From Propioniciclava soli (lineage in GTDB: Bacteria; Actinomycetota; Actinomycetes; Propionibacteriales; Propionibacteriaceae): a stretch of 64,000 nt of DNA. The position numbers and the translations under genes were made by a program. Shown here one piece after another: positions 1 through 64,000 of the stretch. The DNA lies in contig NZ_JACYOT010000004.1 in NCBI RefSeq assembly GCF_014858005.1, positions 186,001 to 250,000 of the forward strand, given 5' to 3'. Numbering within the stretch: position 1 is the stretch's first letter; each line of letters starts with the position of its first letter. The notes beneath the pieces were generated by a model, which saw only the letters and a list, made by a program, of their open reading frames with translations, made no database searches and had not been told where the DNA came from.

Positions 1-38
1 GCGGCGTCGGCGACGCTGCGAAGGACCGGTGCGTTCAT
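1..38 (-). CDS. 5' end of a gene running off the window, possibly a LacI-type regulator
   Basis: Only the first 12 codons are inside the window. They read MNAPVLRSVADA on the minus strand from ATG 38-36, with a GGAG ribosome binding site a few bases upstream. The start follows the FAD oxidoreductase stop by about 50 bp, so it could be the last gene of the eda operon. The pattern V-L-R-x-V-A-x-x-A is what the first helix of a LacI/GalR DNA-binding domain looks like. A LacI regulator here would fit the LacI-type operators at 4714-4727 and 7286-7301. An IclR-type start is also possible. Identity is inference from a dozen residues. Confidence 0.35.
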   Translation of the reverse strand, partial: MNAPVLRSVADA

Positions 39-91
39 GGCTCCAGCCTCGCAGGCGGGTCTGACATTTTCCGACGCCCGGGGCGCCCGGC

Positions 92-2134
92 TCAGCCGAT
101 GTTCTTGTTCTCCCGGTAACTGCGCCAGGTGTTCTCGAAGGCCTCGGTCTGCTCCGGGATCGGGCGCCGCGCGCGCCAATCGAAGGTCGGTTCACCCGCG
201 CCGTCCCAGCGCGTCACCTGGATGACGTCGTCGAGGGCGCCGACGTCCAGCTGCAGCCGGAACAGCTCGGGCAACGGCTCGGTGACGCGCGCGTCCAGGC
301 GGGGCAGGTCGCCGTCCGGGTCGGAGTACAGCACCGATCCGCGCGACAGCCCACCGGTGGCGACGTAGTGCTCCATCGCGTGGAGGTAGACGTACTGGCT
401 CGTCAGGATGTCGCGGATCAGGAACAGCCGGCTCACCGACCGGCGGCTCCCGGCGTCCGCGGCGATAGTCGATTCGTAGTCGCGCCACAGCGCCGACAGC
501 TCCTCGCGCGCCTCGGCGACCGACGCCTTCGAGCGCACCACGCCCGCCTTGTCGCTCATGACGCGGCGGATGTGGGTCAACACCGCGTCGGTGGTGTCCT
601 CGTCGTCCGCGGCCCGCTGGCTCGCCGACGCCAGCAGCGCCACCGCCCGCTCGGCCACCCCCTGGGCGGCCGCGGCGAAGGCGTCCGACCCGATCGGGTC
701 GTCGCGGCGGGCCTGCGCGATGTAGGACGCCGCCCGCGTCGCGCCGACCTGGCCCGAGTTGAGCGCCGCCCCGCCCGGCCGGTAGACGCCGTGCGCCCCG
801 GCTGCCTCCCCGACGGGGAAGAACCCCTCGACGTTGGAGTGCCACCACTGGTCGATCTCGAGGCCGCCGTTGTTGTGCTGCGCGCACACGGCGACCTCGA
901 GCATGTCGGTCTCCAGGTCCACACCCGGGTTGCGCTCCAGGTAGAAGGTGTACGCGGGCCGGTTCATGTGCTGAAGGCGCTGGATGGGCGTCGAATTGCC
1001 CAGCCCCACGACGCCGGTGGCGTCCAGGTACCGGTAGGCCTCTTCGGAGAGCTGCGTTGCATCGAAGTCCGACTGCACCGGGTTGGAGCGGAAGTCGAGC
1101 CACACGCGGCGTCCGCGCAGCTTCGTCTCCTGGTAGACCAGCAGGTCGACCAAGGAGCTGCCCTCGGGCGCCTTGCGCACGTCGAAGGGCCACTGGTAGC
1201 CCTTGAGGAAGATGCGGGTGAGCTGATCGCCGTAGTCGGGCAGGAAGTCGGTGAGGAATTCCCGCGGGTCGTTGCCGTCCGCGTCCGTGCTCACGAACCG
1301 TGGCAACGCCTGCATGTACGTGCCCGATACGTTCCACCGCGGGCGAACCGACGCCAGCCCGAACTGCCACTCCGTCAGGTTCTTGCCGTGGACGCCGGCG
1401 CGCAGCGCGGCGCCGTTCGCGCCCCACTGGCCGTTGGGGTACACCGAGTCGGCGTACATGCCGGCCGGGCCGCCCGTGGCGTACACCAGGTTCGTGCAGC
1501 GCAGCAGCAGGAAGCGGCTGGGGGCGTCCTCGTTCACGTCCAGCCGGACGCACAACAGCCCGACGGCGCGGCCGTCCTCGACGACGAGATCCACCACCCG
1601 GCACAGATCCAGCACCGGCACCCCGGCGGAGTCGACCTTCGCCTCCAGGCGCTCGACCATCGTCCGCGACGTGTAGGGCCCGACCGACGTCGCGCGCTGG
1701 CGAGGGTCGTGGTCGGTCTTGTAGCCGACGTACTCACCCGACGCGTTGTGCGGAAACGGCACGCCCGACTCCACGAGGTGGAAGAACGCCCGCGGGCTCC
1801 ACGCGGCCTCGGCGAGGGCGATGTCGCCGTCCATCGAGCCACCGGAGAACAGCGTGTCGGCCATCTCCCGCACCGAGTCCGGCTCGGCGCCCGACAGGGT
1901 CAACTTGTAGTAGGTCTGCTTGTCGGAGCCGGCGTTGCGGGACGCCCCGGCGCGCCGCTTGTCGGTGACCATGACGACGTCGCGCTGGCCCAGCATCACC
2001 AGCCGGTCGGCGGCGCAGAACCCCGCCGCGCCGGTGCCGACGACGACGGTGTTGGCGCTGACGACCGGGATCTGCTGGCCGTCGACCGCGACGTGCCCGG
2101 TGGCGTGCTCGTCGATCCAGGCGGACTGGTCCAT
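92..2134 (-). CDS. FAD-dependent oxidoreductase, succinate dehydrogenase/fumarate reductase flavoprotein-like
   Basis: 680-aa protein of the FAD_binding_2 (fumarate reductase/succinate dehydrogenase flavoprotein) type. An N-terminal dinucleotide-binding motif GTGAAG lies at residues 33-38. The C-terminal half has a HNNGG stretch and a GEAAGAHGVYRPGG segment around residues 430-465, typical of the FAD-capping and catalytic regions of this family. There is no signal peptide or heme motif, so it is likely a soluble cytoplasmic enzyme. It sits 15 bp downstream of the SDR gene in the eda-kdgK operon, so it probably oxidises or reduces a sugar-acid intermediate. The actual substrate cannot be read from the sequence. 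Start ATG 2134 is preceded by GAAGGAG. Confidence 0.8.
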   Translation of the reverse strand: MDQSAWIDEHATGHVAVDGQQIPVVSANTVVVGTGAAGFCAADRLVMLGQRDVVMVTDKRRAGASRNAGSDKQTYYKLTLSGAEPDSVREMADTLFSGGSMDGDIALAEAAWSPRAFFHLVESGVPFPHNASGEYVGYKTDHDPRQRATSVGPYTSRTMVERLEAKVDSAGVPVLDLCRVVDLVVEDGRAVGLLCVRLDVNEDAPSRFLLLRCTNLVYATGGPAGMYADSVYPNGQWGANGAALRAGVHGKNLTEWQFGLASVRPRWNVSGTYMQALPRFVSTDADGNDPREFLTDFLPDYGDQLTRIFLKGYQWPFDVRKAPEGSSLVDLLVYQETKLRGRRVWLDFRSNPVQSDFDATQLSEEAYRYLDATGVVGLGNSTPIQRLQHMNRPAYTFYLERNPGVDLETDMLEVAVCAQHNNGGLEIDQWWHSNVEGFFPVGEAAGAHGVYRPGGAALNSGQVGATRAASYIAQARRDDPIGSDAFAAAAQGVAERAVALLASASQRAADDEDTTDAVLTHIRRVMSDKAGVVRSKASVAEAREELSALWRDYESTIAADAGSRRSVSRLFLIRDILTSQYVYLHAMEHYVATGGLSRGSVLYSDPDGDLPRLDARVTEPLPELFRLQLDVGALDDVIQVTRWDGAGEPTFDWRARRPIPEQTEAFENTWRSYRENKNIG

Positions 2135-2149
2135 CGGTGGCTCCTTCGC

Positions 2150-2923
2150 TCAGAGGGTCGGCAGGTGCATGCCGCCATCGACGTTGATGACGTCGCCGGT
2201 GGTGTACGGCATCGCGCCGGCGGCCAGCTGGACGACCGCGCCCCCCACGTCGGACGCCTGCCCCCAGCGGGGCATCGGCACCGCTCCCGAGGCGAAGAAC
2301 GCGTTGTACTTCTCGGTGACGCCGGCCGTCATGTCGGTGGCGATCACGCCCGGGCGCACCTCGTAGACCAGAACGTCCTCGGGCGCCAGCCGGACGGCCC
2401 ACAGGCGCGTCGCCATCGCCACCCCGGCCTTGGAGAGGCAGTACTCGCCCCGGTTGGTGCTGACCACCTCGGCCGAGATCGAGCTGACGTTGATGATCGT
2501 CCCGCGGACTCCCTCGCCCTCCTTGGGCTGGTTGACCAGCACGTTCGCGACCCGCTGGGTGAGGAAATAGGGACCGCGCAGGTTGATCTCCATGACGCGG
2601 TCGTAGCTCTCCGGGGTGGCGACGAGGATGTCGTTGCGCTCGGAGGGGGCGACGCCCGCGTTGTTGACCAGGACGTCGATGCGGCCCCAGTCGGCCAGCG
2701 TGTCCTCGACGTAGCGCTCGTGGGAGGCCAGCTCGGCGACACTGCCCTGGGTGTAGCGGACCTCGCCGGTCTCACCCAGCTCGGCGAGCACGTCGACGGG
2801 CGCCGGGCGGGTGGCCATGATGGACACGCGGTAGCCGGCCTGCAGCAGCGATTCGGTGACGCCGCGGCCGATGCCGCGGTTGCCGCCGGTGACGAGGGCC
2901 ACCTTGCTCATGGCCTTGCTCAT
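2150..2923 (-). CDS. Short-chain dehydrogenase/reductase of the sugar-acid operon
   Basis: 257-aa classical SDR. The cofactor motif GGNRGIG is at residues 13-19, NNAG near residue 88, the catalytic Ser in NVSSIS, and the Tyr/Lys pair in EYCLSKAG near residue 160. The C-terminus ends with the usual INVDGG. Family members use NAD(P)H on 3-keto or hydroxy groups. Position between kdgK and the flavoprotein suggests a KduD-like role on a keto-deoxy sugar or uronate rather than fatty-acid synthesis, but this is context inference. Two in-frame ATGs lie four codons apart; the first has AAGGA eight bases upstream. Cytoplasmic, same operon as its neighbours. Confidence 0.85.
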   Translation of the reverse strand: MSKAMSKVALVTGGNRGIGRGVTESLLQAGYRVSIMATRPAPVDVLAELGETGEVRYTQGSVAELASHERYVEDTLADWGRIDVLVNNAGVAPSERNDILVATPESYDRVMEINLRGPYFLTQRVANVLVNQPKEGEGVRGTIINVSSISAEVVSTNRGEYCLSKAGVAMATRLWAVRLAPEDVLVYEVRPGVIATDMTAGVTEKYNAFFASGAVPMPRWGQASDVGGAVVQLAAGAMPYTTGDVINVDGGMHLPTL

Positions 2924-2953
2924 GGGTGAGTCCTTTCGGGGGGCTGGTGACGG

Positions 2954-4054
2954 TCAGCGGTCGACGCGCGCCGAGCCGCCGCCGGCGAGCTTGAGCACCT
3001 CGGCCTTGGAGGCCATGGTCGTGTCACCGGGCGTGGTCATGGCGAGCGCGCCGTGCGCGGCGCCGTACTCCAACGCGGTCTGCAGCGGCTGGCCGTCCAG
3101 CAGGCCGAACGCGAGGCCGGACGCGAAGGAGTCGCCGCCGCCCACGCGGTCGAAGATCTCCAGGCCGGGCCGCTTGGTCGACTCCAGCACGCCCGTGTCG
3201 GCCGACCAGGCGATGGCGGACCAGTCGTTCACGGTGGCCGAGCGCACCCCGCGCAGCGTGGTCGCGATCACCTGGAAGTTCGGGTAGGCCTGCGCCGCGT
3301 CGGTGATCATGGCGGCGAAGCTGTCGATCTCCAGGTCGGTGAGGTGCTCGTCCACACCCTCGATCTCCAGGCCGAGGCTGGCCGTGAAGTCCTCCTCGTT
3401 GCCGATCATGACGTCGATGTACTGCGCGATCTCGGTGTTGACCTCCTGCGCCTTCGCCTGGCCGCCGATCGACTTCCACAGGCTCGGGCGGTAGTTGAGG
3501 TCGTAGCTGATGACGGTGCCGTGCCTCTTCGCAGCCTTGACCGCGGCGATGACGGTGTCAGCCGAGGTCTCGCTCAGGGCGGCGTAGATGCCGCCGGTGT
3601 GCAGCCAGCGGACGCCGAGCTCGCCGAACAGGTGGTCCCAGTCCACGTCGCCGGCGGCGAGCTGACTGGCCGCGGTGTTGCCCCGGTCGGAGACGCCGAC
3701 CGCGCCGCGGACGCCGAAGCCACGCTCGGTGAAGTTCAGGCCGTTGCGGACGGTGCGGCCGATGCCGTCGGAGTCGCGCCACACGATGTGGCGGGCATCG
3801 ACGCCGCCGGCCAGGATCAGGTTCTCGACGAGGCGTCCGACCTCGTTGTCGACCAGCGCGGTCACGACGCCGGCCCGCAGGCCGAAGCAGCGCGAGAGCC
3901 CCCGGGCCACGTTGTACTCCCCGCCGCCCTCCCACGCGTCGAAGGAGCGCGCGGTGCGGATGCGGCCGGCCCCGGGATCGAGGCGGAGCATGACCTCGCC
4001 GAGGGCGACGACGTCGTACGTGCAGTCCTCCACGGGACGCAGGGTGAGGGCCAT
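2954..4054 (-). CDS. kdgK: 2-dehydro-3-deoxygluconate kinase, PfkB family
   Basis: 366-aa ribokinase/PfkB carbohydrate kinase. The N-terminus has the ALGEVMLRLDPG strand and the C-terminal active-site loop is RVGGGDSF, with GGGD where many family members have GAGD; Gly at that position is common among KDG kinases. It would phosphorylate 2-keto-3-deoxygluconate to KDPG using ATP in the cytoplasm. The KDPG aldolase gene ends only 3 bp upstream of its start, so the two gene products catalyse consecutive steps from one mRNA. Together they form the lower branch of uronate/gluconate (Entner-Doudoroff-type) catabolism. Confidence 0.88.
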   Translation of the reverse strand: MALTLRPVEDCTYDVVALGEVMLRLDPGAGRIRTARSFDAWEGGGEYNVARGLSRCFGLRAGVVTALVDNEVGRLVENLILAGGVDARHIVWRDSDGIGRTVRNGLNFTERGFGVRGAVGVSDRGNTAASQLAAGDVDWDHLFGELGVRWLHTGGIYAALSETSADTVIAAVKAAKRHGTVISYDLNYRPSLWKSIGGQAKAQEVNTEIAQYIDVMIGNEEDFTASLGLEIEGVDEHLTDLEIDSFAAMITDAAQAYPNFQVIATTLRGVRSATVNDWSAIAWSADTGVLESTKRPGLEIFDRVGGGDSFASGLAFGLLDGQPLQTALEYGAAHGALAMTTPGDTTMASKAEVLKLAGGGSARVDR

Positions 4055-4057
4055 GGC

Positions 4058-4696
4058 TCAGGCCTCCTTGATCGAACGGACGAGTTGGACGGCTTCGGCG
4101 GTGAGGCGCTCCACCTCGTCGAACCGGCCATCGGCGACGGCGTCCCGCGGGCACATCCACGAGCCACCGCAAGCCACGATGGACGTCACTGCGAGGTAGT
4201 CGGCGAGGTTCTTCGGGCCGATGCCGCCGGTCGGGACGAAGCTGATGTCGGGGTAGGGCGCCGCGAGCGCCTTCACCGCGGCCGCGCCCCCTGCGGTCTC
4301 GGCGGGGAAGAACTTGACCGTGTCGAGGCCCAGCTCGGTGGCCTGCTGGATCTCGGTGGCCGTGGCGGTGCCGGGCAGGACGGGCACGTCGAGTTCCTGG
4401 CAGCGGCGCACCACCTTCTCGCTGAGGCCGGCCGAGACGATGAACGTCGCGCCGGCGGCCACCGCCTGCTCGGCCTGCTCCGGGGTCCGGACGGTGCCGG
4501 CGCCGACGATCATGCCGGGCACCTGCGCCATGGCGGCGATGGCGTCGCGGGCCGCGGCCGTGCGGAACGTGACCTCGGCGACGGGCAACCCGCCGGCCAC
4601 GAGGGCCTGCGCCAGGCCAGGGGCCCGGGCGGCATCATCCATGACGACGACGGGGACGAGAACGTGCTCGACGAGGGGGGACAGGCGGGCGTCCAT
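4058..4696 (-). CDS. eda: KDPG/KHG aldolase
   Basis: 212-aa class I aldolase that splits 2-keto-3-deoxy-6-phosphogluconate to pyruvate and glyceraldehyde-3-phosphate. The Schiff-base lysine is K128 in VKFFPAE and the catalytic glutamate is E41 in AEVTFR; PGTATATE and the TGGI phosphate-binding loop are also present. Length matches the family. It is the first gene of a minus-strand operon eda-kdgK-SDR-flavoprotein. Start ATG 4696 has AGAGG at 4702-4706. A LacI-type operator and -10 box lie immediately upstream (4713-4736), so expression is probably induced by the sugar acid. Confidence 0.9.
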   Translation of the reverse strand: MDARLSPLVEHVLVPVVVMDDAARAPGLAQALVAGGLPVAEVTFRTAAARDAIAAMAQVPGMIVGAGTVRTPEQAEQAVAAGATFIVSAGLSEKVVRRCQELDVPVLPGTATATEIQQATELGLDTVKFFPAETAGGAAAVKALAAPYPDISFVPTGGIGPKNLADYLAVTSIVACGGSWMCPRDAVADGRFDEVERLTAEAVQLVRSIKEA

Positions 4697-4740
4697 GGTG
4701 ACCTCTCAACAGTGGGAAGCGCTTTCCTGCATGCTAGCAG
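4697..4740 (-). promoter_or_regulatory. Promoter and LacI-type operator of the eda operon
   Basis: Minus-strand -10 TAGCAT at 4736-4731 is followed after 3 bp by an imperfect palindrome GGAAAGCGCTTCCC at 4727-4714, centred on C|G as in LacI/GalR operators (6 of 7 half-site positions pair). The operator covers the expected transcription start, so bound repressor should block initiation. The same arrangement, including flanking GTGACCT, CATGCTAGCAG and GGTGCTGG, recurs at 7276-7325. No convincing -35 is visible. Confidence 0.7.
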
Positions 4741-4789
4741 AACGGTGCTGGCGCGGCGAGGGTTCGGCCAGCGCTCACCCCCGTGTGGC

Positions 4790-5266
4790 TCAGCCTCGGG
4801 CGGCCCAGAACAGGCGGGGCCGGTCGAGGTGGGCCCACGAGCCGGAGAACTCGATCCCGGCACAGGTGGCGGTGCCGAAGTGGTGGCGGATGAGGTCGGC
4901 GGCCTGGGGGTCGGGATCATCGCCGCTGAGCTCGTCGACGAGCGCGGGGATGCCGGGGGCGTGGGCCACCACCGCGGCGGTGTGCACGTCGTCGTCCAAC
5001 GTGGCGAGGCTGCGCAGTAGGGCTGGGGTGAAGGCGTTGTAGAGCTCCTCGATCGGGCGCACCTCGCCCAACCCCAGGCCGGACGCCGTCGCCGCGGCCC
5101 GGTCGGCGGTGGAGGTGAGCACCACCTGGATGCCGGATTCCGCCAGCAGTTCGCCGAGCGTCCGGGCCTGCTCGTGACCCTCCTCGGTGAGCCGCCGGCC
5201 GTGGTCGCCGCGGCCGTGGCCGGTGAACTCGGCCTCGCCGTGGCGGATGAGATACACGCGCTTCAT
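4790..5266 (-). CDS. SixA-like phosphohistidine phosphatase (histidine phosphatase superfamily)
   Basis: 158-aa one-domain histidine phosphatase. The RHGE motif with nucleophilic H9 is at the N-terminus and the second catalytic histidine is in VVAHAPG. Short size and the LTEEGHEQA motif match the SixA branch, which removes phosphate from phosphohistidine or small substrates; the target here is unknown. It starts 4 bp after the stop of the upstream Gfo/Idh-PmoA gene. There is no Shine-Dalgarno sequence; a TAGGGT -10 ends 6 bp before the ATG, so it is probably made from a leaderless transcript. Confidence 0.8.
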   Translation of the reverse strand: MKRVYLIRHGEAEFTGHGRGDHGRRLTEEGHEQARTLGELLAESGIQVVLTSTADRAAATASGLGLGEVRPIEELYNAFTPALLRSLATLDDDVHTAAVVAHAPGIPALVDELSGDDPDPQAADLIRHHFGTATCAGIEFSGSWAHLDRPRLFWAARG

Positions 5267-5270
5267 GCGT

Positions 5271-7271
5271 TCACCCTAGGGATCGCGGCAGCCAGGCGGC
5301 CAGTGCGTCCTCGGTGAGGTGGCCGTCGGCGACGACGAGGCGGTAGCGACGCCGCACCGGCAGCGTCAGCTCGTCGGACCACGCCAGCGCCGTTCCGATG
5401 CCGTCGAACGCACCGTGGCGCACGAACCAGCGGTCCGAGGCCGCCGCGTCGGCGTCCAGGTGGGCCATCGCGAGCGTCACAGGCCGCCCGATGAAGGTCG
5501 AGCGCCACGCCACCCAGGCGGCCGCCTGCCCGTACACGGCCTCCGCGCCCTCGCCCAGCGGGCTGGTGATGCGGACGTCGTCACTGCGGCGCAGGCGGAG
5601 TTGCCAGCCGCCGTAGCCCGCGTCGGTGCGCCCGTTCGTGCCTGGCCCGCCCAGGGTGATGCGATCCGGGGTCACGGCGTCCAGCGCAAGGTCGGCGTCC
5701 AGCAGCCACGTGCGATCGTCGGCCTGCGTCCAGGTGAGCTCGCGCGTCTCGCGGACCTCGACCGGGTCGATGGCGTCCTCCAGCGGCTCGAGGATCGGCC
5801 CGACCCAGGCGAGCTCCTCGCGCAACCGGCCGGGGGTCCGCTCGAGCCACGCGCGGTGCTCGATGCGGCCCTGGTCGCCCAGCCACGTGTAGCCCCGGCC
5901 CCGCACATAGGTGCGCCCGCCCCAGAAGTTGACGCCGTTGACGTCCTGCATCGTGAGCGACAGGCCGCAGTGCCAGTCGTGGTCGACGGGGTGGGTGTCG
6001 CTGACAATCACCCCGCCCAGCGTCCGGATCGGGTGCAGGTAGGGCCGCGGGGAGGAGAGGTCCATGATGTCGGAGCCGTCCGCGTACTCGGCCACCACGG
6101 CGTCGCCCAGTCTCAGCTCCGCCAGCGGCGTCCGGTGCTGCCACCGCGCCACCGCGGCCGGGTCGCCCCACGGCGCGCCCGCCTCGGCGAACCCGACGCC
6201 CGACGCCAACACCGTGTCGAGCCAGCGTTCGATGTCGGTGATGACGGGGTGCCCTTCGGCGCCGTCACCGACCCAGGTGAGGTGCTCCTCGGCAATCTGC
6301 ACGGGCGCCGGCCGGTCCTGCGTCGCCTCGAGCACGCACATGAACCCGACGGTGTCGGCGAGCGGCACGAGCAGATCGGCGTCGGCGGTCAGGTGATCGA
6401 CGAGGTTCTCGAGCAGGTCGGTGCGCTCGAAGGTCTCGTGGGTCTCTTCCCCGTCCACCGTCAGCCACAGCTCGTCGGTGGTGTAGGAGTAGCGCGCCGC
6501 GCCACGCGTCCCGACCAGCGTGACGGTGGGCGGCACCTGCTCGGTGGCGCACAGCGTCAGCGCGGCGCAGATGGGGGGTGCGTCGGCCAGGTCGAGCCGG
6601 ACGAAGGAGGTGTCGTCGGCATCGATGGCGTGCGCGTGGTACATCTCGGTCGTGATGGCGACGATGTCATCCAGGCGGGTGGCGTCGGCAATCTTCAATG
6701 CCGTGGCGATCGAGTGGGCCAGCGGGTTGGTGACCACGCCGTCGGCGATGCGCCGGCCGTCCACGGTGCGCTTGCCGGCCCACGGCGAGCGGGCGTAGTA
6801 GGCCCGGTCACGCACCCAGGCGCCGCGAACGGCAATCGCGGTGACCTCGCCGAGCGCGTCCCCGGCGAGCAGATGCTGCATCCGCGCGATGCCTGCCGAC
6901 CCCAGGCTCTGGAACCCGATCTGCACGACGCGCTGGTTCTCCTTGCAGGCGCGCAGCAGCTGCCAGAACTCCGTGAGCGATGCCACCGGTGGCTTTTCGA
7001 GCATGACGTGCGCCCCGGCGCGCATGGCCTCGGTGGCCAGCGGCGCGTGCGTGCCGATGGGCGTCGCCAGGCTCGCGATGGCCGGGCTGTGCTCGGCCAG
7101 CAGATCGGTCAGGCTCGCGTACCAGTGAAGGTCACTGCCGACCAGCGGGCCACCCGGGTCGGCCGTGGCCACCAGCTCCACCCGCCCCTGCTCCTCGAGC
7201 CGGGCGATGCGCTCCAGGTGGATGCGGCCGAAACCGCGGACGCCGACCTGCGCGAGGGGGAGCGGGGACAT
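5271..7271 (-). CDS. Fusion: Gfo/Idh/MocA oxidoreductase + PmoA-like (DUF6807) domain
   Basis: 666-aa two-domain protein. Residues 1 to about 340 are a Gfo/Idh/MocA NAD(P)-dependent dehydrogenase with a nucleotide-binding N-terminus (VGVRGFGRIH) and the EKPP catalytic-lysine motif near residue 95. Residues from about 390 to the end match PmoA-like DUF6807 proteins, with HDWHCGLS, NGVNFWGG and VRHGAF-type segments. Gfo enzymes oxidise or epimerise sugars and DUF6807 proteins are often encoded beside them; the second domain may act on the keto-sugar product, which is inference. It has its own promoter with a LacI-type operator copied from the eda promoter, placing it in the same regulon. Cytoplasmic, no signal peptide. 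Confidence 0.82.
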   Translation of the reverse strand: MSPLPLAQVGVRGFGRIHLERIARLEEQGRVELVATADPGGPLVGSDLHWYASLTDLLAEHSPAIASLATPIGTHAPLATEAMRAGAHVMLEKPPVASLTEFWQLLRACKENQRVVQIGFQSLGSAGIARMQHLLAGDALGEVTAIAVRGAWVRDRAYYARSPWAGKRTVDGRRIADGVVTNPLAHSIATALKIADATRLDDIVAITTEMYHAHAIDADDTSFVRLDLADAPPICAALTLCATEQVPPTVTLVGTRGAARYSYTTDELWLTVDGEETHETFERTDLLENLVDHLTADADLLVPLADTVGFMCVLEATQDRPAPVQIAEEHLTWVGDGAEGHPVITDIERWLDTVLASGVGFAEAGAPWGDPAAVARWQHRTPLAELRLGDAVVAEYADGSDIMDLSSPRPYLHPIRTLGGVIVSDTHPVDHDWHCGLSLTMQDVNGVNFWGGRTYVRGRGYTWLGDQGRIEHRAWLERTPGRLREELAWVGPILEPLEDAIDPVEVRETRELTWTQADDRTWLLDADLALDAVTPDRITLGGPGTNGRTDAGYGGWQLRLRRSDDVRITSPLGEGAEAVYGQAAAWVAWRSTFIGRPVTLAMAHLDADAAASDRWFVRHGAFDGIGTALAWSDELTLPVRRRYRLVVADGHLTEDALAAWLPRSLG
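5273..5278 (-). promoter_or_regulatory. -10 box for leaderless sixA-like gene
   Basis: TAGGGT on the minus strand (5278-5273) followed by 6 bp and the ATG at 5266. It overlaps the TGA stop of the upstream gene. The spacing would put the transcription start at or next to the A of the ATG. Confidence 0.5.
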
Positions 7272-7275
7272 CAGT

Positions 7276-7325
7276 GACCTCCGGTGGGAATGCGTTTACC
7301 CGCTCATGCTAGCAGCGGGTGCTGG
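7276..7325 (-). promoter_or_regulatory. Promoter and LacI-type operator of the Gfo-PmoA gene
   Basis: Minus-strand -10 TAGCAT (7311-7306), then 4 bp, then the imperfect palindrome GGGTAAACGCATTCCC (7301-7286) centred on C|G. Context is nearly the same as the eda promoter (CCAGCACC before the -10, GGTCAC before the start codon). The two operators share TTCCCA and the central CG, so one regulator probably binds both. GGAGG at 7283-7279 is the ribosome binding site. Confidence 0.68.
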
Positions 7326-7372
7326 CCGCCCCGGGCCCCGGCTCCCAGGATCGGGCGCCGGGGGTCGGCGCG

Positions 7373-8002
7373 TCAGACCTCGTCCAGATCGCCGGCGCGG
7401 ACGGTGTCGCCGCCGGAGGTGGAGAACGTCGTGTCCTCGATCGAGCCCTGCTGCTGGGAGACGCCGGTGATGTCGTGATCGGCCGTGTCGTAGACCTTGA
7501 CGTCGTCACCCGACTTGACCGCGAGCCGCTTCTTTTCCGGGAACACGGCGTAGCCCGAGTCGTTCTGGCCGCCGCTGGACGCGGGGCTCCCCAGGTCCTC
7601 CGGCCACCAGTCCGAGCCGCCCATGTCCATGTCCATGTCCATGTTCATGTCCATGTCCATGTTCATGTCCATCTCCGTGCCTTCCTTCTCGTCGTCGTTC
7701 TGGTCGTCGTGCTGGTCGGGGTGGGCCTCGGCACCGTTGTCGGAGTCCGAGTTCTTGCCCGTGCCGAGGGAGGACAGGGCGGAGCACGCGGCGTCCACCT
7801 TGGCCTTCAGCTCGTTGTTGAACATGTCGCCGACCTGCGTCATGCCGCCGGCCATCCACTGCCCGGATCCGCCGAGATCGGGGTGGCTGAACTGGGCCTG
7901 GCGCCGGTTGCCGCGCCCCAGCGCCCGGTCGAGCTCCGCGACGGCCGCCTCGCTGAGGTCGTTCTCCTCGGCGATGCGGCGAATGTCGTCCTTGCTGGCC
8001 AT
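7373..8002 (-). CDS. Uncharacterised acidic protein with a Met-Asp repeat
   Basis: 209-aa protein of unknown function. Start ATG 8002 is chosen over the longer frame because GGAGA lies 8-10 bases upstream and a TAGGGT -10 lies further up; the extra 37 codons have no ribosome site. Residues 1-75 (DIRRIAEENDLSE... MFNNELKAKVD) look like a conserved helical module that I believe recurs in actinobacterial hypothetical proteins. A middle acidic linker follows, then an alternating Met-Asp/Asn tract, then GGSDWWPEDLG, then a beta-rich C-terminus. No signal peptide or membrane helix. Convergent with nothing; it is divergent from holA. Confidence 0.65.
   Translation of the reverse strand: MASKDDIRRIAEENDLSEAAVAELDRALGRGNRRQAQFSHPDLGGSGQWMAGGMTQVGDMFNNELKAKVDAACSALSSLGTGKNSDSDNGAEAHPDQHDDQNDDEKEGTEMDMNMDMDMNMDMDMDMGGSDWWPEDLGSPASSGGQNDSGYAVFPEKKRLAVKSGDDVKVYDTADHDITGVSQQQGSIEDTTFSTSGGDTVRAGDLDEV
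7621..7673 (-). repeat. Hexanucleotide microsatellite coding for (Met-Asp)n
   Basis: Tandem copies of catgtc (plus strand), with two cattgt-like variants changing Asp to Asn, lie inside the uncharacterised protein gene. They encode MDMNMDMDMNMDMDMDM. Six-base units keep the frame, so copy number can change by slippage without breaking the gene. Confidence 0.85.
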
Positions 8003-8022
8003 GGGGGGTCTCCTTCGTTCGG

Positions 8023-8036
8023 TGACACCCACCCTA
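8023..8036 (-). promoter_or_regulatory. Promoter of the Met-Asp repeat protein gene
   Basis: -10 TAGGGT at 8036-8031 on the minus strand, about 28 bp upstream of the ATG. This gives a short leader that contains the GGAGA ribosome site. Confidence 0.5.
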
Positions 8037-8154
8037 ACGCCGGCCCCCGACACTGCGGCAGGGGAGTCGGCGTGGGCCGTTCCGACGCGGGCGTTGTCGG
8101 TGGCGGCTGGCATGCTGGCTCCCAGCAGATGCGCAGGCGCAGGAGGTGGGTGCG

Positions 8155-9150
8155 GTGGAGGTGACGAACGTGTTCGGCCGGGTCGTGCTGGTCGTCGGGC
8201 CGGAGTCGTTGCTCGCCGAGCGGGCGGTGGACGCCCTCGTCCGCGACGCGCTGGTCGAGCGGCCGGGTGCCTCGGTGAACCGGGTGTCGGCGGTTGACCT
8301 GGACGCCGGACGCCTCGCCGAGGTGACCGGGGGGTCGCTGTTCGCCAGCGACACCATCGTGGTGGTCACCGACCTTGCCGACCTCGCCCACGACCTCGTC
8401 GACACCGTTGCCTCCTTCGCCACGCAGCCGAGTGATGAGCTCGCCCTGGTGCTCGTCCACCCGGGCGGGAACAAGGGCAAGGGACTGCTCGATCGATTGA
8501 AGAAGGCCAAGGTCGCCACCCGCGACTGCCCGACGATCAAGGCCTGGGAGCTGCCCCAGTTCGCGGTCGCCGAAGCCCGGGCGCTCGGCGGACGCCTCGA
8601 AGCCCCCACCGCGGCCACGCTGGTGGAGGCGATCGGCGGCGACACCCGGGGCGTGGCCGCGGCGGTGCGCCAGCTGATCGCCGACTCCGACGACCGACAC
8701 ATCAGCGAGACCGACGTTCACCGCTACTTCGCCGGTCGGGCCGACGTGACGAGCTTCACCGTGGCCGACCACGTCATGTCCGGGCGGCGCGACGAGGCGC
8801 TCGGTGCGCTGCGCTGGGCGTTGGAGACCGGCGTGCCGCCGGTGCTCGTGACGAGCGCGTTGGCGTCCTCATTGCGCAGCCAGGGGCGCTACAGCGATCT
8901 CGCCGGTGCGCGCGTCCGCGACGCCGAGGTGGCCCAGCAGGTCGGGGTGCCGCCGTGGAAGGTCAAGGACCTGGCGCGGCACTCCCGCGACTGGACGCCG
9001 CGCGGGCTGGCGTCCGCCCTGCAACTCGTGGCGCGGGCGGACGCCGCCGTGAAGGGCGCCGCGTCCGACCCCGCCTTCGCACTGGAGCAGCTCGTGATCG
9101 GGGTGGCGGCGCAGCGGGGGAGGCGTCCCGAGGCAGGCATGGGCCGCTGA
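8155..9150 (+). CDS. holA: DNA polymerase III subunit delta
   Basis: About 331 aa, the usual length for HolA, the clamp-loader subunit that opens the sliding clamp at the replication fork. Visible features are the N-terminal strand VVLVVGPE, the SLFASDTIVVVTDL block, the internal LIADSDDRHIS segment and the C-terminal helical collar. The motifs are weak, as normal for delta subunits, but length, layout and position just upstream of rpsT (the common actinobacterial order holA-rpsT-lepA) support the call. GTG 8155 is preferred over GTG 8146 because AGGAGG at 8141-8146 sits 8 bases before it and overlaps the earlier codon. Confidence 0.88.
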   Translation: MEVTNVFGRVVLVVGPESLLAERAVDALVRDALVERPGASVNRVSAVDLDAGRLAEVTGGSLFASDTIVVVTDLADLAHDLVDTVASFATQPSDELALVLVHPGGNKGKGLLDRLKKAKVATRDCPTIKAWELPQFAVAEARALGGRLEAPTAATLVEAIGGDTRGVAAAVRQLIADSDDRHISETDVHRYFAGRADVTSFTVADHVMSGRRDEALGALRWALETGVPPVLVTSALASSLRSQGRYSDLAGARVRDAEVAQQVGVPPWKVKDLARHSRDWTPRGLASALQLVARADAAVKGAASDPAFALEQLVIGVAAQRGRRPEAGMGR

Positions 9151-9182
9151 CCCGGCGATTTGGGGGCCGCCGGGGGCGCTGC

Positions 9183-9213
9183 TAGGCTGGGTCATCGCGC
9201 CCATTGTGGGCGC
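9183..9213 (+). promoter_or_regulatory. rpsT promoter and leader hairpin
   Basis: -10 TAGGCT at 9183-9188 is followed at 9197-9213 by a perfect 7-bp stem, GCGCCCA/TGGGCGC, with loop ttg. The stem would be at the extreme 5' end of a leader of about 55 nt before the rpsT GTG. It may stabilise the mRNA or take part in S20 autoregulation; the sequence alone does not say which. Confidence 0.55.
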
Positions 9214-9249
9214 AACCCTCGACCATCAGCAGAAACGAAGGCAAGCCCT

Positions 9250-9510
9250 GTGGCGAACATCAAGTCCCAGAAGAAGCGGATTCTCACGAACGAGAAGGCG
9301 CGCCTGCGCAACAAGGCCGTGAAGTCGTCCCTCAAGACGCACATTCGCAAGTTCCGCGAGGCTGCTGCCGCCGGCGAGACCGAGAAGGCGCAGGAGTACG
9401 CCAAGGTGGCGTGCCGCCAGCTCGACAAGGCGGCCAGCAAGGGCGTCATCCACAAGAACCAGGCGGCGAACCGCAAGTCGGCCATCGCCACGACGGCCGC
9501 GTCGCTCTGA
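9250..9510 (+). CDS. rpsT: 30S ribosomal protein S20
   Basis: 86-aa basic protein starting [10 protein letters not shown] from GTG 9250, the conserved S20 N-terminus, and ending in the helix [12 protein letters not shown]. It binds 16S rRNA in the 30S body. The longer in-frame extension upstream of 9250 is not real, since it lacks family similarity and covers the promoter. GAAGGC lies 7-12 bases before the start. A strong hairpin follows the stop, so it is probably a single-gene transcript. Confidence 0.95.
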
Positions 9511-9521
9511 TCGCAGCTTCC

Positions 9522-9557
9522 CGACGTCGCTCCGACTGACCGGTCGGGGCGGCGTCG
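9522..9557 (+). terminator. Intrinsic-type terminator after rpsT
   Basis: A 15-bp stem with two G-U pairs (9522-9536 with 9543-9557) and a 6-nt loop, followed by TGTTGT. The T-tract is poor, as is common in high-GC actinobacteria, but the stem is the strongest structure between rpsT and lepA. Confidence 0.72.
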
Positions 9558-9630
9558 TGTTGTCCAAGGCCGGCCGCCCGCCGGCCGACGCGATGCCAGC
9601 GAAGCACGACGAGCTCGAGAGGGAGGCCGC

Positions 9631-11459
<1,829 letters not shown>

Positions 11460-11460
<1 letters not shown>

Positions 11461-11879
11461 TGCCCCGCCCCGTCTCCCGCCGGGCCGTGTTCGTCGGCGC
11501 CGCGTCGCTGGGGGCGGCGGTGCTGGGGCTGACACTGAGCGGGTGCCAGAGCAACGCTTCGACCCTGGTGCCCGAGGACGGAGAGCGCGTCTCGCCGTCG
11601 GGCCAGTTCACGGCGGAGTTCGCGTCCGAGGGGGCGGGATCGGACGCAAGGGTGCACCCGGTCATCAAGGACGCGGGGGGCACCATTGTCTGGGCCGACG
11701 ACGAGCGTTACCTTGTGCGTGCGCATCCGCTCGGCGTGGCATGGCAGTCCGACGAGGACGTCTTGTGGCTGCTCTCCAGCGACATCGGGACCGCCCGGGT
11801 GGTGCAGAGCAATGGGGTGTGGGTCAAGGACTGGGAGTGGACAACCCTGCCGCCCGACATCGAGGCCCTCCGCGGCTGA
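11460..11879 (+). CDS. Small exported lipoprotein of unknown function
   Basis: 139-aa protein with a signal peptide carrying a twin arginine (SRRAVFVG), a hydrophobic core and a lipobox LSGC near residue 28. It is therefore likely exported by Tat or Sec and lipid-anchored. The mature part is about 110 aa, beta-rich with several Trp (WLLSSD, WVKDWEW), and resembles no family I can name. Start GTG 11460 overlaps the lepA stop. It converges with the rhomboid gene, leaving a gap of 40 bp without an obvious terminator. Confidence 0.75.
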
Positions 11880-11919
11880 TCCCCCCGCAGGGTGGACGTT
11901 GAGGACCCGGGCCGGCGCC

Positions 11920-12537
11920 TCAGGCCTGGGGGATCGCCGACTGGTCGTTGCCTCGGCGTGAGAGCCACCACGCCGCCAGGACGCCACCGATCGCGCCGCC
12001 GAGGTGGCCCAACCAGGACACCCCCGGCGCGGTCGGGAAGACGCCCCACAGCACGCCGCCGTAGATCGCGAACACCACCACGCCGATGAGCAGGTGATTC
12101 AGGTTGGCCGTGAACAGGCCGCGGGCCAGCACGAACGCCAACCAGCCGAACACGACGCCGGACGCCCCCGCCGTCAGCGTGCCCGGGGCGGACAGCAGCC
12201 AGACGGCCAGCCCGGAGGCCAGCACGGACGCCCCCGTGGCCACCACGAACGTCCGCACGCCTGACAGCAGGATCAGCAGGCCGAGCACGAAGAACGGCAC
12301 GGTGTTGGCGATCAGGTGGCTGAATCCGTAGTGCACGAACGGGGCGGTGAACACCGAGTAGAGGTCACCCGGGTCCCGCGGGGTGATGCCCGCGGCGTCC
12401 AGGCCCAGGAAGGGGAACAGCTGGTCGACGATCTCCAGCACCCACAGCAATGCGACCCAGCCGAGCATGAACAGGCTTGCCCCCTCCCTCGTCGGCCGGG
12501 CGGCGAGCGGGGGGTGCGTCGGGACGGGGTGGCTCAT
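11920..12537 (-). CDS. Rhomboid-family intramembrane serine protease
   Basis: About 205 aa with six predicted membrane helices. The rhomboid landmarks are all present: the HLIANTVPF helix with the oxyanion Asn, the catalytic Ser in GASGVVFG, and the catalytic His in LGHLGGAIGG. It cleaves membrane proteins within or near the bilayer; the substrate is unknown. Start is uncertain. ATG 12537 has GGAGG only one base away, while an internal ATG about 23 codons later also has a purine-rich stretch upstream; the membrane core is unaffected. It is divergent from the YciI gene. Confidence 0.85.
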   Translation of the reverse strand: MSHPVPTHPPLAARPTREGASLFMLGWVALLWVLEIVDQLFPFLGLDAAGITPRDPGDLYSVFTAPFVHYGFSHLIANTVPFFVLGLLILLSGVRTFVVATGASVLASGLAVWLLSAPGTLTAGASGVVFGWLAFVLARGLFTANLNHLLIGVVVFAIYGGVLWGVFPTAPGVSWLGHLGGAIGGVLAAWWLSRRGNDQSAIPQA

Positions 12538-12582
12538 GCCTCCAGTGTGCGAGGCCGGCTCAAGCGGGTCGGCGTCCGCCCG

Positions 12583-12588
12583 TAGGAT
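12583..12588 (+). promoter_or_regulatory. -10 box for the YciI-mtnP-hemW operon
   Basis: TAGGAT followed by 7 bp and the ATG at 12596, a leaderless arrangement. AGGA within the box could alternatively serve as a ribosome site. Confidence 0.45.
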
Positions 12589-12595
12589 GGAATCC

Positions 12596-12904
12596 ATGAG
12601 CCTGTATGCCGTGACCTACACCTACGTCGACGACGCCGCTGCCCTCGACGAGATCCGGCCCCGCCACCGGGAGTTCCTCGGCGGGCTGGCCGCCGAGGGC
12701 ATCATTCTGCTGTCTGGGCCCACGCAGGGGGACGGTCCGTTCGACGCTCTGATCCTGCTCCGCGCCGGCAGCGCGGACGATGCCGCCGCGGCCCTCGCGC
12801 ACGACCCCTTCCAGCAGGCGGGTCTGGTCAGCGAGATCACCGTGTCGAGCTGGAACGCCGTGCTCGGTGCGTGGCGCGACGGCGCGCTGGCCGGGCAGCT
12901 GTGA
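12596..12904 (+). CDS. YciI-family protein
   Basis: 102-aa ferredoxin-like alpha/beta protein of the YciI/YCII family. The conserved RPRHREFL histidine and DDAAAALAHDPF aspartate are present. Family members are small and putatively enzymatic, with a conserved Asp-His pair, but mostly of unknown reaction. It is the first gene of an operon in which each junction overlaps by 4 bp (GTGA): YciI, MTA phosphorylase, HemW. No signal peptide. Confidence 0.8.
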   Translation: MSLYAVTYTYVDDAAALDEIRPRHREFLGGLAAEGIILLSGPTQGDGPFDALILLRAGSADDAAAALAHDPFQQAGLVSEITVSSWNAVLGAWRDGALAGQL

Positions 12905-13704
12905 GCGCCACGGCCGAGATCGGCATCGTCGGTGGCTCCGGCTTCTACTCGTTCTTCGACGACGCCGAGCGCGTCGAGGTCGACACACCGTTCGGGCCGC
13001 CGTCGGCGCCGCTGACGATCGGTGAGGTCGAGGGGCGCCGAGTCGCCTTCCTGCCCCGCCATGGCGAGCGGCACCAGTTCGCGCCGCACAAGGTCAACTA
13101 TCGCGCCAACCTCTGGGCGCTGCGGGCGGTGGGCGTCCGCCAGGTGCTGGCCCCGTGTGCCGTCGGGGCGCTGCAGCGCCACCTGGCACCGGGCGCCTTC
13201 GTCGTGCCCGACCAGGTCGTCGACCGCACCTACCGCCCCGGCCACACCGTCTGGGAGGCCGAGGGGCCGGTCGTCCACGTGCCGTTCGCCGATCCGTACT
13301 GCCCGCGCGGCCGCCAGGCGCTGCTCGCATCCGCTTCCGACGACACCCCGCTGGTGGACGGCGGCACGCTCGTGGTCATCAACGGCCCGCGGTTCAGCTC
13401 CCGAGCGGAATCGCAGTGGCACTCGGCGGCCGGCTGGTCCGTCGTCGGCATGACCGGGATGCCCGAGGCGTCCGTCGCGCGCGAGCTGGCCCTCTGCTTC
13501 TCGACCGTCTGCTGCGTGACCGACGCCGACGCTGGCCTGGAGGGCGAGGAGGGCGTCACCCACGCCGACGTGCTCAAGGTCTTCGCCGGCAACATCGAGC
13601 GCCTCAAGCGGCTGCTGTTGCGCACCCTCGCGGCGATGCCGGACGGCGACTGCGCCTGCCAGCACGCCCTGGACGGCCTCGACCTGCCGTTCGCCCTGCC
13701 GTGA
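12901..13704 (+). CDS. mtnP: S-methyl-5'-thioadenosine phosphorylase (PNP family 2)
   Basis: 267-aa nucleoside phosphorylase. The GGSGFYS N-terminal phosphate loop, LPRHGERH, APCAVGALQ, INGPRFSSRAES and the MTGMPEA...ELALC block identify the MTAP branch. It would cleave methylthioadenosine (from polyamine or SAM metabolism) to adenine and methylthioribose-1-phosphate. A closely related specificity (methylthioinosine) cannot be excluded. GTG 12901 overlaps the YciI stop, and the gene's own stop overlaps the hemW GTG at 13701. Confidence 0.88.
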   Translation: MSATAEIGIVGGSGFYSFFDDAERVEVDTPFGPPSAPLTIGEVEGRRVAFLPRHGERHQFAPHKVNYRANLWALRAVGVRQVLAPCAVGALQRHLAPGAFVVPDQVVDRTYRPGHTVWEAEGPVVHVPFADPYCPRGRQALLASASDDTPLVDGGTLVVINGPRFSSRAESQWHSAAGWSVVGMTGMPEASVARELALCFSTVCCVTDADAGLEGEEGVTHADVLKVFAGNIERLKRLLLRTLAAMPDGDCACQHALDGLDLPFALP

Positions 13705-14918
13705 CACCGAGCCTCCCCGACGGGGAGCCCGCGCCGATCGATGGCGCACTACCCGTCGACGCGCTCGCCGAGGTCGCCACCTCGCCGCTCAGCGTCTATG
13801 TCCACGTGCCCTTCTGCGCGACGCGCTGCGGCTACTGCGATTTCAACACCTACACCGCCGCCGAGCTGGGCGCCGCCCCCGGGGCGTCCCGCGCCGCCTA
13901 CCTGGACGCCGTGCGCGCCGAACTCGCGCTGGCCGGTCGCCTGCTGGGGCCGGACGTACCGCCTGTGGAGACCGTGTTCTTCGGGGGCGGAACGCCGACG
14001 CTCCTGGCGGCGTCCGAGCTCGTGGGCCTGTTGGACGCCGTGCGTGCGGTGTGGCCGCTGGCCGACGGAGCCGAGGTGACCACCGAGTCCAACCCCGAGT
14101 CGGTGGACGCCGCCTACCTGCGGGAGCTGCGCGAGGGTGGGTTCAACCGCATCTCGTTCGGCATGCAGTCGGCCGTGCCGTCGGTGCTGACGAAGCTCGA
14201 CCGTCGGCACACGCCGGGGCGCGTGCCCGCGGTCGTCGGCTGGGCGCGGGAGGCCGGCTTCGCGTCCGTCAGCCTCGACCTCATCTACGGGACGCCGGGG
14301 GAGACCCTGGCCGACTGGGAGGCGTCCGTCGCTGCGGCGCTCGCCGCCGAGCCCGACCACATCAGCGCCTACGCGCTCGCGCTGGAGCCGGGCACCAAGA
14401 TGGCCGCCGACATCCGCCGCGGCCGGCTCCAGGAGATCGACCTGGACACCCAGGCCGACTGCTACGAACTCGTCGACGACCGCCTGACCGCCGCCGGACT
14501 GGAGCCCTACGAGATCAGCAACTGGGCGCGACCCGGGCACGCGTGCCGGCACAACCTCGCCTACTGGCGGGGTCACACGTGGTGGGGCGTGGGTCCGGGC
14601 GCGCACAGCCACGCGGGCGGCGTCCGGTGGTGGAACGTGAAGCACCCGGCCACCTACGCGAGCCGGCTGGCCGCCGGCGAAAGCCCGGCCGCGGCCCGGG
14701 AGGTGCTCACCGCCGAGGAGCGGCGTGAGGAGCGCGTCCTGTTGGAGATCCGCATCGCCGACGGGCTGGACGCCGCTGTGCTCACCGCGTCCGAGCGCCG
14801 GCGGGTGCCGGGGCTGCAAGCGCGCGGCTTGCTGCGCGCCAGCGAGAGCGGACGCCTCACGCTCACCCCGCGCGGCCGGTTGCTGGCCGACGCGGTCGTG
14901 CGCGAGCTGCTGGACTGA
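13701..14918 (+). CDS. hemW: HemW, radical SAM heme chaperone (CPO-III-like)
   Basis: 405-aa radical SAM protein. The [4Fe-4S] cysteines are C39, C43 and C46 in CATRCGYC, followed by DFNTY, the signature that separates HemW from true oxygen-independent coproporphyrinogen oxidase. FFGGGTPT, TTESNPES and the ISNWARPG segment are conserved. HemW binds heme and delivers it to respiratory proteins. Start GTG 13701 overlaps the mtnP stop by 4 bp; earlier in-frame sequence lies inside mtnP and is not coding. A GGGCTG/CAGCCC inverted repeat (14919-14932) follows the stop between the convergent genes. Confidence 0.9.
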   Translation: MTPSLPDGEPAPIDGALPVDALAEVATSPLSVYVHVPFCATRCGYCDFNTYTAAELGAAPGASRAAYLDAVRAELALAGRLLGPDVPPVETVFFGGGTPTLLAASELVGLLDAVRAVWPLADGAEVTTESNPESVDAAYLRELREGGFNRISFGMQSAVPSVLTKLDRRHTPGRVPAVVGWAREAGFASVSLDLIYGTPGETLADWEASVAAALAAEPDHISAYALALEPGTKMAADIRRGRLQEIDLDTQADCYELVDDRLTAAGLEPYEISNWARPGHACRHNLAYWRGHTWWGVGPGAHSHAGGVRWWNVKHPATYASRLAAGESPAAAREVLTAEERREERVLLEIRIADGLDAAVLTASERRRVPGLQARGLLRASESGRLTLTPRGRLLADAVVRELLD

Positions 14919-14925
14919 GGGCTGG

Positions 14926-15204
14926 TCAGCCCGCCGCGGGGGTCACGAGCGGTTGGCGTCGGCGGAGGAACCAGTGGATCGTTCCCTCCGCCAAGACGAA
15001 GGCAACCATGACGAACCACCACAGCCCGGTGGGCTGGAGAACCAGGCCGATCCCCAGGATCACTGCGGCGGCCGCGAACCTTCCCGCCCACCGCAGCACG
15101 CGGAAACCGGGGCGCTCAGCAGCGGACGTGCCCTCGGCGAGGGCGAGCAGCAGGTCCAGACCGAAGATCAGGGCAGTGAGCCACCACCACTCGACAGCGA
15201 GCAC
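14926..15204 (-). CDS. Small membrane protein of unknown function
   Basis: 92-aa protein with two to three hydrophobic helices, rich in Trp (VEWWWL, LWWF, IHWFL), ending in a basic/charged tail. GTG 15204 has AAGGTG about 8 bases upstream. It converges with hemW. No family recognised; hypothetical integral membrane protein. Confidence 0.6.
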   Translation of the reverse strand: MLAVEWWWLTALIFGLDLLLALAEGTSAAERPGFRVLRWAGRFAAAAVILGIGLVLQPTGLWWFVMVAFVLAEGTIHWFLRRRQPLVTPAAG

Positions 15205-15380
15205 CAGAATTCACCTTTCGTTGACGAGCGCCGGGCGACCAGCGCGGGGGTGTCATCAGGGCCAGAACCCATGGGCCGCACCCTACTCCAGCACGGGCGC
15301 TGGCGAACCGCGCCCCTGCGGTGGCCCGAGCATCGCGGCTCGCCCGGTGGGTCCCCGGCCGGAGTGTCGGTGGCGCGCCG

Positions 15381-15386
15381 TAGGCT
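15381..15386 (+). promoter_or_regulatory. -10 box for the DUF3097-IMPase operon
   Basis: TAGGCT followed by 8 bp and GTG 15395, so the transcript is probably leaderless or nearly so. The 190 bp between this gene and the divergent small membrane protein gene show no other feature. Confidence 0.5.
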
Positions 15387-15394
15387 GGTGGATC

Positions 15395-16255
15395 GTGAAC
15401 CGATACTCCTCCGACGTGCTTGCCAAGGGCTGGCAGCGCGCGAACCGTCCGACGGCGGCGCGCACCCCCGTGGAGAGGAACATGGTGCTCGAGGAGCCCA
15501 CCTCCGGCTTCGTCGGCGCGGTGGTGACCTGGGAGAACGGCGTCGTCGTGTTGGAGGACCGCAAGGGCAAGCGCCGCAGCTTCCCGTTCGGCCCCAACTT
15601 CTGGCTGGACGGGAAGCCCATTGACCTGACGCCGCCGGTGCGGACGCCGACGGCGCGCGATCGTGCCCAGGAACACGCGCGGACGCACACGGCGTCCGGC
15701 TCGCGCGTCGGGCCCACGGCCAGCGCGAAGGTGGCGCTGCCCAGCCGCATCTACGTCGAGGGACGCCACGACGCGGAGCTGATCGAGAAGGTGTGGGGCG
15801 CGGACCTGCGCCACGTCGGCGTCGTCGTGGAGTACCTCGGCGGCATCGACGACCTGACCGCCATCGTCCGCGAGTTCGCCCCCGCGCAGGGCCGGCGCCT
15901 CGGCGTTCTGGTGGACCATCTCGTGCCCGGCAGCAAGGAATCTCGCATCGTCGCGCAGGTCAGCGGTGAGCACGTGTTCGTCACCGGTCACGAATACGTC
16001 GACATCTGGGCGGCGGTCAAGCCTGAGCGCGTCGGCCTGGCGCGCTGGCCCGACATCCCGCGCACGATGGAGTGGAAGCACGGCATCTGCGACGCGCTCG
16101 GGATGCCGCACGCCACCCAGGCCGACATCGCGGCCGCGTGGCAAGCGATCCTCCGCCAGGTGCGGGGTTGGCAAGACCTGGACCCGCGCCTGCTCACCGA
16201 GGTCGAGAAACTCATCGACTTCGTCACCGCCGACCACATCGATGAGGACTCCTGA
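15395..16255 (+). CDS. DUF3097 family protein
   Basis: 286-aa actinobacterial protein. Start GTG 15395 is chosen because residues from there (VNRYSSDVL) match the expected family N-terminus and a TAGGCT box lies just upstream. The N-terminal 100 residues form a beta domain (VTWENGVVVLEDRKGK), then a basic linker. A segment from about residue 110 contains YVEGRHDAELI and LGVLVDHLVPGSKE. The spacing of the Glu and Asp residues recalls a TOPRIM fold, as in primases and nucleases; this is my inference, and no function is established. Its stop overlaps the ATG of the IMPase gene (TGATG). Confidence 0.82.
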   Translation: MNRYSSDVLAKGWQRANRPTAARTPVERNMVLEEPTSGFVGAVVTWENGVVVLEDRKGKRRSFPFGPNFWLDGKPIDLTPPVRTPTARDRAQEHARTHTASGSRVGPTASAKVALPSRIYVEGRHDAELIEKVWGADLRHVGVVVEYLGGIDDLTAIVREFAPAQGRRLGVLVDHLVPGSKESRIVAQVSGEHVFVTGHEYVDIWAAVKPERVGLARWPDIPRTMEWKHGICDALGMPHATQADIAAAWQAILRQVRGWQDLDPRLLTEVEKLIDFVTADHIDEDS

Positions 16256-17025
16256 TGGACGCCACCGCGATCGAGAACCTGCTCGTCGACGTCGCCGAAC
16301 GGGTGATCCTGCCCCGCTTCCGGACGCTCGCCGAGCACGAGATCGACCAGAAGCGCCCCGGCGACCTCGTGACGATCGCCGACCGCGAGGCCGAGGTCGA
16401 GATCGCCCGCACCCTGGCGGAGGCCTTCCCCGACGCTGTCATCATCGGCGAAGAGGCCACCTTCGCCGACGCCGACCTCCCCGCGGGCCTCCCGGGCGCG
16501 GCGCACGCCTTCGTCATCGACCCCGTCGACGGCACGCGCAACTTCGCCCACGGGCACGCCGACTTCGGCGTCATGCTCGCCGAGACCCGCCACGGTGAGG
16601 CCACGCGAGCCTGGATCTGGCAGCCCGTGCACCAACAGATGTACGCCGTGGAGAAGGGGGCCGGAGTGACGCGCAACGGCGTGGCCCTGCCCGCCCTGAC
16701 GCCCCCCGACCGGCCGTGGCGCGTGGCGACGCGCAAGCGCTTCCGTGGCGACGGCCACCCCGACCTGCAGTTCACGGGCACACGCGGCGCCTGTGCGGTG
16801 GACTACCCGCGCCTGCTGGAGGGGGACGTGGACGCGCTGGTCTACACCAGCCAGCACGCGTGGGACCACCTGCCCGGCACGCTCATGCTCACCGAGCTGG
16901 GCGGTGTGGCGGCCTCGTCCGGTGCCGAGCCGCCGTGGCGTCCCGGGCAGGACGGCCGATACCTCCTGGCCGCTGCTGGCGACGACGTGCTCGCTGCCCT
17001 GCAGGAGCACGCGGCGACGCGCTGA
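16255..17025 (+). CDS. Inositol monophosphatase-family phosphatase (HisN-like)
   Basis: 256-aa Mg2+-dependent phosphatase. GEEA (first metal site), DPVDGTRNF (motif 1) and WDHLPG (motif 2) are in place, so it should be active. In actinobacteria this family includes histidinol-phosphatase HisN and inositol monophosphatases; the GHADFGVML following motif 1 does not settle which. Translationally coupled to DUF3097. Cytoplasmic. Its end faces the convergent MBL hydrolase gene across a short repeat. Confidence 0.85.
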   Translation: MDATAIENLLVDVAERVILPRFRTLAEHEIDQKRPGDLVTIADREAEVEIARTLAEAFPDAVIIGEEATFADADLPAGLPGAAHAFVIDPVDGTRNFAHGHADFGVMLAETRHGEATRAWIWQPVHQQMYAVEKGAGVTRNGVALPALTPPDRPWRVATRKRFRGDGHPDLQFTGTRGACAVDYPRLLEGDVDALVYTSQHAWDHLPGTLMLTELGGVAASSGAEPPWRPGQDGRYLLAAAGDDVLAALQEHAATR

Positions 17026-17053
17026 CGGCCGGCACCTGAGCGACCCGGCAGGA

Positions 17054-17111
17054 GCGGCTTCCGCGTCAGCGGCCCACCAGGGGCGGCTTCCGCGTCAGCG
17101 GCCCAGCAGGG
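17054..17111. repeat. 29-bp tandem duplication at the 3' end of the MBL gene
   Basis: Two adjacent 29-bp copies (17054-17082 and 17083-17111), 28 of 29 bases identical. The second copy holds the last codons and the TGA of the minus-strand MBL gene; the first copy is an extra, non-coding duplicate of that stop region. 29 is not a multiple of three, so the copy lies in another frame. Confidence 0.85.
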
Positions 17112-17946
17112 GCAGCGTGCGGGCGCGGGGGCGTCCGGCCGCGGCGTACTGGGCGAACCGAACCGTCAGGGCCGCCTCGGCCTCCTGGCGGGTGAGCGGC
17201 CACTCGTCGGTGGTGGGCCAGGCGTCCGCGGCGGCGGTGCCGGCGTCCCACAGCGTGCCGGCCTGGGACTCCAGCCACGCCAGCTCGGCGCGCTGGATGA
17301 AGGCCCCGCTCTGGTCCATCACGCTGCCGTGCCCGGGCACGATGACGGTGTCGCGGCGCAGGGTGCCGAGCGTGCCGTCCAGCGTGCGGGGCCACTCGGC
17401 CAGGAAGGAATCCTCCCCGACGGACGGAAACGCCGACTGCTCCAGCAGGTCGCCGGCGAACACGACCTTGCGGGCGGGCACGATCACGACCGCGTCGTGG
17501 TCGGTGTGCCCGCGCCCGAAGTGGACGACCTCGGCGTGGGCGTCGCCCAGATCGAGGGTGGTGGCGAGGGAGAACGTGTGGGTGGGTGCGACGAGGTCGT
17601 CCGCGGTGAGGCCGAGATCGCGCAGTAGGTCGTGCTGTTCACCGGTGCGAGCGATGGCGCTGGCCAGGCCGCGATGCGCATGGGACGACACGCTCGCGAA
17701 ACCGCCCAGGCCCCCGTGGTGGTCGACGTGGGCGTGGGTGACCACGACGTGGGTGACGGGGACGTCGCCGGCGACGGCCCGCGCGGCGGCGAGGATCGCG
17801 GCACCCTGGGCAGGGGTGCTGCCCGTGTCGATCACGAGGGCGCCCGTGGTGCCCACCACCAGGCCGATGTTCACGGCCTCGGGTTCGGCGACCGCGACGA
17901 ACACCCGGTCGGCGACCGGGATGAAGGGGCCCAGGCTGAACAGCAT
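17095..17946 (-). CDS. MBL-fold metallo-hydrolase
   Basis: 283-aa metallo-beta-lactamase-fold hydrolase. The metal-binding motif HAHVDHHGG is near residue 71, with further ligands in HFGRGHTDHD and VPGHG. Family members include glyoxalase II, quinoprotein-relay and lactonase-like enzymes; the substrate is not evident. No Shine-Dalgarno sequence. A TAGGCT box ends 6 bp before ATG 17946 and overlaps the stop of the upstream membrane protein gene, so a leaderless transcript is likely. Confidence 0.85.
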   Translation of the reverse strand: MLFSLGPFIPVADRVFVAVAEPEAVNIGLVVGTTGALVIDTGSTPAQGAAILAAARAVAGDVPVTHVVVTHAHVDHHGGLGGFASVSSHAHRGLASAIARTGEQHDLLRDLGLTADDLVAPTHTFSLATTLDLGDAHAEVVHFGRGHTDHDAVVIVPARKVVFAGDLLEQSAFPSVGEDSFLAEWPRTLDGTLGTLRRDTVIVPGHGSVMDQSGAFIQRAELAWLESQAGTLWDAGTAAADAWPTTDEWPLTRQEAEAALTVRFAQYAAAGRPRARTLPLLGR

Positions 17947-17950
17947 CCGC

Positions 17951-18601
17951 TCAGCCTACCGAGGTGGCGTCCGGCCCCGGCCGCCCGGACAGCCGGCGGC
18001 CGCGTCCGATCCGAACGGACGCGAGGAGGAGCTCGAGCAGTCCCGACCCCACCAGCAGGGCCAGCGTGGCGGGCCGCGCGGCGTCCGGGTCGGCGGCCGC
18101 GGCGTCGAAGTGCGCCACGCCGGGGACGGCGAGGGCGAGAAAGACGGCCGCGTAGACGACCACGACGCGCGGGTAGGGCCGCAGATGGAGGGCGACCAGG
18201 GCACCCGTGGTCATCGGGGTGCCGGCGAAACCCGGCGGGCCGAGCCGGTCGGGCCGCGTGGCCCAGCCGTGGAGCACCACCCACGCGACCCCGAGTGCCA
18301 CGAGCAGGACCGGCGCCTGCACGGGGGGCAGTTGCCGCCCCAGCAGCCAGCCGTACAGCACGGCCGGGATGCCGAGGAACATGAGCAGGTGGGCCACGAG
18401 GAAGATGCGGGTGACGCCGGCAGCGCGCCGGGCGGTCAGTGTGACGAGGGCCCACCCGCCGGTCACGACCGCGACCAGCCACACCCACCAGAACGCGTCG
18501 CCGTAGCTGAGGCGTCCGAACGCGGCGGCGGCCACGGGGGCGCCGAAGACGGCGGTCGTGGCCCCCAGGAGCGCGGCGGGGGACGGGGTGGACGCAGGCA
18601 C
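17951..18601 (-). CDS. Integral membrane protein of unknown function
   Basis: About 216 aa with six to seven hydrophobic helices and a basic tail (RIGRGRRL). The frame stays open to 18703, but that longer version would run through the hrcA promoter and CIRCE element, so GTG 18601 is preferred; no clear ribosome site supports either start. The function is not recognisable. It is divergent from hrcA and followed 4 bp later by the MBL hydrolase. Confidence 0.55.
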   Translation of the reverse strand: MPASTPSPAALLGATTAVFGAPVAAAAFGRLSYGDAFWWVWLVAVVTGGWALVTLTARRAAGVTRIFLVAHLLMFLGIPAVLYGWLLGRQLPPVQAPVLLVALGVAWVVLHGWATRPDRLGPPGFAGTPMTTGALVALHLRPYPRVVVVYAAVFLALAVPGVAHFDAAAADPDAARPATLALLVGSGLLELLLASVRIGRGRRLSGRPGPDATSVG

Positions 18602-18638
18602 GGCGGCCAGCGTAACCGGCGCCACCGCGAGGGTGGCG

Positions 18639-18670
18639 TAAGCTTGGCACTCACTGCGCGCGAGTGCCAG
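18639..18670 (+). promoter_or_regulatory. hrcA-dnaJ promoter with CIRCE operator
   Basis: -10-like TAAGCT at 18639-18644 runs directly into TTGGCACTC (18644-18652), 9 bp, and GAGTGCCAG (18662-18670). This is the CIRCE inverted repeat (consensus TTAGCACTC-N9-GAGTGCTAA) with only end variations. HrcA bound here would cover the transcription start, giving heat-inducible autoregulation. Confidence 0.88.
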
Positions 18671-18729
18671 CCCCGACCCGGGGCGGGCCTGCGGCACGGA
18701 CACCGCGAGGGGTCACGAGAGGGGGCGAC

Positions 18730-19746
18730 ATGCTGGACGACCGCAAGCTGGCGATCCTGCGTGCCATCGTCACCGACTACGTCTCCTCCCAGGAGCCCGT
18801 GGGCTCGAAGGCCATCGTCGAGCGCCACAGCCTCAACGTGAGCCCGGCGACCGTCCGCAACGACATGGCCGTGCTGGAGGACGAGGGCTACATCACCCAG
18901 CCCCACACCTCGGCAGGCCGCATCCCCACCGACAAGGGCTATCGCCTCTTCGTCGACCGGCTGGCCGCGGTCAAGCCGCTGACGCTGGCGGAGAAGCGGG
19001 CCATCACGACGTTCCTCTCGGGCGCGCTCGACGTGGACGACGTGGTGCGCCGCACGGTGGCGCTGCTGGCGCAGGTGACGCGGCAGGTCGCGATCGTGCA
19101 GTACCCGGTGCTGACGACCTCGACCATCCGCCACGTCGAGATCGTGCGGCTCGGGCCCGACCGCGGGCTGGCCATGGTGGTCACCAGCACGGGCAGCATC
19201 GAGCAGCGGCCGATCCTGCTGGGCGACGTGGACGACGCCGACCTGGCGCTCGTCCGGGCGCGACTCGTCGAGCTGTTGCTGGGCGCGTCCCCGCGGGAGG
19301 CCGTAGAACGCCTCGCGACCTTCGCCGACGCCCTACCGCCGACGCTCGGGCCACTGGCGGCCACCGTCACGGCCGCCGCGCTGGAGATGGTGAGCGCCGA
19401 CGCGAGCACGCGCGTCGTGGTCGGCGGCGTCCCCAACCTGACCCGGTTCGGCGACCAGTTCGAGACCACCGTGAAGCCGGTGCTGGAGGCGCTGGAGGAG
19501 CAGGTCGTCCTGCTGCGCCTGCTGGGGGAGACCAGCACCCCGAACGACGTGACCGTGCGCATCGGTCACGAGAACGCCTACGCACCCCTGCAGTCGACGT
19601 CCGTGGTGGCGTCGGCGTATGGTGCGGACTCCGACGTGTGGGCGACCCTCGGCATCGTGGGCCCCACCCGCATGGACTACCCGTCCACCATCGCGTCCGT
19701 GCGCGCCGTCGCGCGGTACGTGGGCCGCTTCCTGGCCGAAGGCTGA
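18730..19746 (+). CDS. hrcA: Heat-inducible transcription repressor HrcA
   Basis: 338-aa repressor. The N-terminal winged helix (MLDDRKLAILRAIVTDYV, GSKAIVERHSLNVSPATVRNDM) is followed by the SAGRIPTDKGYR segment and a GAF-like effector domain. It binds CIRCE elements together with GroE. ATG 18730 has GAGAGGGGG upstream; the frame upstream of it contains CIRCE and is not coding. It leads the operon hrcA-dnaJ-rsmE-tgt, the usual actinobacterial order. Confidence 0.96.
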   Translation: MLDDRKLAILRAIVTDYVSSQEPVGSKAIVERHSLNVSPATVRNDMAVLEDEGYITQPHTSAGRIPTDKGYRLFVDRLAAVKPLTLAEKRAITTFLSGALDVDDVVRRTVALLAQVTRQVAIVQYPVLTTSTIRHVEIVRLGPDRGLAMVVTSTGSIEQRPILLGDVDDADLALVRARLVELLLGASPREAVERLATFADALPPTLGPLAATVTAAALEMVSADASTRVVVGGVPNLTRFGDQFETTVKPVLEALEEQVVLLRLLGETSTPNDVTVRIGHENAYAPLQSTSVVASAYGADSDVWATLGIVGPTRMDYPSTIASVRAVARYVGRFLAEG

Positions 19747-19764
19747 TACCCGAGAAGGACGACG

Positions 19765-20943
19765 TTGAGCGACTACTACGAGGTCCTGGGTGTGCCCCGG
19801 GACGCATCGAGCGAGCAGATCAAGAAGGCGTACCGCAAGCTCGCCATGAAGTACCACCCGGACGTGGCCGACGACCCGGCGAGCGCGGAGACGTTCAAGC
19901 AGATCGGCGAGGCGTACGCCGTGCTGTCGGACTCCTCCAAGCGCCAGATGTACGACCTGGGCGGCGACCCGTTGCGCTCGGGCGGCGGGGGCGGGGCCGG
20001 CGGCATGGGTGGTTTCGGCTTCCCCGGTGGCGCGGGCGGCTTCGACGTCGGCGGGTTGTTCGACGCCATGTTCGGCGCGCAGGGTCAGCGCGGCCCGCGC
20101 AGCCGCGTCCGCAAGGGCCAGGACGCCCTCGTCCGCCTCTCGCTGTCGTTGGCCGAGGCCGCGTTCGGGGTGACCAAGCCGGTCCGGGTCGAGACGGCGG
20201 TGGTCTGCCCCTCGTGCAGCGGCCGCGGTGCGGCGGACGGCGGCGAGCCGGTCACCTGCAGCACCTGCCACGGGCAGGGCGACGTGCAGAGCGTCCAGCG
20301 CAGCTTCCTCGGCGACATCCGCACGGTGCAGCCGTGCCCGACGTGCCGGGGTTACGGCACGGTCATCCCCAACCCGTGCGGCGAGTGCTCCGGGGAGGGC
20401 CGCGTCCGCAGCACGCGGACGATCAACGTGAAGATTCCCGCCGGGGTGAGCACCGGCAACCGGGTGCACCTCGACTCCCAGGGTGAGGTCGGGCCCGGCG
20501 GCGGACCGGCCGGCGACCTGTACGTGGAGCTGGCGGTGAGCCAGCACCCGGTGTTCCGTCGGGACGGCGACAACCTCGAGATGGTCGCGAAGCTGCCCAT
20601 GACGGCGGCGGCGCTGGGCACCGAGGTGTGGATCGACACGATCGACGCCGAGGTAGAGGGTGCCGATGCCGCCGACGCGCGGGTGAAGCTGGAGGTGCCG
20701 CACGGCACCCAGTCGGGCACCCGGCTGGTGCTGGACGGCCGCGGCGTGCCGCGCCTGCGTGGCGCCGGCCGCGGCGACCTCGGGGTTACCCTGTTGGTGC
20801 AGACCCCGACGTCGCTGGACGAGCACCAGCGCGAGCTGTTGCGCCAACTGGCGACGGCCCGCGACGAGAACCGGCCCGAGGCGACGGTGGACCGCGGCCC
20901 CAAGGGCTTCTTCAGCCGCCTGAAGGACGCCTTCGACGGCTGA
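19765..20943 (+). CDS. dnaJ: Chaperone DnaJ
   Basis: 392-aa type I J-protein starting with TTG at 19765 (MSDYYEVLG). The J domain has the HPD motif in KYHPDVAD. A Gly/Phe-rich linker follows ([14 protein letters not shown]). Four zinc-finger repeats [24 protein letters not shown] and CGECSGEG are complete. It stimulates the DnaK ATPase and delivers substrates. GAGAAGGA lies before the start. It sits 18 bp after hrcA, as for the DnaJ2 paralog of other actinobacteria; another dnaJ may sit with dnaK elsewhere. Confidence 0.96.
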
Positions 20944-20991
20944 GGTCGAACCCAACGAACCCAGACACCGACGCGAGAGGAACCCGAGACG

Positions 20992-21738
20992 ATGACCGAG
21001 GCGCTGTTCCTCGCCGATCTCACCCGTTGCCGGGTCGGTGACACGTTCACCCTGGGTGGCGACGAGGGGCGTCACGCGGCGGCCGTCCGTCGCATCCGCG
21101 TGGGGGAGACGATCGTCGTCTCCGACGGGGCGGGCACCGCGATTCGCGGCCCCGTGACCGCGACCGACAAGGCGTCCGTCACCCTGGAGGTCGCCGAGGT
21201 GCTCACCGCCCAGGCACCGACGGTGCGCTACATCGTCGCCCAGGCCCTGGCCAAGGGCGACCGCGCCGAGCTGGCCGTCGAGATGCTCACCGAGGTGGGC
21301 GTCGACCGCATCATCCCGTGGCAGGCGTCCCGCTCCGTCGTGAAGTGGTCGCCCGACCGCGAGGAGCGCCAGGCCGGCCGGTGGCGTTCGACGGCGCGCG
21401 AGGCCACCAAGCAGAGCCGGCGCCTCCGCGTCCCGATCATCGCCGCCCCCATGACCACCCGCGAGCTGGCCGAGCTGGCACGCGAGGTGGCCCTCACGCT
21501 GATCCTGCACGAGGGTGCCAGCGCGCCGCTTCCGCGCGTCGCGGTGCCCGAGGAGGGTGACGTGCTCGTGATCGTCGGGCCCGAGGGTGGGCTGACCGAC
21601 GCGGAGATCGCCACCTTCGAGGCCGCGGGCGGGCGGCAGGTGCTGATCAGCGACGCCGTGCTGCGCACCTCCAGCGCCGGCGTCGTGGCCGTCGCGCAGC
21701 TGCAGGCGTTGCAGCGCCGCGTGGGCAAGGCGAAGTGA
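20992..21738 (+). CDS. rsmE: 16S rRNA (uracil1498-N3)-methyltransferase
   Basis: 248-aa SPOUT methyltransferase. The N-terminal PUA-like part (LGGDEGRHAAAVRRIRVGE) and the knotted SAM-binding C-terminus (VIVGPEGGLTDAE, LRTSSAG) are conserved. It methylates U1498 of 16S rRNA. GAGAGGAA lies upstream of ATG 20992. Its stop overlaps the GTG of tgt by 4 bp. Confidence 0.93.
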   Translation: MTEALFLADLTRCRVGDTFTLGGDEGRHAAAVRRIRVGETIVVSDGAGTAIRGPVTATDKASVTLEVAEVLTAQAPTVRYIVAQALAKGDRAELAVEMLTEVGVDRIIPWQASRSVVKWSPDREERQAGRWRSTAREATKQSRRLRVPIIAAPMTTRELAELAREVALTLILHEGASAPLPRVAVPEEGDVLVIVGPEGGLTDAEIATFEAAGGRQVLISDAVLRTSSAGVVAVAQLQALQRRVGKAK

Positions 21739-22964
21739 GCGCAGCCTTCGGCTTCACCCGCGGAGCGGAGCTGCCCAACGGGCGCGGCCGCACCGGCGTC
21801 ATCACCACCCCCCACGGCACGATCCGCACCCCGGCCTTCGTCGTGGTGGGCACCAAGGCGACGGTGAAGGCCGTCCTGCCGGAGTCGGTCGCCGAGCTGG
21901 GGGCCCAGGCCGTGTTGGCGAACGCCTACCACCTCTACCTGCAGCCGGGCGCCGACATCGTGGACGCCGCCGGCGGCCTGGGGGCCTTCATGAACTGGCC
22001 CGGCCCGACGTTCACCGACTCGGGTGGCTTCCAGGTGATGAGCCTCGGCGTGGGGTTCCGCAAGGTGCTCGCGATGGACGCCGCCGGCGTGGCCGACGAC
22101 GACGTGATCGCCGCAGGCAAGGAGCGCCTGGCGCGGGTTGACGAGGACGGGGTGACGTTCACCTCCCACCTCAACGGCGACCGGCACCGCTTCACGCCCG
22201 AGGTGAGCATGCGCGTCCAGCACGAGCTGGGGGCCGACATCATCTTCGCCTTCGACGAACTCACCACCTTGAAGAACACCCGCGCCTATCAGGAGAGCTC
22301 GGTGGAGCGGACGCACCGCTGGGCCGAGCGCTGCCTGCGGGCCCACGGGGAGCTGACCGACGCCCGCGCCGACCGGCCGTACCAGGCGCTGTTCGGCGTG
22401 GTGCAGGGAGCGCAGTACGAAGACCTGCGGCGCCGGGCCTCCCGCGGTCTCGCCGAGTTGGAGGTGGACGGGCGCGGGTTCGACGGTTTCGGCATCGGTG
22501 GCGCGTTGGAGAAGGAGAACCTGGGCACGATCGTCGGCTGGTGCGCCGACGAGCTGGGGCCCGAGCGTCCCCGGCACCTGCTGGGCATCTCCGAGCCGGA
22601 GGATTTCTTCACCGCGATCGAAAACGGGGCCGACACGTTCGACTGCGTCAACCCGAGCCGCGTGGCGCGCAACTCGGCGGTCTACACCGCGGACGGCCGG
22701 TACAACCTCCTGACGGCGGCGAGCAGGCGGGCGTTCGGCCCGATCGAGGAGGGGTGCGACTGCTACACGTGCGCCCACTACACCCGGGCGTACCTGCACC
22801 ACCTGTTCAAGGCCAAGGAGATGCTCGCCTCGACGCTGGCGACGATCCACAACGAACGGTTCACGGTGCGCCTGGTCGACGCGATCCGGGACGCGCTGGG
22901 CCGAGGCGAGTTCGACGCCTACCGCACGGAGTTCCTGGGCCGCTGGTTCGCCCGACGCCGCTAG
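21735..22964 (+). CDS. tgt: tRNA-guanine transglycosylase
   Basis: 409-aa Tgt that exchanges guanine-34 for a 7-deazaguanine (queuine or preQ1) in tRNAs with GUN anticodons. DSGGFQVMS holds the catalytic Asp of the base pocket. The zinc site is CDCYTC plus the His in AYLHHL near the C-terminus. No queuosine-synthesis genes are visible in the window. GTG start overlaps the rsmE stop. A large palindrome follows 50 bp downstream. Confidence 0.93.
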   Translation: MSAAFGFTRGAELPNGRGRTGVITTPHGTIRTPAFVVVGTKATVKAVLPESVAELGAQAVLANAYHLYLQPGADIVDAAGGLGAFMNWPGPTFTDSGGFQVMSLGVGFRKVLAMDAAGVADDDVIAAGKERLARVDEDGVTFTSHLNGDRHRFTPEVSMRVQHELGADIIFAFDELTTLKNTRAYQESSVERTHRWAERCLRAHGELTDARADRPYQALFGVVQGAQYEDLRRRASRGLAELEVDGRGFDGFGIGGALEKENLGTIVGWCADELGPERPRHLLGISEPEDFFTAIENGADTFDCVNPSRVARNSAVYTADGRYNLLTAASRRAFGPIEEGCDCYTCAHYTRAYLHHLFKAKEMLASTLATIHNERFTVRLVDAIRDALGRGEFDAYRTEFLGRWFARRR

Positions 22965-23016
22965 CGGATCCCCGACGCCGCGGGCAGCAGTTGTTGGGGG
23001 CGGCAGCGCTGTTGGT

Positions 23017-23070
23017 GCATTTGGACCCGAGGAAATGGCGCCATGGCGCCATTTCCTCGGGTCCAAATGC
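23017..23070. repeat. 54-bp perfect palindrome downstream of tgt
   Basis: Each 27-base arm is an exact reverse complement of the other around the centre CC|ATGG (axis between 23043 and 23044), with no loop. It contains nested GGCGCC and TTTCC/GGAAA blocks. In RNA it would form a very stable hairpin and could end the hrcA-tgt operon, but there is no T-tract. In DNA it could extrude as a cruciform. It could also be a copy of a dispersed palindromic element. Confidence 0.9.
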
Positions 23071-23072
23071 CC

Positions 23073-23092
23073 CATGGGGAGTCCTCCCCATG
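23073..23092. repeat. Palindrome CATGGGGAG-tc-CTCCCCATG upstream of the PP2C gene
   Basis: Perfect 9-bp arms with a 2-base centre. The core GGGGAGTnCTCCCCATG (23076-23092) recurs with a single base change at 44114-44130, upstream of the WXG100 gene. It lies 34 bp before the -10 of the PP2C operon, where an activator or repressor could bind. Confidence 0.7.
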
Positions 23093-23120
23093 CGCGGAGG
23101 CCGAATTCGTCGGTGGCTGT

Positions 23121-23129
23121 TGATAGCCT
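23121..23129 (+). promoter_or_regulatory. Promoter of the phosphatase-kinase-Ig operon
   Basis: Extended -10 TGaTAGCCT at 23121-23129 gives an expected start near 23136 and a leader of about 47 nt ending with GGAGAGGGA before ATG 23183. No clear -35, which fits an activator-dependent promoter with the palindrome at 23076-23089 upstream. Confidence 0.5.
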
Positions 23130-23182
23130 CGGGGCGAAGACGGGCCAGGGCAGGGCCGCCGGGCGGTGGAGAGGGACGATCG

Positions 23183-23983
23183 ATGCTCACGATCCGGAGT
23201 GCGCACGCGACCGACGTGGGGCGCGTGCGACGCCTGAACGAGGACAATGCGTTCGCCGGGCAGCGGTTGTGGGTCGTCGCCGACGGCATGGGGGGCCATG
23301 CCGCGGGCGATGTCGCCAGCCGCTTGGTCATCGAGGAGCTCCGCACCCTGGACGCGCAGGGCGACCTGCGCCCGGCCGATCTCGTGGCCGGAATCACCCG
23401 CGCCAACGGGGCGGTCGTGGCCCACGGACGCCGCCACGACGACGCCCGCGGGTTGGGCACGACCGTGACCGGCGTCGCCGTCGTCACGGTGGCGGGCGAG
23501 CCGCACTGGGCGATCTTCAACGTGGGCGACAGCCGCGTGTACCGCGCCGCCGCCGGGCAGCTCGCCCGCGCGACCATCGACCACTCCGAGACCGAAGAGC
23601 TCGTGCTCGAGGGCGTCATCACGCCCGAGGAGGCCCGCACCCACCGGGCGCGCAACGTCATCACGCGCAGCCTCGGCATGCCCGGTGAGCCCCAGGTCGA
23701 CCTGTGGCTGCTGCCCCAGACGCCCGGGGAACGCTTCCTGGTGTGCTCCGACGGGCTCAACTCCGAGCTGGACGACCTGGTGATCGCCGACGTCCTCGCC
23801 ACCCACCCCGACGCCGAGCCTGCGGCCCGCGCCCTCGTCGACGCGGCCGTCCGGCATGGCGGACGCGACAACGTGACCGCCATCGTCGTCAACGTCGAGG
23901 GGGAATGGGACACCGCCGACGACGACACCCAGCCGCGGGATCGCGGACCGGCCACCAGCGCGTCGGACGGGGAGGAGCGCTGA
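23183..23983 (+). CDS. PP2C-family Ser/Thr protein phosphatase
   Basis: 266-aa PPM/PP2C phosphatase of the PrpC/PstP type. Metal-binding motifs are VVADGMGGHAAGD near residue 32, NVGDSRVYR, and GRDNVTAIVV near the end. It has no membrane segment, unlike mycobacterial PstP. It would dephosphorylate targets of the kinase encoded two genes downstream. ATG 23183 has GGAGAGGGA just upstream. First gene of the large locus; its stop overlaps the next ATG (TGATG). Confidence 0.92.
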   Translation: MLTIRSAHATDVGRVRRLNEDNAFAGQRLWVVADGMGGHAAGDVASRLVIEELRTLDAQGDLRPADLVAGITRANGAVVAHGRRHDDARGLGTTVTGVAVVTVAGEPHWAIFNVGDSRVYRAAAGQLARATIDHSETEELVLEGVITPEEARTHRARNVITRSLGMPGEPQVDLWLLPQTPGERFLVCSDGLNSELDDLVIADVLATHPDAEPAARALVDAAVRHGGRDNVTAIVVNVEGEWDTADDDTQPRDRGPATSASDGEER

Positions 23984-25596
23984 TGGCGTCCTTCACCTAC
24001 GTCCCGGGCACCGCGACGGCGGTGTGCGCCGGCCGCATCGTGGCGCTGCTGGGGCTGGCCCCGGGCCACGAGCTGGTGCCAGCCGTGCATGCCGCGCTCG
24101 CCCGCCCCGAGGCGACCGTCGACGATGTGCTCGACGTGCTCGTCAGCCTCGGGCTGCGGACCGTCGCGACCTTCGCCGTCGCCGAGGCCACGCCGGCCGG
24201 GGTGCGCGTCGTCGTGCGCGGCCGCGCCCGCGGTGACGTCCCCGGTGCGGGGGTCGTGACCCCCGTGGGGTTGTGGGAGAACCGCTTTCTCGACGGCGCC
24301 GACTCCGCGACCGTCACCGTGGCGGACCACGACGGCCCCACCCTGCCGTTGATCGGTGGGGTCGTCCTGGCGGCGTCCGTCACCGTCGCCACCGCCGCCT
24401 CCCTACCCGCCGCGCCCCCGCCGGTCGAACCGGCGGACGCGCCCGATGCCCCCGATTCCCCGAGCGAGCTCCAGGACGGACTCGAGTCCCCGCACGGATC
24501 AGGGGTCGAGGACGGATCGGGGGCCGAGGAGGCGTCGGGCGGCGAGGACGGGCCGGAGGTTGAGGACGGGCCGGAGGTTGAGGACGGGTCGGAGGTCGAG
24601 GACGCCTCGGAAGGCCAGGACGAGGCCGGGGTCGAGGACGCCTCCGGCCCGGTTCCGGACTTCGACCACCTCTTCGGCGCCACCCAGGTGCCCGGGACCG
24701 AACCGGGGGAGGCGGCGTCCGTCGGTGCGGTAAAGGGTGTGCCCGCCAGGGGCGAGCACGCCGGGCAGACCATGGCGAGCCCGCACACCGGCAACCTGCC
24801 GGAGAACCAGGCACCGCTCCCCCCTCCCGCGACTCCCGCCCCTGGGACTCCCGCCCCCGCGACTCCCACTCCGGTCGGGGACGACCCCGACGCCGACCCA
24901 CCGCAGAGCGCGAACCGTTCCTCGGGAGTGCCGAGCCGGCCCGATTTCATCGCCGGCCTGCCGTGGGAGATGGGTGCCGCCCCGGTCGCCGCGCCGCCCG
25001 ACCGGGCGGTCGGTGCCCCACCCGCCGCGCCGGTCGGCGCCCCACCCTCGGGGTCGGGGCCGGTCGAACCGGAGGCGGCGGCGTCGCCGGAACTCACCGT
25101 CGACCGCGACCAGTTGCCGGACCACGCTGCGACCGGCCCGCTCGTCGTCGCGGCGCGGTGTCCGCGAGGCCACCTCAGCCCGGCTCACGCCGGCAACTGC
25201 CGCGTCTGCGGGCAGGCGCTCGCGGCGCAGGAGCCGTTCGAGGTGCCCCGCCCGCCGCTCGGCGTCCTGCGCCTGGCGAACGGCGACACCGTTCGACTCG
25301 ACCGCGGCGCGATTCTCGGCCGGCACCCGCGTCTGCCGCAGGGGTGGAGCGACGAGCAGCCCAACCTGGTCAAGATCCCCGACCCGGAGCGGGACATCTC
25401 CGGCCAGCACGTCGCGATCCGGCTCGACTACTGGCACGTCCTGGTCACGGACCTGGGCAGCACGAACGGCACCGAGGTCGTGCTACCCGGTGCCGAGCCC
25501 GTCACGCTGCGGGCGCACGACGCGATGGCCATCGAGCCGGGGACGCGGGTGATCCTGGCGGGCGTGTTCGACCTCACCTTCGAGGTGGAACCGTGA
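23983..25596 (+). CDS. FHA-domain protein with zinc-ribbon and acidic repeats
   Basis: 537 aa. The N-terminal 110 residues form a folded alpha/beta domain (HELVPAVHAALARPE). A hydrophobic stretch at about residues 118-140 could be a membrane segment. A long disordered linker follows, with Glu-Asp-Gly-Pro repeats then Ala/Pro-rich sequence. Near residue 390 comes a Cys pair knuckle (CPRGH...NCRVCG) that looks like a zinc ribbon. The C-terminal FHA domain has intact phosphothreonine-binding positions (GRHPRL, ISGQH, GSTNGT). It probably reads phosphorylation by the adjacent kinase. Start and stop overlap both neighbours, indicating tight coupling. Confidence 0.85.
   Translation: MASFTYVPGTATAVCAGRIVALLGLAPGHELVPAVHAALARPEATVDDVLDVLVSLGLRTVATFAVAEATPAGVRVVVRGRARGDVPGAGVVTPVGLWENRFLDGADSATVTVADHDGPTLPLIGGVVLAASVTVATAASLPAAPPPVEPADAPDAPDSPSELQDGLESPHGSGVEDGSGAEEASGGEDGPEVEDGPEVEDGSEVEDASEGQDEAGVEDASGPVPDFDHLFGATQVPGTEPGEAASVGAVKGVPARGEHAGQTMASPHTGNLPENQAPLPPPATPAPGTPAPATPTPVGDDPDADPPQSANRSSGVPSRPDFIAGLPWEMGAAPVAAPPDRAVGAPPAAPVGAPPSGSGPVEPEAAASPELTVDRDQLPDHAATGPLVVAARCPRGHLSPAHAGNCRVCGQALAAQEPFEVPRPPLGVLRLANGDTVRLDRGAILGRHPRLPQGWSDEQPNLVKIPDPERDISGQHVAIRLDYWHVLVTDLGSTNGTEVVLPGAEPVTLRAHDAMAIEPGTRVILAGVFDLTFEVEP
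24544..24651 (+). repeat. Tandem 18-bp repeats coding for an acidic linker
   Basis: Six 18-bp units beginning gaggac or caggac. The first two are identical and the later ones diverge. They code for EDGPEV-type hexapeptides in the FHA protein linker. The unit length keeps the frame, so linker length can vary. Confidence 0.8.
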
Positions 25597-27230
25597 GCGC
25601 CACCCTGCCGCCCCCCGAGATCCCCGGCCTCGCGTTCCTCGACAAACTCGGTTCGGGCGGCTATGCCGACGTCTACCTCTATTCCCAGGCGATGCCGGCC
25701 CGCAAGGTGGCGGTCAAGGTGCTGCGCGAGGCCGGGCTGTCGGCGGGACGCGCCGCCCGCTTCGCCGCCGAGGCGAACGCCATGGCCCAGCTCGAGCACC
25801 CCCACATCGTGCCGGTGTACGCGGCCGGCACGACCGGCGACGGGCACCCCTACCTCGTCATGATGTTCTACCCGCAGGCGAGCCTGGCCGAGCGGGCCCG
25901 CAAGGAGCGGTTCTCCGTCGCCGAGGTGCTGCGCATCGGCATCCAGATCAGCTCCGCGGTGGAGACCGCCCACCGCTCCGGGCTCCTCCACCGTGACATC
26001 AAGCCCGCCAACATCCTGACCAGCCAGTACGGCACGCCCGGCCTCACCGACTTCGGCATTGCCGCGCAGGTGAGCGAGGTGGACGACGACGCAGGGGTGT
26101 CCGTGCCGTGGTCGCCCGTCGAGACGCTCTACGTGACCGGGCCCGCCACCGTGCGCTCCGACGTCTATTCGCTGGCGGCGACGCTGTGGCACCTGTTGGT
26201 GGGGCGCTCCCCGTTCGAGGTGCCGGGCGGGGACAACTCCACCTACGCGCTGATGAAGCGGATCCGCGACGTGCCCGCCCCCTCCACCGGACGCTCCGAC
26301 GTCCCCACCTCGCTGGAACGGCTGCTGCGCACCGCGTTGGCCAAGGACGCCCACGTGCGGCCGGCATCCGCGTTGGCGTTGGCGCGCTCGCTGCAGGCCA
26401 TCGAGCAGGAGCTGCGCCTGGCCCGCACCGAGATCGTCCTGGCCGAGGACGCCGCCGCCGTGCCCGCACCCGACGACGGCACGACGCGCGTCACCTCGCC
26501 GGAACGGCCGCCGCGGCCCGGCGACGACGCCACCCGCCTGCGCCAGCCCCAGCGTGTCGAACCCCAGCGCGTCGAACCCCAGCGTGTCGAATCCCAGCGC
26601 GTTGCCACCCAGCAGGGCGCAGCGCAACGCGTTGCCACCCAGCGCGCTGAAACCCTTGGCGGGGGAACCGCGCCGGACGACGACCCCGCGACGCTGCTGC
26701 GTGGCGGCGTCGTCCGGTCGGCCCAACGCGCGCCCGAGCCCGACCCGGACACGGCGTACCGCCGCCCGGCCAGCCACGACCACGCCGCCCTGCCCGACCC
26801 GGCGGACGACGGCGCGGGCCGCCGCGCCGCAGGATTCCGGTGGGGGCTGGCGGCGCTGGGGGCGATGGCTCTGATGGTGGTGGCCGTCGTGGCCTTCTGG
26901 GCGGTGGGGGGCAACCGCCTCGAGGCGGTGGGCGAGCCGACGGCGACCCCGAGCGCGCCGCGTCCCGATCTGGGGCAGGTGGCCCGGCCGGGGATGCCGG
27001 TGGTCAGCGGGCAGCGGGCCGACCAGAGCGTCCACTTCGCCTGGACCTACGACAACCCCCTCGACAGCGACACCTTTCTGGTGCAGGTGCGCGGCGAGGA
27101 CGCCCCCCGCGACGTCGAGGTGCCCGAGATCACCCTGGACGCCCCCACCGAGACCTGCATCGCCGTCAAGGTGCTGCGCGTCGACGGCAGCCACTTCACC
27201 CGCGACTGGCCCGAGGAGACCTGCGCATGA
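25593..27230 (+). CDS. Membrane Ser/Thr protein kinase (PKB2-like)
   Basis: 545-aa kinase. The Gly-rich loop is LGSGGYADVY, the catalytic Lys is in VAVKVL, the catalytic loop is HRDIKPAN near residue 136, and DFG is present, so it should be active. The activation segment ends VPWSPVETLY instead of the usual GTPxYMAPE. After the kinase domain come QRVEP repeats, a disordered linker, one membrane helix (about residues 412-432) and a roughly 95-residue extracellular FN3-like domain with two Cys; no PASTA repeats. GTG 25593 overlaps the FHA stop. It resembles the kinase of the bifidobacterial PFNA cluster. Confidence 0.9.
   Translation: MSATLPPPEIPGLAFLDKLGSGGYADVYLYSQAMPARKVAVKVLREAGLSAGRAARFAAEANAMAQLEHPHIVPVYAAGTTGDGHPYLVMMFYPQASLAERARKERFSVAEVLRIGIQISSAVETAHRSGLLHRDIKPANILTSQYGTPGLTDFGIAAQVSEVDDDAGVSVPWSPVETLYVTGPATVRSDVYSLAATLWHLLVGRSPFEVPGGDNSTYALMKRIRDVPAPSTGRSDVPTSLERLLRTALAKDAHVRPASALALARSLQAIEQELRLARTEIVLAEDAAAVPAPDDGTTRVTSPERPPRPGDDATRLRQPQRVEPQRVEPQRVESQRVATQQGAAQRVATQRAETLGGGTAPDDDPATLLRGGVVRSAQRAPEPDPDTAYRRPASHDHAALPDPADDGAGRRAAGFRWGLAALGAMALMVVAVVAFWAVGGNRLEAVGEPTATPSAPRPDLGQVARPGMPVVSGQRADQSVHFAWTYDNPLDSDTFLVQVRGEDAPRDVEVPEITLDAPTETCIAVKVLRVDGSHFTRDWPEETCA
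26550..26609 (+). repeat. 15-bp tandem repeats in the kinase linker
   Basis: Four units of cagcgtgtcgaaccc-type sequence coding QRVEP, QRVEP, QRVES, QRVAT in the juxtamembrane linker. A degenerate QRVAT copy follows at about 26625. Confidence 0.8.
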
Positions 27231-27925
27231 CCACGATCACCCTCGACTTCTGCGGCGAGCTCTACACCCCCGACCCCGAGGTGCCGTTCACGATCGGCCG
27301 TGAGGCCGACGTCGTCATCGACGACGACAACCCGTTCCTGCACCGCCTGTTCCTGTCGCTCGTGCACAGCCACCAGCTGTGGTGGCTCACCAACGTGGGC
27401 TCCCAGTTGACGGCGACGGTGAGCCACGACGAGGGCCGGGTGCAGGCCTGGCTGGCGCCGGGGGCGTCCATGCCGATCGTGTTCCGCGACACGGTGGTGT
27501 GGTTCACGGCGGGCTCGACGACGTATGAGTTCGAGCTGCACCTGGACGAGGCCGTGCTGACGCCGACCGGGCCCGAGCCCGAGCCGGCCGACGACGGCTC
27601 GACGACCATCGGACGCGTCAGCCTGACGCCCGACCAGAAGCTGCTGATCGTCGCCCTGTGCGAGGACGTGCTGCGCCGGGGCGACCGCGGGGCGGGGGCG
27701 GTGCCCCAGTCGGCGGCCGCCGCGGCCCGGCTGGGGTGGCCGGTGACGAAATTCAACCGCAAGCTCGACAACGTGTGCAGCAAGCTGGCCGATCTCGGCG
27801 TCCGCGGACTCCACGGCGGCCCGACGAAGCTTGCCTCCTCGCGCAAGGCGCGGCTCGTCGAATACGCGATGGCGGCCCGGATCGTGACGGCCGACGACCT
27901 CGACCTGCTGCCTGGGTTACAGTGA
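27227..27925 (+). CDS. Degenerate FHA-like protein with C-terminal helical domain
   Basis: 232 aa. Residues 1-105 look like an FHA beta-sandwich (FTIGREADVVIDDDN), but the S-x-x-H pair is replaced by FLHRLF and the N-G turn is lost, so phosphothreonine binding is doubtful. The C-terminal 100 residues (LTPDQKLLIVALCEDVLRR, GWPVTKFNRKLDNVCSKLA) look like a winged-helix or similar helical module. It could be a scaffold or transcription factor in the locus. ATGA overlap with the kinase gene; the next gene starts 25 bp after its stop. Confidence 0.7.
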   Translation: MTTITLDFCGELYTPDPEVPFTIGREADVVIDDDNPFLHRLFLSLVHSHQLWWLTNVGSQLTATVSHDEGRVQAWLAPGASMPIVFRDTVVWFTAGSTTYEFELHLDEAVLTPTGPEPEPADDGSTTIGRVSLTPDQKLLIVALCEDVLRRGDRGAGAVPQSAAAAARLGWPVTKFNRKLDNVCSKLADLGVRGLHGGPTKLASSRKARLVEYAMAARIVTADDLDLLPGLQ

Positions 27926-27950
27926 CCGAGCCCGACCGAGGACCTGAACC

Positions 27951-30900
27951 GTGAAATCCCCAACGCGCTGGTTGCCCGCCGCCGCCTTCGTCACCGTGCT
28001 GGTGGTGCTGGCGACGTTCGCGCTGCTCTCCCCGGGCTACCCCGTCCGCAAACTCAACCTCAACGACTCCGGCATCTGGGTGACCAACAACGCCGAGGCG
28101 CTCTACGGCCGGCTCAACAAGTCAGTGGAGTCCCTCGATGGGCTGCTGGGGCCGGCGGGCGGCACGCAGGGGGCGGGTTCGTTCGCCCTGGACGTGGTGC
28201 AGGACGAGTCGCGCGTGGTGGCCCGCGACCTGCTCTCGGGGCGGGTGACGCCCGTGGACGCCGCGGGGGTCGCCCACCAGATCGAGCGGGGCATCACGCT
28301 GGCGCCGACCTCGCTGCTGGACCTGCGCGCCGGGTCGGTGGCGGTGCTCGACCCGGTGACCGGCAACGTGTGGGCGGGGCGCTTCGGTGAGGACGACACC
28401 ACCGTCGACCTCGGTGCCGTGGACGCAAACCAGAAGGTCGTCGCCGAGCTGGGGGAGGCCGCCCCCGGGGCGGTGCAGGGCCAGGAGGGTGGGCTGAGCA
28501 TCGGCGTCGACGGCGTCGTGCACGCCGTGTCGAGCAACGGCCGGTCGGTGACCCTCCGGCCCGACGGGCTCGCGTTCGCCGAGCCCCAGTACGCCGAGGG
28601 TGCGCCGCGCGCAGCGGTGCAGGTGGCGGCCGTCGGCGAGGGTGTCGCGGTGCTGGACGCCGAGGCCGGCGCCCTGACGTTGCCCGATGGCGCCGTCGTC
28701 GCGGTGGACGCCGACCCCCGCTCCCGGCTGCAGCGGGCCTCGGAGGCCGCCGACACGGTGGCGGTGGCGACGGCGTCCGGGCTGTTCGCCGCCGACCGCT
28801 CGGGGCTGGCCCCGCTGGCCGACGGCAACGGCAACGCACCGGCGGTGCCCGTGGTGCTCGGCGGCTGCACGTTCGCCGCGTGGGCGGGGGAGCCGGGCGT
28901 CGTCGTCCGCTCCTGCGACGGCGAGCCCGGTGTCGCGCAGGGCGGGCTGGAGGGGGTACCCCTCGTGGCACCGGTCTTCCGCACCAACCACGGGCTGATC
29001 CTGCTGAACGACACCTCCGACGGCAAGGTCTACAGCTTCGAGGAGCAGCGCTTCGTCCAGAACTGGACCGACGCCCAACCGCTGCCCGCTACCGACGACG
29101 GGGATCCGGAGCAGGAGGCGCGCCCCAACGAGGACGAGCCGCCCACGGCCAACCCGGACACGATCGGCGCCCGCCCCGGCCGCACCACCGTCGCGCACGT
29201 GCTCGACAACGACACCGATGCGCTGGGCCGCATCCTGACGGTGACGGGCGTGACCCAGCCGTCGTCGGGGGCGTCCGCGCAGGTGGCACCCGACGGCCAG
29301 ACGGTGCTGGTGACCCTGCCGTCCGACGCCACGGCCACGAGCTTCCAGTACAGCATCGACAACGGCAGCACGTCGGCGAGCGCCACCGTGACCGTCGACG
29401 TGCGCTCCGAGGCCGAGAACGGTGAGCCCCACCTGCGGCCCGGCGCGCCCGAGCGCACCCATCCGGTTGCCTCGTGGGGCACCCTCGTCATGCCGGTGAC
29501 GGCCGACTGGCGCGACCCCGACGGCGACCCCGTGGCGGTGCACAGCGTCGAGGCGCCCTCGCTCGGTGTGGCGGGCATCACGACCGACGGCCGCGTGACG
29601 TTCACGGCCGACCGCGCCGATGACACCACCCTCGTGCCGCTCGCGGTCAACCTGTCCGACGGACGCGGTGAGCTGGTGCCGAGCGTCGCGCAGGTCAAGG
29701 TGCTCGGCCATCGCGCGACGGAGGGCGACGCCCCCGTCCCCCAGCCGGACGCCGTCCGCGGCGAGGTGGGCAAGCCACTGGTCATCTCGCCGCTCGGCAA
29801 CGACCTGCCCGGAGCCGACCCGCTGAACCCGCGGGCCGTCCTCGAGCTGGCCGCGCCGGTGCAGGGGGCCGACGGCCTGACCGTCGACACCGACCTGCGT
29901 TCCGGCGAGGTGACGGTGACCGCCGCCGCGGCCCGCACCTACTTCCTCGACTACACGGCGAAGTTCGGCTCGGCCCAGTTCGCGCAGGGCCAGATCCGCG
30001 TCGACATGGCCGAGCCCGGCCCGAGCCGGCCGACCGCCGCCCCCGACCACGTGACGGTGCGCGGCCAGGCGGGCGTCATGGTGGACGTGCTGGCCAACGA
30101 CACCGACCCGACCGGCTCGGTGCTCACGGTGCTGGCCGCGGTGCCGGAGGACACGGGGGCCGACGGCGGGCAGCTGCAGGTGGCCGTTCTGAAGGGCCGA
30201 TGGCTGCGGATCATGCCGCGCGTCGAGACGCTGTCACCCGCCACCCAGGTGGTGACGTACACGATGACGAACGGCCTCTCGGAGCCGGTGACCGGCAGCG
30301 TGGTCGTCACCCAACTGCCCCGCCCGCCGCAGGACGCCGCGGTGGTGAACGACGACTTCACGACGGTCCGGGTGGGGGATTCGGTGCTCGTGCCGGTGCT
30401 CGAGAACGACTCCTCGACGTCGGGGGAGCCGCTGGAGCTGGATCGCAACGTGCCCGACCTGCCGGGCGGCGAACTGCGCGTCATCGACCCCAACGTGCCC
30501 CAGGGCCAGGAGCAGGGCGACGTCGGCCGCGCCTACGTCGTCAACGACCAGGTGCGCTATGTGGCGCCGGCCGAGCTCGCGGCCGAGCGGCAGGTGCGCG
30601 TCGAGTATCAGGCCCAGGCGCCCGCCGGCACCCCGGAGACGGGGGTGCTGCATGTCACCGTCACCCCGGCTCCGTCGGAGGAGAACCCCAACACCGCCCC
30701 GCAGCCGCAGAACCTCGAGGCCCGCGTCAGCGCGGGGCAGACCATCGAGATCCCGATCGAGCCGTGGCGGCAGGACGCCGACGGCGACACGGTGACGGTC
30801 CTCGGCCTGGCGAGCGCGCCCACGAAGGGCCGCGTGCTCGGGTTCAGCCCCAACGCGCTCACCTACCAGGCCTATCCGGGCGAGGGCAACGGCGGCACCG

Positions 30901-33900
30901 ACGTCTTCCGCTACCGCGTGACCGACGCCCACGGGGCCACCGAGACGGGCCTCGTGCGCGTCGCGATCACCGAGCCCGGGGCCGTCCAGGCGCCCGTGGC
31001 CGTGGCCGACACGGTGATCGCCGCGCCCGACACCGAGGTGCAGTTGCACGCGCTCAGCAATGACATGTTCGACGAGGTCGATCCGCCGACGGTCGTCCCG
31101 TTCGAGGACATGGGCAACGAGGTGCCCGAGGGCGTGTCCCTGGGTGGTCCGGCCGGGCCGATCCTGGCCCGGACGCCCCGCGGTGCGGACGCCCCCACCC
31201 AGTTCGCCTACGCGCTGCGCAACTCGGGCGGGGTGGGGCCCGCGGCGCAGGTGACGGTGCGCGCGCAGGACGGCTACCTCAACCCGCCGCGCACCTACGA
31301 CGAGGTCGCGGAGGCCGACGGCGTCAACGCCACCGTGGACGCCCTGCGCCGCACGTGGGACCCCGACGGGCCCAAGTCGGCGATGCGCATCAGCGCGGTG
31401 AGCAACCCCGAGGCGACGGTGGACGGGGGCACGGTGACGATCCCGTTGCGGGAACGGCCCCAGGCGGTGACCTACGTGGTCACGGACGCGACGGGCGCGT
31501 CGTCGGCGTCGGTGCTGTTCGTGCCGGCCGGCGGCAGCGGCGTCCCGCACCTGGTCGACGGCAGCCAGATCGAGGTGGCGCCCAACAGCACCTTCTCCTT
31601 CGACGTGAACGACTACGTCCGCGCCCCGCGCGGCACCCCGGTGACGATCACGGTGGCCGAGTCGCTCGCGTCCTCACCGGGGCAGGTCACGGTGACGCCC
31701 GACAGCGACACGCGGCTGACGCTCACCACGGTGGAGGACTACTCCGGCCCCGCGGCGGTCACCTTCGAGGTGCGCGACGGCGGCCCCGACGACCCGCTCA
31801 CGCAGACGGCGGTGATCTCGATTCCCGTCCAGGTCGGCTCCGCCACGCCGGTGCTCCGCTGCCCGCCGTTCCAGCAGCGGCTCGTGCAGGGTGGCCCGGC
31901 GGTCGACCTGCGTATCGCGGCGATCTGCAGCGTGTGGACGCCGGACCCGGCCCAGGCGGCCGGCCTGGCGTTCACCGCGGACTGGGCCGAGGGCGTCCGC
32001 GACGTCACCGCGACGGCGCAGGGCCAGGTCGTCACCGTGGTGGCCGGCTCGAACGCGCGTCCGGGGGACCTGGGGGTGCTGCGGGTGGCGGTCGACGGCT
32101 TCCCCGACACCGCCAAGGAGATGGGCATCGAGGTGGTGGCCGCCCCGCGCCCGCGGCTGGTGGTCTCCGACATCACCGACGTGCAGGCCGGCACGGCCGT
32201 GAGCCAGACCATTCAGCTCTCCTCGCCGCTGGCCGAGCCCGAGCCGACGATCGTCTCGTTCGAGCGGGTGGGCGGCATGGAGGCCGACACGTCGTTCCAG
32301 GGCAGTCGCTTCACCGTCACACCGCGGGAGAGCTCGCACGGCGTCATGGTGTTCCGGGTGGTGGCGAGCGACCTCGCCGACCGTGGCCGGACCGACCGCC
32401 ACGTGGAGGCGACCCTGCGCGTCACCGTGTTCGGCGTGCCGGACAAGATGGCTCCGCCGCAACCCTCGATGCAACTGCGCAGCGAGGCCGCCTCGGTGAC
32501 GTTCAGCCCGCCCGCCGACAACGGGGCGCCGATCCTGGAGTACGAGGTGACCGGCGGGGGCAAGACGGTGAACTGCGGCCGCGCCACGCGCTGCGACATC
32601 ACCGGGCTGGCCAACGGGGTTCCCGTCAGCTTCCAGGTACGGGCCCGGAATCGGGCCGGCTGGTCGGAGCCGAGCGACCCGGGGCCGTCGGTGACTCCGG
32701 ACGAGGCGCCGGGGCGCGTGCCGAGCTTCACCGCGTCCAACCCCACCGACGGCTCGGTGACGCTCGCCTGGCAGCCGGCGCTCAACCGCGGCTCCCCGGT
32801 GACGCGGTACGTCATCACCTACGGCGGGCAGAGCCAGCCGGTGCCCGGCGGGTCGACCAGCACCGTCGTGAGCGGGCTGAACAACAACGCCGTCTACACC
32901 TTCACGATCGTGGCGCAGAACAACGCGGGGACGAGCCAGGAGCCCACCTCGACGACGGGACAGAGCTCGGGGCGTCCCGTGATGTCCGGGGTGAGTGTGG
33001 GCTCGAGCGACCTCGGGTCGAGCGCGCAGGTGACGGTGTCGTGGCCGGGGGCCGACCCGCAGGGCCCGCGTCCGGTGACGTACACGGTGACGCGCTCGGG
33101 CGGCAGCGCCGGGGCGCGGACGTGGACGGGCGTCACCGGCACCTCGCTGGGAGACCAGGTGGCCTACGATGGCTCGGTCTACACCTATGCGGTCACCGCG
33201 ACGAACGCCACCGGGGGGGCGGCGCACACGTCCGCGCCGGTCAGCACCCAGTTCCGGGCCACCGGCAAGCCGGCCGCCTGGGCGGGGTGGACGGCGACGC
33301 CCACGGGCGCCGATGGCACCCTGCGCGTCTCCTACACCGTGCCCCCCTCGCGGGGCTCCACCTCGACCGTGACGCTCCACGGCGCGGGCGGTCCACGCAC
33401 GATGGCCTCGGGGAGCGCGACCTCGTCGACCTCCTTCAACGGCATCACCGTCGGCGGGCTGACCAACGGCACCGGCTACTCGATGTACCTGAAGGTCTGC
33501 AACGAGAACAACGCCTGCAGCCAGTCGGCCCCGGTCTCGGCGACGCCGTACGGCCCCCTCGGTGCCCCCACGCTGCAGGCCAGCGCCAGCGGCAACACCG
33601 TCACCTGGTCGGCCACCGGCAGCGGGAACGGACGCACCGCCGTGCTCACCGTCTCCGACGACGCGGGGGGCTCGGCGCGCGATCAGGGCGCCGGGTCGCT
33701 GCGGGCCGGCGTCGGCTCCCGCGAGGTCGGGTACGACCGCACCGTGACGGTGACCGCGACGCTGTCCGACCCCGCCGGCGGACGCGAGTCGCGCACCGTC
33801 ACGCAGCGGGTCACGACCGGGTCGCCTCCGCCCCCGCCCAAGACGGTCCGGGTGTGGCAGGGCCCTGACGTCGGCTTCCCTGACGGGTGCCCGAACGGGT

Positions 33901-34112
33901 ACTACCTAGGAGGCGGCTGCCGGAGGATCGGCATCACCACGACGGGGTTCGAGGGCCAGAGCTATCAGTGCCACATCTATCTGGCCAGCGGGGGAACTGG
34001 CTGGCGATACACCTTCACGGGGAACTACGACGGTACCCCCGCGCCGTACACGGGTTACGACACCTACGTCTACGCAAACTGCGGCGGCGTCATCGGCAGC
34101 GTCAAGTGGTAA
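27951..34112 (+). CDS. Giant surface protein with Ig-like and fibronectin type III domains
   Basis: 2053 aa. An N-terminal hydrophobic segment (residues about 8-30) acts as signal/anchor. Residues about 50-380 are beta-rich with repeated LDPVTGNVW-like strands, perhaps a propeller. From about 393 to 1490 run many cadherin/Ig-like repeats marked by DNDTD, AND and DGxxTVT motifs. From about 1498 come FN3 domains (PPADNGAPILEYEV, YRVTxRNRAG-like). The last 90 residues form a Cys- and Tyr-rich cap with no LPxTG or membrane anchor. It should be exported and span the cell wall. It corresponds to fn3 of the PFNA cluster. TAA stop and some rare codons mark the last module. Confidence 0.85.
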   Translation: MKSPTRWLPAAAFVTVLVVLATFALLSPGYPVRKLNLNDSGIWVTNNAEALYGRLNKSVESLDGLLGPAGGTQGAGSFALDVVQDESRVVARDLLSGRVTPVDAAGVAHQIERGITLAPTSLLDLRAGSVAVLDPVTGNVWAGRFGEDDTTVDLGAVDANQKVVAELGEAAPGAVQGQEGGLSIGVDGVVHAVSSNGRSVTLRPDGLAFAEPQYAEGAPRAAVQVAAVGEGVAVLDAEAGALTLPDGAVVAVDADPRSRLQRASEAADTVAVATASGLFAADRSGLAPLADGNGNAPAVPVVLGGCTFAAWAGEPGVVVRSCDGEPGVAQGGLEGVPLVAPVFRTNHGLILLNDTSDGKVYSFEEQRFVQNWTDAQPLPATDDGDPEQEARPNEDEPPTANPDTIGARPGRTTVAHVLDNDTDALGRILTVTGVTQPSSGASAQVAPDGQTVLVTLPSDATATSFQYSIDNGSTSASATVTVDVRSEAENGEPHLRPGAPERTHPVASWGTLVMPVTADWRDPDGDPVAVHSVEAPSLGVAGITTDGRVTFTADRADDTTLVPLAVNLSDGRGELVPSVAQVKVLGHRATEGDAPVPQPDAVRGEVGKPLVISPLGNDLPGADPLNPRAVLELAAPVQGADGLTVDTDLRSGEVTVTAAAARTYFLDYTAKFGSAQFAQGQIRVDMAEPGPSRPTAAPDHVTVRGQAGVMVDVLANDTDPTGSVLTVLAAVPEDTGADGGQLQVAVLKGRWLRIMPRVETLSPATQVVTYTMTNGLSEPVTGSVVVTQLPRPPQDAAVVNDDFTTVRVGDSVLVPVLENDSSTSGEPLELDRNVPDLPGGELRVIDPNVPQGQEQGDVGRAYVVNDQVRYVAPAELAAERQVRVEYQAQAPAGTPETGVLHVTVTPAPSEENPNTAPQPQNLEARVSAGQTIEIPIEPWRQDADGDTVTVLGLASAPTKGRVLGFSPNALTYQAYPGEGNGGTDVFRYRVTDAHGATETGLVRVAITEPGAVQAPVAVADTVIAAPDTEVQLHALSNDMFDEVDPPTVVPFEDMGNEVPEGVSLGGPAGPILARTPRGADAPTQFAYALRNSGGVGPAAQVTVRAQDGYLNPPRTYDEVAEADGVNATVDALRRTWDPDGPKSAMRISAVSNPEATVDGGTVTIPLRERPQAVTYVVTDATGASSASVLFVPAGGSGVPHLVDGSQIEVAPNSTFSFDVNDYVRAPRGTPVTITVAESLASSPGQVTVTPDSDTRLTLTTVEDYSGPAAVTFEVRDGGPDDPLTQTAVISIPVQVGSATPVLRCPPFQQRLVQGGPAVDLRIAAICSVWTPDPAQAAGLAFTADWAEGVRDVTATAQGQVVTVVAGSNARPGDLGVLRVAVDGFPDTAKEMGIEVVAAPRPRLVVSDITDVQAGTAVSQTIQLSSPLAEPEPTIVSFERVGGMEADTSFQGSRFTVTPRESSHGVMVFRVVASDLADRGRTDRHVEATLRVTVFGVPDKMAPPQPSMQLRSEAASVTFSPPADNGAPILEYEVTGGGKTVNCGRATRCDITGLANGVPVSFQVRARNRAGWSEPSDPGPSVTPDEAPGRVPSFTASNPTDGSVTLAWQPALNRGSPVTRYVITYGGQSQPVPGGSTSTVVSGLNNNAVYTFTIVAQNNAGTSQEPTSTTGQSSGRPVMSGVSVGSSDLGSSAQVTVSWPGADPQGPRPVTYTVTRSGGSAGARTWTGVTGTSLGDQVAYDGSVYTYAVTATNATGGAAHTSAPVSTQFRATGKPAAWAGWTATPTGADGTLRVSYTVPPSRGSTSTVTLHGAGGPRTMASGSATSSTSFNGITVGGLTNGTGYSMYLKVCNENNACSQSAPVSATPYGPLGAPTLQASASGNTVTWSATGSGNGRTAVLTVSDDAGGSARDQGAGSLRAGVGSREVGYDRTVTVTATLSDPAGGRESRTVTQRVTTGSPPPPPKTVRVWQGPDVGFPDGCPNGYYLGGGCRRIGITTTGFEGQSYQCHIYLASGGTGWRYTFTGNYDGTPAPYTGYDTYVYANCGGVIGSVKW

Positions 34113-34142
34113 ATCTTGATCGAGGAGACGGAGTGAGGACTC

Positions 34143-35111
34143 ATGAGCATCACCGCCGAGCAGGCGACGTGGTTCGCGCAGACGTTCGACCAGCTGGTCG
34201 GCAACGTGGGCGTGGCGATCCGCGGCAAGGAACGGGTCATCCGGCTCGCCGTGACGTGTCTGCTGTCCGAGGGGCACCTGTTGCTCGAGGACAACCCGGG
34301 CACGGGCAAGACGGTGCTCGCCAAGTCGCTCGCCGCGACCGTGGACGGGACGCACACCCGCATCCAGTTCACCCCCGACCTGCTGCCGAGTGACCTCATT
34401 GGCGTCACGGTGTACGACCAGAAGGAACAAACCTTCGAGTTCCACCAGGGGCCGGTGTTCGCCACCATCGTGCTGGCCGACGAGATCAACCGCGCTTCGC
34501 CGAAGACGCAGTCGGCGCTGCTGGAGGTGATGGAGGAGTCCCGGGTCAGCGTCGACGGAGAGACCCACGCCGTGGGGCGTCCGTTCATGGTGATCGCGAC
34601 GCAGAACCCGATCGAGCAGGCCGGCACCTACCGGCTGCCCGAGGCGCAGCTGGACCGTTTCCTCATGAAGAGCTCGGTCGGCTACCCCGATCTCGACGTC
34701 ACCGTGGAGCTGCTCGCCCAGGCCGCGAACCGTGACAGGGCGGCCGACGTCGCGCCGGTCATCGCCGCCAACGCCGTGTCGCAGATGGCCGCGTTCGCCA
34801 ACCAGGTGCACGTGGAGGAGGCGATCCTCGCCTACGTCGGGCACCTGGCGGAGGAGTCCCGCCGCCACACCCACGTGAAACTCGGCATCTCGGTGCGCGG
34901 CTGCCTGGCCTACGTCCGCGCGGCGAAGACGTGGGCGCTCTCGCAGGGACGCTCTTACGTCATCCCCGACGACATCGCCGACCTGGCGGTGCCGATCATG
35001 AGCCACCGCCTCCTGCTGAACGCCGAGGCGCAGTTCTCCGGGGTGAGCCCGGAGAGCGTCATCGACGACCTGTTCGCCGCCGTCGCCGCCCCGGCCGACC
35101 GCGTCCACTGA
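34143..35111 (+). CDS. MoxR-family AAA+ ATPase
   Basis: 322 aa. Walker A is DNPGTGKT, Walker B is IVLADEINRAS, and the sensor segment IATQNPIEQAGTYRLPEAQLDRF is typical of MoxR. These ATPases act as chaperones that assemble or activate partner complexes and are nearly always beside DUF58 genes, as here. It follows the giant protein by 30 bp and precedes the DUF58 gene by 8 bp. ATG 34143 is preceded by GAGGACTC. Confidence 0.92.
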   Translation: MSITAEQATWFAQTFDQLVGNVGVAIRGKERVIRLAVTCLLSEGHLLLEDNPGTGKTVLAKSLAATVDGTHTRIQFTPDLLPSDLIGVTVYDQKEQTFEFHQGPVFATIVLADEINRASPKTQSALLEVMEESRVSVDGETHAVGRPFMVIATQNPIEQAGTYRLPEAQLDRFLMKSSVGYPDLDVTVELLAQAANRDRAADVAPVIAANAVSQMAAFANQVHVEEAILAYVGHLAEESRRHTHVKLGISVRGCLAYVRAAKTWALSQGRSYVIPDDIADLAVPIMSHRLLLNAEAQFSGVSPESVIDDLFAAVAAPADRVH

Positions 35112-35119
35112 GGAAGCCC

Positions 35120-36394
35120 GTGCCCGCCACACTCCTGCCGCCCCGGCTCGCGCCCCTGGCCCGTCGCGTCGCGACGGGCGCCACGCGCGCGGCCGAGGCC
35201 GCCCGGCCGGGGGTCGCCGCGCTGCGCCGCGGCCTGACGATCGTGTCGGGCCTGGGCTGGGCCTGCCTGGCCCTCGGCGTCGGGGCCCTGGTGGCGGGGT
35301 GGGCGCTGGGCTGGCAGGAGTTCCGCATCCTCGGCGCGAGCCTGCTCGTCCTGCTCGGCCTGGCGGTGCTGTTCACCCTCGGACGCACCCAGCTGGAGGT
35401 CGGTTTCGAGCTCGACCCCGTGCGGCTCGGGGTGGGGGAGTCGGCCGCCGGGCGCCTGCACGTGGTGAACGTCGCCCGGACGCCGCTGCTGCCCGTCGGA
35501 CTCGAGGTGCCGGTCGGCCTGTCCGCGGCCCGGTTCACCCTGCCGGCGCTGCGGCCCGGTGGCGCGTTCGACGACCTCGTCGTCATCCCCACCTCGCGCC
35601 GCGGGGTGATCGACGTCGGGCCCGTCCGCACCCAGCGTGGTGACCCCTTCGGCCTTCTGCGCCGCGAGCTGGCGTGGACGGAGCGGATCGAGCTGTTCGT
35701 CCACCCCCGCACGGTGGCGCTCGGTTCGCTGGGTGCCGGGCTGCTGCGCGACCTCGAGGGCCAGACCACCAATGACGTCTCGATGAGCGACCTCGCCTTC
35801 CACACCCTGCGCGAGTACGTGCCGGGCGACGACCGCCGCTACATCCACTGGCGGAGCTCGGCGAAGCGTTCCGGAGCGACCGGAACGAGCGCCTTCCTCG
35901 TCCGCCAGTTCCTCGACACGCGGCGCACCCATCTCGCCATCGTCGTGGACGTCGCCGAGGCGTCCTACGCCGACCCCGAGGAGTTCGAGATCGCACTGTC
36001 GGTCGGCGCGTCCGTGACGCTCCGCGCGCTGGCCGACGAGATGGACACCACCGTGGTGTGCGGCGAGCACGCCGCCATCGCGCCGGCGCCCCACCTCGCC
36101 CTCGACACCTACAGCCGAGCCGACTTCGGCCTGCCCACGCTCCAGGCGTCCACCGCACGGCTCAACACCCTCGCGCCCGACGTCAGCGCCGTCGTCCTCG
36201 TCACCGGCCCCCACACCCCCTTCGAGACGCTGCAGCGCGCCCGGGCCCACCTGGCGCCCGAGGTGCGCATGGTCGTCGTCCGGGTGGACGCCGCCGCGGA
36301 GCCGGCCCTGCGCGACACCGGTGGCATCACGGTCGTGACCCTGGCCGACCTGGCCGACCTGCCGCTCGTCCTGCTGGGCGGGGTGACACAGTGA
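35120..36394 (+). CDS. DUF58 membrane protein
   Basis: 424 aa. Two adjacent membrane helices lie at about residues 38-85. A beta domain follows, then the DUF58 signature EYVPGDDRRYIHWRSSAKR near residue 235, then a von Willebrand factor A-like fold (LAIVVDVAEASYAD) that has only part of the MIDAS motif. DUF58 proteins work with MoxR ATPases. Start GTG 35120 has GAGGAAG upstream. Its stop overlaps the ATG of the transglutaminase-like gene. Confidence 0.88.
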   Translation: MPATLLPPRLAPLARRVATGATRAAEAARPGVAALRRGLTIVSGLGWACLALGVGALVAGWALGWQEFRILGASLLVLLGLAVLFTLGRTQLEVGFELDPVRLGVGESAAGRLHVVNVARTPLLPVGLEVPVGLSAARFTLPALRPGGAFDDLVVIPTSRRGVIDVGPVRTQRGDPFGLLRRELAWTERIELFVHPRTVALGSLGAGLLRDLEGQTTNDVSMSDLAFHTLREYVPGDDRRYIHWRSSAKRSGATGTSAFLVRQFLDTRRTHLAIVVDVAEASYADPEEFEIALSVGASVTLRALADEMDTTVVCGEHAAIAPAPHLALDTYSRADFGLPTLQASTARLNTLAPDVSAVVLVTGPHTPFETLQRARAHLAPEVRMVVVRVDAAAEPALRDTGGITVVTLADLADLPLVLLGGVTQ

Positions 36395-38784
36395 TGCAGG
36401 TCATCCGCCCGGGCGGCGAGCGTGCGGCCGCGAGCACGACGTCCGGCCGCACCCTGTCGCAGACGCTCACGCTGTTGCGGCCCGGCGTGGACGACCTCGT
36501 GGACGCCGCGTTCGGCCTCGCCCTGGGGCTCGTCGCCTTCCTGGGGCTGGCCACCACGTTCAGCTCGGGCCGCTACCTCGCCGTCGCCGCGCTCGCGTTG
36601 CTGCTCGGCACCGCCCTCGCCCACCTCACGAACCGGCTGCGGTGGCCGTGGCCCGTCGCGTTCGGCCTGGCCCTGGTCACGAACTACCTGCTGGGTGGGG
36701 CGGTGGCGCTGCGTGAGGATCTGGTGGCCGGCGTCCTGCCGTCACCGGCCACGATCGCCGGCCTGACCACGCTGCCTGTCACCGGCTGGAAGGACCTGCT
36801 CACCACGGTGCCGCCCGTGGCTGGCGACGGGCCGTACGTCGTGCTGGTGTGGGTGAGCGGGCTGGTTGCCGGCGTGGCCGGGTATCTGCTGGCGCGGCGT
36901 TCCAGCGCCCCCGGGGCCGCGCTGGTGGTGCCGGTCGCCCTGCTGGCACTGGTCATTCTCGTCGGCACGTTCGAGGGCGCGAACCGCGGCCTCGTGGGCG
37001 TGGGCGCGACCGTGCTCGGCTTCGCCTGGCTCGTCGTGCGCGAGCGCCGGCGCCGCACGTTGGCCAGCACCGGCATGGCGCGCACCACCCGGTGGGTGAG
37101 CGCGGCGCTGCTGCTGGCGGTGGCGGTCGCCGGTGGCGTCGGCGTCGCGGCGCTGCTGCCCGGGCCGCACCAGACGCCGCGCGTGGTGCTGCGGACCTAC
37201 GTGCAGCCGCCGTTGGACGTCGAGAAGTTCCCCTCCCCGCTCGCCGGCTTCCGCAAGTATTCCTCCGACGGGCAGCGCCTGTACGACGAGCCGCTGCTCC
37301 GGGTGGCGGGTGCGGCGCCGGGCTCGCTGGTGCGCATGGCGGTGCTGGACGACTACGCCGGCACGGTGTGGAGCGCCTCGGGCGGCGCGCCGGGCGACCC
37401 GCGCAGCGGGTTCCGTCGCATCGGCTCGGTGATCCCGGGCGCACCGGACCGGCCGACGAACACCGTGCTCATCACGGTGCTGGCCGGGTACGCCGCCACG
37501 AGCGACCTCAACGTGTGGCTGCCCGCCGCCGGCCCGGCCACCGACATCCAGTTCGCCGGAGAGAACGCGCGCGACCACCGGGCCTCGGTGCGCTACAACA
37601 TCGGCACCGGCCAGGGGGTCGTGCCCGACCGGTTGAAGGAGGGCGACGAGATCTCGGTCACGTCGGTCGCCCTGCCCACCGATCTGGACGGCCTGCCCGC
37701 CCCCGAGGGGCCCGTCGTCGTCCCACCGGCCTTCACCGACGCGATGGCCCCGGCGGCGGACCGGATCGGGGCGGCCGCCGGCGACCCCTGGTCTCGGGCC
37801 ACCGAGATCGCCCGGGTGCTGCGCACCGACGGCTTCTGGAGCAACGGCACCCGGGCGGGGGAGCAGCAGTACCTGCCGGGCCACGGGCTCGGGCGGCTCG
37901 GCACCTTCACCACCGAGTTGGTGGGCAGCGACGAGCACTACGCCGCCAGCTACGCCCTCATGCTCAACGCCCTGGGCTACCCCGCCCGCGTCGTGCTGGG
38001 CGGCGCGGTGGGCGAGGACGAGATCATCCGCGGCCGCGACGTCCGCGCGTGGGTGGAGGTCAGCCTCGCCGGCCGCGGCTGGGTGACGGTACCCACCGAG
38101 ACGTTCACGCCGAGCCGCGACAAGCAGCCGAACACCACACCGCCCCGCACCACCGACCAGAGCCCGGCCGTCAACGTGCCGCCGCCGGCGCCGGTGCAGC
38201 CGCCCGGTTCGTTCGACTCGCTGTTCAACACCGGCGCGCCGGGCGACCTGCTGGAGCGACCCGACCTGCCCTACGACTGGCTCGGGTTGGTCGTCGCGGT
38301 GCTCCGGGTCGTCGGGCCACCGCTCGCGGTGATCCTGGCGTTCGCGATCGCCGTCCTCGGGTTGAAGGCCTGGCGGCGGCACCGCCGCCGCACCCGGGGC
38401 GCCGAGTCGACCCGCGTCGTCGGCGGCTGGATGGAGTACGTCGACCGGGCGCGCGATCTCGGCGCCACCGTGCCGGCGCAGGCCACGCGGCTGCAGCAAG
38501 CCAGCGCCGTGGGCTCGCCGGAGGCCGTCGCCCTGGCGCAGGGTGCGGACCGGGTCGTGTTCGGCTCGGCCGAACCGGACGCCGACGCGACGGCGGGCTA
38601 CTGGGAGGATGTGATGGCCTCCCGCGCCGCCGCCGTGGCCGGGCTGCCCTGGTGGCGCCGGTGGGCCACCGCGCTCAACCCCCGCTCGCTCGTCCCGCTC
38701 GCCCAGGAGGCGCGGGCCCGCCGCGTTCGCACGTCCCCGTCCGCTCCTGCCCCTGAGACCCCGCCCACCGGGAGGCGTCCGTGA
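36394..38784 (+). CDS. TgpA-like transglutaminase-fold membrane protein, catalytic triad missing
   Basis: 796 aa. Five to six N-terminal helices (about residues 30-270), an extracytoplasmic transglutaminase-like domain (about 280-600), a Pro-rich linker, one more helix near residue 640 and a cytoplasmic tail. The topology is that of TgpA/DUF3488 proteins. In the motif GSDEHYAASYALML the nucleophilic Cys is Asp513, in RDVRAWVEV the His position is Arg551, and in GWVTVPTE the Asp position is Pro567. It is therefore probably not an enzyme but a binding or scaffold protein. ATG 36394 overlaps the DUF58 stop; GTG 36391 is an alternative start. Confidence 0.88.
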   Translation: MQVIRPGGERAAASTTSGRTLSQTLTLLRPGVDDLVDAAFGLALGLVAFLGLATTFSSGRYLAVAALALLLGTALAHLTNRLRWPWPVAFGLALVTNYLLGGAVALREDLVAGVLPSPATIAGLTTLPVTGWKDLLTTVPPVAGDGPYVVLVWVSGLVAGVAGYLLARRSSAPGAALVVPVALLALVILVGTFEGANRGLVGVGATVLGFAWLVVRERRRRTLASTGMARTTRWVSAALLLAVAVAGGVGVAALLPGPHQTPRVVLRTYVQPPLDVEKFPSPLAGFRKYSSDGQRLYDEPLLRVAGAAPGSLVRMAVLDDYAGTVWSASGGAPGDPRSGFRRIGSVIPGAPDRPTNTVLITVLAGYAATSDLNVWLPAAGPATDIQFAGENARDHRASVRYNIGTGQGVVPDRLKEGDEISVTSVALPTDLDGLPAPEGPVVVPPAFTDAMAPAADRIGAAAGDPWSRATEIARVLRTDGFWSNGTRAGEQQYLPGHGLGRLGTFTTELVGSDEHYAASYALMLNALGYPARVVLGGAVGEDEIIRGRDVRAWVEVSLAGRGWVTVPTETFTPSRDKQPNTTPPRTTDQSPAVNVPPPAPVQPPGSFDSLFNTGAPGDLLERPDLPYDWLGLVVAVLRVVGPPLAVILAFAIAVLGLKAWRRHRRRTRGAESTRVVGGWMEYVDRARDLGATVPAQATRLQQASAVGSPEAVALAQGADRVVFGSAEPDADATAGYWEDVMASRAAAVAGLPWWRRWATALNPRSLVPLAQEARARRVRTSPSAPAPETPPTGRRP

Positions 38785-41700
38785 AGCTCCGCCTGCAGCT
38801 CGACCGCGGCACCACCGACCCCGTCGACGTGGCCCTCACCTGCGACAGCACCGCCACGGTGCACGATGTCGCCGAGTTCCTGGCCGTGGCCGATCCGGCG
38901 ACCCCCGAGGGTGCCGTGCCACCCGCGGACCTGACGCTCTCGCTGGGCGGTGCCCGGGGGCGTGGCCTCGACCCGAGCCTGCCCATCGTCGACAGTGGCC
39001 TGCTTTCCGGCCAACGGGTGTCGCTGACCCGGGCGGGGGACCAGTTCGTCGCCGAGCGCAGCGCGCCGGCGGCGGTGCTCCGGGTGGTGGCGGGGCCGGA
39101 CGCCGGCCGCGACCACCCGCTCCACACCGGATCCAACGTCGTGGGTCGCGGACGGGGCTGCCAGGTGCGGTTGTCGGACCCGATGGTGTCACGCCAGCAC
39201 GTGCGGCTGAACGTCAGCGACGTCGTCGAGGTCGCCGATCTCGGCTCGGCGAACGGCATGGCCGTCAACGACGCCCCCGCCGTCCGGGAACACCTGCGCA
39301 CGGGTGATCGGGTGAGCGTCGGCGACACCGACTTCGTGGTGCGCCTGCTGCGCAACGAGGCAGCCGAGGGGCGGGCCGAGGGCAGCGCCGTGCCGTTCAT
39401 CCGCTCCCCGCGCCTGGTGAAGATCTTTCCGGGGGACAAGTTCGAGGCCCCCGAGCCACCCGAGCGGCCGCGTCCGGACCACTTCCCCCTCGCGATGGTG
39501 CTCGTGCCGCTGCTGATGGGTGCCGTGCTCTTCGCCGTGACCCAGACGTGGATCACCGTCATCTTCATCATGATGATGCCGCTGATGATGATCGCGCACT
39601 GGCTGGAGACGCGCGCCTCCGGGCGGCGGGACCACCGGGAGGCGCTGCGGCTCTTCCGCTTCGACATCGCCACCCTGCGTCACGACGTCGGGCAGGCGAA
39701 CCAGCGCGAGATCATGAGCCGGCGGCTGGAGAATCCCTCGGCCGGCGAATGCGTCGCGGCGGCGTCCGACCGCAGCCCGCTGCTGTGGTCGCGCCGGACC
39801 GACTCACCCGGCTGGGCCGAACTGCGCGTGGGTACAGGGACGGTGCCGCACCGCAGCGTCATCGAGATGCCGAGCGCGAAGAAGGCGCCGCGCGAGCTGT
39901 TCAACGAGCTGGGCGCGGCGCTCGAACCGGTGCGCGAGGTCCACGACGTGCCGGTCATCGTCCAGCCCGCCCAGGAAGGCGGCGTCGGCGTCGCCGGCCC
40001 CCGGCCGGTCGCGGCGGCGCTGGCCCGCGCGCTCGTCGTCCAGGCCGCGGCGCTGCACTCCCCGGAGGAACTGGCGATCGGCGTGGTGGCGTCGGCGCGC
40101 ACCGCGCCCGACTGGGACTGGCTGAAGTGGCTGCCGCACACCGACGGCCCGCGCAGCCCGGTCGACGTTCCCCACCTGGCGGCCACCGACGGCGGGGCCA
40201 CGCAGCTCGTGTCGGCCCTGACCGAGCTCGCCGCCGGCCGGGCGACCGACAAGAACCTCCGCTCGGTCGCGATCAAGACGCCGGTGTTCGTGCTCGTCGT
40301 CGAGCACGACGCCCCCGTGGAGTTCGCCCGGTTGACCGAGCTCGCCGAGAAGGGGTGGCAGCAGGGCGTCCACGTGGTGTGGGTCGCGCCCGAGGTCGCG
40401 CAGCTGCCGGCGGCGTGCCGGACGTTCGTGGACGTCACCGACGCCCCGAGCGGCGACGTCGGCTACCTGCGGACCGGGGACCTGGTGGCGCCGGTGCGGC
40501 TGGAGACCGTCGAGGCGGACGCCGCCGCGTCCTTCGCGCGGGGGCTGGCGCCGGTGGAGGACATCACGGGGCTGTCGGAGGACAGCTCCGACCTGCCGCG
40601 CAGCACGGCGTGGCTGAACTTGGTCGGCACCGGTCTGGGGGACGAACCGTCGTTCGTCGTCGAGCGGTGGCTGGAGAACCGGTCGGTGTTCTCGGGGCCG
40701 TACGCCCCCGCCGTCCTGCCGCGCAAGCCAGCGCAGCTGCGGGCCACGCTCGGCGTCAACGCCGGCGGGTTGCACCAGCTCGACCTGCGCGCCGACGGGC
40801 CGCACGCCCTGGTGGGCGGCACCACCGGTTCGGGCAAGTCGGAGCTGCTGCAGACGTGGATCCTGGGCATGGCGGCGTCCAACAGCCCCGAGCGACTGAC
40901 GTTCCTGCTCGTGGACTACAAGGGCGGCTCGGCCTTCGCCGAGTGCAACGACCTGCCGCACACCGTGGGGTTGGTGACCGACCTGAACTCCAACGGCGTC
41001 CGCCGGGCGCTCACCTCGCTGGCCGCTGAGCTGCGCCACCGCGAGGAGGTGCTGCACCGGTACGCGGCGAAGGATCTGGTCACCCTCGAGAAGACCCACC
41101 CGGCGGCGGCCCCGCCCAGCCTGGTGATCATCGTCGACGAGTTCGCCGCGCTGGTGCAGGAGGTGCCCGATTTCGTGGACGGCGTCGTCAACGTGGCCCA
41201 GCGGGGGCGCTCCCTGGGGTTGCACCTGATTCTCGCGACGCAGCGCCCCGCGGGCGTCATCAAGGGCAACCTGCTGGCCAACACCAACCTGCGCGTGGCG
41301 CTGCGGGTGGCGGACATCGACGACTCCACCGACGTCCTCGGCATCCCCAATGCCGCCTACTTCGACCAGGACACCCCCGGCCGGGCCATCTCGAAGACAG
41401 GGCCGGGCCGCTTCATCACGTTCCAGACCGGCTACGTGGGTGGGCACACCGGCCAGGTGGTCGCGGCCCCCGACATCGCGGTGCGTGAGCTGGGGTTCTC
41501 CCGGTCCGTGCCGTGGGAGCGGCCGTTCAGCGCGGACGAACCCCTCGACGAGCCGGGCACCCACGACCTGGGGCCCAACGACATCGCGCGCATCGTCGAC
41601 ACCATCACCGCTGCCCACGAGCGCGCCGAGCTGCCGGCGCCCCGCAAGCCGTGGCTGCCCGATCTGCTGCCGCACTACGCGCTGGGCTCCCTGCCGAGCC

Positions 41701-43199
41701 GGCGCCGGGACGACGCCCTGGTGTTCGGCATCGCCGACGACGCGGACGCCCAGGCCCAGCCGACGATCGCCTTCCACCCCGACGTGGAGGGCAACATGGC
41801 GGTGTTCGGGGCGTCGGGCTCCGGCAAGTCGACGCTGCTGCGGACGCTGGCCATCGCGGCGGGATACACCGTGCGGGGTGGGCCCTGCCACGTCTACGGG
41901 CTCGACTTCGGTTCGCGCGGCCTGGCGATGCTGGAGGACCTGCCACACGTGGGCAGCATCATCGTCGGCTCCGACGAGGAGCGGGTGCAGCGCCTCGTCA
42001 CCTGGCTGCGGGACGTGTGCGAGGACCGCGCGGCGCGGTTCGCGGCGGTGAACGCCTCGACCATCACGGAGTACCGCCGCCTGGCGGACGCCCCCGAGGA
42101 GCCGCGCATCCTGGTGCTGCTCGACAACGTCGGCGCGATGCGCAACGCCTACGAGGTGTCCAGCAACGCATGGGTGTTCGACACGCTGATCCAGGTGGCC
42201 GGGGACGGCCGGCCGTTGGGCGTCCACCTGCTCGTGACTGCCGACCGGCTCAACTCGGTGCCGACCGCGCTGGCCGCGGCGATCCAGAGCCGCGTCGTGC
42301 TGCGGATGGCCGACGTGAACGACTACGGCTTCGTCGGCGTCCCCCACGACATCCTCACGCCCGACTCGCCCCCGGGGCGGGGCATCTACGCCGACCGGGA
42401 GATCCAAGTCGCGTTGCTGGGGGACAGTCCCGACGTGGTGGCCCAGGCCGAGGCGGCCCGCGGGTTCCGGGTGTCCATGGAGCGCGCGGGCGTGACGCCG
42501 GCACCGGCGATCCGGCGGCTGCCGGAGCAGGTGTGGTTCGGCGAGCTCCCGGCCGAGGAGGACGGCCGTCCCGTCCTGGGCGTGCGCAGCGACGACCTGG
42601 GCACCTGGACGTTCGAACCCACCGGCTCGTTCATCGTGTCGGGTCCGCCCGGATCGGGGCGCACGACGGCGGTCCGGTCGCTGGTGCGGGCCCTGCGGCG
42701 GCGCGATCCCGCCTGGCGGACGGTGCTGCTCACCGGGCGCCGCGTCGGCCTCGCGCAGGGCGAGAACTGGACGCACGCGGCGGTCGGGACCGAGAAGGTC
42801 GAGGAGATGGCCACCCAGCTGATGGACGACCTGCGCGAGCTGGAGGCGTCCGGCGCAGGGTCGCCGCTGAAGCTGGTGCTCGTGCTCGAGGCGGTGGACG
42901 AGCTGGCGAACTCCGACGCCGAGTCCACGCTGTCGGAGTTGGTGGCGCTGGCGCTGGCCAACGACGTGTTCGTGGTGAGCGAGGGGGAGGTGTCGGCCCT
43001 GGGCGGCAGCTACGGGCTGATGGCGGCGGTGAAGGTGTCGCGGCGCGGCCTCGCCCTGCAGCCCGACTCCGGGGATGGTCAACTCGTCTACCGCACCGAC
43101 TTCCCCATGCGGGCGCGCAGCTCCCAGTTCCCGGCGGGTCGCGGCTTCCTCGTCGCCCTGGGCCGCACCGAGCTGGGTCAGGTCGCGGTGCCGGACTGA
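38781..43199 (+). CDS. FtsK/SpoIIIE-type ATPase, EssC/EccC-like, of a type VII-like secretion system
   Basis: 1472 aa. The first 90 residues look ubiquitin-like (TVHDVAEFL, VDSGLLSGQRVSL). Residues about 95-190 are an intact FHA domain (GRGRGCQ, VSRQH, GSANGM). Two membrane helices lie at about 235-275. Three ATPase domains follow: D1 Walker A GGTTGSGKSE with K686 and Walker B VIIVDEFAAL; D2 GASGSGKST with K1016 but Walker B LLDNVGAM; D3 GPPGSGRTT with R1294 in place of Lys. FHA at the N-terminus is EssC-like. It should power export of WXG100 proteins; no EccB, EccD, EccE or mycosin is encoded nearby. GTG start overlaps the previous stop. Confidence 0.92.
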   Translation: MKLRLQLDRGTTDPVDVALTCDSTATVHDVAEFLAVADPATPEGAVPPADLTLSLGGARGRGLDPSLPIVDSGLLSGQRVSLTRAGDQFVAERSAPAAVLRVVAGPDAGRDHPLHTGSNVVGRGRGCQVRLSDPMVSRQHVRLNVSDVVEVADLGSANGMAVNDAPAVREHLRTGDRVSVGDTDFVVRLLRNEAAEGRAEGSAVPFIRSPRLVKIFPGDKFEAPEPPERPRPDHFPLAMVLVPLLMGAVLFAVTQTWITVIFIMMMPLMMIAHWLETRASGRRDHREALRLFRFDIATLRHDVGQANQREIMSRRLENPSAGECVAAASDRSPLLWSRRTDSPGWAELRVGTGTVPHRSVIEMPSAKKAPRELFNELGAALEPVREVHDVPVIVQPAQEGGVGVAGPRPVAAALARALVVQAAALHSPEELAIGVVASARTAPDWDWLKWLPHTDGPRSPVDVPHLAATDGGATQLVSALTELAAGRATDKNLRSVAIKTPVFVLVVEHDAPVEFARLTELAEKGWQQGVHVVWVAPEVAQLPAACRTFVDVTDAPSGDVGYLRTGDLVAPVRLETVEADAAASFARGLAPVEDITGLSEDSSDLPRSTAWLNLVGTGLGDEPSFVVERWLENRSVFSGPYAPAVLPRKPAQLRATLGVNAGGLHQLDLRADGPHALVGGTTGSGKSELLQTWILGMAASNSPERLTFLLVDYKGGSAFAECNDLPHTVGLVTDLNSNGVRRALTSLAAELRHREEVLHRYAAKDLVTLEKTHPAAAPPSLVIIVDEFAALVQEVPDFVDGVVNVAQRGRSLGLHLILATQRPAGVIKGNLLANTNLRVALRVADIDDSTDVLGIPNAAYFDQDTPGRAISKTGPGRFITFQTGYVGGHTGQVVAAPDIAVRELGFSRSVPWERPFSADEPLDEPGTHDLGPNDIARIVDTITAAHERAELPAPRKPWLPDLLPHYALGSLPSRRRDDALVFGIADDADAQAQPTIAFHPDVEGNMAVFGASGSGKSTLLRTLAIAAGYTVRGGPCHVYGLDFGSRGLAMLEDLPHVGSIIVGSDEERVQRLVTWLRDVCEDRAARFAAVNASTITEYRRLADAPEEPRILVLLDNVGAMRNAYEVSSNAWVFDTLIQVAGDGRPLGVHLLVTADRLNSVPTALAAAIQSRVVLRMADVNDYGFVGVPHDILTPDSPPGRGIYADREIQVALLGDSPDVVAQAEAARGFRVSMERAGVTPAPAIRRLPEQVWFGELPAEEDGRPVLGVRSDDLGTWTFEPTGSFIVSGPPGSGRTTAVRSLVRALRRRDPAWRTVLLTGRRVGLAQGENWTHAAVGTEKVEEMATQLMDDLRELEASGAGSPLKLVLVLEAVDELANSDAESTLSELVALALANDVFVVSEGEVSALGGSYGLMAAVKVSRRGLALQPDSGDGQLVYRTDFPMRARSSQFPAGRGFLVALGRTELGQVAVPD

Positions 43200-43511
43200 G
43201 CCGGGCCGGGGTGGTGGCTCCCGGACGGGGCCGTGCCGCCCGCGTCCGGCTTGCAGTGGCAAGGCCGCCTCCCTGGCGTTGACGCGACCTCCCTGCCGTT
43301 GACGCTGCCTCCCTGTCGTTGCAGCCGCCCCCCTGTTCGATTCCTACGACCCTGACGTTGCAGCGCTAGGGCGCTGCGTTCCGGTCAGGGAAGCGTGCCT
43401 AACGGCAGGGAGGACGTCCGAACGGCAGGGGGGCGGCCTCCCTTGCTCGGCCAGGTGGACGCCGTCGCCCGCGCACGTCTGCCCGCGGGCCCGCTTGGTC
43501 TGTGCGCCACA
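43200..43511. other. Gene-free spacer holding a repeat array
   Basis: 312 bp between the ATPase gene and the DoxX-like gene. The first 60 bp are plain GC-rich sequence; 43265-43440 is a periodic inverted-repeat array described separately. No good ORF, promoter or RNA gene was recognised in the rest. Confidence 0.8.
43265..43440. repeat. 20-bp periodic repeat array with mirror-image halves
   Basis: Left half: CCCTGnCGTT cores start at 43271, 43291, 43311, 43331 (degenerate) and 43350. Right half: the reverse complement AACGnCAGGG starts at 43401 and 43421, with a degenerate copy at 43381. Spacing is 20 bp throughout (one gap of 19). Between the halves lies a hairpin GCAGCGC-tagg-GCGCTGC (43360-43377). 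Extended units read CCTCCCTGnCGTTGACG. It could be a terminator, a binding array or a folded RNA. Confidence 0.85.
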
Positions 43512-44099
43512 ATGGCGCCCATGTCAACATCGCATTCCGCGCCAGGTGGGGCCTCGGACGCCGACCTTACTGCCGCCAGCCCGGGCCCTCCCGTGTCCGA
43601 GGGCACAGGCCGCCCCGCCCGTGGGGGAGCCGTCCCGGCCCGGGGTGACGCGCCCCCGGCTCGTCGGGGCGTGGGCGAGGTCCTGCGCCACATCGGCCGA
43701 TGGGCGCTCGGCCTGTCGCTGCTGAATGCCGGGATTGGGCACCTGACACACCTGCGGCAGGAGTTCCAGGCGCAGGTCCCGCCGTGGCTCCCGCTCGATC
43801 CCGATTTCGTGGTCGTGGCGTCGGGCGTGGTCGAGATCCTCCTCGGTGTCGCCCTCGTGCTCGCGCCCCGGCGCTTCCGGCCAGCGCTCGGCTGGATCGT
43901 GGCCGTCTTCTTCGTCGCAGTCTTCCCCGGCAACATCTCCCAGTACGTGACGCAGACGGACGGCTTCGGCCTCGACACCGACCAGGCGCGTCTCATCCGG
44001 TTGTTCTTCCAACCGCTGCTCGTCCTCTGGGCCCTGTGGTCCACCGGTGCCTGGCGGGACCGGCGTCGTCTCTGGGGCCAGGTGCGCGGCCGGAACTGA
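43512..44099 (+). CDS. DoxX-like membrane protein
   Basis: 195 aa. About 55 N-terminal residues are disordered and Ala/Pro/Gly-rich; then four membrane helices carry DoxX-family features (ALGLSLLNAGIGHL, FVVVASGVVEILLGVALV, FPGNISQYV). The family is linked to redox or thiosulfate metabolism in some bacteria, but its role here is unknown. Start is uncertain between ATG 43512 and ATG 43521, as no ribosome site is clear; GTG 43670 next to the first helix is also possible. It lies between the ATPase and WXG100 genes without obvious connection to either. Confidence 0.7.
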   Translation: MAPMSTSHSAPGGASDADLTAASPGPPVSEGTGRPARGGAVPARGDAPPARRGVGEVLRHIGRWALGLSLLNAGIGHLTHLRQEFQAQVPPWLPLDPDFVVVASGVVEILLGVALVLAPRRFRPALGWIVAVFFVAVFPGNISQYVTQTDGFGLDTDQARLIRLFFQPLLVLWALWSTGAWRDRRRLWGQVRGRN

Positions 44100-44113
44100 G
44101 CGGTCGCTGGCCG

Positions 44114-44130
44114 GGGGAGTGCTCCCCATG
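44114..44130. promoter_or_regulatory. Palindrome GGGGAGTGCTCCCC upstream of the WXG100 gene
   Basis: 6-bp arms around TG, followed by ATG. It matches 23076-23092 at 16 of 17 positions. It ends 24 bp before the TAGGTT -10, while the other copy ends 34 bp before its -10, a difference of one helical turn. It also lies 15 bp after the DoxX stop and could be that gene's terminator. Confidence 0.55.
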
Positions 44131-44151
44131 GCGCGATCGGCGAACCCCTCG

Positions 44152-44157
44152 TAGGTT
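44152..44157 (+). promoter_or_regulatory. -10 box of the WXG100 gene
   Basis: TAGGTT, giving a start near 44164 and a leader of about 77 nt; GAAGGGAGA at 44229-44237 is the ribosome site. No clear -35. Confidence 0.45.
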
Positions 44158-44240
44158 GAATTCATCGAAGCGACACCGGGTCGCGATCGAGATACAGAAC
44201 CAGAGGCTCCTGCGGGGGCCGACAGACGAAGGGAGACACC

Positions 44241-44507
44241 ATGTCGGGCATGGTCGGAATGGACATTGCTGGCGTTCGTGCGCTGTCGAAGCTGATGCTC
44301 AGCAAGGCGGACGAGATCGACAACGCCGCCAAGGCGATCACCAAGCAGCTCAACTCCGTGAAGTGGGTTGGCAACGACGCGCAGCGGTTCCGCAACGACT
44401 GGAACGGGCGGCTGACGAGCAACATCCGCACGGTGACCGATGCGCTGCGCACGGCGGGCAAGCAGGCCTCCCGCGACGCCGACGAGCAGGAGAAGGCCTC
44501 CTCCTGA
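44241..44507 (+). CDS. WXG100-family protein (ESAT-6-like)
   Basis: 88-aa helical hairpin protein. The WxG turn is WVG in SVKWVGNDAQRF near residue 42, with long amphipathic helices before and after it; no Cys and no signal peptide. WXG100 proteins are the small dimeric substrates and partners of type VII secretion ATPases. The C-terminus (DADEQEKASS) lacks a clear YxxxD/E export motif, although it ends in an acidic stretch. It is expressed alone between its own promoter and a strong terminator, about 1 kb after the FtsK/EssC-like gene. Confidence 0.92.
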   Translation: MSGMVGMDIAGVRALSKLMLSKADEIDNAAKAITKQLNSVKWVGNDAQRFRNDWNGRLTSNIRTVTDALRTAGKQASRDADEQEKASS

Positions 44508-44555
44508 AGCTGAGCCGACGAGCCGCACCGAGCCGGCGCGGCACCACTGCTCACC

Positions 44556-44589
44556 CGAACGCCCCGGTCCACCTGGACCGGGGCGTTCG
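44556..44589. terminator. Bidirectional intrinsic terminator after WXG100
   Basis: Perfect 15-bp stem (44556-44570 with 44575-44589), loop acct, followed by CCGGTTTG. It lies between the convergent WXG100 and VOC genes and can serve both. Confidence 0.88.
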
Positions 44590-44609
44590 CCGGTTTGCGG
44601 GCCCGGAAG

Positions 44610-45011
44610 TCAGACCCCGGGGTAGCTGTCGAGGTTCCAGGCGTTGCCCTCGGGATCGGCCAGGGCTGCGTTGCGGCCACCGTGCGGTGCGGCGTCCGGC
44701 GCGCTGAGCACGCGACCGCCGGCCGCCATCCCCGCAGCCAGCACGGCGTCCACGTCGGCGTCCTCGGCCACGACCAGGTTGACCGTGGTGCTGCCCGGCG
44801 TCATCCAGTCGGCCCCGGCGCCGGCGGAGCCGAGCATGACGCCACCCGTGTCGCGCCACTGGAGCTGGGCGTGGTGGACGACGGCGGGGTTGGTGTCGTC
44901 GCGCACGACGAGGCGTTCGGAGAATCCGAGCGCCCGGAGGAAGGCTAGGGCCGCGTCCGCGTCGCGGTACTTCAGGCAGGCGTAGAGCTGTGGTGTCGTC
45001 ATGGGGTTCAC
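44610..45011 (-). CDS. VOC-superfamily (glyoxalase/bleomycin-resistance-like) protein
   Basis: 133 aa, two beta-alpha-beta-beta-beta modules: LYACLKYRDADAALAFLRALGF at the front and ALADPEGNAWNLDSYPG at the end. Members bind metals and act as lyases, dioxygenases or antibiotic-binding proteins; this one resembles the PhnB/YdeV-like group, function unknown. Start GTG 45011 has GAGGG 6 bases upstream; ATG 45002 is the alternative. It starts 7 bp after the AraC-type regulator stop on the same strand, probably one operon. Confidence 0.82.
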   Translation of the reverse strand: MNPMTTPQLYACLKYRDADAALAFLRALGFSERLVVRDDTNPAVVHHAQLQWRDTGGVMLGSAGAGADWMTPGSTTVNLVVAEDADVDAVLAAGMAAGGRVLSAPDAAPHGGRNAALADPEGNAWNLDSYPGV

Positions 45012-45018
45012 TGTGCCC

Positions 45019-45813
45019 TCACTCGACGAGGGGGTCTTGCACGATCGGGAACTCCGCCAGCGTCGCCGTAGGCGTCAACCCGGCGAACCGCCGCCACTCG
45101 CGGGTCAGGTGGGGTTGATCGGCGTAGCCGGCCGCCGCCGCGGTCTGGGCCAACGGGACGCCGCGGGCCGCCAGCGTCCGCGCCCGGTCGAAGCGGGCGA
45201 CCTGGGCCACCTCCTTGGGGCTGAGGCCGAACTCCGCCACGAACAGGTTCCGCAGGTGGCGGCGGCTGATGCCCAGCTCGCCCGCCACCTCCTCGACCCG
45301 ACGCGGCGCACCGGTCAGCCGCCGCCACCCCTGTTCGGCCACCGGATGCGCCGCCCGTCCGGCGCGCCCGAGGCGTCCCAGCAGGTGCTCCTCCAGCACC
45401 GTGAATCGTTGCGCCCAGCCCAGCGGAGCCAGCCGTTCGTGCAGGCACCGCGGCAGGGCGGCGCCGAGCTCGTCACCGGGCACCAAGGCCGAGGCGAGTG
45501 GCGCAGCGGGGACGCCGAGCAGCGCGCGCGATCCGCGGGGGGTGAGCCCGAGCTGCAACCCGACCTGGCTGCCGTGGGTGCGAATGAGCGACGGCCGGGT
45601 GTGCAGGCCCGCCGCCAGCGTCCAGAACCGGCCGGACGCCGTCTCGCCCACCCACCCGCAGTCCAGCGGTGCGTCGAAGGCGATGATGGCGGTGAGGGCC
45701 GGGGACGGCACGCCGTGGTGCACGGCGTCGGTGGGCAGCCGGTAGTCGTACCCCACGCAGCTGGCGACGTACGGGCGCAGTGCCGGGTGCAGCGGACGCG
45801 TGACGGACCCCAT
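45019..45813 (-). CDS. AraC-family transcriptional regulator
   Basis: 264 aa. The C-terminal AraC DNA-binding domain has two helix-turn-helix units: VEEVAGELGISRRHLRNLF and PLAQTAAAAGYADQPHLTREW followed by FAGLTP. The N-terminal about 150 residues are a DUF6597-like cupin sensor domain (HPALRPYVASCVGYDY). It likely controls the VOC gene immediately downstream. ATG 45813 has no ribosome site but a TACCGT box ends 7 bp upstream, consistent with a leaderless transcript. Confidence 0.86.
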   Translation of the reverse strand: MGSVTRPLHPALRPYVASCVGYDYRLPTDAVHHGVPSPALTAIIAFDAPLDCGWVGETASGRFWTLAAGLHTRPSLIRTHGSQVGLQLGLTPRGSRALLGVPAAPLASALVPGDELGAALPRCLHERLAPLGWAQRFTVLEEHLLGRLGRAGRAAHPVAEQGWRRLTGAPRRVEEVAGELGISRRHLRNLFVAEFGLSPKEVAQVARFDRARTLAARGVPLAQTAAAAGYADQPHLTREWRRFAGLTPTATLAEFPIVQDPLVE

Positions 45814-45820
45814 GCCCGGA

Positions 45821-45826
45821 ACGGTA
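45821..45826 (-). promoter_or_regulatory. -10 box of the AraC-VOC operon
   Basis: TACCGT on the minus strand, 7 bp before the ATG. Confidence 0.35.
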
Positions 45827-45864
45827 CGCCGCGTCCGGCGCAACCGCGTGTCATGCTGGGGGCC

Positions 45865-46338
45865 ATGCTCGTCTTCGTGCCCCTGGCCCCCGCCGACCTC
45901 GCCGCCTGGGCGTCCGGCGACGACCGCGCGGGACGCGGGTTCGCCGCGACGCCGGGGTTCCTGCGCACCTTCGGCATCGCCCGCGGTGACGACGAGGACG
46001 CCGACCTGACGCTGCTGGAGATCGCGGCTCTGAACGGTCTGCTGCACCACGGCGTCCGCATCGTCGCGGTGTGCGACACCACCGACCTGACGGTCGACGA
46101 CAGCGCCGACGCCGAAGCCGACTTCGGCGCCGTCACCCTGCCGCCCACGGGCTACGGACGTGTCACCAGCCTTTTCACCGACGACGCCGACGGCGCGGCG
46201 CTCGCGGCGTCGGTGCGCGACCAGGTGGCGGGGTTGAACCTGCCGGACGCCTGGGACGCCGAGGCGACCCGTCCGCTGCTGGCCGACGTCGACCTGCTCT
46301 GGCACAGTTCCACCGAGTGGGAACGCCTGTCACACTAG
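45865..46338 (+). CDS. DUF6912-like hypothetical protein
   Basis: 157-aa acidic protein. ATG 45865 has GGGGG upstream; the long in-frame sequence before it is antisense to the AraC gene and not coding. The N-terminus (MLVFVPLAPADLAAWASG) and the LTLLEIAALNGLL segment suggest a conserved actinobacterial family that I believe is DUF6912; the function is unknown. It ends 5 bp before the Ku start, so it may share a transcript. Confidence 0.65.
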   Translation: MLVFVPLAPADLAAWASGDDRAGRGFAATPGFLRTFGIARGDDEDADLTLLEIAALNGLLHHGVRIVAVCDTTDLTVDDSADAEADFGAVTLPPTGYGRVTSLFTDDADGAALAASVRDQVAGLNLPDAWDAEATRPLLADVDLLWHSSTEWERLSH

Positions 46339-46343
46339 GCACC

Positions 46344-47147
46344 ATGCCCAGAAGCCTGTGGAAGGGCGCGGTCAGCTTCGGCCTGGTCACGATCCCGGTC
46401 AAGCTGTACTCCGCGACGGAGGAGAAGGACGTCACGTTCCGTCAGGTGCACCCCGCCGACGGCGGCCGCATCAAGTACAAGCGCGTCTGCGAGGTCTGCG
46501 GGGAGGAGGTGCCCTACTCCGAGATCGCGAAGGGCTACGAGACCGCCGACGGGCGCATGGTGATCCTGGAGGCGTCCGACTTCGAGGACCTGCCGTTGCC
46601 GACGGCCAAGCAGGTCGAGATCGTCCAGTTCGTCGAGGACGGCGAGATCGACCCGACCGCCCACAACAAGTCGTACTTCCTGGAGGCCGAGGGCCCCGGG
46701 GCCAAGCCGTACGTGCTGCTGCGCGAGGCACTGCGGAAGGCCAAGAAGGTCGCCCTGGTCAAGGTGGCGCTGCGCTCGCGCGAGTCGCTCGCGCTGATCC
46801 GCGCCACCGACGACCTGCTCGTCATGCAGACCCTGCTGTGGCCCGACGAACTGCGTGACGGGGCGTTCGCCGCGCCGGACAGCGAGATCAAGGCGTCCAA
46901 GGGCGAGGTCGACATGGCGAAGATGTTCATCGACCAGCTGACCGCCCCGTACGAGCCGGACACCTTCACCGACTCCTACCGCGAGGCGCTGGAGCAGGTC
47001 GTCGCGGCCAAGCTCGGGGACGCCCCGGCGCCCGAGGCGGCCGAGGTCGAGGCCGGGGGCGGCGACGTGGTCGACCTGGTGGCAGCGCTCAAGGCATCGG
47101 TCGAGGCGGCGAAGAAGCGTCGCGAACAGGCGGCCAAGACGGGCTGA
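46344..47147 (+). CDS. ku: Non-homologous end-joining protein Ku
   Basis: 267-aa bacterial Ku. MPRSLWKGAVSFGLVTIPVKLY is replaced here only by short motifs: the family start WKGAVSFGLV, CEVCGEEV, and the C-terminal MAKMFIDQLTAPYEP are intact. It forms the homodimeric ring on DNA ends and recruits LigD. The C-terminal basic tail is short (AAKKRREQAAKTG). Start ATG 46344 is fixed by family alignment. LigD polymerase is encoded at 60789-61700, not beside it; no ATP-dependent ligase gene is in the window. Confidence 0.94.
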   Translation: MPRSLWKGAVSFGLVTIPVKLYSATEEKDVTFRQVHPADGGRIKYKRVCEVCGEEVPYSEIAKGYETADGRMVILEASDFEDLPLPTAKQVEIVQFVEDGEIDPTAHNKSYFLEAEGPGAKPYVLLREALRKAKKVALVKVALRSRESLALIRATDDLLVMQTLLWPDELRDGAFAAPDSEIKASKGEVDMAKMFIDQLTAPYEPDTFTDSYREALEQVVAAKLGDAPAPEAAEVEAGGGDVVDLVAALKASVEAAKKRREQAAKTG

Positions 47148-47226
47148 TTTGGCGTCAGGGCGCCGCCAGACGCGCGAATCTCCGCCCTGGGCAGGATCTC
47201 GCTGGGAGCTCGACGCGGGTGAGCCG

Positions 47227-47232
47227 TACCAT
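47227..47232 (+). promoter_or_regulatory. -10-like box of the P5C dehydrogenase gene
   Basis: TACCAT ending 6 bp before ATG 47239; there is no Shine-Dalgarno sequence, so a leaderless start is likely. Confidence 0.4.
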
Positions 47233-47238
47233 GGGGCC

Positions 47239-48867
47239 ATGGACGCCGTGACCCGAGTTCCCCTGCCCGTCAACGAGCCCGTGCTGACCTACGCGCCCGG
47301 ATCGGCCGAGCGCGCGGCCCTCGAGGTGCGCCTCGCGGAACTGGCCGCGGCACCGCCCGTCGCCCTCGACGCCTGGATCGGCGGGGAGCGGCGTCCGGGC
47401 TCGGGCGAGGAGCTCGCGGTGTGCATGCCGTCCGACCACGCCCACGTGCTCGGCACCGTCCGCTGCGCGACGCAGGCGGACGCCCGCGCGGCGATCGACG
47501 CCGCCCTCGCCGCCGCGCCCGCCTGGGAGGCGCTGCCGTTCGACGAGAAGGCCGCGATCTTCCTGCGCGCCGCCGAGCTGATCGCCGGGCCGTACCGCGC
47601 GACCATGAACGCCGCCACGATGCTCGGCCAGGGCAAGACCGTCCAGCAGGCCGAGATCGACTCCGCCTGCGAGCTCATCGACTTCCTGCGGTTCAACGTG
47701 CACTTCGCCCAGCAGATCATGGCCGACCAGCCCGAGAACTCCCCGGGCGTGTGGAACCGGATGGAGTACCGCTCGCTGGAGGGCTTCGTCTACGCGATCA
47801 CCCCGTTCAACTTCACCGCCATCGCCGGCAACCTGCCCACCTCGGCCGCCCTCATGGGCAACACCGTCGTCTGGAAGCCGGCGCTCACGCAGACGTTCGC
47901 CGCCCACTTCCTGGTGGAGGTGCTCCAGAAGGCGGGTCTGCCGGCCGGGGTCATCAACATGCTGCCGGGCCACGGCCAGGACGTGTCCGAGGTCGTCCTG
48001 GCCGATTCGAACTTGGCCGGCATCCACTTCACCGGCTCCACGGCGGTGTTCCAGGGGCTGTGGCAGGAGGTGGGCGCGAACATCGCGCAGTACCGCAGCT
48101 ACCCGCGTCTGGTGGGGGAGACCGGTGGCAAGGACTTCATCCTCGCCCACCCGTCGGCCGACCCGAAGGTCACCGTGACCGCCCTGATCCGGGGCGCGTT
48201 CGAGTACTCCGGCCAGAAGTGCTCCGCCGCGTCGCGTGCCTACATCGCGAAGAGCCTGTGGCAGACCATCAAGGACGACCTCGTCGCCCAGACCGACGCC
48301 CTCGCCGTCGGCGACGTCCGCGATCTGACCAACTTCACCAGCGCCGTGATCGACGAGCGGGCCTTCCGCAAGCTCAGCAAGGTCATCGACGCCTGCCACG
48401 CTGACCAGGGCATGGAGGTCGTCGCCGGCGGCACCTACGACGATTCGGTGGGCTGGTTCGTCCGCCCGACCATCGTGACCTCCACCGATCCGGACGCCGA
48501 CATCTTCGTCACCGAGTACTTCGGACCGATCCTGGGGGTGTACGTCTACGACGACGACGACTTCGAAGCCGTGCTCGACCTCGTGGACGGCGCCAGCGCC
48601 TACGCGCTCACCGGGGCCGTCCTGGCCACCGACCGGGGGGCCATCGAGCTGGCGTCGCGACGCCTGCGCTTCACGGCGGGCAACTTCTACGTCAACGACA
48701 AGCCCACGGGCGCGGTCGTGGGCCAGCAGCCGTTCGGCGGGGCCCGGGCGTCCGGCACCAACGACAAGGCCGGCTCGATGTGGAACCTCATCCGCTGGGC
48801 CAGCCCGCGGGCGATCAAGGAGACCTTCGACGCCCCGACGGCGACGTCCTACCCCCACATGGGCTGA
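47239..48867 (+). CDS. pruA: L-glutamate gamma-semialdehyde (P5C) dehydrogenase
   Basis: 542-aa aldehyde dehydrogenase of the long actinobacterial/eukaryotic PruA type. The catalytic Cys is in SGQKCSAAS, the general-base Glu in LVGETGGKD, and the NAD site in GSTAVFQG. It oxidises glutamate semialdehyde from proline breakdown to glutamate with NAD+. The NAD-glutamate dehydrogenase encoded one gene downstream could take glutamate on to 2-oxoglutarate. No proline dehydrogenase gene is seen nearby. Confidence 0.92.
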   Translation: MDAVTRVPLPVNEPVLTYAPGSAERAALEVRLAELAAAPPVALDAWIGGERRPGSGEELAVCMPSDHAHVLGTVRCATQADARAAIDAALAAAPAWEALPFDEKAAIFLRAAELIAGPYRATMNAATMLGQGKTVQQAEIDSACELIDFLRFNVHFAQQIMADQPENSPGVWNRMEYRSLEGFVYAITPFNFTAIAGNLPTSAALMGNTVVWKPALTQTFAAHFLVEVLQKAGLPAGVINMLPGHGQDVSEVVLADSNLAGIHFTGSTAVFQGLWQEVGANIAQYRSYPRLVGETGGKDFILAHPSADPKVTVTALIRGAFEYSGQKCSAASRAYIAKSLWQTIKDDLVAQTDALAVGDVRDLTNFTSAVIDERAFRKLSKVIDACHADQGMEVVAGGTYDDSVGWFVRPTIVTSTDPDADIFVTEYFGPILGVYVYDDDDFEAVLDLVDGASAYALTGAVLATDRGAIELASRRLRFTAGNFYVNDKPTGAVVGQQPFGGARASGTNDKAGSMWNLIRWASPRAIKETFDAPTATSYPHMG

Positions 48868-48886
48868 GCGGACGCCGCCGCGCGGC

Positions 48887-49360
48887 TCAGCGCCCCTGCA
48901 GCCAGCGCTGCCCGGCGCGCTCCTGCGCGGCGAGGGCGTCCAGGATCTCCGGGGCGGCCTTCTTCTCGATGGAGCGGCCCATCAGCGGCACGTTGACGGT
49001 GAGGTCGCCGTCGTAGGTGAGTTGGGTGCCCGACGCGGTCGGGACGAGCCGGAACGCGGCCCCTGCGGTGACGGGCGCGCCCGGCACGGTGATCGTCAGC
49101 TGACCGCTGCGCGCGCCGTCGGCGTCCGCGTCGCCGTAGGCCGTGTCCAGCACCAGCGTCAGGTGGGGGCCGAGGAAGGTCCTGACCTCGGCGGGTGAGG
49201 GGACGGCCACCTCCACGGCCGTGCGTGCCGCCGTGGCGACGACGCGCTGCTCGACCGCACCGGCCTCGGTGGCCATCTGCGTGAGGAACGCCTCGTCGGT
49301 GAGCATCGCGTGCACCTCGGCGGGGGTGGCGGGGTAGGTCTGGCGTGCGGACAGCTTCAT
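48887..49360 (-). CDS. DUF2505 family protein (SRPBCC-like)
   Basis: 157 aa. The N-terminus MKLSARQTYPATPAEVHAML and the closing EKKAAPEILDALAAQE are typical of DUF2505, a START/SRPBCC-like lipid- or ligand-binding fold of actinobacteria with unknown function. A TAGGCA box ends 7 bp before ATG 49360, with GAGGGG between them, so it may be leaderless or use a short leader. Convergent with pruA and divergent from the glutamate dehydrogenase gene. Confidence 0.8.
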   Translation of the reverse strand: MKLSARQTYPATPAEVHAMLTDEAFLTQMATEAGAVEQRVVATAARTAVEVAVPSPAEVRTFLGPHLTLVLDTAYGDADADGARSGQLTITVPGAPVTAGAAFRLVPTASGTQLTYDGDLTVNVPLMGRSIEKKAAPEILDALAAQERAGQRWLQGR

Positions 49361-49451
49361 GCCCCTCTGCCTACCGGGTCGCCCACCCCGAGCACAAGCG
49401 GGAGCGCCGCGAACGCGGGGGCGTCGCGCCGCCGCAGCCGCCGCGACGCGG

Positions 49452-49457
49452 TAGGCT
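49452..49457 (+). promoter_or_regulatory. -10 box of the NAD-glutamate dehydrogenase gene
   Basis: TAGGCT, with an expected start near 49464; AAGGAGG at 49476-49482 lies 9 bases before ATG 49492. Confidence 0.5.
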
Positions 49458-49491
49458 CATCGGGTCGGGACACGCAAGGAGGCGCGCCAGA

Positions 49492-52400
49492 ATGAATGTC
49501 GGCGAGAAGTTTTCCCACGTCGAGGCCGCAGTGGCCGAAATCTTCTCGCGGGCTGCGGTGCTCGCGGGGGACGGTGCTCGGCCCCGTCCCGCCGCGCTCG
49601 CCAGCGCGTGGCTCGCGGGTGCCGACACGCCCCCGGGCGGCGCGGCGGAGGTGGCCGGACGCCTGCTCGCCGCGCAGGCGGAGGCCGGCTCCCGCCGGGG
49701 ACCCGAGGAGGACCTGGTGGCAGCCTTCACCCCGCTGGAGTCGCGCGACGGCTGGTCGGCGGGCGGCTCGACGGTGGTGCAGGTGGTGACCGACGACCGT
49801 CCCTTCCTGGTCGACACCGTGACGGCCGTGCTCGCCGATGCGGACTGGACGATCCGATCGATCCACCACCCGATCCTGGCCGTGCGCCGCGACGACGCCG
49901 GTGAGCTCCGCGCGGTGGGCGGGGCCGGATCCCGCCCGGAGTCCTGGCTGACCGTGGAGGCCTACCCGCCCCTCGGCTCGGCGGCCGACGAGCTCCTCCC
50001 CGGGTTGGTCGAGCGGCTGCACGTCGGGCTCGCCGCCTCCCGGGTGGTCCATGCCGACACCGACGCCATGGCGACCCGGCTGGCGGAGGCGGTGGCCCGG
50101 TTGGAGGACACGCCCCAGCCTGTCGGTGTGGCCTGGGTGCGGCGGGTCACCGAGCTGCTGCGATGGTTGGCGGACGACCACTTCGAGTTCCTCGGGGCGC
50201 GCGACTACACGGTGGACGGCGACACGTTCACCCCCGTCCCCGGCAGTGGGCTGGGCATCCTGCGGGGCGAAGCGCCCGACGCCTTCCACGCCACCCAGAT
50301 CACCGAGGGACCCGAGATCCTCGTCGTCACCAAGGACTCCCGGCCCTCTCCGGTGCACCGCCTCGACCACCTCGACTACGTGGCCGTGCGCACCTACAGC
50401 CGCGAGGGCGTGCTCGTCGGCGAGCGCCGCTTCCTGGGGTTGTGGACGGCCCGGGCCTACCTCGAGCCGATCGAACGGATCCCCCTGGTGCGGGACAAGG
50501 CGGCGTGGGTGTGGGAGGAGCTGGGCCTGGCCGAGGACTCCCACTCGGGGCAACTCGCCCGCGACGCCATGGCCAGCCTGCCGCGGGACCACTGGTTCGC
50601 CGACGCGGTGCCCGACCTGGCGGCGCTGGTGCGGCAGATCGCCGGCGTCCAGGAGCGGCGCCGTGCCCGCCTGATCGTGCAGCGGGCGCCGCACGGCCGG
50701 TTCTGGTCCTGCTTCGTGTACGTGCCGCGCGACCGGTACCGCACCGTCATCCGCGAGCGCATCACGGCGCTGCTGCGGGAGCGCCTGGGCGGTGAATCGG
50801 TCGAGTTCCGGGCGCTCGTCAACGAGAGCTCGATGGCTCGCCTGCTGCTGGTGGTGAAGCGGCCCGACGGGGCGCCCGAGCCGGCGGTCGACCTCGCGGC
50901 GCTGGAGGCCGAGGTGGCCCACGCCGCGCGCATCTGGGACGACGACTTCAACGACGCCGCCGACGAGTTGCCCGCCCAGGAGCGCGGCGTCGAGTTCGGG
51001 GAGGCGTACGAGGCGGCGTACACCGCCAAGCAGGCGCTGGCCGACCTGCGCCTCGCGAACGAGCTGGCCGCGCCCGGCGATCTGCGGTTCGCGCTGTATT
51101 CCCCCGATGATCCCGGTGACCCCGCCGACCTCCGGTTCAAGGTCATCACCGCGGAGCCCATGTCGCTGACGCGCGTGATGCCGCACCTCAACGCCCTCGG
51201 CGTCGACGTGACCGACGAGCGCCCCTATGAATGGGACCTGCGCGGACGCCGCGTCTACCTCTACGACTTCGGCTTCGCCCTTCCCGCCGGGCAGACGCTC
51301 CAGGATTGGCGGTCGGACGACCGCGTGCGGTTCGCGGAGGCGTTCGAGGCGTCCTACACCGGGGTCTGCCACGCCGGGGAGCTGAACAAGCTGGTCATGC
51401 GGGCCGGCCTGGCGTGGCAGCAGGTGGCGTGGCTGCGCGGCATGGCCCGCTACCTGCAGCAGGCGGGCACCCCGTACAGCCAGGTCTACGTCGCCGCCGC
51501 GCTCAACGCCAACCCCGACATTGCGGGCGCCCTCGTGACCGCCTTCGAGACGCGGTTCGACCCCGCCCAGCACGCCACCGAGGCGGCCCGTGTCGAGGAC
51601 TTCGAGGCAGAGATCGCCGGCATCCTCGACGCCCTCGACGCGGTGGAGTCGCTCGACCAGGACCGCATCCTGCGGATGTTCGTCGCCGTGCTGCGGGCCA
51701 TCGTCCGCACCAACGCGTTCGCGGCCGACCGGCCGGCGCTGGCGTTCAAGATCCGCCCGCGCGAGCTGGCCCTGTTGCCCGAGCCGCGACCGGCGCACGA
51801 GATCTTCGTGTACAGCCCCCGCGTGCAGGGCGTGCACCTGCGGTTCGGCGCGGTGGCCCGCGGCGGGCTGCGGTGGTCGGACCGTCGCGAGGACTTTCGC
51901 ACCGAGGTGCTCGGTCTCGTCAAGGCCCAGATGGTGAAGAACACCGTGATCGTTCCGGTGGGCGCCAAGGGCGGCTTCGTGCCCCAGCACCTGCCCGATC
52001 CGCGCATCGACCGGGCCGCCTGGCTGGCCGAGGGGGTCGCCTGCTACGAGATCTTCATCGGCTCGCTGCTGAGCCTCACCGACAACCTCGTCAACGGCCA
52101 AGTGGAGCCGCCGCCGGACGTGGTGCGCCACGACGGCGACGACACCTACCTCGTGGTGGCGGCCGACAAAGGTACGGCGACGTTCTCCGACATCGCCAAC
52201 GCTCTGTCGGTGGAGCGCGGCTTCTGGCTGGGGGACGCCTTCGCCTCCGGCGGCTCGGTCGGCTACGACCACAAGGAGATGGGCATCACCGCCCGCGGGG
52301 CGTGGGAGTCGGTGAAGCGGCACTTCTTCGAGCTCGGGGTGGACTGCCAGGCCGAGGACTTCACCTGCGTGGGCATCGGCGACATGGCCGGTGACGTGTT

Positions 52401-54249
52401 CGGCAACGGCATGCTGCGCAGCACCCACACGCGGCTCGTGGGGGCGTTCAACCACCTCCATGTCTTCCTCGACCCGAATCCGGACGCCGCCGCGTCCTTC
52501 GCCGAGCGCGAACGCCTCTTCGCGCTGCCGCGCTCGTCGTGGGCCGACTACGACGCGGCGTTGATCTCTCCCGGGGGTGGGGTGTGGCCCCGGACGGCGA
52601 AGTCGGTGCCGATCAGCGCCGAGGCGCGCGCTGCGCTGGGGGTGGCCGACGACGTCCGCTCGCTCACGCCGAACGAACTGATCCGGGCGTTGCTCGCCGC
52701 GCCGGTGGATCTGTTGTGGAACGGGGGCATCGGCACCTACGTGAAGGGGTCGGGCGAGTCCCCTGCCGACGTCGGCGACAAGGCCAACGACGCGGTGCGC
52801 CTCGACGGGTGTCAGGTGCGGGCGCGCGTGGCGGGCGAGGGCGGCAACCTCGGGTGGACGCAGGCGGGCCGCATCGAGTTCGCCCGGGCCGGCGGCCGGA
52901 TCAACACCGATTTCATCGACAACTCGGCCGGGGTCGACACCTCCGACCACGAGGTCAACATCAAGATCCTGCTGCAGCCGGAGGAGGCGCGCGGCGCTCT
53001 CAGCCCCGATGCGCGGGCCGAGCTGCTGGCGTCCATGACCGACGAGGTGGCGCAGTTGGTGCTGGCCCACAACGTGGACTCCAACATCGCCCTGTCGACC
53101 GTCGCGGCGCTGGGGCCGGGCATGGCCGGCGCGCACGAGGCGTGGATGCGGCGGCTCGAGGCGGACGGCCTCCTCGACCGTGACCTGGAGGGACTGCCGA
53201 GCCGGGCCGAGATGGAGCGCCGCCTCCAGCACGGCGAGGCGCTGACCCGGCCGGAGCTGGCGAGCCTGCTCGCCTGGACGAAGATCCGGCTCGAGGGCCT
53301 GGTGCTGGCCTCCCCGTTGCCGGACGACCCCTACCTGGCCGACCGGCTGGTCACCTACTTTCCGCGCGCGCTGCGCCAGCGGTACGCCGACGCCATGGCG
53401 GCGCACCCGCTGCGGCGCGAGATCGTGACGATGGTGACGGTGAACCGCTTCGTCAACTCGCAGGGGCCGAGCGCCTACCACCGGCTGGCGGAGGAGACGG
53501 CGTCCGATGTCACCGAGATCATCCGCGCGCAGCTCGCGGCGCGGACGATCCTCGCCGTCGCCCGCGACGAGATGGCGCTCACCGATCTGGGGGTGGCCGC
53601 GGACACCGAGCTGCGGATCCGCGTCGAGCTGCAGCAGATGGTGGAGCGCACCACCCGGTGGCTGCTGCACAACCGGCGTGGAGACCTCGACATCAAGGGT
53701 GAGGCGGCGGCGCTCACCGAGGCCGTCACGGTGCTGCGGGAGCAGCTGGCGGACGTCTGCACCCCCCGGCAGCGCGCCGACATCGACGCCCAGCGCGCCG
53801 CGCTCGCCGGCGCAGGCGTGCCCGACGCGCTCGCGGCCCGGGTGGCCCAGGCCCGCTACCTGCACCTGGCCCTGTCGATCGCCCAGCTGGCCCGCGAGAG
53901 TGGGCGAGACCTGGCGCTGGTCGCCCGGGTGTACTTCACGGTGGCCGAGCGGCTGGGGCTCGACCTCGTGCTGGAGCGGGTCAACGAGCTGCCGCGGGTC
54001 GACCGGTGGGACACGATGGCCCGCGCCGCCCTGCGCGACGACCTCGCCCGCCTGCAGGCGGACCTGACCGGCGCCGCGCTCCGGGTGGGGGGAGCCGGGG
54101 CGGACGCCGCCGCGATCGTCGCCGCCTGGGAGGCCACCGCCGGTGGCGTGGAGCGCGAGGCGTCCGAATTGCGCGAGATCACGGCGGAGGAGACGACGCT
54201 GGCGCGGATGTCGGTGGCGCTGCGGACGATCAGGACGCTGTTGGTGTAG
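49492..54249 (+). CDS. NAD-specific glutamate dehydrogenase, large (about 180 kDa) class
   Basis: 1585 aa, the length of the L180 class. ACT-like regulatory regions fill the N-terminal half (VVTDDRPFLVDTVTAVL). The catalytic part begins near residue 740: RWSDRREDFRTEV, GAKGGFVPQ, then the nucleotide-binding domain with GIGDMAGDVFGNGM. A long helical C-terminal domain follows. It deaminates glutamate to 2-oxoglutarate and ammonia, mainly for growth on amino acids. ATG 49492 has a consensus AAGGAGG. Upstream frame to 49345 is antisense to DUF2505. The single gene appears complete without frameshift. Confidence 0.95.
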   Translation: MNVGEKFSHVEAAVAEIFSRAAVLAGDGARPRPAALASAWLAGADTPPGGAAEVAGRLLAAQAEAGSRRGPEEDLVAAFTPLESRDGWSAGGSTVVQVVTDDRPFLVDTVTAVLADADWTIRSIHHPILAVRRDDAGELRAVGGAGSRPESWLTVEAYPPLGSAADELLPGLVERLHVGLAASRVVHADTDAMATRLAEAVARLEDTPQPVGVAWVRRVTELLRWLADDHFEFLGARDYTVDGDTFTPVPGSGLGILRGEAPDAFHATQITEGPEILVVTKDSRPSPVHRLDHLDYVAVRTYSREGVLVGERRFLGLWTARAYLEPIERIPLVRDKAAWVWEELGLAEDSHSGQLARDAMASLPRDHWFADAVPDLAALVRQIAGVQERRRARLIVQRAPHGRFWSCFVYVPRDRYRTVIRERITALLRERLGGESVEFRALVNESSMARLLLVVKRPDGAPEPAVDLAALEAEVAHAARIWDDDFNDAADELPAQERGVEFGEAYEAAYTAKQALADLRLANELAAPGDLRFALYSPDDPGDPADLRFKVITAEPMSLTRVMPHLNALGVDVTDERPYEWDLRGRRVYLYDFGFALPAGQTLQDWRSDDRVRFAEAFEASYTGVCHAGELNKLVMRAGLAWQQVAWLRGMARYLQQAGTPYSQVYVAAALNANPDIAGALVTAFETRFDPAQHATEAARVEDFEAEIAGILDALDAVESLDQDRILRMFVAVLRAIVRTNAFAADRPALAFKIRPRELALLPEPRPAHEIFVYSPRVQGVHLRFGAVARGGLRWSDRREDFRTEVLGLVKAQMVKNTVIVPVGAKGGFVPQHLPDPRIDRAAWLAEGVACYEIFIGSLLSLTDNLVNGQVEPPPDVVRHDGDDTYLVVAADKGTATFSDIANALSVERGFWLGDAFASGGSVGYDHKEMGITARGAWESVKRHFFELGVDCQAEDFTCVGIGDMAGDVFGNGMLRSTHTRLVGAFNHLHVFLDPNPDAAASFAERERLFALPRSSWADYDAALISPGGGVWPRTAKSVPISAEARAALGVADDVRSLTPNELIRALLAAPVDLLWNGGIGTYVKGSGESPADVGDKANDAVRLDGCQVRARVAGEGGNLGWTQAGRIEFARAGGRINTDFIDNSAGVDTSDHEVNIKILLQPEEARGALSPDARAELLASMTDEVAQLVLAHNVDSNIALSTVAALGPGMAGAHEAWMRRLEADGLLDRDLEGLPSRAEMERRLQHGEALTRPELASLLAWTKIRLEGLVLASPLPDDPYLADRLVTYFPRALRQRYADAMAAHPLRREIVTMVTVNRFVNSQGPSAYHRLAEETASDVTEIIRAQLAARTILAVARDEMALTDLGVAADTELRIRVELQQMVERTTRWLLHNRRGDLDIKGEAAALTEAVTVLREQLADVCTPRQRADIDAQRAALAGAGVPDALAARVAQARYLHLALSIAQLARESGRDLALVARVYFTVAERLGLDLVLERVNELPRVDRWDTMARAALRDDLARLQADLTGAALRVGGAGADAAAIVAAWEATAGGVEREASELREITAEETTLARMSVALRTIRTLLV

Positions 54250-54315
54250 GCGGGGGCGGTTTCCGAGCCGTGGGCCCCCGCGGGGTGCCGCGCGGTCATC
54301 GGGGAGACTGGGGGC

Positions 54316-55164
54316 ATGCGCATCGACCTCCACACGCATTCGCTGGTCTCCGACGGCACGGACACCCCCACCCAGCTGGTGCGCAAGGCGGCCGAGGCCG
54401 GGCTGGGCGCCATCGCGCTGACCGACCACGACACCTTCGACGGGTTGCGCGAGGCGAAGCTGGCGGGGCAGTCCGTCGGCGTGGAGGTGCTGGGCGGCCT
54501 GGAGATGTCCACCCAGCTGGGCGGCAAGTCGGTCCATCTGCTGGGCTACGGCTGCGATCCGCACGATCATGCGCTGCTCGACGAGCTCGCACGGGTGCGG
54601 GTGGGGCGTTCAGACCGGGTGCCGGCCATGGTCGCGAAGCTCACCGAGCTCGGCATGCCGCTCACCGTGGACGACGTGCTGGCCCAGGCGGGCGGGGCCT
54701 CCCTGGGCCGGCCCCACCTGGCCGACGCCCTCGTGGCGAAGGGGTACGTGTCAGGCCGTGACGAGGCGTTCGAGCTGTTCTTGTACGAGGGCGGGCCGGC
54801 CTACGTCGACCGGTACAGCACGCCGTTGACGACCGCGATCGACCTGGTGCACGGCGCTCGCGGTGTCGCCGTGCTCGCCCATCCGTGGGGACGCGGCCGG
54901 CGCGCCGACCTGCCCGCGCCCTACCTCACCGAGCTGGCCTACGAGCACCGGCTCGACGGCGTCGAGGTGGACCACCCCGATCACGACGCCGAGACCCGCG
55001 CCGCGTTGCGGACGTTGGCGTCCGGCCTGGGGCTCCTGGCCACCGGCTCCAGCGACTACCACGGCCTGGGCAAGACCCGGAACCCCCTCGGCGTGGAGAC
55101 GACGCCCGAGGAGACGTACGCCGAGGTGGTGCGCCGCATCCGGTCGCGGGGCGGACGCCCGTGA
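54316..55164 (+). CDS. PHP-domain phosphoesterase (RNase AM/TrpH-like)
   Basis: 282 aa. The PHP metal ligands are visible as DLHTHS, LTDHDT, LAHPWG and GSSDYHG. The family includes E. coli RNase AM (YciV) and 3',5'-nucleotide bisphosphate phosphatases. Likely cytoplasmic hydrolysis of phosphoesters. ATG 54316 has GGGGAGA upstream. 46 bp separate it from the antiporter gene downstream. Confidence 0.87.
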   Translation: MRIDLHTHSLVSDGTDTPTQLVRKAAEAGLGAIALTDHDTFDGLREAKLAGQSVGVEVLGGLEMSTQLGGKSVHLLGYGCDPHDHALLDELARVRVGRSDRVPAMVAKLTELGMPLTVDDVLAQAGGASLGRPHLADALVAKGYVSGRDEAFELFLYEGGPAYVDRYSTPLTTAIDLVHGARGVAVLAHPWGRGRRADLPAPYLTELAYEHRLDGVEVDHPDHDAETRAALRTLASGLGLLATGSSDYHGLGKTRNPLGVETTPEETYAEVVRRIRSRGGRP

Positions 55165-55210
55165 ACCTACCCCTCCGTCCCTGCCCCGATCTACGAATCT
55201 GGAGCCCCGC

Positions 55211-56539
55211 ATGAACGCTGTCGTGCTCGCCGTCCTGCTCATGCTCGTGCTCGCCTTCGCACGAGTCCACGTCGTGATGGCGCTGATCATCGGCGCCATC
55301 GTCGGCGGCCTGCTGGCCGGCCTGGGGCTGGCTGCGACCATGGAGTCGTTCACGGCCGGCATCGCCAACGGCGCATCGATCGCGCTCAGCTACGCCGTGC
55401 TCGGCGCGTTCGCCGTGGCGATCGCCCACTCGGGTCTGCCGCAGGCGTTCGCGGGCTGGGTGACCCGGCAGGCGGGTCCGGACGCCGGCGTCCGACGCAC
55501 GCGGTGGCTGAAGTGGGGCCTGCTGGGCGTGGTGCTCGCCGCCGCGGTGATGAGCCAGAACGTCGTGCCGATCCACATCGCGTTCATCCCGCTGCTGATC
55601 CCCCCGCTGCTGGTGGCGTTCAACCGGTTCGGGATCGACCGCCGCGCGGTGGCGTGCATCCTGACGTTCGGCCTCGTCACGACCTACATGTACCTGCCCT
55701 ACGGCTTCGGCAACGTTTTCCTCAACGAGATCCTGCTCGGCAACATCTCCCAGGCCGGGCTCGACACGACGGGGATCAACATCCTCCAGGCCATGGGCAT
55801 CCCCGCCCTCGGCATGGTGGCGGGCCTGCTCGTGGCGGTCTTCGTCACCTACCGGCGGCCCCGGGCCTATGCCGACCTGCCGGTCGCGGGGGAGGAGGAC
55901 ACCCCCGCCGTGGGCCCCGTCAGCGGGTACCGCATCGCGGTGGCGCTGGTGGCCGTGGTGCTGGCGCTGGTGATCCAGATCGTGGCGGACTCCCTGCTGC
56001 TGGGGGCGCTCGTTGGCTTCGCGGTGTTCCTGGCCACCGGGGTGGTGCGTTGGGGCGAGTCGGGTTCGGTCTTCAACCGCGGCATCCAGATGATGGCGAT
56101 GATCGGGTTCATCATGATCGCCGCCCAGGGCTTCGCGCAGGTGATGCAGGATTCCGGGCAGGTCGAGCCCCTCGTCACGGCCACCGCCCAGGTGTTCGGC
56201 GACAACAAGGCGATGGCGGCGTTCGCGATGCTGCTCGTGGGCCTGCTGGTCACGATGGGCATCGGGTCGTCGTTCTCGACGCTCCCCATCATCACGACGA
56301 TCTACGTGCCGCTCTGCCTCACCCTGGGGTTCTCGCCGCTGGCCACGGTGGCGCTCATCGGCACCGCGGGGGCGCTCGGCGACGCCGGGTCGCCGGCGTC
56401 CGACTCGACGCTGGGGCCCACCGCGGGGCTCGCGGCCGACGGGCAGCACGACCATGTGCGCGACACGGTGATCCCGACATTTCTGCACTACAACATCCCG
56501 CTCCTGCTCGCCGGGTGGGTTGCGGCCCTCGTGTTGTGA
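55211..56539 (+). CDS. Na+/H+ antiporter family transporter (NhaC-like/Na_H_antiport_2)
   Basis: 442 aa with about 11 membrane helices. SQNVVPIHIAFIPLLIPP and the GTAGALGDAGSPASDST segment near the C-terminus are typical of this ion-transporter group. Usual description is Na+/H+ antiporter family; some members may move organic acids or amino acids. ATG 55211 is preceded by GGAG. The trpS promoter overlaps the space directly after its stop. Confidence 0.85.
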   Translation: MNAVVLAVLLMLVLAFARVHVVMALIIGAIVGGLLAGLGLAATMESFTAGIANGASIALSYAVLGAFAVAIAHSGLPQAFAGWVTRQAGPDAGVRRTRWLKWGLLGVVLAAAVMSQNVVPIHIAFIPLLIPPLLVAFNRFGIDRRAVACILTFGLVTTYMYLPYGFGNVFLNEILLGNISQAGLDTTGINILQAMGIPALGMVAGLLVAVFVTYRRPRAYADLPVAGEEDTPAVGPVSGYRIAVALVAVVLALVIQIVADSLLLGALVGFAVFLATGVVRWGESGSVFNRGIQMMAMIGFIMIAAQGFAQVMQDSGQVEPLVTATAQVFGDNKAMAAFAMLLVGLLVTMGIGSSFSTLPIITTIYVPLCLTLGFSPLATVALIGTAGALGDAGSPASDSTLGPTAGLAADGQHDHVRDTVIPTFLHYNIPLLLAGWVAALVL

Positions 56540-56549
56540 GGCGACCCGG

Positions 56550-56555
56550 TAGGGT
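56550..56555 (+). promoter_or_regulatory. trpS promoter -10 box
   Basis: TAGGGT, 7 bp before ATG 56563 of the leader peptide. The mRNA probably begins at the leader ATG, so the leader peptide would be translated without a ribosome site. Confidence 0.5.
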
Positions 56556-56562
56556 GGCTGTC

Positions 56563-56592
56563 ATGAAGCAGCGGGGTGCGTGGCAGCCGTGA
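56563..56592 (+). CDS. trpS leader peptide MKQRGAWQP
   Basis: Nine-codon ORF directly upstream of trpS, ATG 56563 to TGA 56590-56592, with one Trp codon (TGG 56581-56583) close to its end. The stop lies inside the left arm of hairpin 1, and a terminator-like hairpin follows, so ribosome position on this ORF can govern folding. Its coding status is inferred from position, the Trp codon and the promoter spacing. Confidence 0.6.
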   Translation: MKQRGAWQP

Positions 56593-56602
56593 TGACGGCT
56601 GC
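56583..56602 (+). promoter_or_regulatory. Attenuator hairpin 1 (segments 1-2)
   Basis: GCAGCCGT (56583-56590), loop gatg, ACGGCTGC (56595-56602): an 8-bp stem that starts at the last base of the Trp codon. Segment 2 (ACGGCT, 56595-56600) can instead pair with GGCCGT at 56622-56627, one arm of the terminator. Confidence 0.6.
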
Positions 56603-56619
56603 TTGATCGACCTTGCACG

Positions 56620-56644
56620 ACGGCCGTCCAGCGGGCGGCCGTTT
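56620..56644 (+). terminator. Attenuator terminator of trpS (segments 3-4)
   Basis: ACGGCCG (56620-56626) pairs with CGGCCGT (56636-56642) around a 9-nt loop, followed by TTC (56643-56645; TTT at 56642-56644). It lies 37 bp before the trpS start. It would form when segment 2 is covered by a ribosome at the leader stop codon, and be prevented when a ribosome stalls on the Trp codon. Confidence 0.55.
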
Positions 56645-56681
56645 CGCATGCTCGCGGGACTTCCAGAACAGGAGACCTTCC

Positions 56682-57854
56682 ATGACCGACCAGGTCACCA
56701 CGACGGACACCACTCAGGACACCACCGAGGACGCGACCCAGGACGCCCATCAGGCGGACGCCGCGGCCGACGCGCTGGCGTCCTCGACGTCGGAGGCGTC
56801 CCTGCGGCGCTCCGAGCAGCGCAGCCGCGCCATCGAGGAGCAGATCGCGAAGGACCCATCGGGCTTCCGGATGCTCACCGGGGATCGGCCCACCGGGCAC
56901 CTCCACATCGGCCACTACTTCGGCTCGTTGATGAACCGGCTGCGGTTGCAGGAGGCGGGCGTCGAAACCCTCATCCTGGTGGCCGACTACCAGGTGATCG
57001 CCGACCGGGACGGCACCGGCCCGCTGCGCGAGCGGGTGCAGTCGCTGGTGACCGACTACCTGTCGATCGGCATCGACCCGGCCCGGACCACCATCTTCGC
57101 CCACAGCCAGGTGCCGGCGCTGAACCAGCTGATGCTGCCGTTCCTGTCGCTCGTGACCGACTCCGAGCTGTACCGCAACCCCACCGTCAAGGCCGAGCAC
57201 GAGGCCACGGGCGGCCGGCCCATGTCGGGGCTGCTGCTCACCTACCCCGTCCACCAGGCCGCCGACATCCTGTTCTGCAAGGCCAACCTCGTGCCCGTCG
57301 GCAAGGACCAACTGCCGCACCTGGAGCAGACTCGGGTGGTGGCCCGGCGCTTCGACGAGCGATACGGGCGTATTCAGGCGGATACACCCGTCTTCCCGCA
57401 GGCGGAGGCGCTGCTCTCGTCGGGCTCCCTGGTTCTCGGCACGGACGGCACGAAGATGAGCAAGAGCCGGGGCAACACCGTCGAGTTGCGGATGACCGCC
57501 GACGAGACAGCCAAGGTGCTCAAGCGCGCGGTGACGGATTCCGACCGCTTCATCACCTACGACCCCGCGGGCCGCCCCGAGGTGGCGAACCTCCTGACGA
57601 TCGCCGGCCTGTGCACGGGTCGCGACCCGGGTGACATCGCCGCCGAGATCGGCAACGGAGGCGGCGGGGGACTCAAGAAGTACCTCATCGAGGTGTTGAA
57701 CGAGACCCTCGCCCCCATCCGGGCGCGGCGCGCCGAACTCGAGGCCGCCCCCGACCACGTCATGGCCGTGCTCCGCGAGGGCAATGCGCGGGCCAACGCC
57801 ATCGCCGACGCCACGTTGGGCGAGGTGCGCGAGGCGATGGGGATGGCGTACTGA
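56682..57854 (+). CDS. trpS: Tryptophan-tRNA ligase with a disordered N-terminal extension
   Basis: 390 aa class I aminoacyl-tRNA synthetase. The HIGH signature is GHLHIGHY near residue 70 and KMSKS is KMSKSRGN near residue 258. Typical TrpS is about 330-340 aa; here the first 45 residues are Thr/Asp/Ala-rich (TTDTTQDTTEDATQD) and probably disordered. ATG 56682 has AGGAGA upstream. Preceded by a Trp-codon leader peptide and terminator. Its stop overlaps the next ATG. Confidence 0.95.
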   Translation: MTDQVTTTDTTQDTTEDATQDAHQADAAADALASSTSEASLRRSEQRSRAIEEQIAKDPSGFRMLTGDRPTGHLHIGHYFGSLMNRLRLQEAGVETLILVADYQVIADRDGTGPLRERVQSLVTDYLSIGIDPARTTIFAHSQVPALNQLMLPFLSLVTDSELYRNPTVKAEHEATGGRPMSGLLLTYPVHQAADILFCKANLVPVGKDQLPHLEQTRVVARRFDERYGRIQADTPVFPQAEALLSSGSLVLGTDGTKMSKSRGNTVELRMTADETAKVLKRAVTDSDRFITYDPAGRPEVANLLTIAGLCTGRDPGDIAAEIGNGGGGGLKKYLIEVLNETLAPIRARRAELEAAPDHVMAVLREGNARANAIADATLGEVREAMGMAY

Positions 57855-58729
57855 TGGCGACGTCGGTGGCAACCGAGGCGGAGTGGCTCATCAGCACCGC
57901 CACCACCCGGCGCGCGGTGTGGAGCGCCGTGGCCGTGTTCGGGTTCGGCGCCGCCGCGGTGGCGGCCGTGGCGGACGCCGTGCGCGCCCCGAACGTGCCG
58001 AGCATCGTGCTGGCCGTGATCGTGGTGTCGTTGCTGGCCATGGCCGTGGTGCTCGCCGCGGAGGCGGTCGCGTCCGGCATCGTGCAGGTGAGTTCGGCGG
58101 GCTACGCCATGCTGGGGCGTCGGCGTCCCTGGTCGGACGTGCTGGCGCTGGGCACCGGGCGCATCGAGGGGCGCGACGCTGCGGTCGTCGCCGTGCGGGG
58201 CGAGGCCGACGACCCGGTCGACCAGGACGTGCTGGCCGGCTTCACCGAGGCCGAGACCGAACGGGTCGTGGCCACGCTCCGCGCGCGGGCCGGGGCCCTC
58301 CCGGGCTTCGCCGAGGTGGTCGTGCCGGCCGATTGGTGGGCCCACGCCGAGGCGGAGGCCGATCGGGCCGCCGCCGTCGTCGTGGCCACGAGCGGACGCG
58401 AGCCCCTCGCCCGCCAGCGGGTGCCGTTCGGTTTCGGGACGCTGGTGGACACCGTGCGCCTCGACTACGGGGTCACGCCGTCCGGCGAGGAGGTCGCCCT
58501 CTACGCGCGTCACGGTCTGGATCTCGGCGTCGTGGCCCAGGGCCGCCGCTGGCTGCGCCAGACCAAGAAGCGACGCTCGGTGGATCCGGCGACCCAGGTC
58601 GGGCGGCTGTTCGAGGACCACACGGTGCGGGTGGTGCCGGGCCGAGCCGGCGGGTTCGACCGCCTGGTCGTGGAGACCGCCGACGGCGCCAAACTGGTGT
58701 TCAACGCCGAGGAGCCCGACCGGTTCTGA
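57854..58729 (+). CDS. Membrane-anchored hypothetical protein
   Basis: 291 aa. Two membrane helices near residues 22-70 are followed by a long soluble part with strands such as LFEDHTVRVVPG and a closing LVFNAEEPDRF. No recognised family. It is translationally coupled to trpS (TGATG), so it is co-regulated with it. It converges with the DEAD-box gene across 34 bp. Confidence 0.65.
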   Translation: MATSVATEAEWLISTATTRRAVWSAVAVFGFGAAAVAAVADAVRAPNVPSIVLAVIVVSLLAMAVVLAAEAVASGIVQVSSAGYAMLGRRRPWSDVLALGTGRIEGRDAAVVAVRGEADDPVDQDVLAGFTEAETERVVATLRARAGALPGFAEVVVPADWWAHAEAEADRAAAVVVATSGREPLARQRVPFGFGTLVDTVRLDYGVTPSGEEVALYARHGLDLGVVAQGRRWLRQTKKRRSVDPATQVGRLFEDHTVRVVPGRAGGFDRLVVETADGAKLVFNAEEPDRF

Positions 58730-58763
58730 GCCGGGTCACTGCGTCGGGCTCACGGTGTCGACG

Positions 58764-60335
58764 TCACTCCGTCGGGGCAGCGGCCTCGGCGCCGGACGAC
58801 TCGCCACCGCGGCTACGGCCGCGGCCACCACGACGACGCCGGCGCGGGGCGCCCTCACGCCCCGCACTCGCTGCCGGGGCGGCGGCCTCGCCAGCCCCGC
58901 CGGTCGGGGCAGAGGACGCGGAGGCGTCAGGCGCATCGGCCTGGGCCACGGCGGGCGTTGCCGCGGGGGCCTCACCCGCGTCCACGGGGCGGCCGTTGCG
59001 CGTGCGGCGGCGGCTGCGCTCGCGCGGCGCGCGCTCCTCGCGGGGCTTGCGCTCGCGGGGCTTCTCGTCGCGCGGCTCGCGGGGCTTCGCGTCGCGCAGG
59101 CGTCCCTTCGTGCCGACCGGGATGTGGAGATCGGTGAACAGGTGCTCGCTCGTGGAGTAGGTCTCCTGGGGCTCCGGGAAGTCGAGCTCCAGCGCCTTGT
59201 TGATGACCTTCCAGCGGGTCACGTCGGCCCAGTCCACGAACGTCACGGCGACGCCCTTCGCGCCGGCACGCCCGGTGCGTCCGATGCGGTGCACGTAGGT
59301 CTTGTCGTCGTCGGGGCACTCGTAGTTGATCACGTGGGTGATGTCGGCCACGTCGATGCCGCGCGCGGCGACATCGGTGGCGACGAGCACCTTGACGCGG
59401 TCCTCCCGGAACCGGGTCAGCGCCTTCTCGCGCAACACCTGCGACAGGTCGCCGTGGATCGACGTCGCGGCGAACCCGCGCTCCTCCAGGTCATCGGCCA
59501 GGCGCTGCGCGGCGCGCTTCGTCCGGGTGAAGATCATCACCTTGCCGGCGTGGTCGGCCTGCAGGATGCGTCCGACGATCTCCGGCTTGTCGAGGTCGTG
59601 CGCCTGGTACACGAACTGGGTCGTGTCCGGCACGGTCGCCTTCGCGTCGTGCGCCTCGGCGCGGATGTTCACCGGCTGGCTCATGTGCATGCGCGCCAGG
59701 CCGGCGATGGCCGACGGCATGGTTGCGGAGAAGAGCAGCGTCTGGCGCGAGGCCGGCGTCCGCGCGATCAGCCGCTCCACGTCGGGCAGGAAGCCGAGGT
59801 CGAGCATTTCGTCGGCCTCGTCGAGCACCAGCACGCGGACGTGCGAGAGGTCGAGGGAGCGCCGGCTGGCCAGGTCGAGGAGTCGGCCGGGCGTGCCCAC
59901 CACGACGTCCACGCCGGACGCCAGCGCATCCAGCTGCGGCTCGTACCCCACACCGCCGTACACGGTGAGGATGCGGGCCTTGCGCACCTGCGAGGCGTCC
60001 GCGAGGTCGTCGGCGATCTGGAGGGCCAGCTCACGGGTCGGCGTCATCACCAGCGCCTGGGGCTTGCCCGGGTGCTCGAGGTCGGCGTAGGCCTCGTCGG
60101 TGGGGACGGCGACCCGCTGCAGCAGCGACACGCCGAAGGCCAGCGTCTTGCCGGTGCCGGTGCGGGCCTGACCGATCATGTCGGTGCCCGCCAGGGCGAT
60201 GGGGATGGACATCGACTGGATGGGGAAGGGGTGGATGATGCCCTTCAGGGCCAGTGATTCGACGATCTCGGGCCGGACGCCCAACTCGTCGAAGGTCGTC
60301 TGGGTCTCTGCCTGGGGCAGGGCGCTCTCGCTCAG
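58764..60335 (-). CDS. DEAD-box RNA helicase with Arg-rich tail
   Basis: RNA helicase of the RhlE/CsdA type. The Q motif is FPIQ, motif I ARTGTGKT, II DEAD, III SAT, V ATDVAARGIDV, VI HRIGRTGRAG. A basic, disordered tail with KPRE and RRRRGGRGR repeats should bind RNA. The usual start would be TTG 60284, but the conserved Phe of the Q motif (TTFDELG) lies upstream of it in frame. The only upstream start is CTG 60335, with GAGG 7 bases before it; no ATG or GTG exists before the in-frame stop at 60345. I use CTG as the start, which is inference. Confidence 0.88.
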   Translation of the reverse strand: MSESALPQAETQTTFDELGVRPEIVESLALKGIIHPFPIQSMSIPIALAGTDMIGQARTGTGKTLAFGVSLLQRVAVPTDEAYADLEHPGKPQALVMTPTRELALQIADDLADASQVRKARILTVYGGVGYEPQLDALASGVDVVVGTPGRLLDLASRRSLDLSHVRVLVLDEADEMLDLGFLPDVERLIARTPASRQTLLFSATMPSAIAGLARMHMSQPVNIRAEAHDAKATVPDTTQFVYQAHDLDKPEIVGRILQADHAGKVMIFTRTKRAAQRLADDLEERGFAATSIHGDLSQVLREKALTRFREDRVKVLVATDVAARGIDVADITHVINYECPDDDKTYVHRIGRTGRAGAKGVAVTFVDWADVTRWKVINKALELDFPEPQETYSTSEHLFTDLHIPVGTKGRLRDAKPREPRDEKPRERKPREERAPRERSRRRTRNGRPVDAGEAPAATPAVAQADAPDASASSAPTGGAGEAAAPAASAGREGAPRRRRRGGRGRSRGGESSGAEAAAPTE

Positions 60336-60373
60336 TTCAGTGCCTCACTCTTCACCGGCGTGGGCCGGGACGA

Positions 60374-60452
60374 ACACCGCCGCACGCGGTGCTCTCACTC
60401 GGGGCACGCACGGTGGCGGGGGCGCGCGGGTGTGCGCGCCTGAGCCATCCTA
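60374..60452 (-). promoter_or_regulatory. Promoter and structured leader of the DEAD-box gene
   Basis: -10 TAGGAT at 60452-60447 (minus). The leader of about 100 nt starts with a perfect hairpin GGCGCGC-acaccc-GCGCGCC (60440-60421), then a second stem CACCGC/GCGGTG (60391-60375). Structured leaders are common in autoregulated or cold-induced RNA helicase genes. Confidence 0.5.
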
Positions 60453-60457
60453 CCGTG

Positions 60458-60688
60458 TCAGGCGCTGACGGCGCCGAACCCCACCGGGCGGGCGTGCTCG
60501 GAGCCGAGGTCGACGTAGGCGATCTGTGCGGCCGGGATGAGCACCTTGCGCCCCTTGTCGTCGGTGAGCGTGAACACACCGTTGTCCTTCAGCGCGACCC
60601 CCAGGGCCTCCTCCACGGAGGCCGCGGTGGCCTTCGTCTCCAACGAGACCTCGCGCTGGACGTGGCTGATTCCGACCTTGACCTCCAT
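60458..60688 (-). CDS. DUF3107 family protein
   Basis: 76-aa protein, MEVKVGISHVQREVSLET start shortened here to its key part: VGISHVQREVSLET, then KGRKVLIPAAQIAYVDLG near the end. This is the small actinobacterial DUF3107 family (mycobacterial TB9.4 type), function unknown. AAGGAGG lies before ATG 60688 and TAAGGT (60718-60713) is its -10. The neighbourhood with a DEAD-box helicase and AdnA-like gene matches that in mycobacteria. Confidence 0.9.
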   Translation of the reverse strand: MEVKVGISHVQREVSLETKATAASVEEALGVALKDNGVFTLTDDKGRKVLIPAAQIAYVDLGSEHARPVGFGAVSA

Positions 60689-60712
60689 GGGCCCTCCTTA
60701 AGCTCGAGCGCC

Positions 60713-60718
60713 ACCTTA
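60713..60718 (-). promoter_or_regulatory. -10 box of the DUF3107 gene
   Basis: TAAGGT, about 25 bp upstream of the ATG, leaving room for the AAGGAGG ribosome site. Confidence 0.45.
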
Positions 60719-60788
60719 GCCGCGGCCCGGGACAGTTCTGCCCCGCTTCGCCCGCGGCGAACGGCGGGGCGCGGCGGGGGTGGGTGGG

Positions 60789-61700
60789 TCAGCCGGGCAG
60801 CGTTCCGCGGGGCCCGTCGAGCAAGGGCGCGAACAGGTCGCCGCGCTCGTCGATCCGGGCCAGGGCGTCGCGGGCCTCGAAGCGCAGCGGTGCCCCGTCG
60901 GTGGCGTCCTCGACCTCGTCCCAGCTCAGCGGCGTGGAGACGGTGGGGGCGTCCTTCGCGCGCAGGGAGTAGGCGCACACGGTCGTCCGGCCGGCCAGGT
61001 TCTGGTTGACGTCCACGAGGATCTTTCCGGGCCGGGCAGCCTTCGCGATCTCGGTCAGGAACAGTTCGGGGTGGGCGGACGCCAGCCGCGTCCCGAGGGC
61101 CCGGGCATAGGCGATGACGGCCCCCGCCGGCGCAGGTTGCAGGGCGGCGTACACCTGCAGGCCCTTGCTGCCCGAGGTCTTGACGACGCAGGCGAGGCCG
61201 TCGGCGCCGAGTTCGCCGGCCACCAGCAGCGCCGCCGTGGCGATCAGGGGCATGGTGACGCCGGGCCCGGGGTCGAGGTCGACGACGAGCTGGTCGACCG
61301 GCAGCGCGTCGGTGAGTTCGGTGGTGGTCGCCCCCGGGGCCACCCGCCACTGGTGGGTGTGGAGTTCGAGCGCGGCGAGGTTGGCCAGCCACACGAGCGA
61401 GGCGAGCGAGTCGACCACCGGGTAGTCGATGTCCTCGCGGTGGCCGTCGACGTGGTGCACGTGCACCCAGTCGGGCGTGCCCGCGGGCACGTTCTTCTCG
61501 AAGAACGACGCGGCCTGCGTGCCGTTGGGGAAGCGGATGCGCGTGACGGGGCGTCCGGCCAGGTGGCGGAGCATGGTCGGCGCGACGGCGTGGTAGTAGG
61601 CGATCACCTCGCCCTTGGTGAATCCCGACGGGTAGAGCACCTTGTCGAGTTTGCTCAGTTTGAGGGTCTGGCCGTCCACCTCGGTCATCACGTCCGCCAT
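60789..61700 (-). CDS. LigD-type DNA polymerase/primase domain (NHEJ), stand-alone
   Basis: 303 aa, a complete archaeo-eukaryotic primase-type polymerase domain of LigD. Catalytic aspartates are in VVDLDPGPG near residue 140 and the KTSGSKGLQVY motif is intact; the N-terminus (LSKLDKVLYP) is typical. It fills and extends ends held by Ku. No nuclease or ligase domain is fused, so a separate ligase must be encoded elsewhere. A TAGGCT box ends 6 bp before ATG 61700, so it is probably leaderless. It is divergent from the AdnA-like gene. Confidence 0.9.
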   Translation of the reverse strand: MADVMTEVDGQTLKLSKLDKVLYPSGFTKGEVIAYYHAVAPTMLRHLAGRPVTRIRFPNGTQAASFFEKNVPAGTPDWVHVHHVDGHREDIDYPVVDSLASLVWLANLAALELHTHQWRVAPGATTTELTDALPVDQLVVDLDPGPGVTMPLIATAALLVAGELGADGLACVVKTSGSKGLQVYAALQPAPAGAVIAYARALGTRLASAHPELFLTEIAKAARPGKILVDVNQNLAGRTTVCAYSLRAKDAPTVSTPLSWDEVEDATDGAPLRFEARDALARIDERGDLFAPLLDGPRGTLPG

Positions 61701-61706
61701 GGGGGC

Positions 61707-61712
61707 AGCCTA
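61707..61712 (-). promoter_or_regulatory. -10 box for leaderless LigD polymerase gene
   Basis: TAGGCT on the minus strand followed by 6 bp and the ATG. Confidence 0.5.
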
Positions 61713-61753
61713 CGGGCGGGGGCGCCGGGAAACTGTCAGGGGCGTGTGGTGGG

Positions 61754-64000
61754 ATGGCAGGCGTGAGCAACCCGATGGTGCAGCCAACCGGTCCGGTGCT
61801 CGTGCTGGGTGCGGCCGGCACGGGCAAGACGACGCTGCTCGTGGAGGCCGTGGCGGGCCGCATCCGTGCGGCGGAGCGGCCGGCGCTGGTGCTGGCGTTG
61901 ACCCGGCAGGCGGCCTCGGAGCTGCGGGACCGGATCGTGCGGGCCGCGGGCCGGACGACGCTCGCCCCGCAGGTCATGACCGTGCACGCGCTCTGCCTCA
62001 CGCTCGTGGCGCGCTTCGCCGCCCCCGACGACGCCGGCCCCGGGCTGCTCACCGCGCCCGAGCAGGAGTTCCGCATCCGCGAACTGCTCCGCAGCAGCCC
62101 CGCCCCGTGGCCCGCTGAGCTGGACGCGGCCCTGGGGACGCGCGCCTTCGCCCAGCAGGTGCGCGCCGTCCTTGCCCGGGCGCGGCAGCTGGGGTTGGAT
62201 CCGGAGGACCTGTCGGGTGCCGGCGCGGCGTCCGGCGAGTTCGGCTGGGCGGCCGTCGGGGCGTTCATGGGGGAGTACCTCGACGTGCTGGACGCGGAGG
62301 GGGTCATCGACTACGCCGAGCTCGTCCACCGCGCCCGCCTGCTGCTGGAGCAGGAGGGCGTGCTGGAGGCCGTGCGCGCCGAGTACGCCGTCGTGCTCGT
62401 CGACGACTGGTGCGAGCTGGACGCCGCGCAGATCGGCCTGGTGCGCGCGCTGGCCGGTGACGCGGTGCCCGTCGTGGCCCTGGCCGATCCCGACACCGCC
62501 ATCTACCGGTTCCGCGGTGCCCACCCCCGGGCCACGGCCGAGTTCGTACGCCTCTTCCCGGGGGCCCGCGTCGTGACGCTGCCGCACGCCCACCGCCAGC
62601 CGCCCGCCCAGGTGGCCGCCTGCACCGCGGTGGCCCGCCGGTTGGGTGCCCCCGCCGTCGAGCGCGAGGCGCTGGCGGCCTACCGCGGGGTCACCGGGGG
62701 TGGTGCCGGGCGGGTGGAGGTGAGGACCTTTCCCGACGAGGCCACCCACGCCCGCCACCTGGCGGCCGAGCTGCGCGCCGCGCACCTCGACGACCAGGTG
62801 CCGTGGGGTGACATGGCCGTTCTGGTGCGCGCCGGCCGAACCCAGCTGCCCCCGCTGGCGCGGGCCCTCATCGACGCAGGCATCCCGGTCGAGGTCGCGG
62901 GTGACGAGATCGGCCTGGCCTCCGAGCTGGCCGTGCGTCCACTGCTGCTCGGCCTGGAGGTCGCCGGGGCGGGCGGCCAGCCCGACGGCGACCAGGCGAC
63001 CCGGCTGCTGCTCTCGGGGTGGGGCGGGTACGACGCGGTGGGGTTGCGCGCGGTCGGCCGCCGGCTGCGGGCGGCCGACCCGGCCGCCGCCGGCGCGCCC
63101 ACCGAGACGCTGGTGGCCGAGGCGCTCGCCGGGGTGCGGGCGGTGCCCGAGGCCGACGAGGAGCTCGCCGCGCGCCGGGACCTGCTGGCCCGGGCCACCG
63201 CGCTGGTGGCCCGGGAGCAGCGACCCGAGGCCGTGTTGTGGGAACTGTGGTCGGGCACCGGTTGGCCCGAGCGGCTGCGCGCGGACGCCGTCCGTGGCGG
63301 CGACGCCTCGGCCCGCGCCCACCACGACCTGGACGCCGTGTGCGCGCTCTTCGACCTCGCCCGCACCTCGCAGGGGCCCGGAGGGCAGCCCGGGGTCTCC
63401 TGGTTCGCCGCCGAGGTCGCCCAGCAGCAGATCCCGGCGGACTCCCAGCGGGAGTCGGCGGTCGGGGGGCGCGGCGTCCGGTTGCTGACCGCCCACCGCG
63501 CGAAGGGGCGACACTGGTCGCTCGTCGTCGTGGCCGGGGTGCAGGAGGGGATCTGGCCGGACGTGCGGCGGCGGGGCTCGGTGTTCGACCCGCAGCGGCT
63601 GGGGGCGTCCGAGGCGGGGCCCGAGCTGGCGCTGGGTCTCACCACGCGCGATCTCGTGGCCACCGAGCGCCGGTTGTTCCTGCTCGCGTGCTCGCGCGCG
63701 GAGGGCCGGCTCATCGTGACGGCCGTGGAGGGCACCGAGGGCGAGGAGGACCGTCCCTCGCGGTTCCTCGCGGAGCTCGGCGTCCCACCCCGCCACCTGG
63801 TGTCCACGCCGCCCGCGCTCCACACCCTGCGGCAGCTGGTGGCCGAGCTGCGCCGCACCGCGCAGGACGACGCCGCGTCCCCGGCCCTGCGCGAGGCCGC
63901 GGCAGCGCGCCTGGCGGTGCTGGCCGACGCGACCGATGACGAGGGGTTCGCCCTGGCGCCGGACGCCGATCCGGCGCGGTGGTGGGGCGTCCACGAGCCC
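61754..64000 (+). CDS. AdnA-like UvrD/Rep-family helicase, N-terminal part (runs off the window)
   Basis: At least 749 codons, open to the last base. Walker A is GAAGTGKTT; LALTRQAASELRDRI (Ia), TVHALCLTL and, near the end, LTAHRAKGRHWSLVVV (motif V-like) identify superfamily I. Motif II reads VLVDDWCELDAAQ rather than DExxD, and motif III has DPDTAIYRFRG with Thr-Ala for Gln-Ser, so the motor may be weak. In mycobacteria AdnA/AdnB form a helicase-nuclease for end resection, and a DUF3107 and DEAD-box gene lie nearby, as here. The nuclease domain would be beyond the edge. Start ATG 61754 or GTG 61763. Confidence 0.82.
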   Translation, partial: MAGVSNPMVQPTGPVLVLGAAGTGKTTLLVEAVAGRIRAAERPALVLALTRQAASELRDRIVRAAGRTTLAPQVMTVHALCLTLVARFAAPDDAGPGLLTAPEQEFRIRELLRSSPAPWPAELDAALGTRAFAQQVRAVLARARQLGLDPEDLSGAGAASGEFGWAAVGAFMGEYLDVLDAEGVIDYAELVHRARLLLEQEGVLEAVRAEYAVVLVDDWCELDAAQIGLVRALAGDAVPVVALADPDTAIYRFRGAHPRATAEFVRLFPGARVVTLPHAHRQPPAQVAACTAVARRLGAPAVEREALAAYRGVTGGGAGRVEVRTFPDEATHARHLAAELRAAHLDDQVPWGDMAVLVRAGRTQLPPLARALIDAGIPVEVAGDEIGLASELAVRPLLLGLEVAGAGGQPDGDQATRLLLSGWGGYDAVGLRAVGRRLRAADPAAAGAPTETLVAEALAGVRAVPEADEELAARRDLLARATALVAREQRPEAVLWELWSGTGWPERLRADAVRGGDASARAHHDLDAVCALFDLARTSQGPGGQPGVSWFAAEVAQQQIPADSQRESAVGGRGVRLLTAHRAKGRHWSLVVVAGVQEGIWPDVRRRGSVFDPQRLGASEAGPELALGLTTRDLVATERRLFLLACSRAEGRLIVTAVEGTEGEEDRPSRFLAELGVPPRHLVSTPPALHTLRQLVAELRRTAQDDAASPALREAAAARLAVLADATDDEGFALAPDADPARWWGVHEP

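Follow-up and report, generated by a model that had tools for sequence, protein, structure and literature searches.

The tryptophanyl-tRNA synthetase gene (trpS) in the window, the 64,000-base stretch of DNA analysed here from a 3.8 Mb genome (G000, contig C34), is very probably controlled by a ribosome-mediated transcription attenuator. This reading comes from the sequence, in which a short open reading frame (ORF) with a Trp codon, its conservation, a set of alternative RNA pairings, covariation of the 3:4 stem and the spacing of the elements were computed. The initial annotation had interpreted the region in this way, and leader conservation, segment logic and the 3:4 covariation all argue for that interpretation.

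A short leader ORF with a Trp codon precedes trpS

The trpS gene (56682-57854, plus strand) encodes a protein of 390 aa that matched NCBIfam TIGR00233, tryptophan--tRNA ligase (217.3 bits, cut-off 176.75), and Pfam PF00579. The protein had one match in its own genome, and a second PF00579 gene, on contig C8, was taken to be a putative tyrS. The gene order in the window is glutamate dehydrogenase, a PHP-domain gene, an antiporter gene, the leader, trpS, another gene and, on the opposite strand, a DEAD-box helicase gene. The antiporter gene belongs to the Na+/H+ antiporter family (PF03553; 55211-56539) and lies between the PHP gene and the leader, with its stop codon at 56537-56539. The gene after trpS (57854-58729) gave no match in Pfam or NCBIfam; counterparts that were 50-55% identical were found in five of the eight congener loci searched.

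A nine-codon ORF with a TGG had been described between a TAGGGT box and trpS, and all of the described elements were found where the initial annotation had placed them. The box (56550-56555, plus strand) is a predicted -10 element of a promoter, 7 nt ahead of the leader ATG. The ORF, MKQRGAWQP (trpL-like; 56563-56592, plus strand), starts with the ATG at 56563, ends with the stop codon at 56590-56592 and has similar leaders in relatives. When both strands of the 64,000 bases were scanned for TANNNT followed after 4-9 nt by an ORF of 5-32 codons that starts with ATG or GTG, the trpS leader was the single match. We place the transcript start at or near the leader ATG, which would make the leader leaderless; the promoter itself is likewise predicted. 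Consistent with this, nearly all leaders have a TANNNT box 6-7 nt upstream of the start codon (pattern search with spacers of 3-10 or 4-9 nt), and sections of PMC8079986 give a comparable -10-to-start distance for leaderless genes of Streptomyces. The sole regulatory Trp codon of the leader is the TGG at 56581-56583 (plus strand). It is preceded by GCG, at a position where most relatives have a second TGG. The TGG itself is invariant in 21 of 21 aligned leaders, which were selected for containing a Trp codon.

Downstream of the Trp codon, four plus-strand segments offer pairings that are mutually exclusive, and all three helices (1:2, 2:3 and 3:4) fold in the window leader. Segment 1 (56582-56590) pairs with 56595-56603 (-16.9 kcal/mol). 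This 1:2 stem begins, as described earlier, at the Trp codon, its first paired base being the second base of TGG (56582). Segment 2 (GACGGCTGCT, 56594-56603) can pair with segment 1, 3 or 4; its alternative pairing with segment 3, also part of the earlier description, was recovered as a helix of 56594-56601 with 56621-56628 (-14.1 kcal/mol for the stretch). Segments 3 (56619-56629) and 4 (56633-56643) form the 5' and 3' arms of a predicted terminator stem of -20.3 kcal/mol. The TTT that had been placed after this stem is present at 56642-56644, but two of the three T already lie within the stem, leaving a short T run at its end. For the whole leader RNA, the folding z-score was -3.2, and one of 200 shuffles folded equally well.

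Ribosome position is predicted to decide between antiterminator and terminator

Transcription would begin with the leader ATG or right beside it, and a ribosome would translate MKQRGAWQP. With ample Trp-tRNA, the ribosome would reach the stop codon (56590) and cover segment 2, the 3:4 terminator would form and most transcripts would stop short of trpS. A shortage of charged Trp-tRNA would stall the ribosome with TGG (56581) in the A site, where it would cover segment 1 only. Segment 2 would then pair with segment 3 (or with segment 4 in the full-length fold), no terminator would form and trpS would be made. We infer the transcript start, the translation of the leader, the termination and the response to Trp-tRNA.

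The effect of ribosome position on the remaining RNA was computed with a footprint that was assumed to span 12 nt, counted from the base that opens the A-site codon. With the ribosome at TGG, segment 2 was free and an antiterminator of -14.1 kcal/mol could form before segment 4 was transcribed, whereas with the ribosome at the stop codon, 9 nt from the start of the Trp codon, an antiterminator of only -2.8 kcal/mol remained. These values agree with the segment logic first proposed, that a stalled ribosome frees segment 2 to block the terminator. In the full-length RNA, the minimum-energy fold of the stalled state had segment 2 on segment 4 without the 3:4 helix (-24.0), and the 3:4 helix folded when the ribosome was at the stop codon (-23.6).

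The same computation was carried out on 32 of 37 Trp leaders, the other five having no hairpin under the scan rule of at least two T within six bases after the stem. The medians were -14.1 for the stalled state and -2.9 at the stop codon; the energies of L004, L087 and L209, for which the script did not pick the conserved or expected hairpin, are unreliable. At most 5 of 100 shuffles folded as well as the free stretch in 19 of the 32 leaders, and more than 5 of 100 did so in the other 13. The interval between the last Trp codon and the stop was 9 nt in fifteen leaders, 21 nt in eleven, 12 nt in four, and 24 nt and 30 nt in one each.

Trp codons are enriched in leaders upstream of trpS

Conservation of the short ORF and its TGG in relatives had been set beforehand as a check, and it was borne out. 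We collected 151 non-redundant trpS upstream regions of at least 200 nt, from named genomes (the best 80 of 531) and further relatives. A leaderless short ORF of any content was present in 38 of the 151 (dinucleotide shuffles: mean 10.2, maximum 20 in 200). Such an ORF contained Trp in 37 regions (mean 2.3, maximum 8 in 200), which come from related genomes and are not independent events, and contained TrpTrp in 31 (mean 0.035, maximum 1 in 200), the doublet being absent from six of the 37 leaders. Among doublets of all amino acids, Trp was the most enriched (31 versus 0-0.035), followed by Arg (14 versus 2.2), and some others were slightly above shuffles. The Arg doublets may be explained by the Arg that follows Trp in many leaders. 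The strict leader rule was unmet in 114 of the 151 regions, so that the element is either patchy in its distribution or, in part, missed.

Within the genus, a covariance model of the element matched 10 of 13 genomes and gave no match in three. Eight of the ten leaders carry TrpTrp and two carry one Trp, namely that of the window and MKHRGSWRRHDGCR of G008. The initial annotation had proposed control by one Trp codon; this describes the window, where one TGG is present, but not the rule in the genus. Since TrpTrp prevails, the window's single codon probably arose by local reduction from the two-codon form. Part of PMC1183508 argues that attenuator sensitivity increases with the number of regulatory codons, and by that argument the one-Trp leader of the window would be expected to respond less sharply.

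Covariation supports the 3:4 stem

To score covariation, leaders were aligned with MAFFT and the structures were written from L084. Of 25 first matches, 23 were folded (L050, a probable chance match, and L094, a copy of L011, were set aside); 22 remained after removal of L054 and 21 after removal of L024 (alignment A1). The alignment has visible misplacements in L009, L092 and L093, and the shuffles used here ignore the relatedness of the sequences. Across the 21 leaders, helix 3:4 had two-sided changes at five of ten pairs with 90.5% of cells paired, and helix 1:2 had them at two of six pairs with 73.0% of cells paired. Taken together, the two helices gave a covariation score of 0.189 against a shuffle mean of 0.129, reached by none of 500 shuffles; sliding the partners by 1-3 columns gave 0.126 at most. 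Two-sided changes at seven pairs were reached by two of 500 shuffles, with the +3 slide also giving seven. For further pair types, which numbered 16, 96 of 500 shuffles did as well, and the +2 and +3 slides gave more (22 for +3). For helix 2:3, 91.8% of cells were paired, versus at most 50.0% when slid. None of its seven pairs showed a two-sided change in the 21 leaders, and 221 of 500 shuffles reached its pairing. Its core, GACGG/CCGTC, hardly varies, so that covariation neither supports nor contradicts this helix, whose retention is indistinguishable from plain sequence constraint. In this alignment, covariation thus backs 3:4 and, less so, 1:2, with 2:3 retained but invariant.

How the 3:4 stem would act is less certain, because the T run is short. 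The same layout may lack an efficient intrinsic terminator and act mainly by other means, for example via Rho or RNA decay after ribosome release. The window terminator has only three T, and in most of the 32 leaders the number is as low as 2-4; hairpins without a uridine-enriched sequence are described for the trpS leader of S. lividans in sections of PMC8079986, and predicted Rho-independent terminators are fewest in Actinobacteria according to part of PMC2965389. We nevertheless judge this variant unlikely, as the stem is strong and covarying and is followed by TT or more in 18 of the 21 aligned leaders.

Natural variants of the locus within the genus

Four congeners differ from the window in ways that bear on the attenuator. 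In G003, an attenuator with the leader MHERLRWWRP (72.5 bits; L150/L210, G003:C5:84901-84990, minus strand) directly precedes a trpS whose product belongs to another subfamily and shares 33-36% identity with the TrpS of the window. The locus is the same, with upstream neighbours matching those of the window (glutamate dehydrogenase 63.5% and PHP gene 57.8% identical) and, beyond trpS, a helicase 79.3% identical to the window's. In G004, the other TrpS type (87% identical to that of G003) follows the PHP gene without a leader. Because the G003 leader resembles the leaders of the genus, it was probably retained rather than imported with the new gene. A leader before an exchanged synthetase is the most interesting by-product of this analysis.

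Two further congeners appear to have lost the leader. G006 (L086, G006:C76) has the window's TrpS type, preceded by a -10-like box, two bases and then GGCGGCCGTTTGCG, which resembles segment 4 and its tail; there is no leader. The arrangement, about 20-42 bases upstream of the trpS ATG, looks like the scar of a deletion that removed the leader together with segments 1-3. In G007 (L090), no leader was found ahead of trpS. Such losses would leave trpS on.

These loci also bear on a plainer explanation, that the stems are the ordinary terminator of the upstream antiporter gene together with chance GGCC repeats, the short ORF being untranslated. The region is indeed GC-rich and repetitive and follows the antiporter stop codon. 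However, the leader is kept in G003, where it directly follows the PHP gene, and in G009 (L212), where a gap of about 0.1 kb between the PHP gene and trpS leaves no room for the antiporter, whose absence there is read from the spacing. Moreover, the -10-like box is located after the upstream stop codon, and a plain terminator cannot yield the enrichment of Trp and TrpTrp. We consider this explanation very improbable.

Searches with covariance models

A covariance model was built from the 21 leaders, the window's included. The window leader scored 84.4 bits (E 2.4e-14) and the next best place in its own genome 25 bits. The search of loci with this model covered the window and 74 of 112 loci, those omitted being mainly copies and Actinomycetaceae-type loci. 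Across 198 genomes, the model matched in 41, non-leaders included. Four weak matches (G011, G195, G028 and G177) were inspected and rejected as other terminators or coding sequence; the remaining weak matches of this search were inspected where they fell inside fetched trpS regions. Searching a plasmid collection gave no match, and the loci of the two chorismate-binding enzymes of the genome under study (L227 and L228) yielded no Trp leader that fits the pattern scanned for in the window.

None of the Rfam covariance models, those of the T-box and the Trp leader among them, reached its gathering score, either in the window or at any of 16 related loci. Two matches in all appeared at E up to 10, a hammerhead (E 0.26, 17.9 bits, gathering 37) and STnc70, both weak and on the minus strand, and both were taken as chance. 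Direct sensing of Trp or tRNA by a riboswitch, T-box or TRAP-type site instead of a stalled ribosome deserves hardly any credence in view of these Rfam results and of what is seen to be conserved, namely the Trp codon together with the paired segments, even though the controlled gene is a synthetase and most synthetase genes of Firmicutes are T-box controlled (sections of PMC1262725).

The element occurs beyond the genus and before two types of TrpS

At the level of the order, the model matched 24 of 391 genomes (E up to 1e-4). Twenty-three of these belong to the family; the one model match outside it is in G259. At the level of the class, 15 of 394 genomes matched (E up to 1e-3). Of the 14 matches besides that of the window's own genome, ten precede trpS (one of them, L225, in two pieces only), one precedes trpD and three are in coding sequence (L216, L217 and L222). 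The trpD match (L223, G645:C466:8625-8711) is a similar leader, MIKRVDGWWPAS, with an attenuator, before a gene for anthranilate phosphoribosyltransferase (TIGR01245, 324.1 bits).

In genus g58 (genomes of 6.1-7.8 Mb), the leaders MMTRTNSQCWWAA, MTTRTCTQLWWPA and MTSRMCIQCWWAA precede TrpS proteins of the G003 type, 44-45% identical to that of G003 and 34.6-36.1% identical to that of the window. In a fourth g58 genome, the leader is MTSSSCLNWWRPS and the TrpS that follows it is of the window's type (62% identical). The first three leaders are close to TrpL2 of S. lividans TK24 (MMTRTCTQLWRAA) as given in sections of PMC8079986 and look like the same leader. Because of this resemblance, the g58 genomes are probably Streptomyces.

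Together, the exchanged TrpS of G003, the occurrence of the element before either TrpS subfamily in other actinobacteria and its single occurrence before trpD raise the possibility of a portable Trp-tRNA sensor, a leader-attenuator module that persists as the downstream synthetase is replaced. We hold this idea with even confidence for and against.

Relation to known attenuators

Vecchione and Sello (2010; cited in PMC4787780) reportedly found that a TrpRS gene, auxiliary and antibiotic-resistant, is subject to ribosome-mediated attenuation. That gene, of S. coelicolor, encodes an auxiliary synthetase, whereas the trpS of the window encodes a protein with a single match in its genome. The trp leader of E. 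coli differs in governing biosynthesis, in its longer T run and in possessing a ribosome-binding site. Its four-segment logic, modelled in PMC1183508, is shared by the trpS leader of the window.

Closer parallels exist in actinobacteria. Sections of PMC1262725 (2005) predict classical attenuators upstream of the Corynebacterium and Streptomyces trp operons, as well as of S. avermitilis trpS2. As in the window, these have UGG codons, an antiterminator and a terminator sharing complementary GGCC-type triples, and a GC-rich terminator; the trp operons differ in having double or triple UGG and poly-U tracts, compared with one UGG and three T here. TrpL2 of S. lividans, described in sections of PMC8079986, is likewise a leaderless leader with one Trp before trpS and is followed by two hairpins. 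The window has a leaderless Trp leader directly before trpS and a detectable sequence or structure relation to leaders of the TrpL2 kind, which places it among them; its leader sequence and spacing differ from theirs.

Synthetase control by a leaderless single-Trp leader had been presented in the initial annotation as a departure from trp-operon attenuation. The sections of PMC8079986 and PMC1262725 cited above already record synthetase control in Streptomyces, as well as a leader that is leaderless and one with only one Trp codon. Propionibacteriaceae do not appear in the compared sections of PMC1262725, and in the open-access literature searched we found no paper on a leader peptide with attenuation in this family. 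New here are the spread of the leader in Propionibacteriaceae, a congener with a different TrpS type behind the leader at the same locus, and a congener with a segment-4-like remnant only.

These results indicate that trpS control through ribosome stalling in a leader, recorded in Streptomyces, extends to many Propionibacteriaceae and some other actinobacteria, through an attenuator that gives no Rfam match where tested. The natural variants, with one or two Trp codons, with the leader missing or with the enzyme exchanged, make questions about attenuator sensitivity testable. Should regulation be passed on independently of the enzyme, the leader-attenuator module would count as an evolutionary unit in itself.
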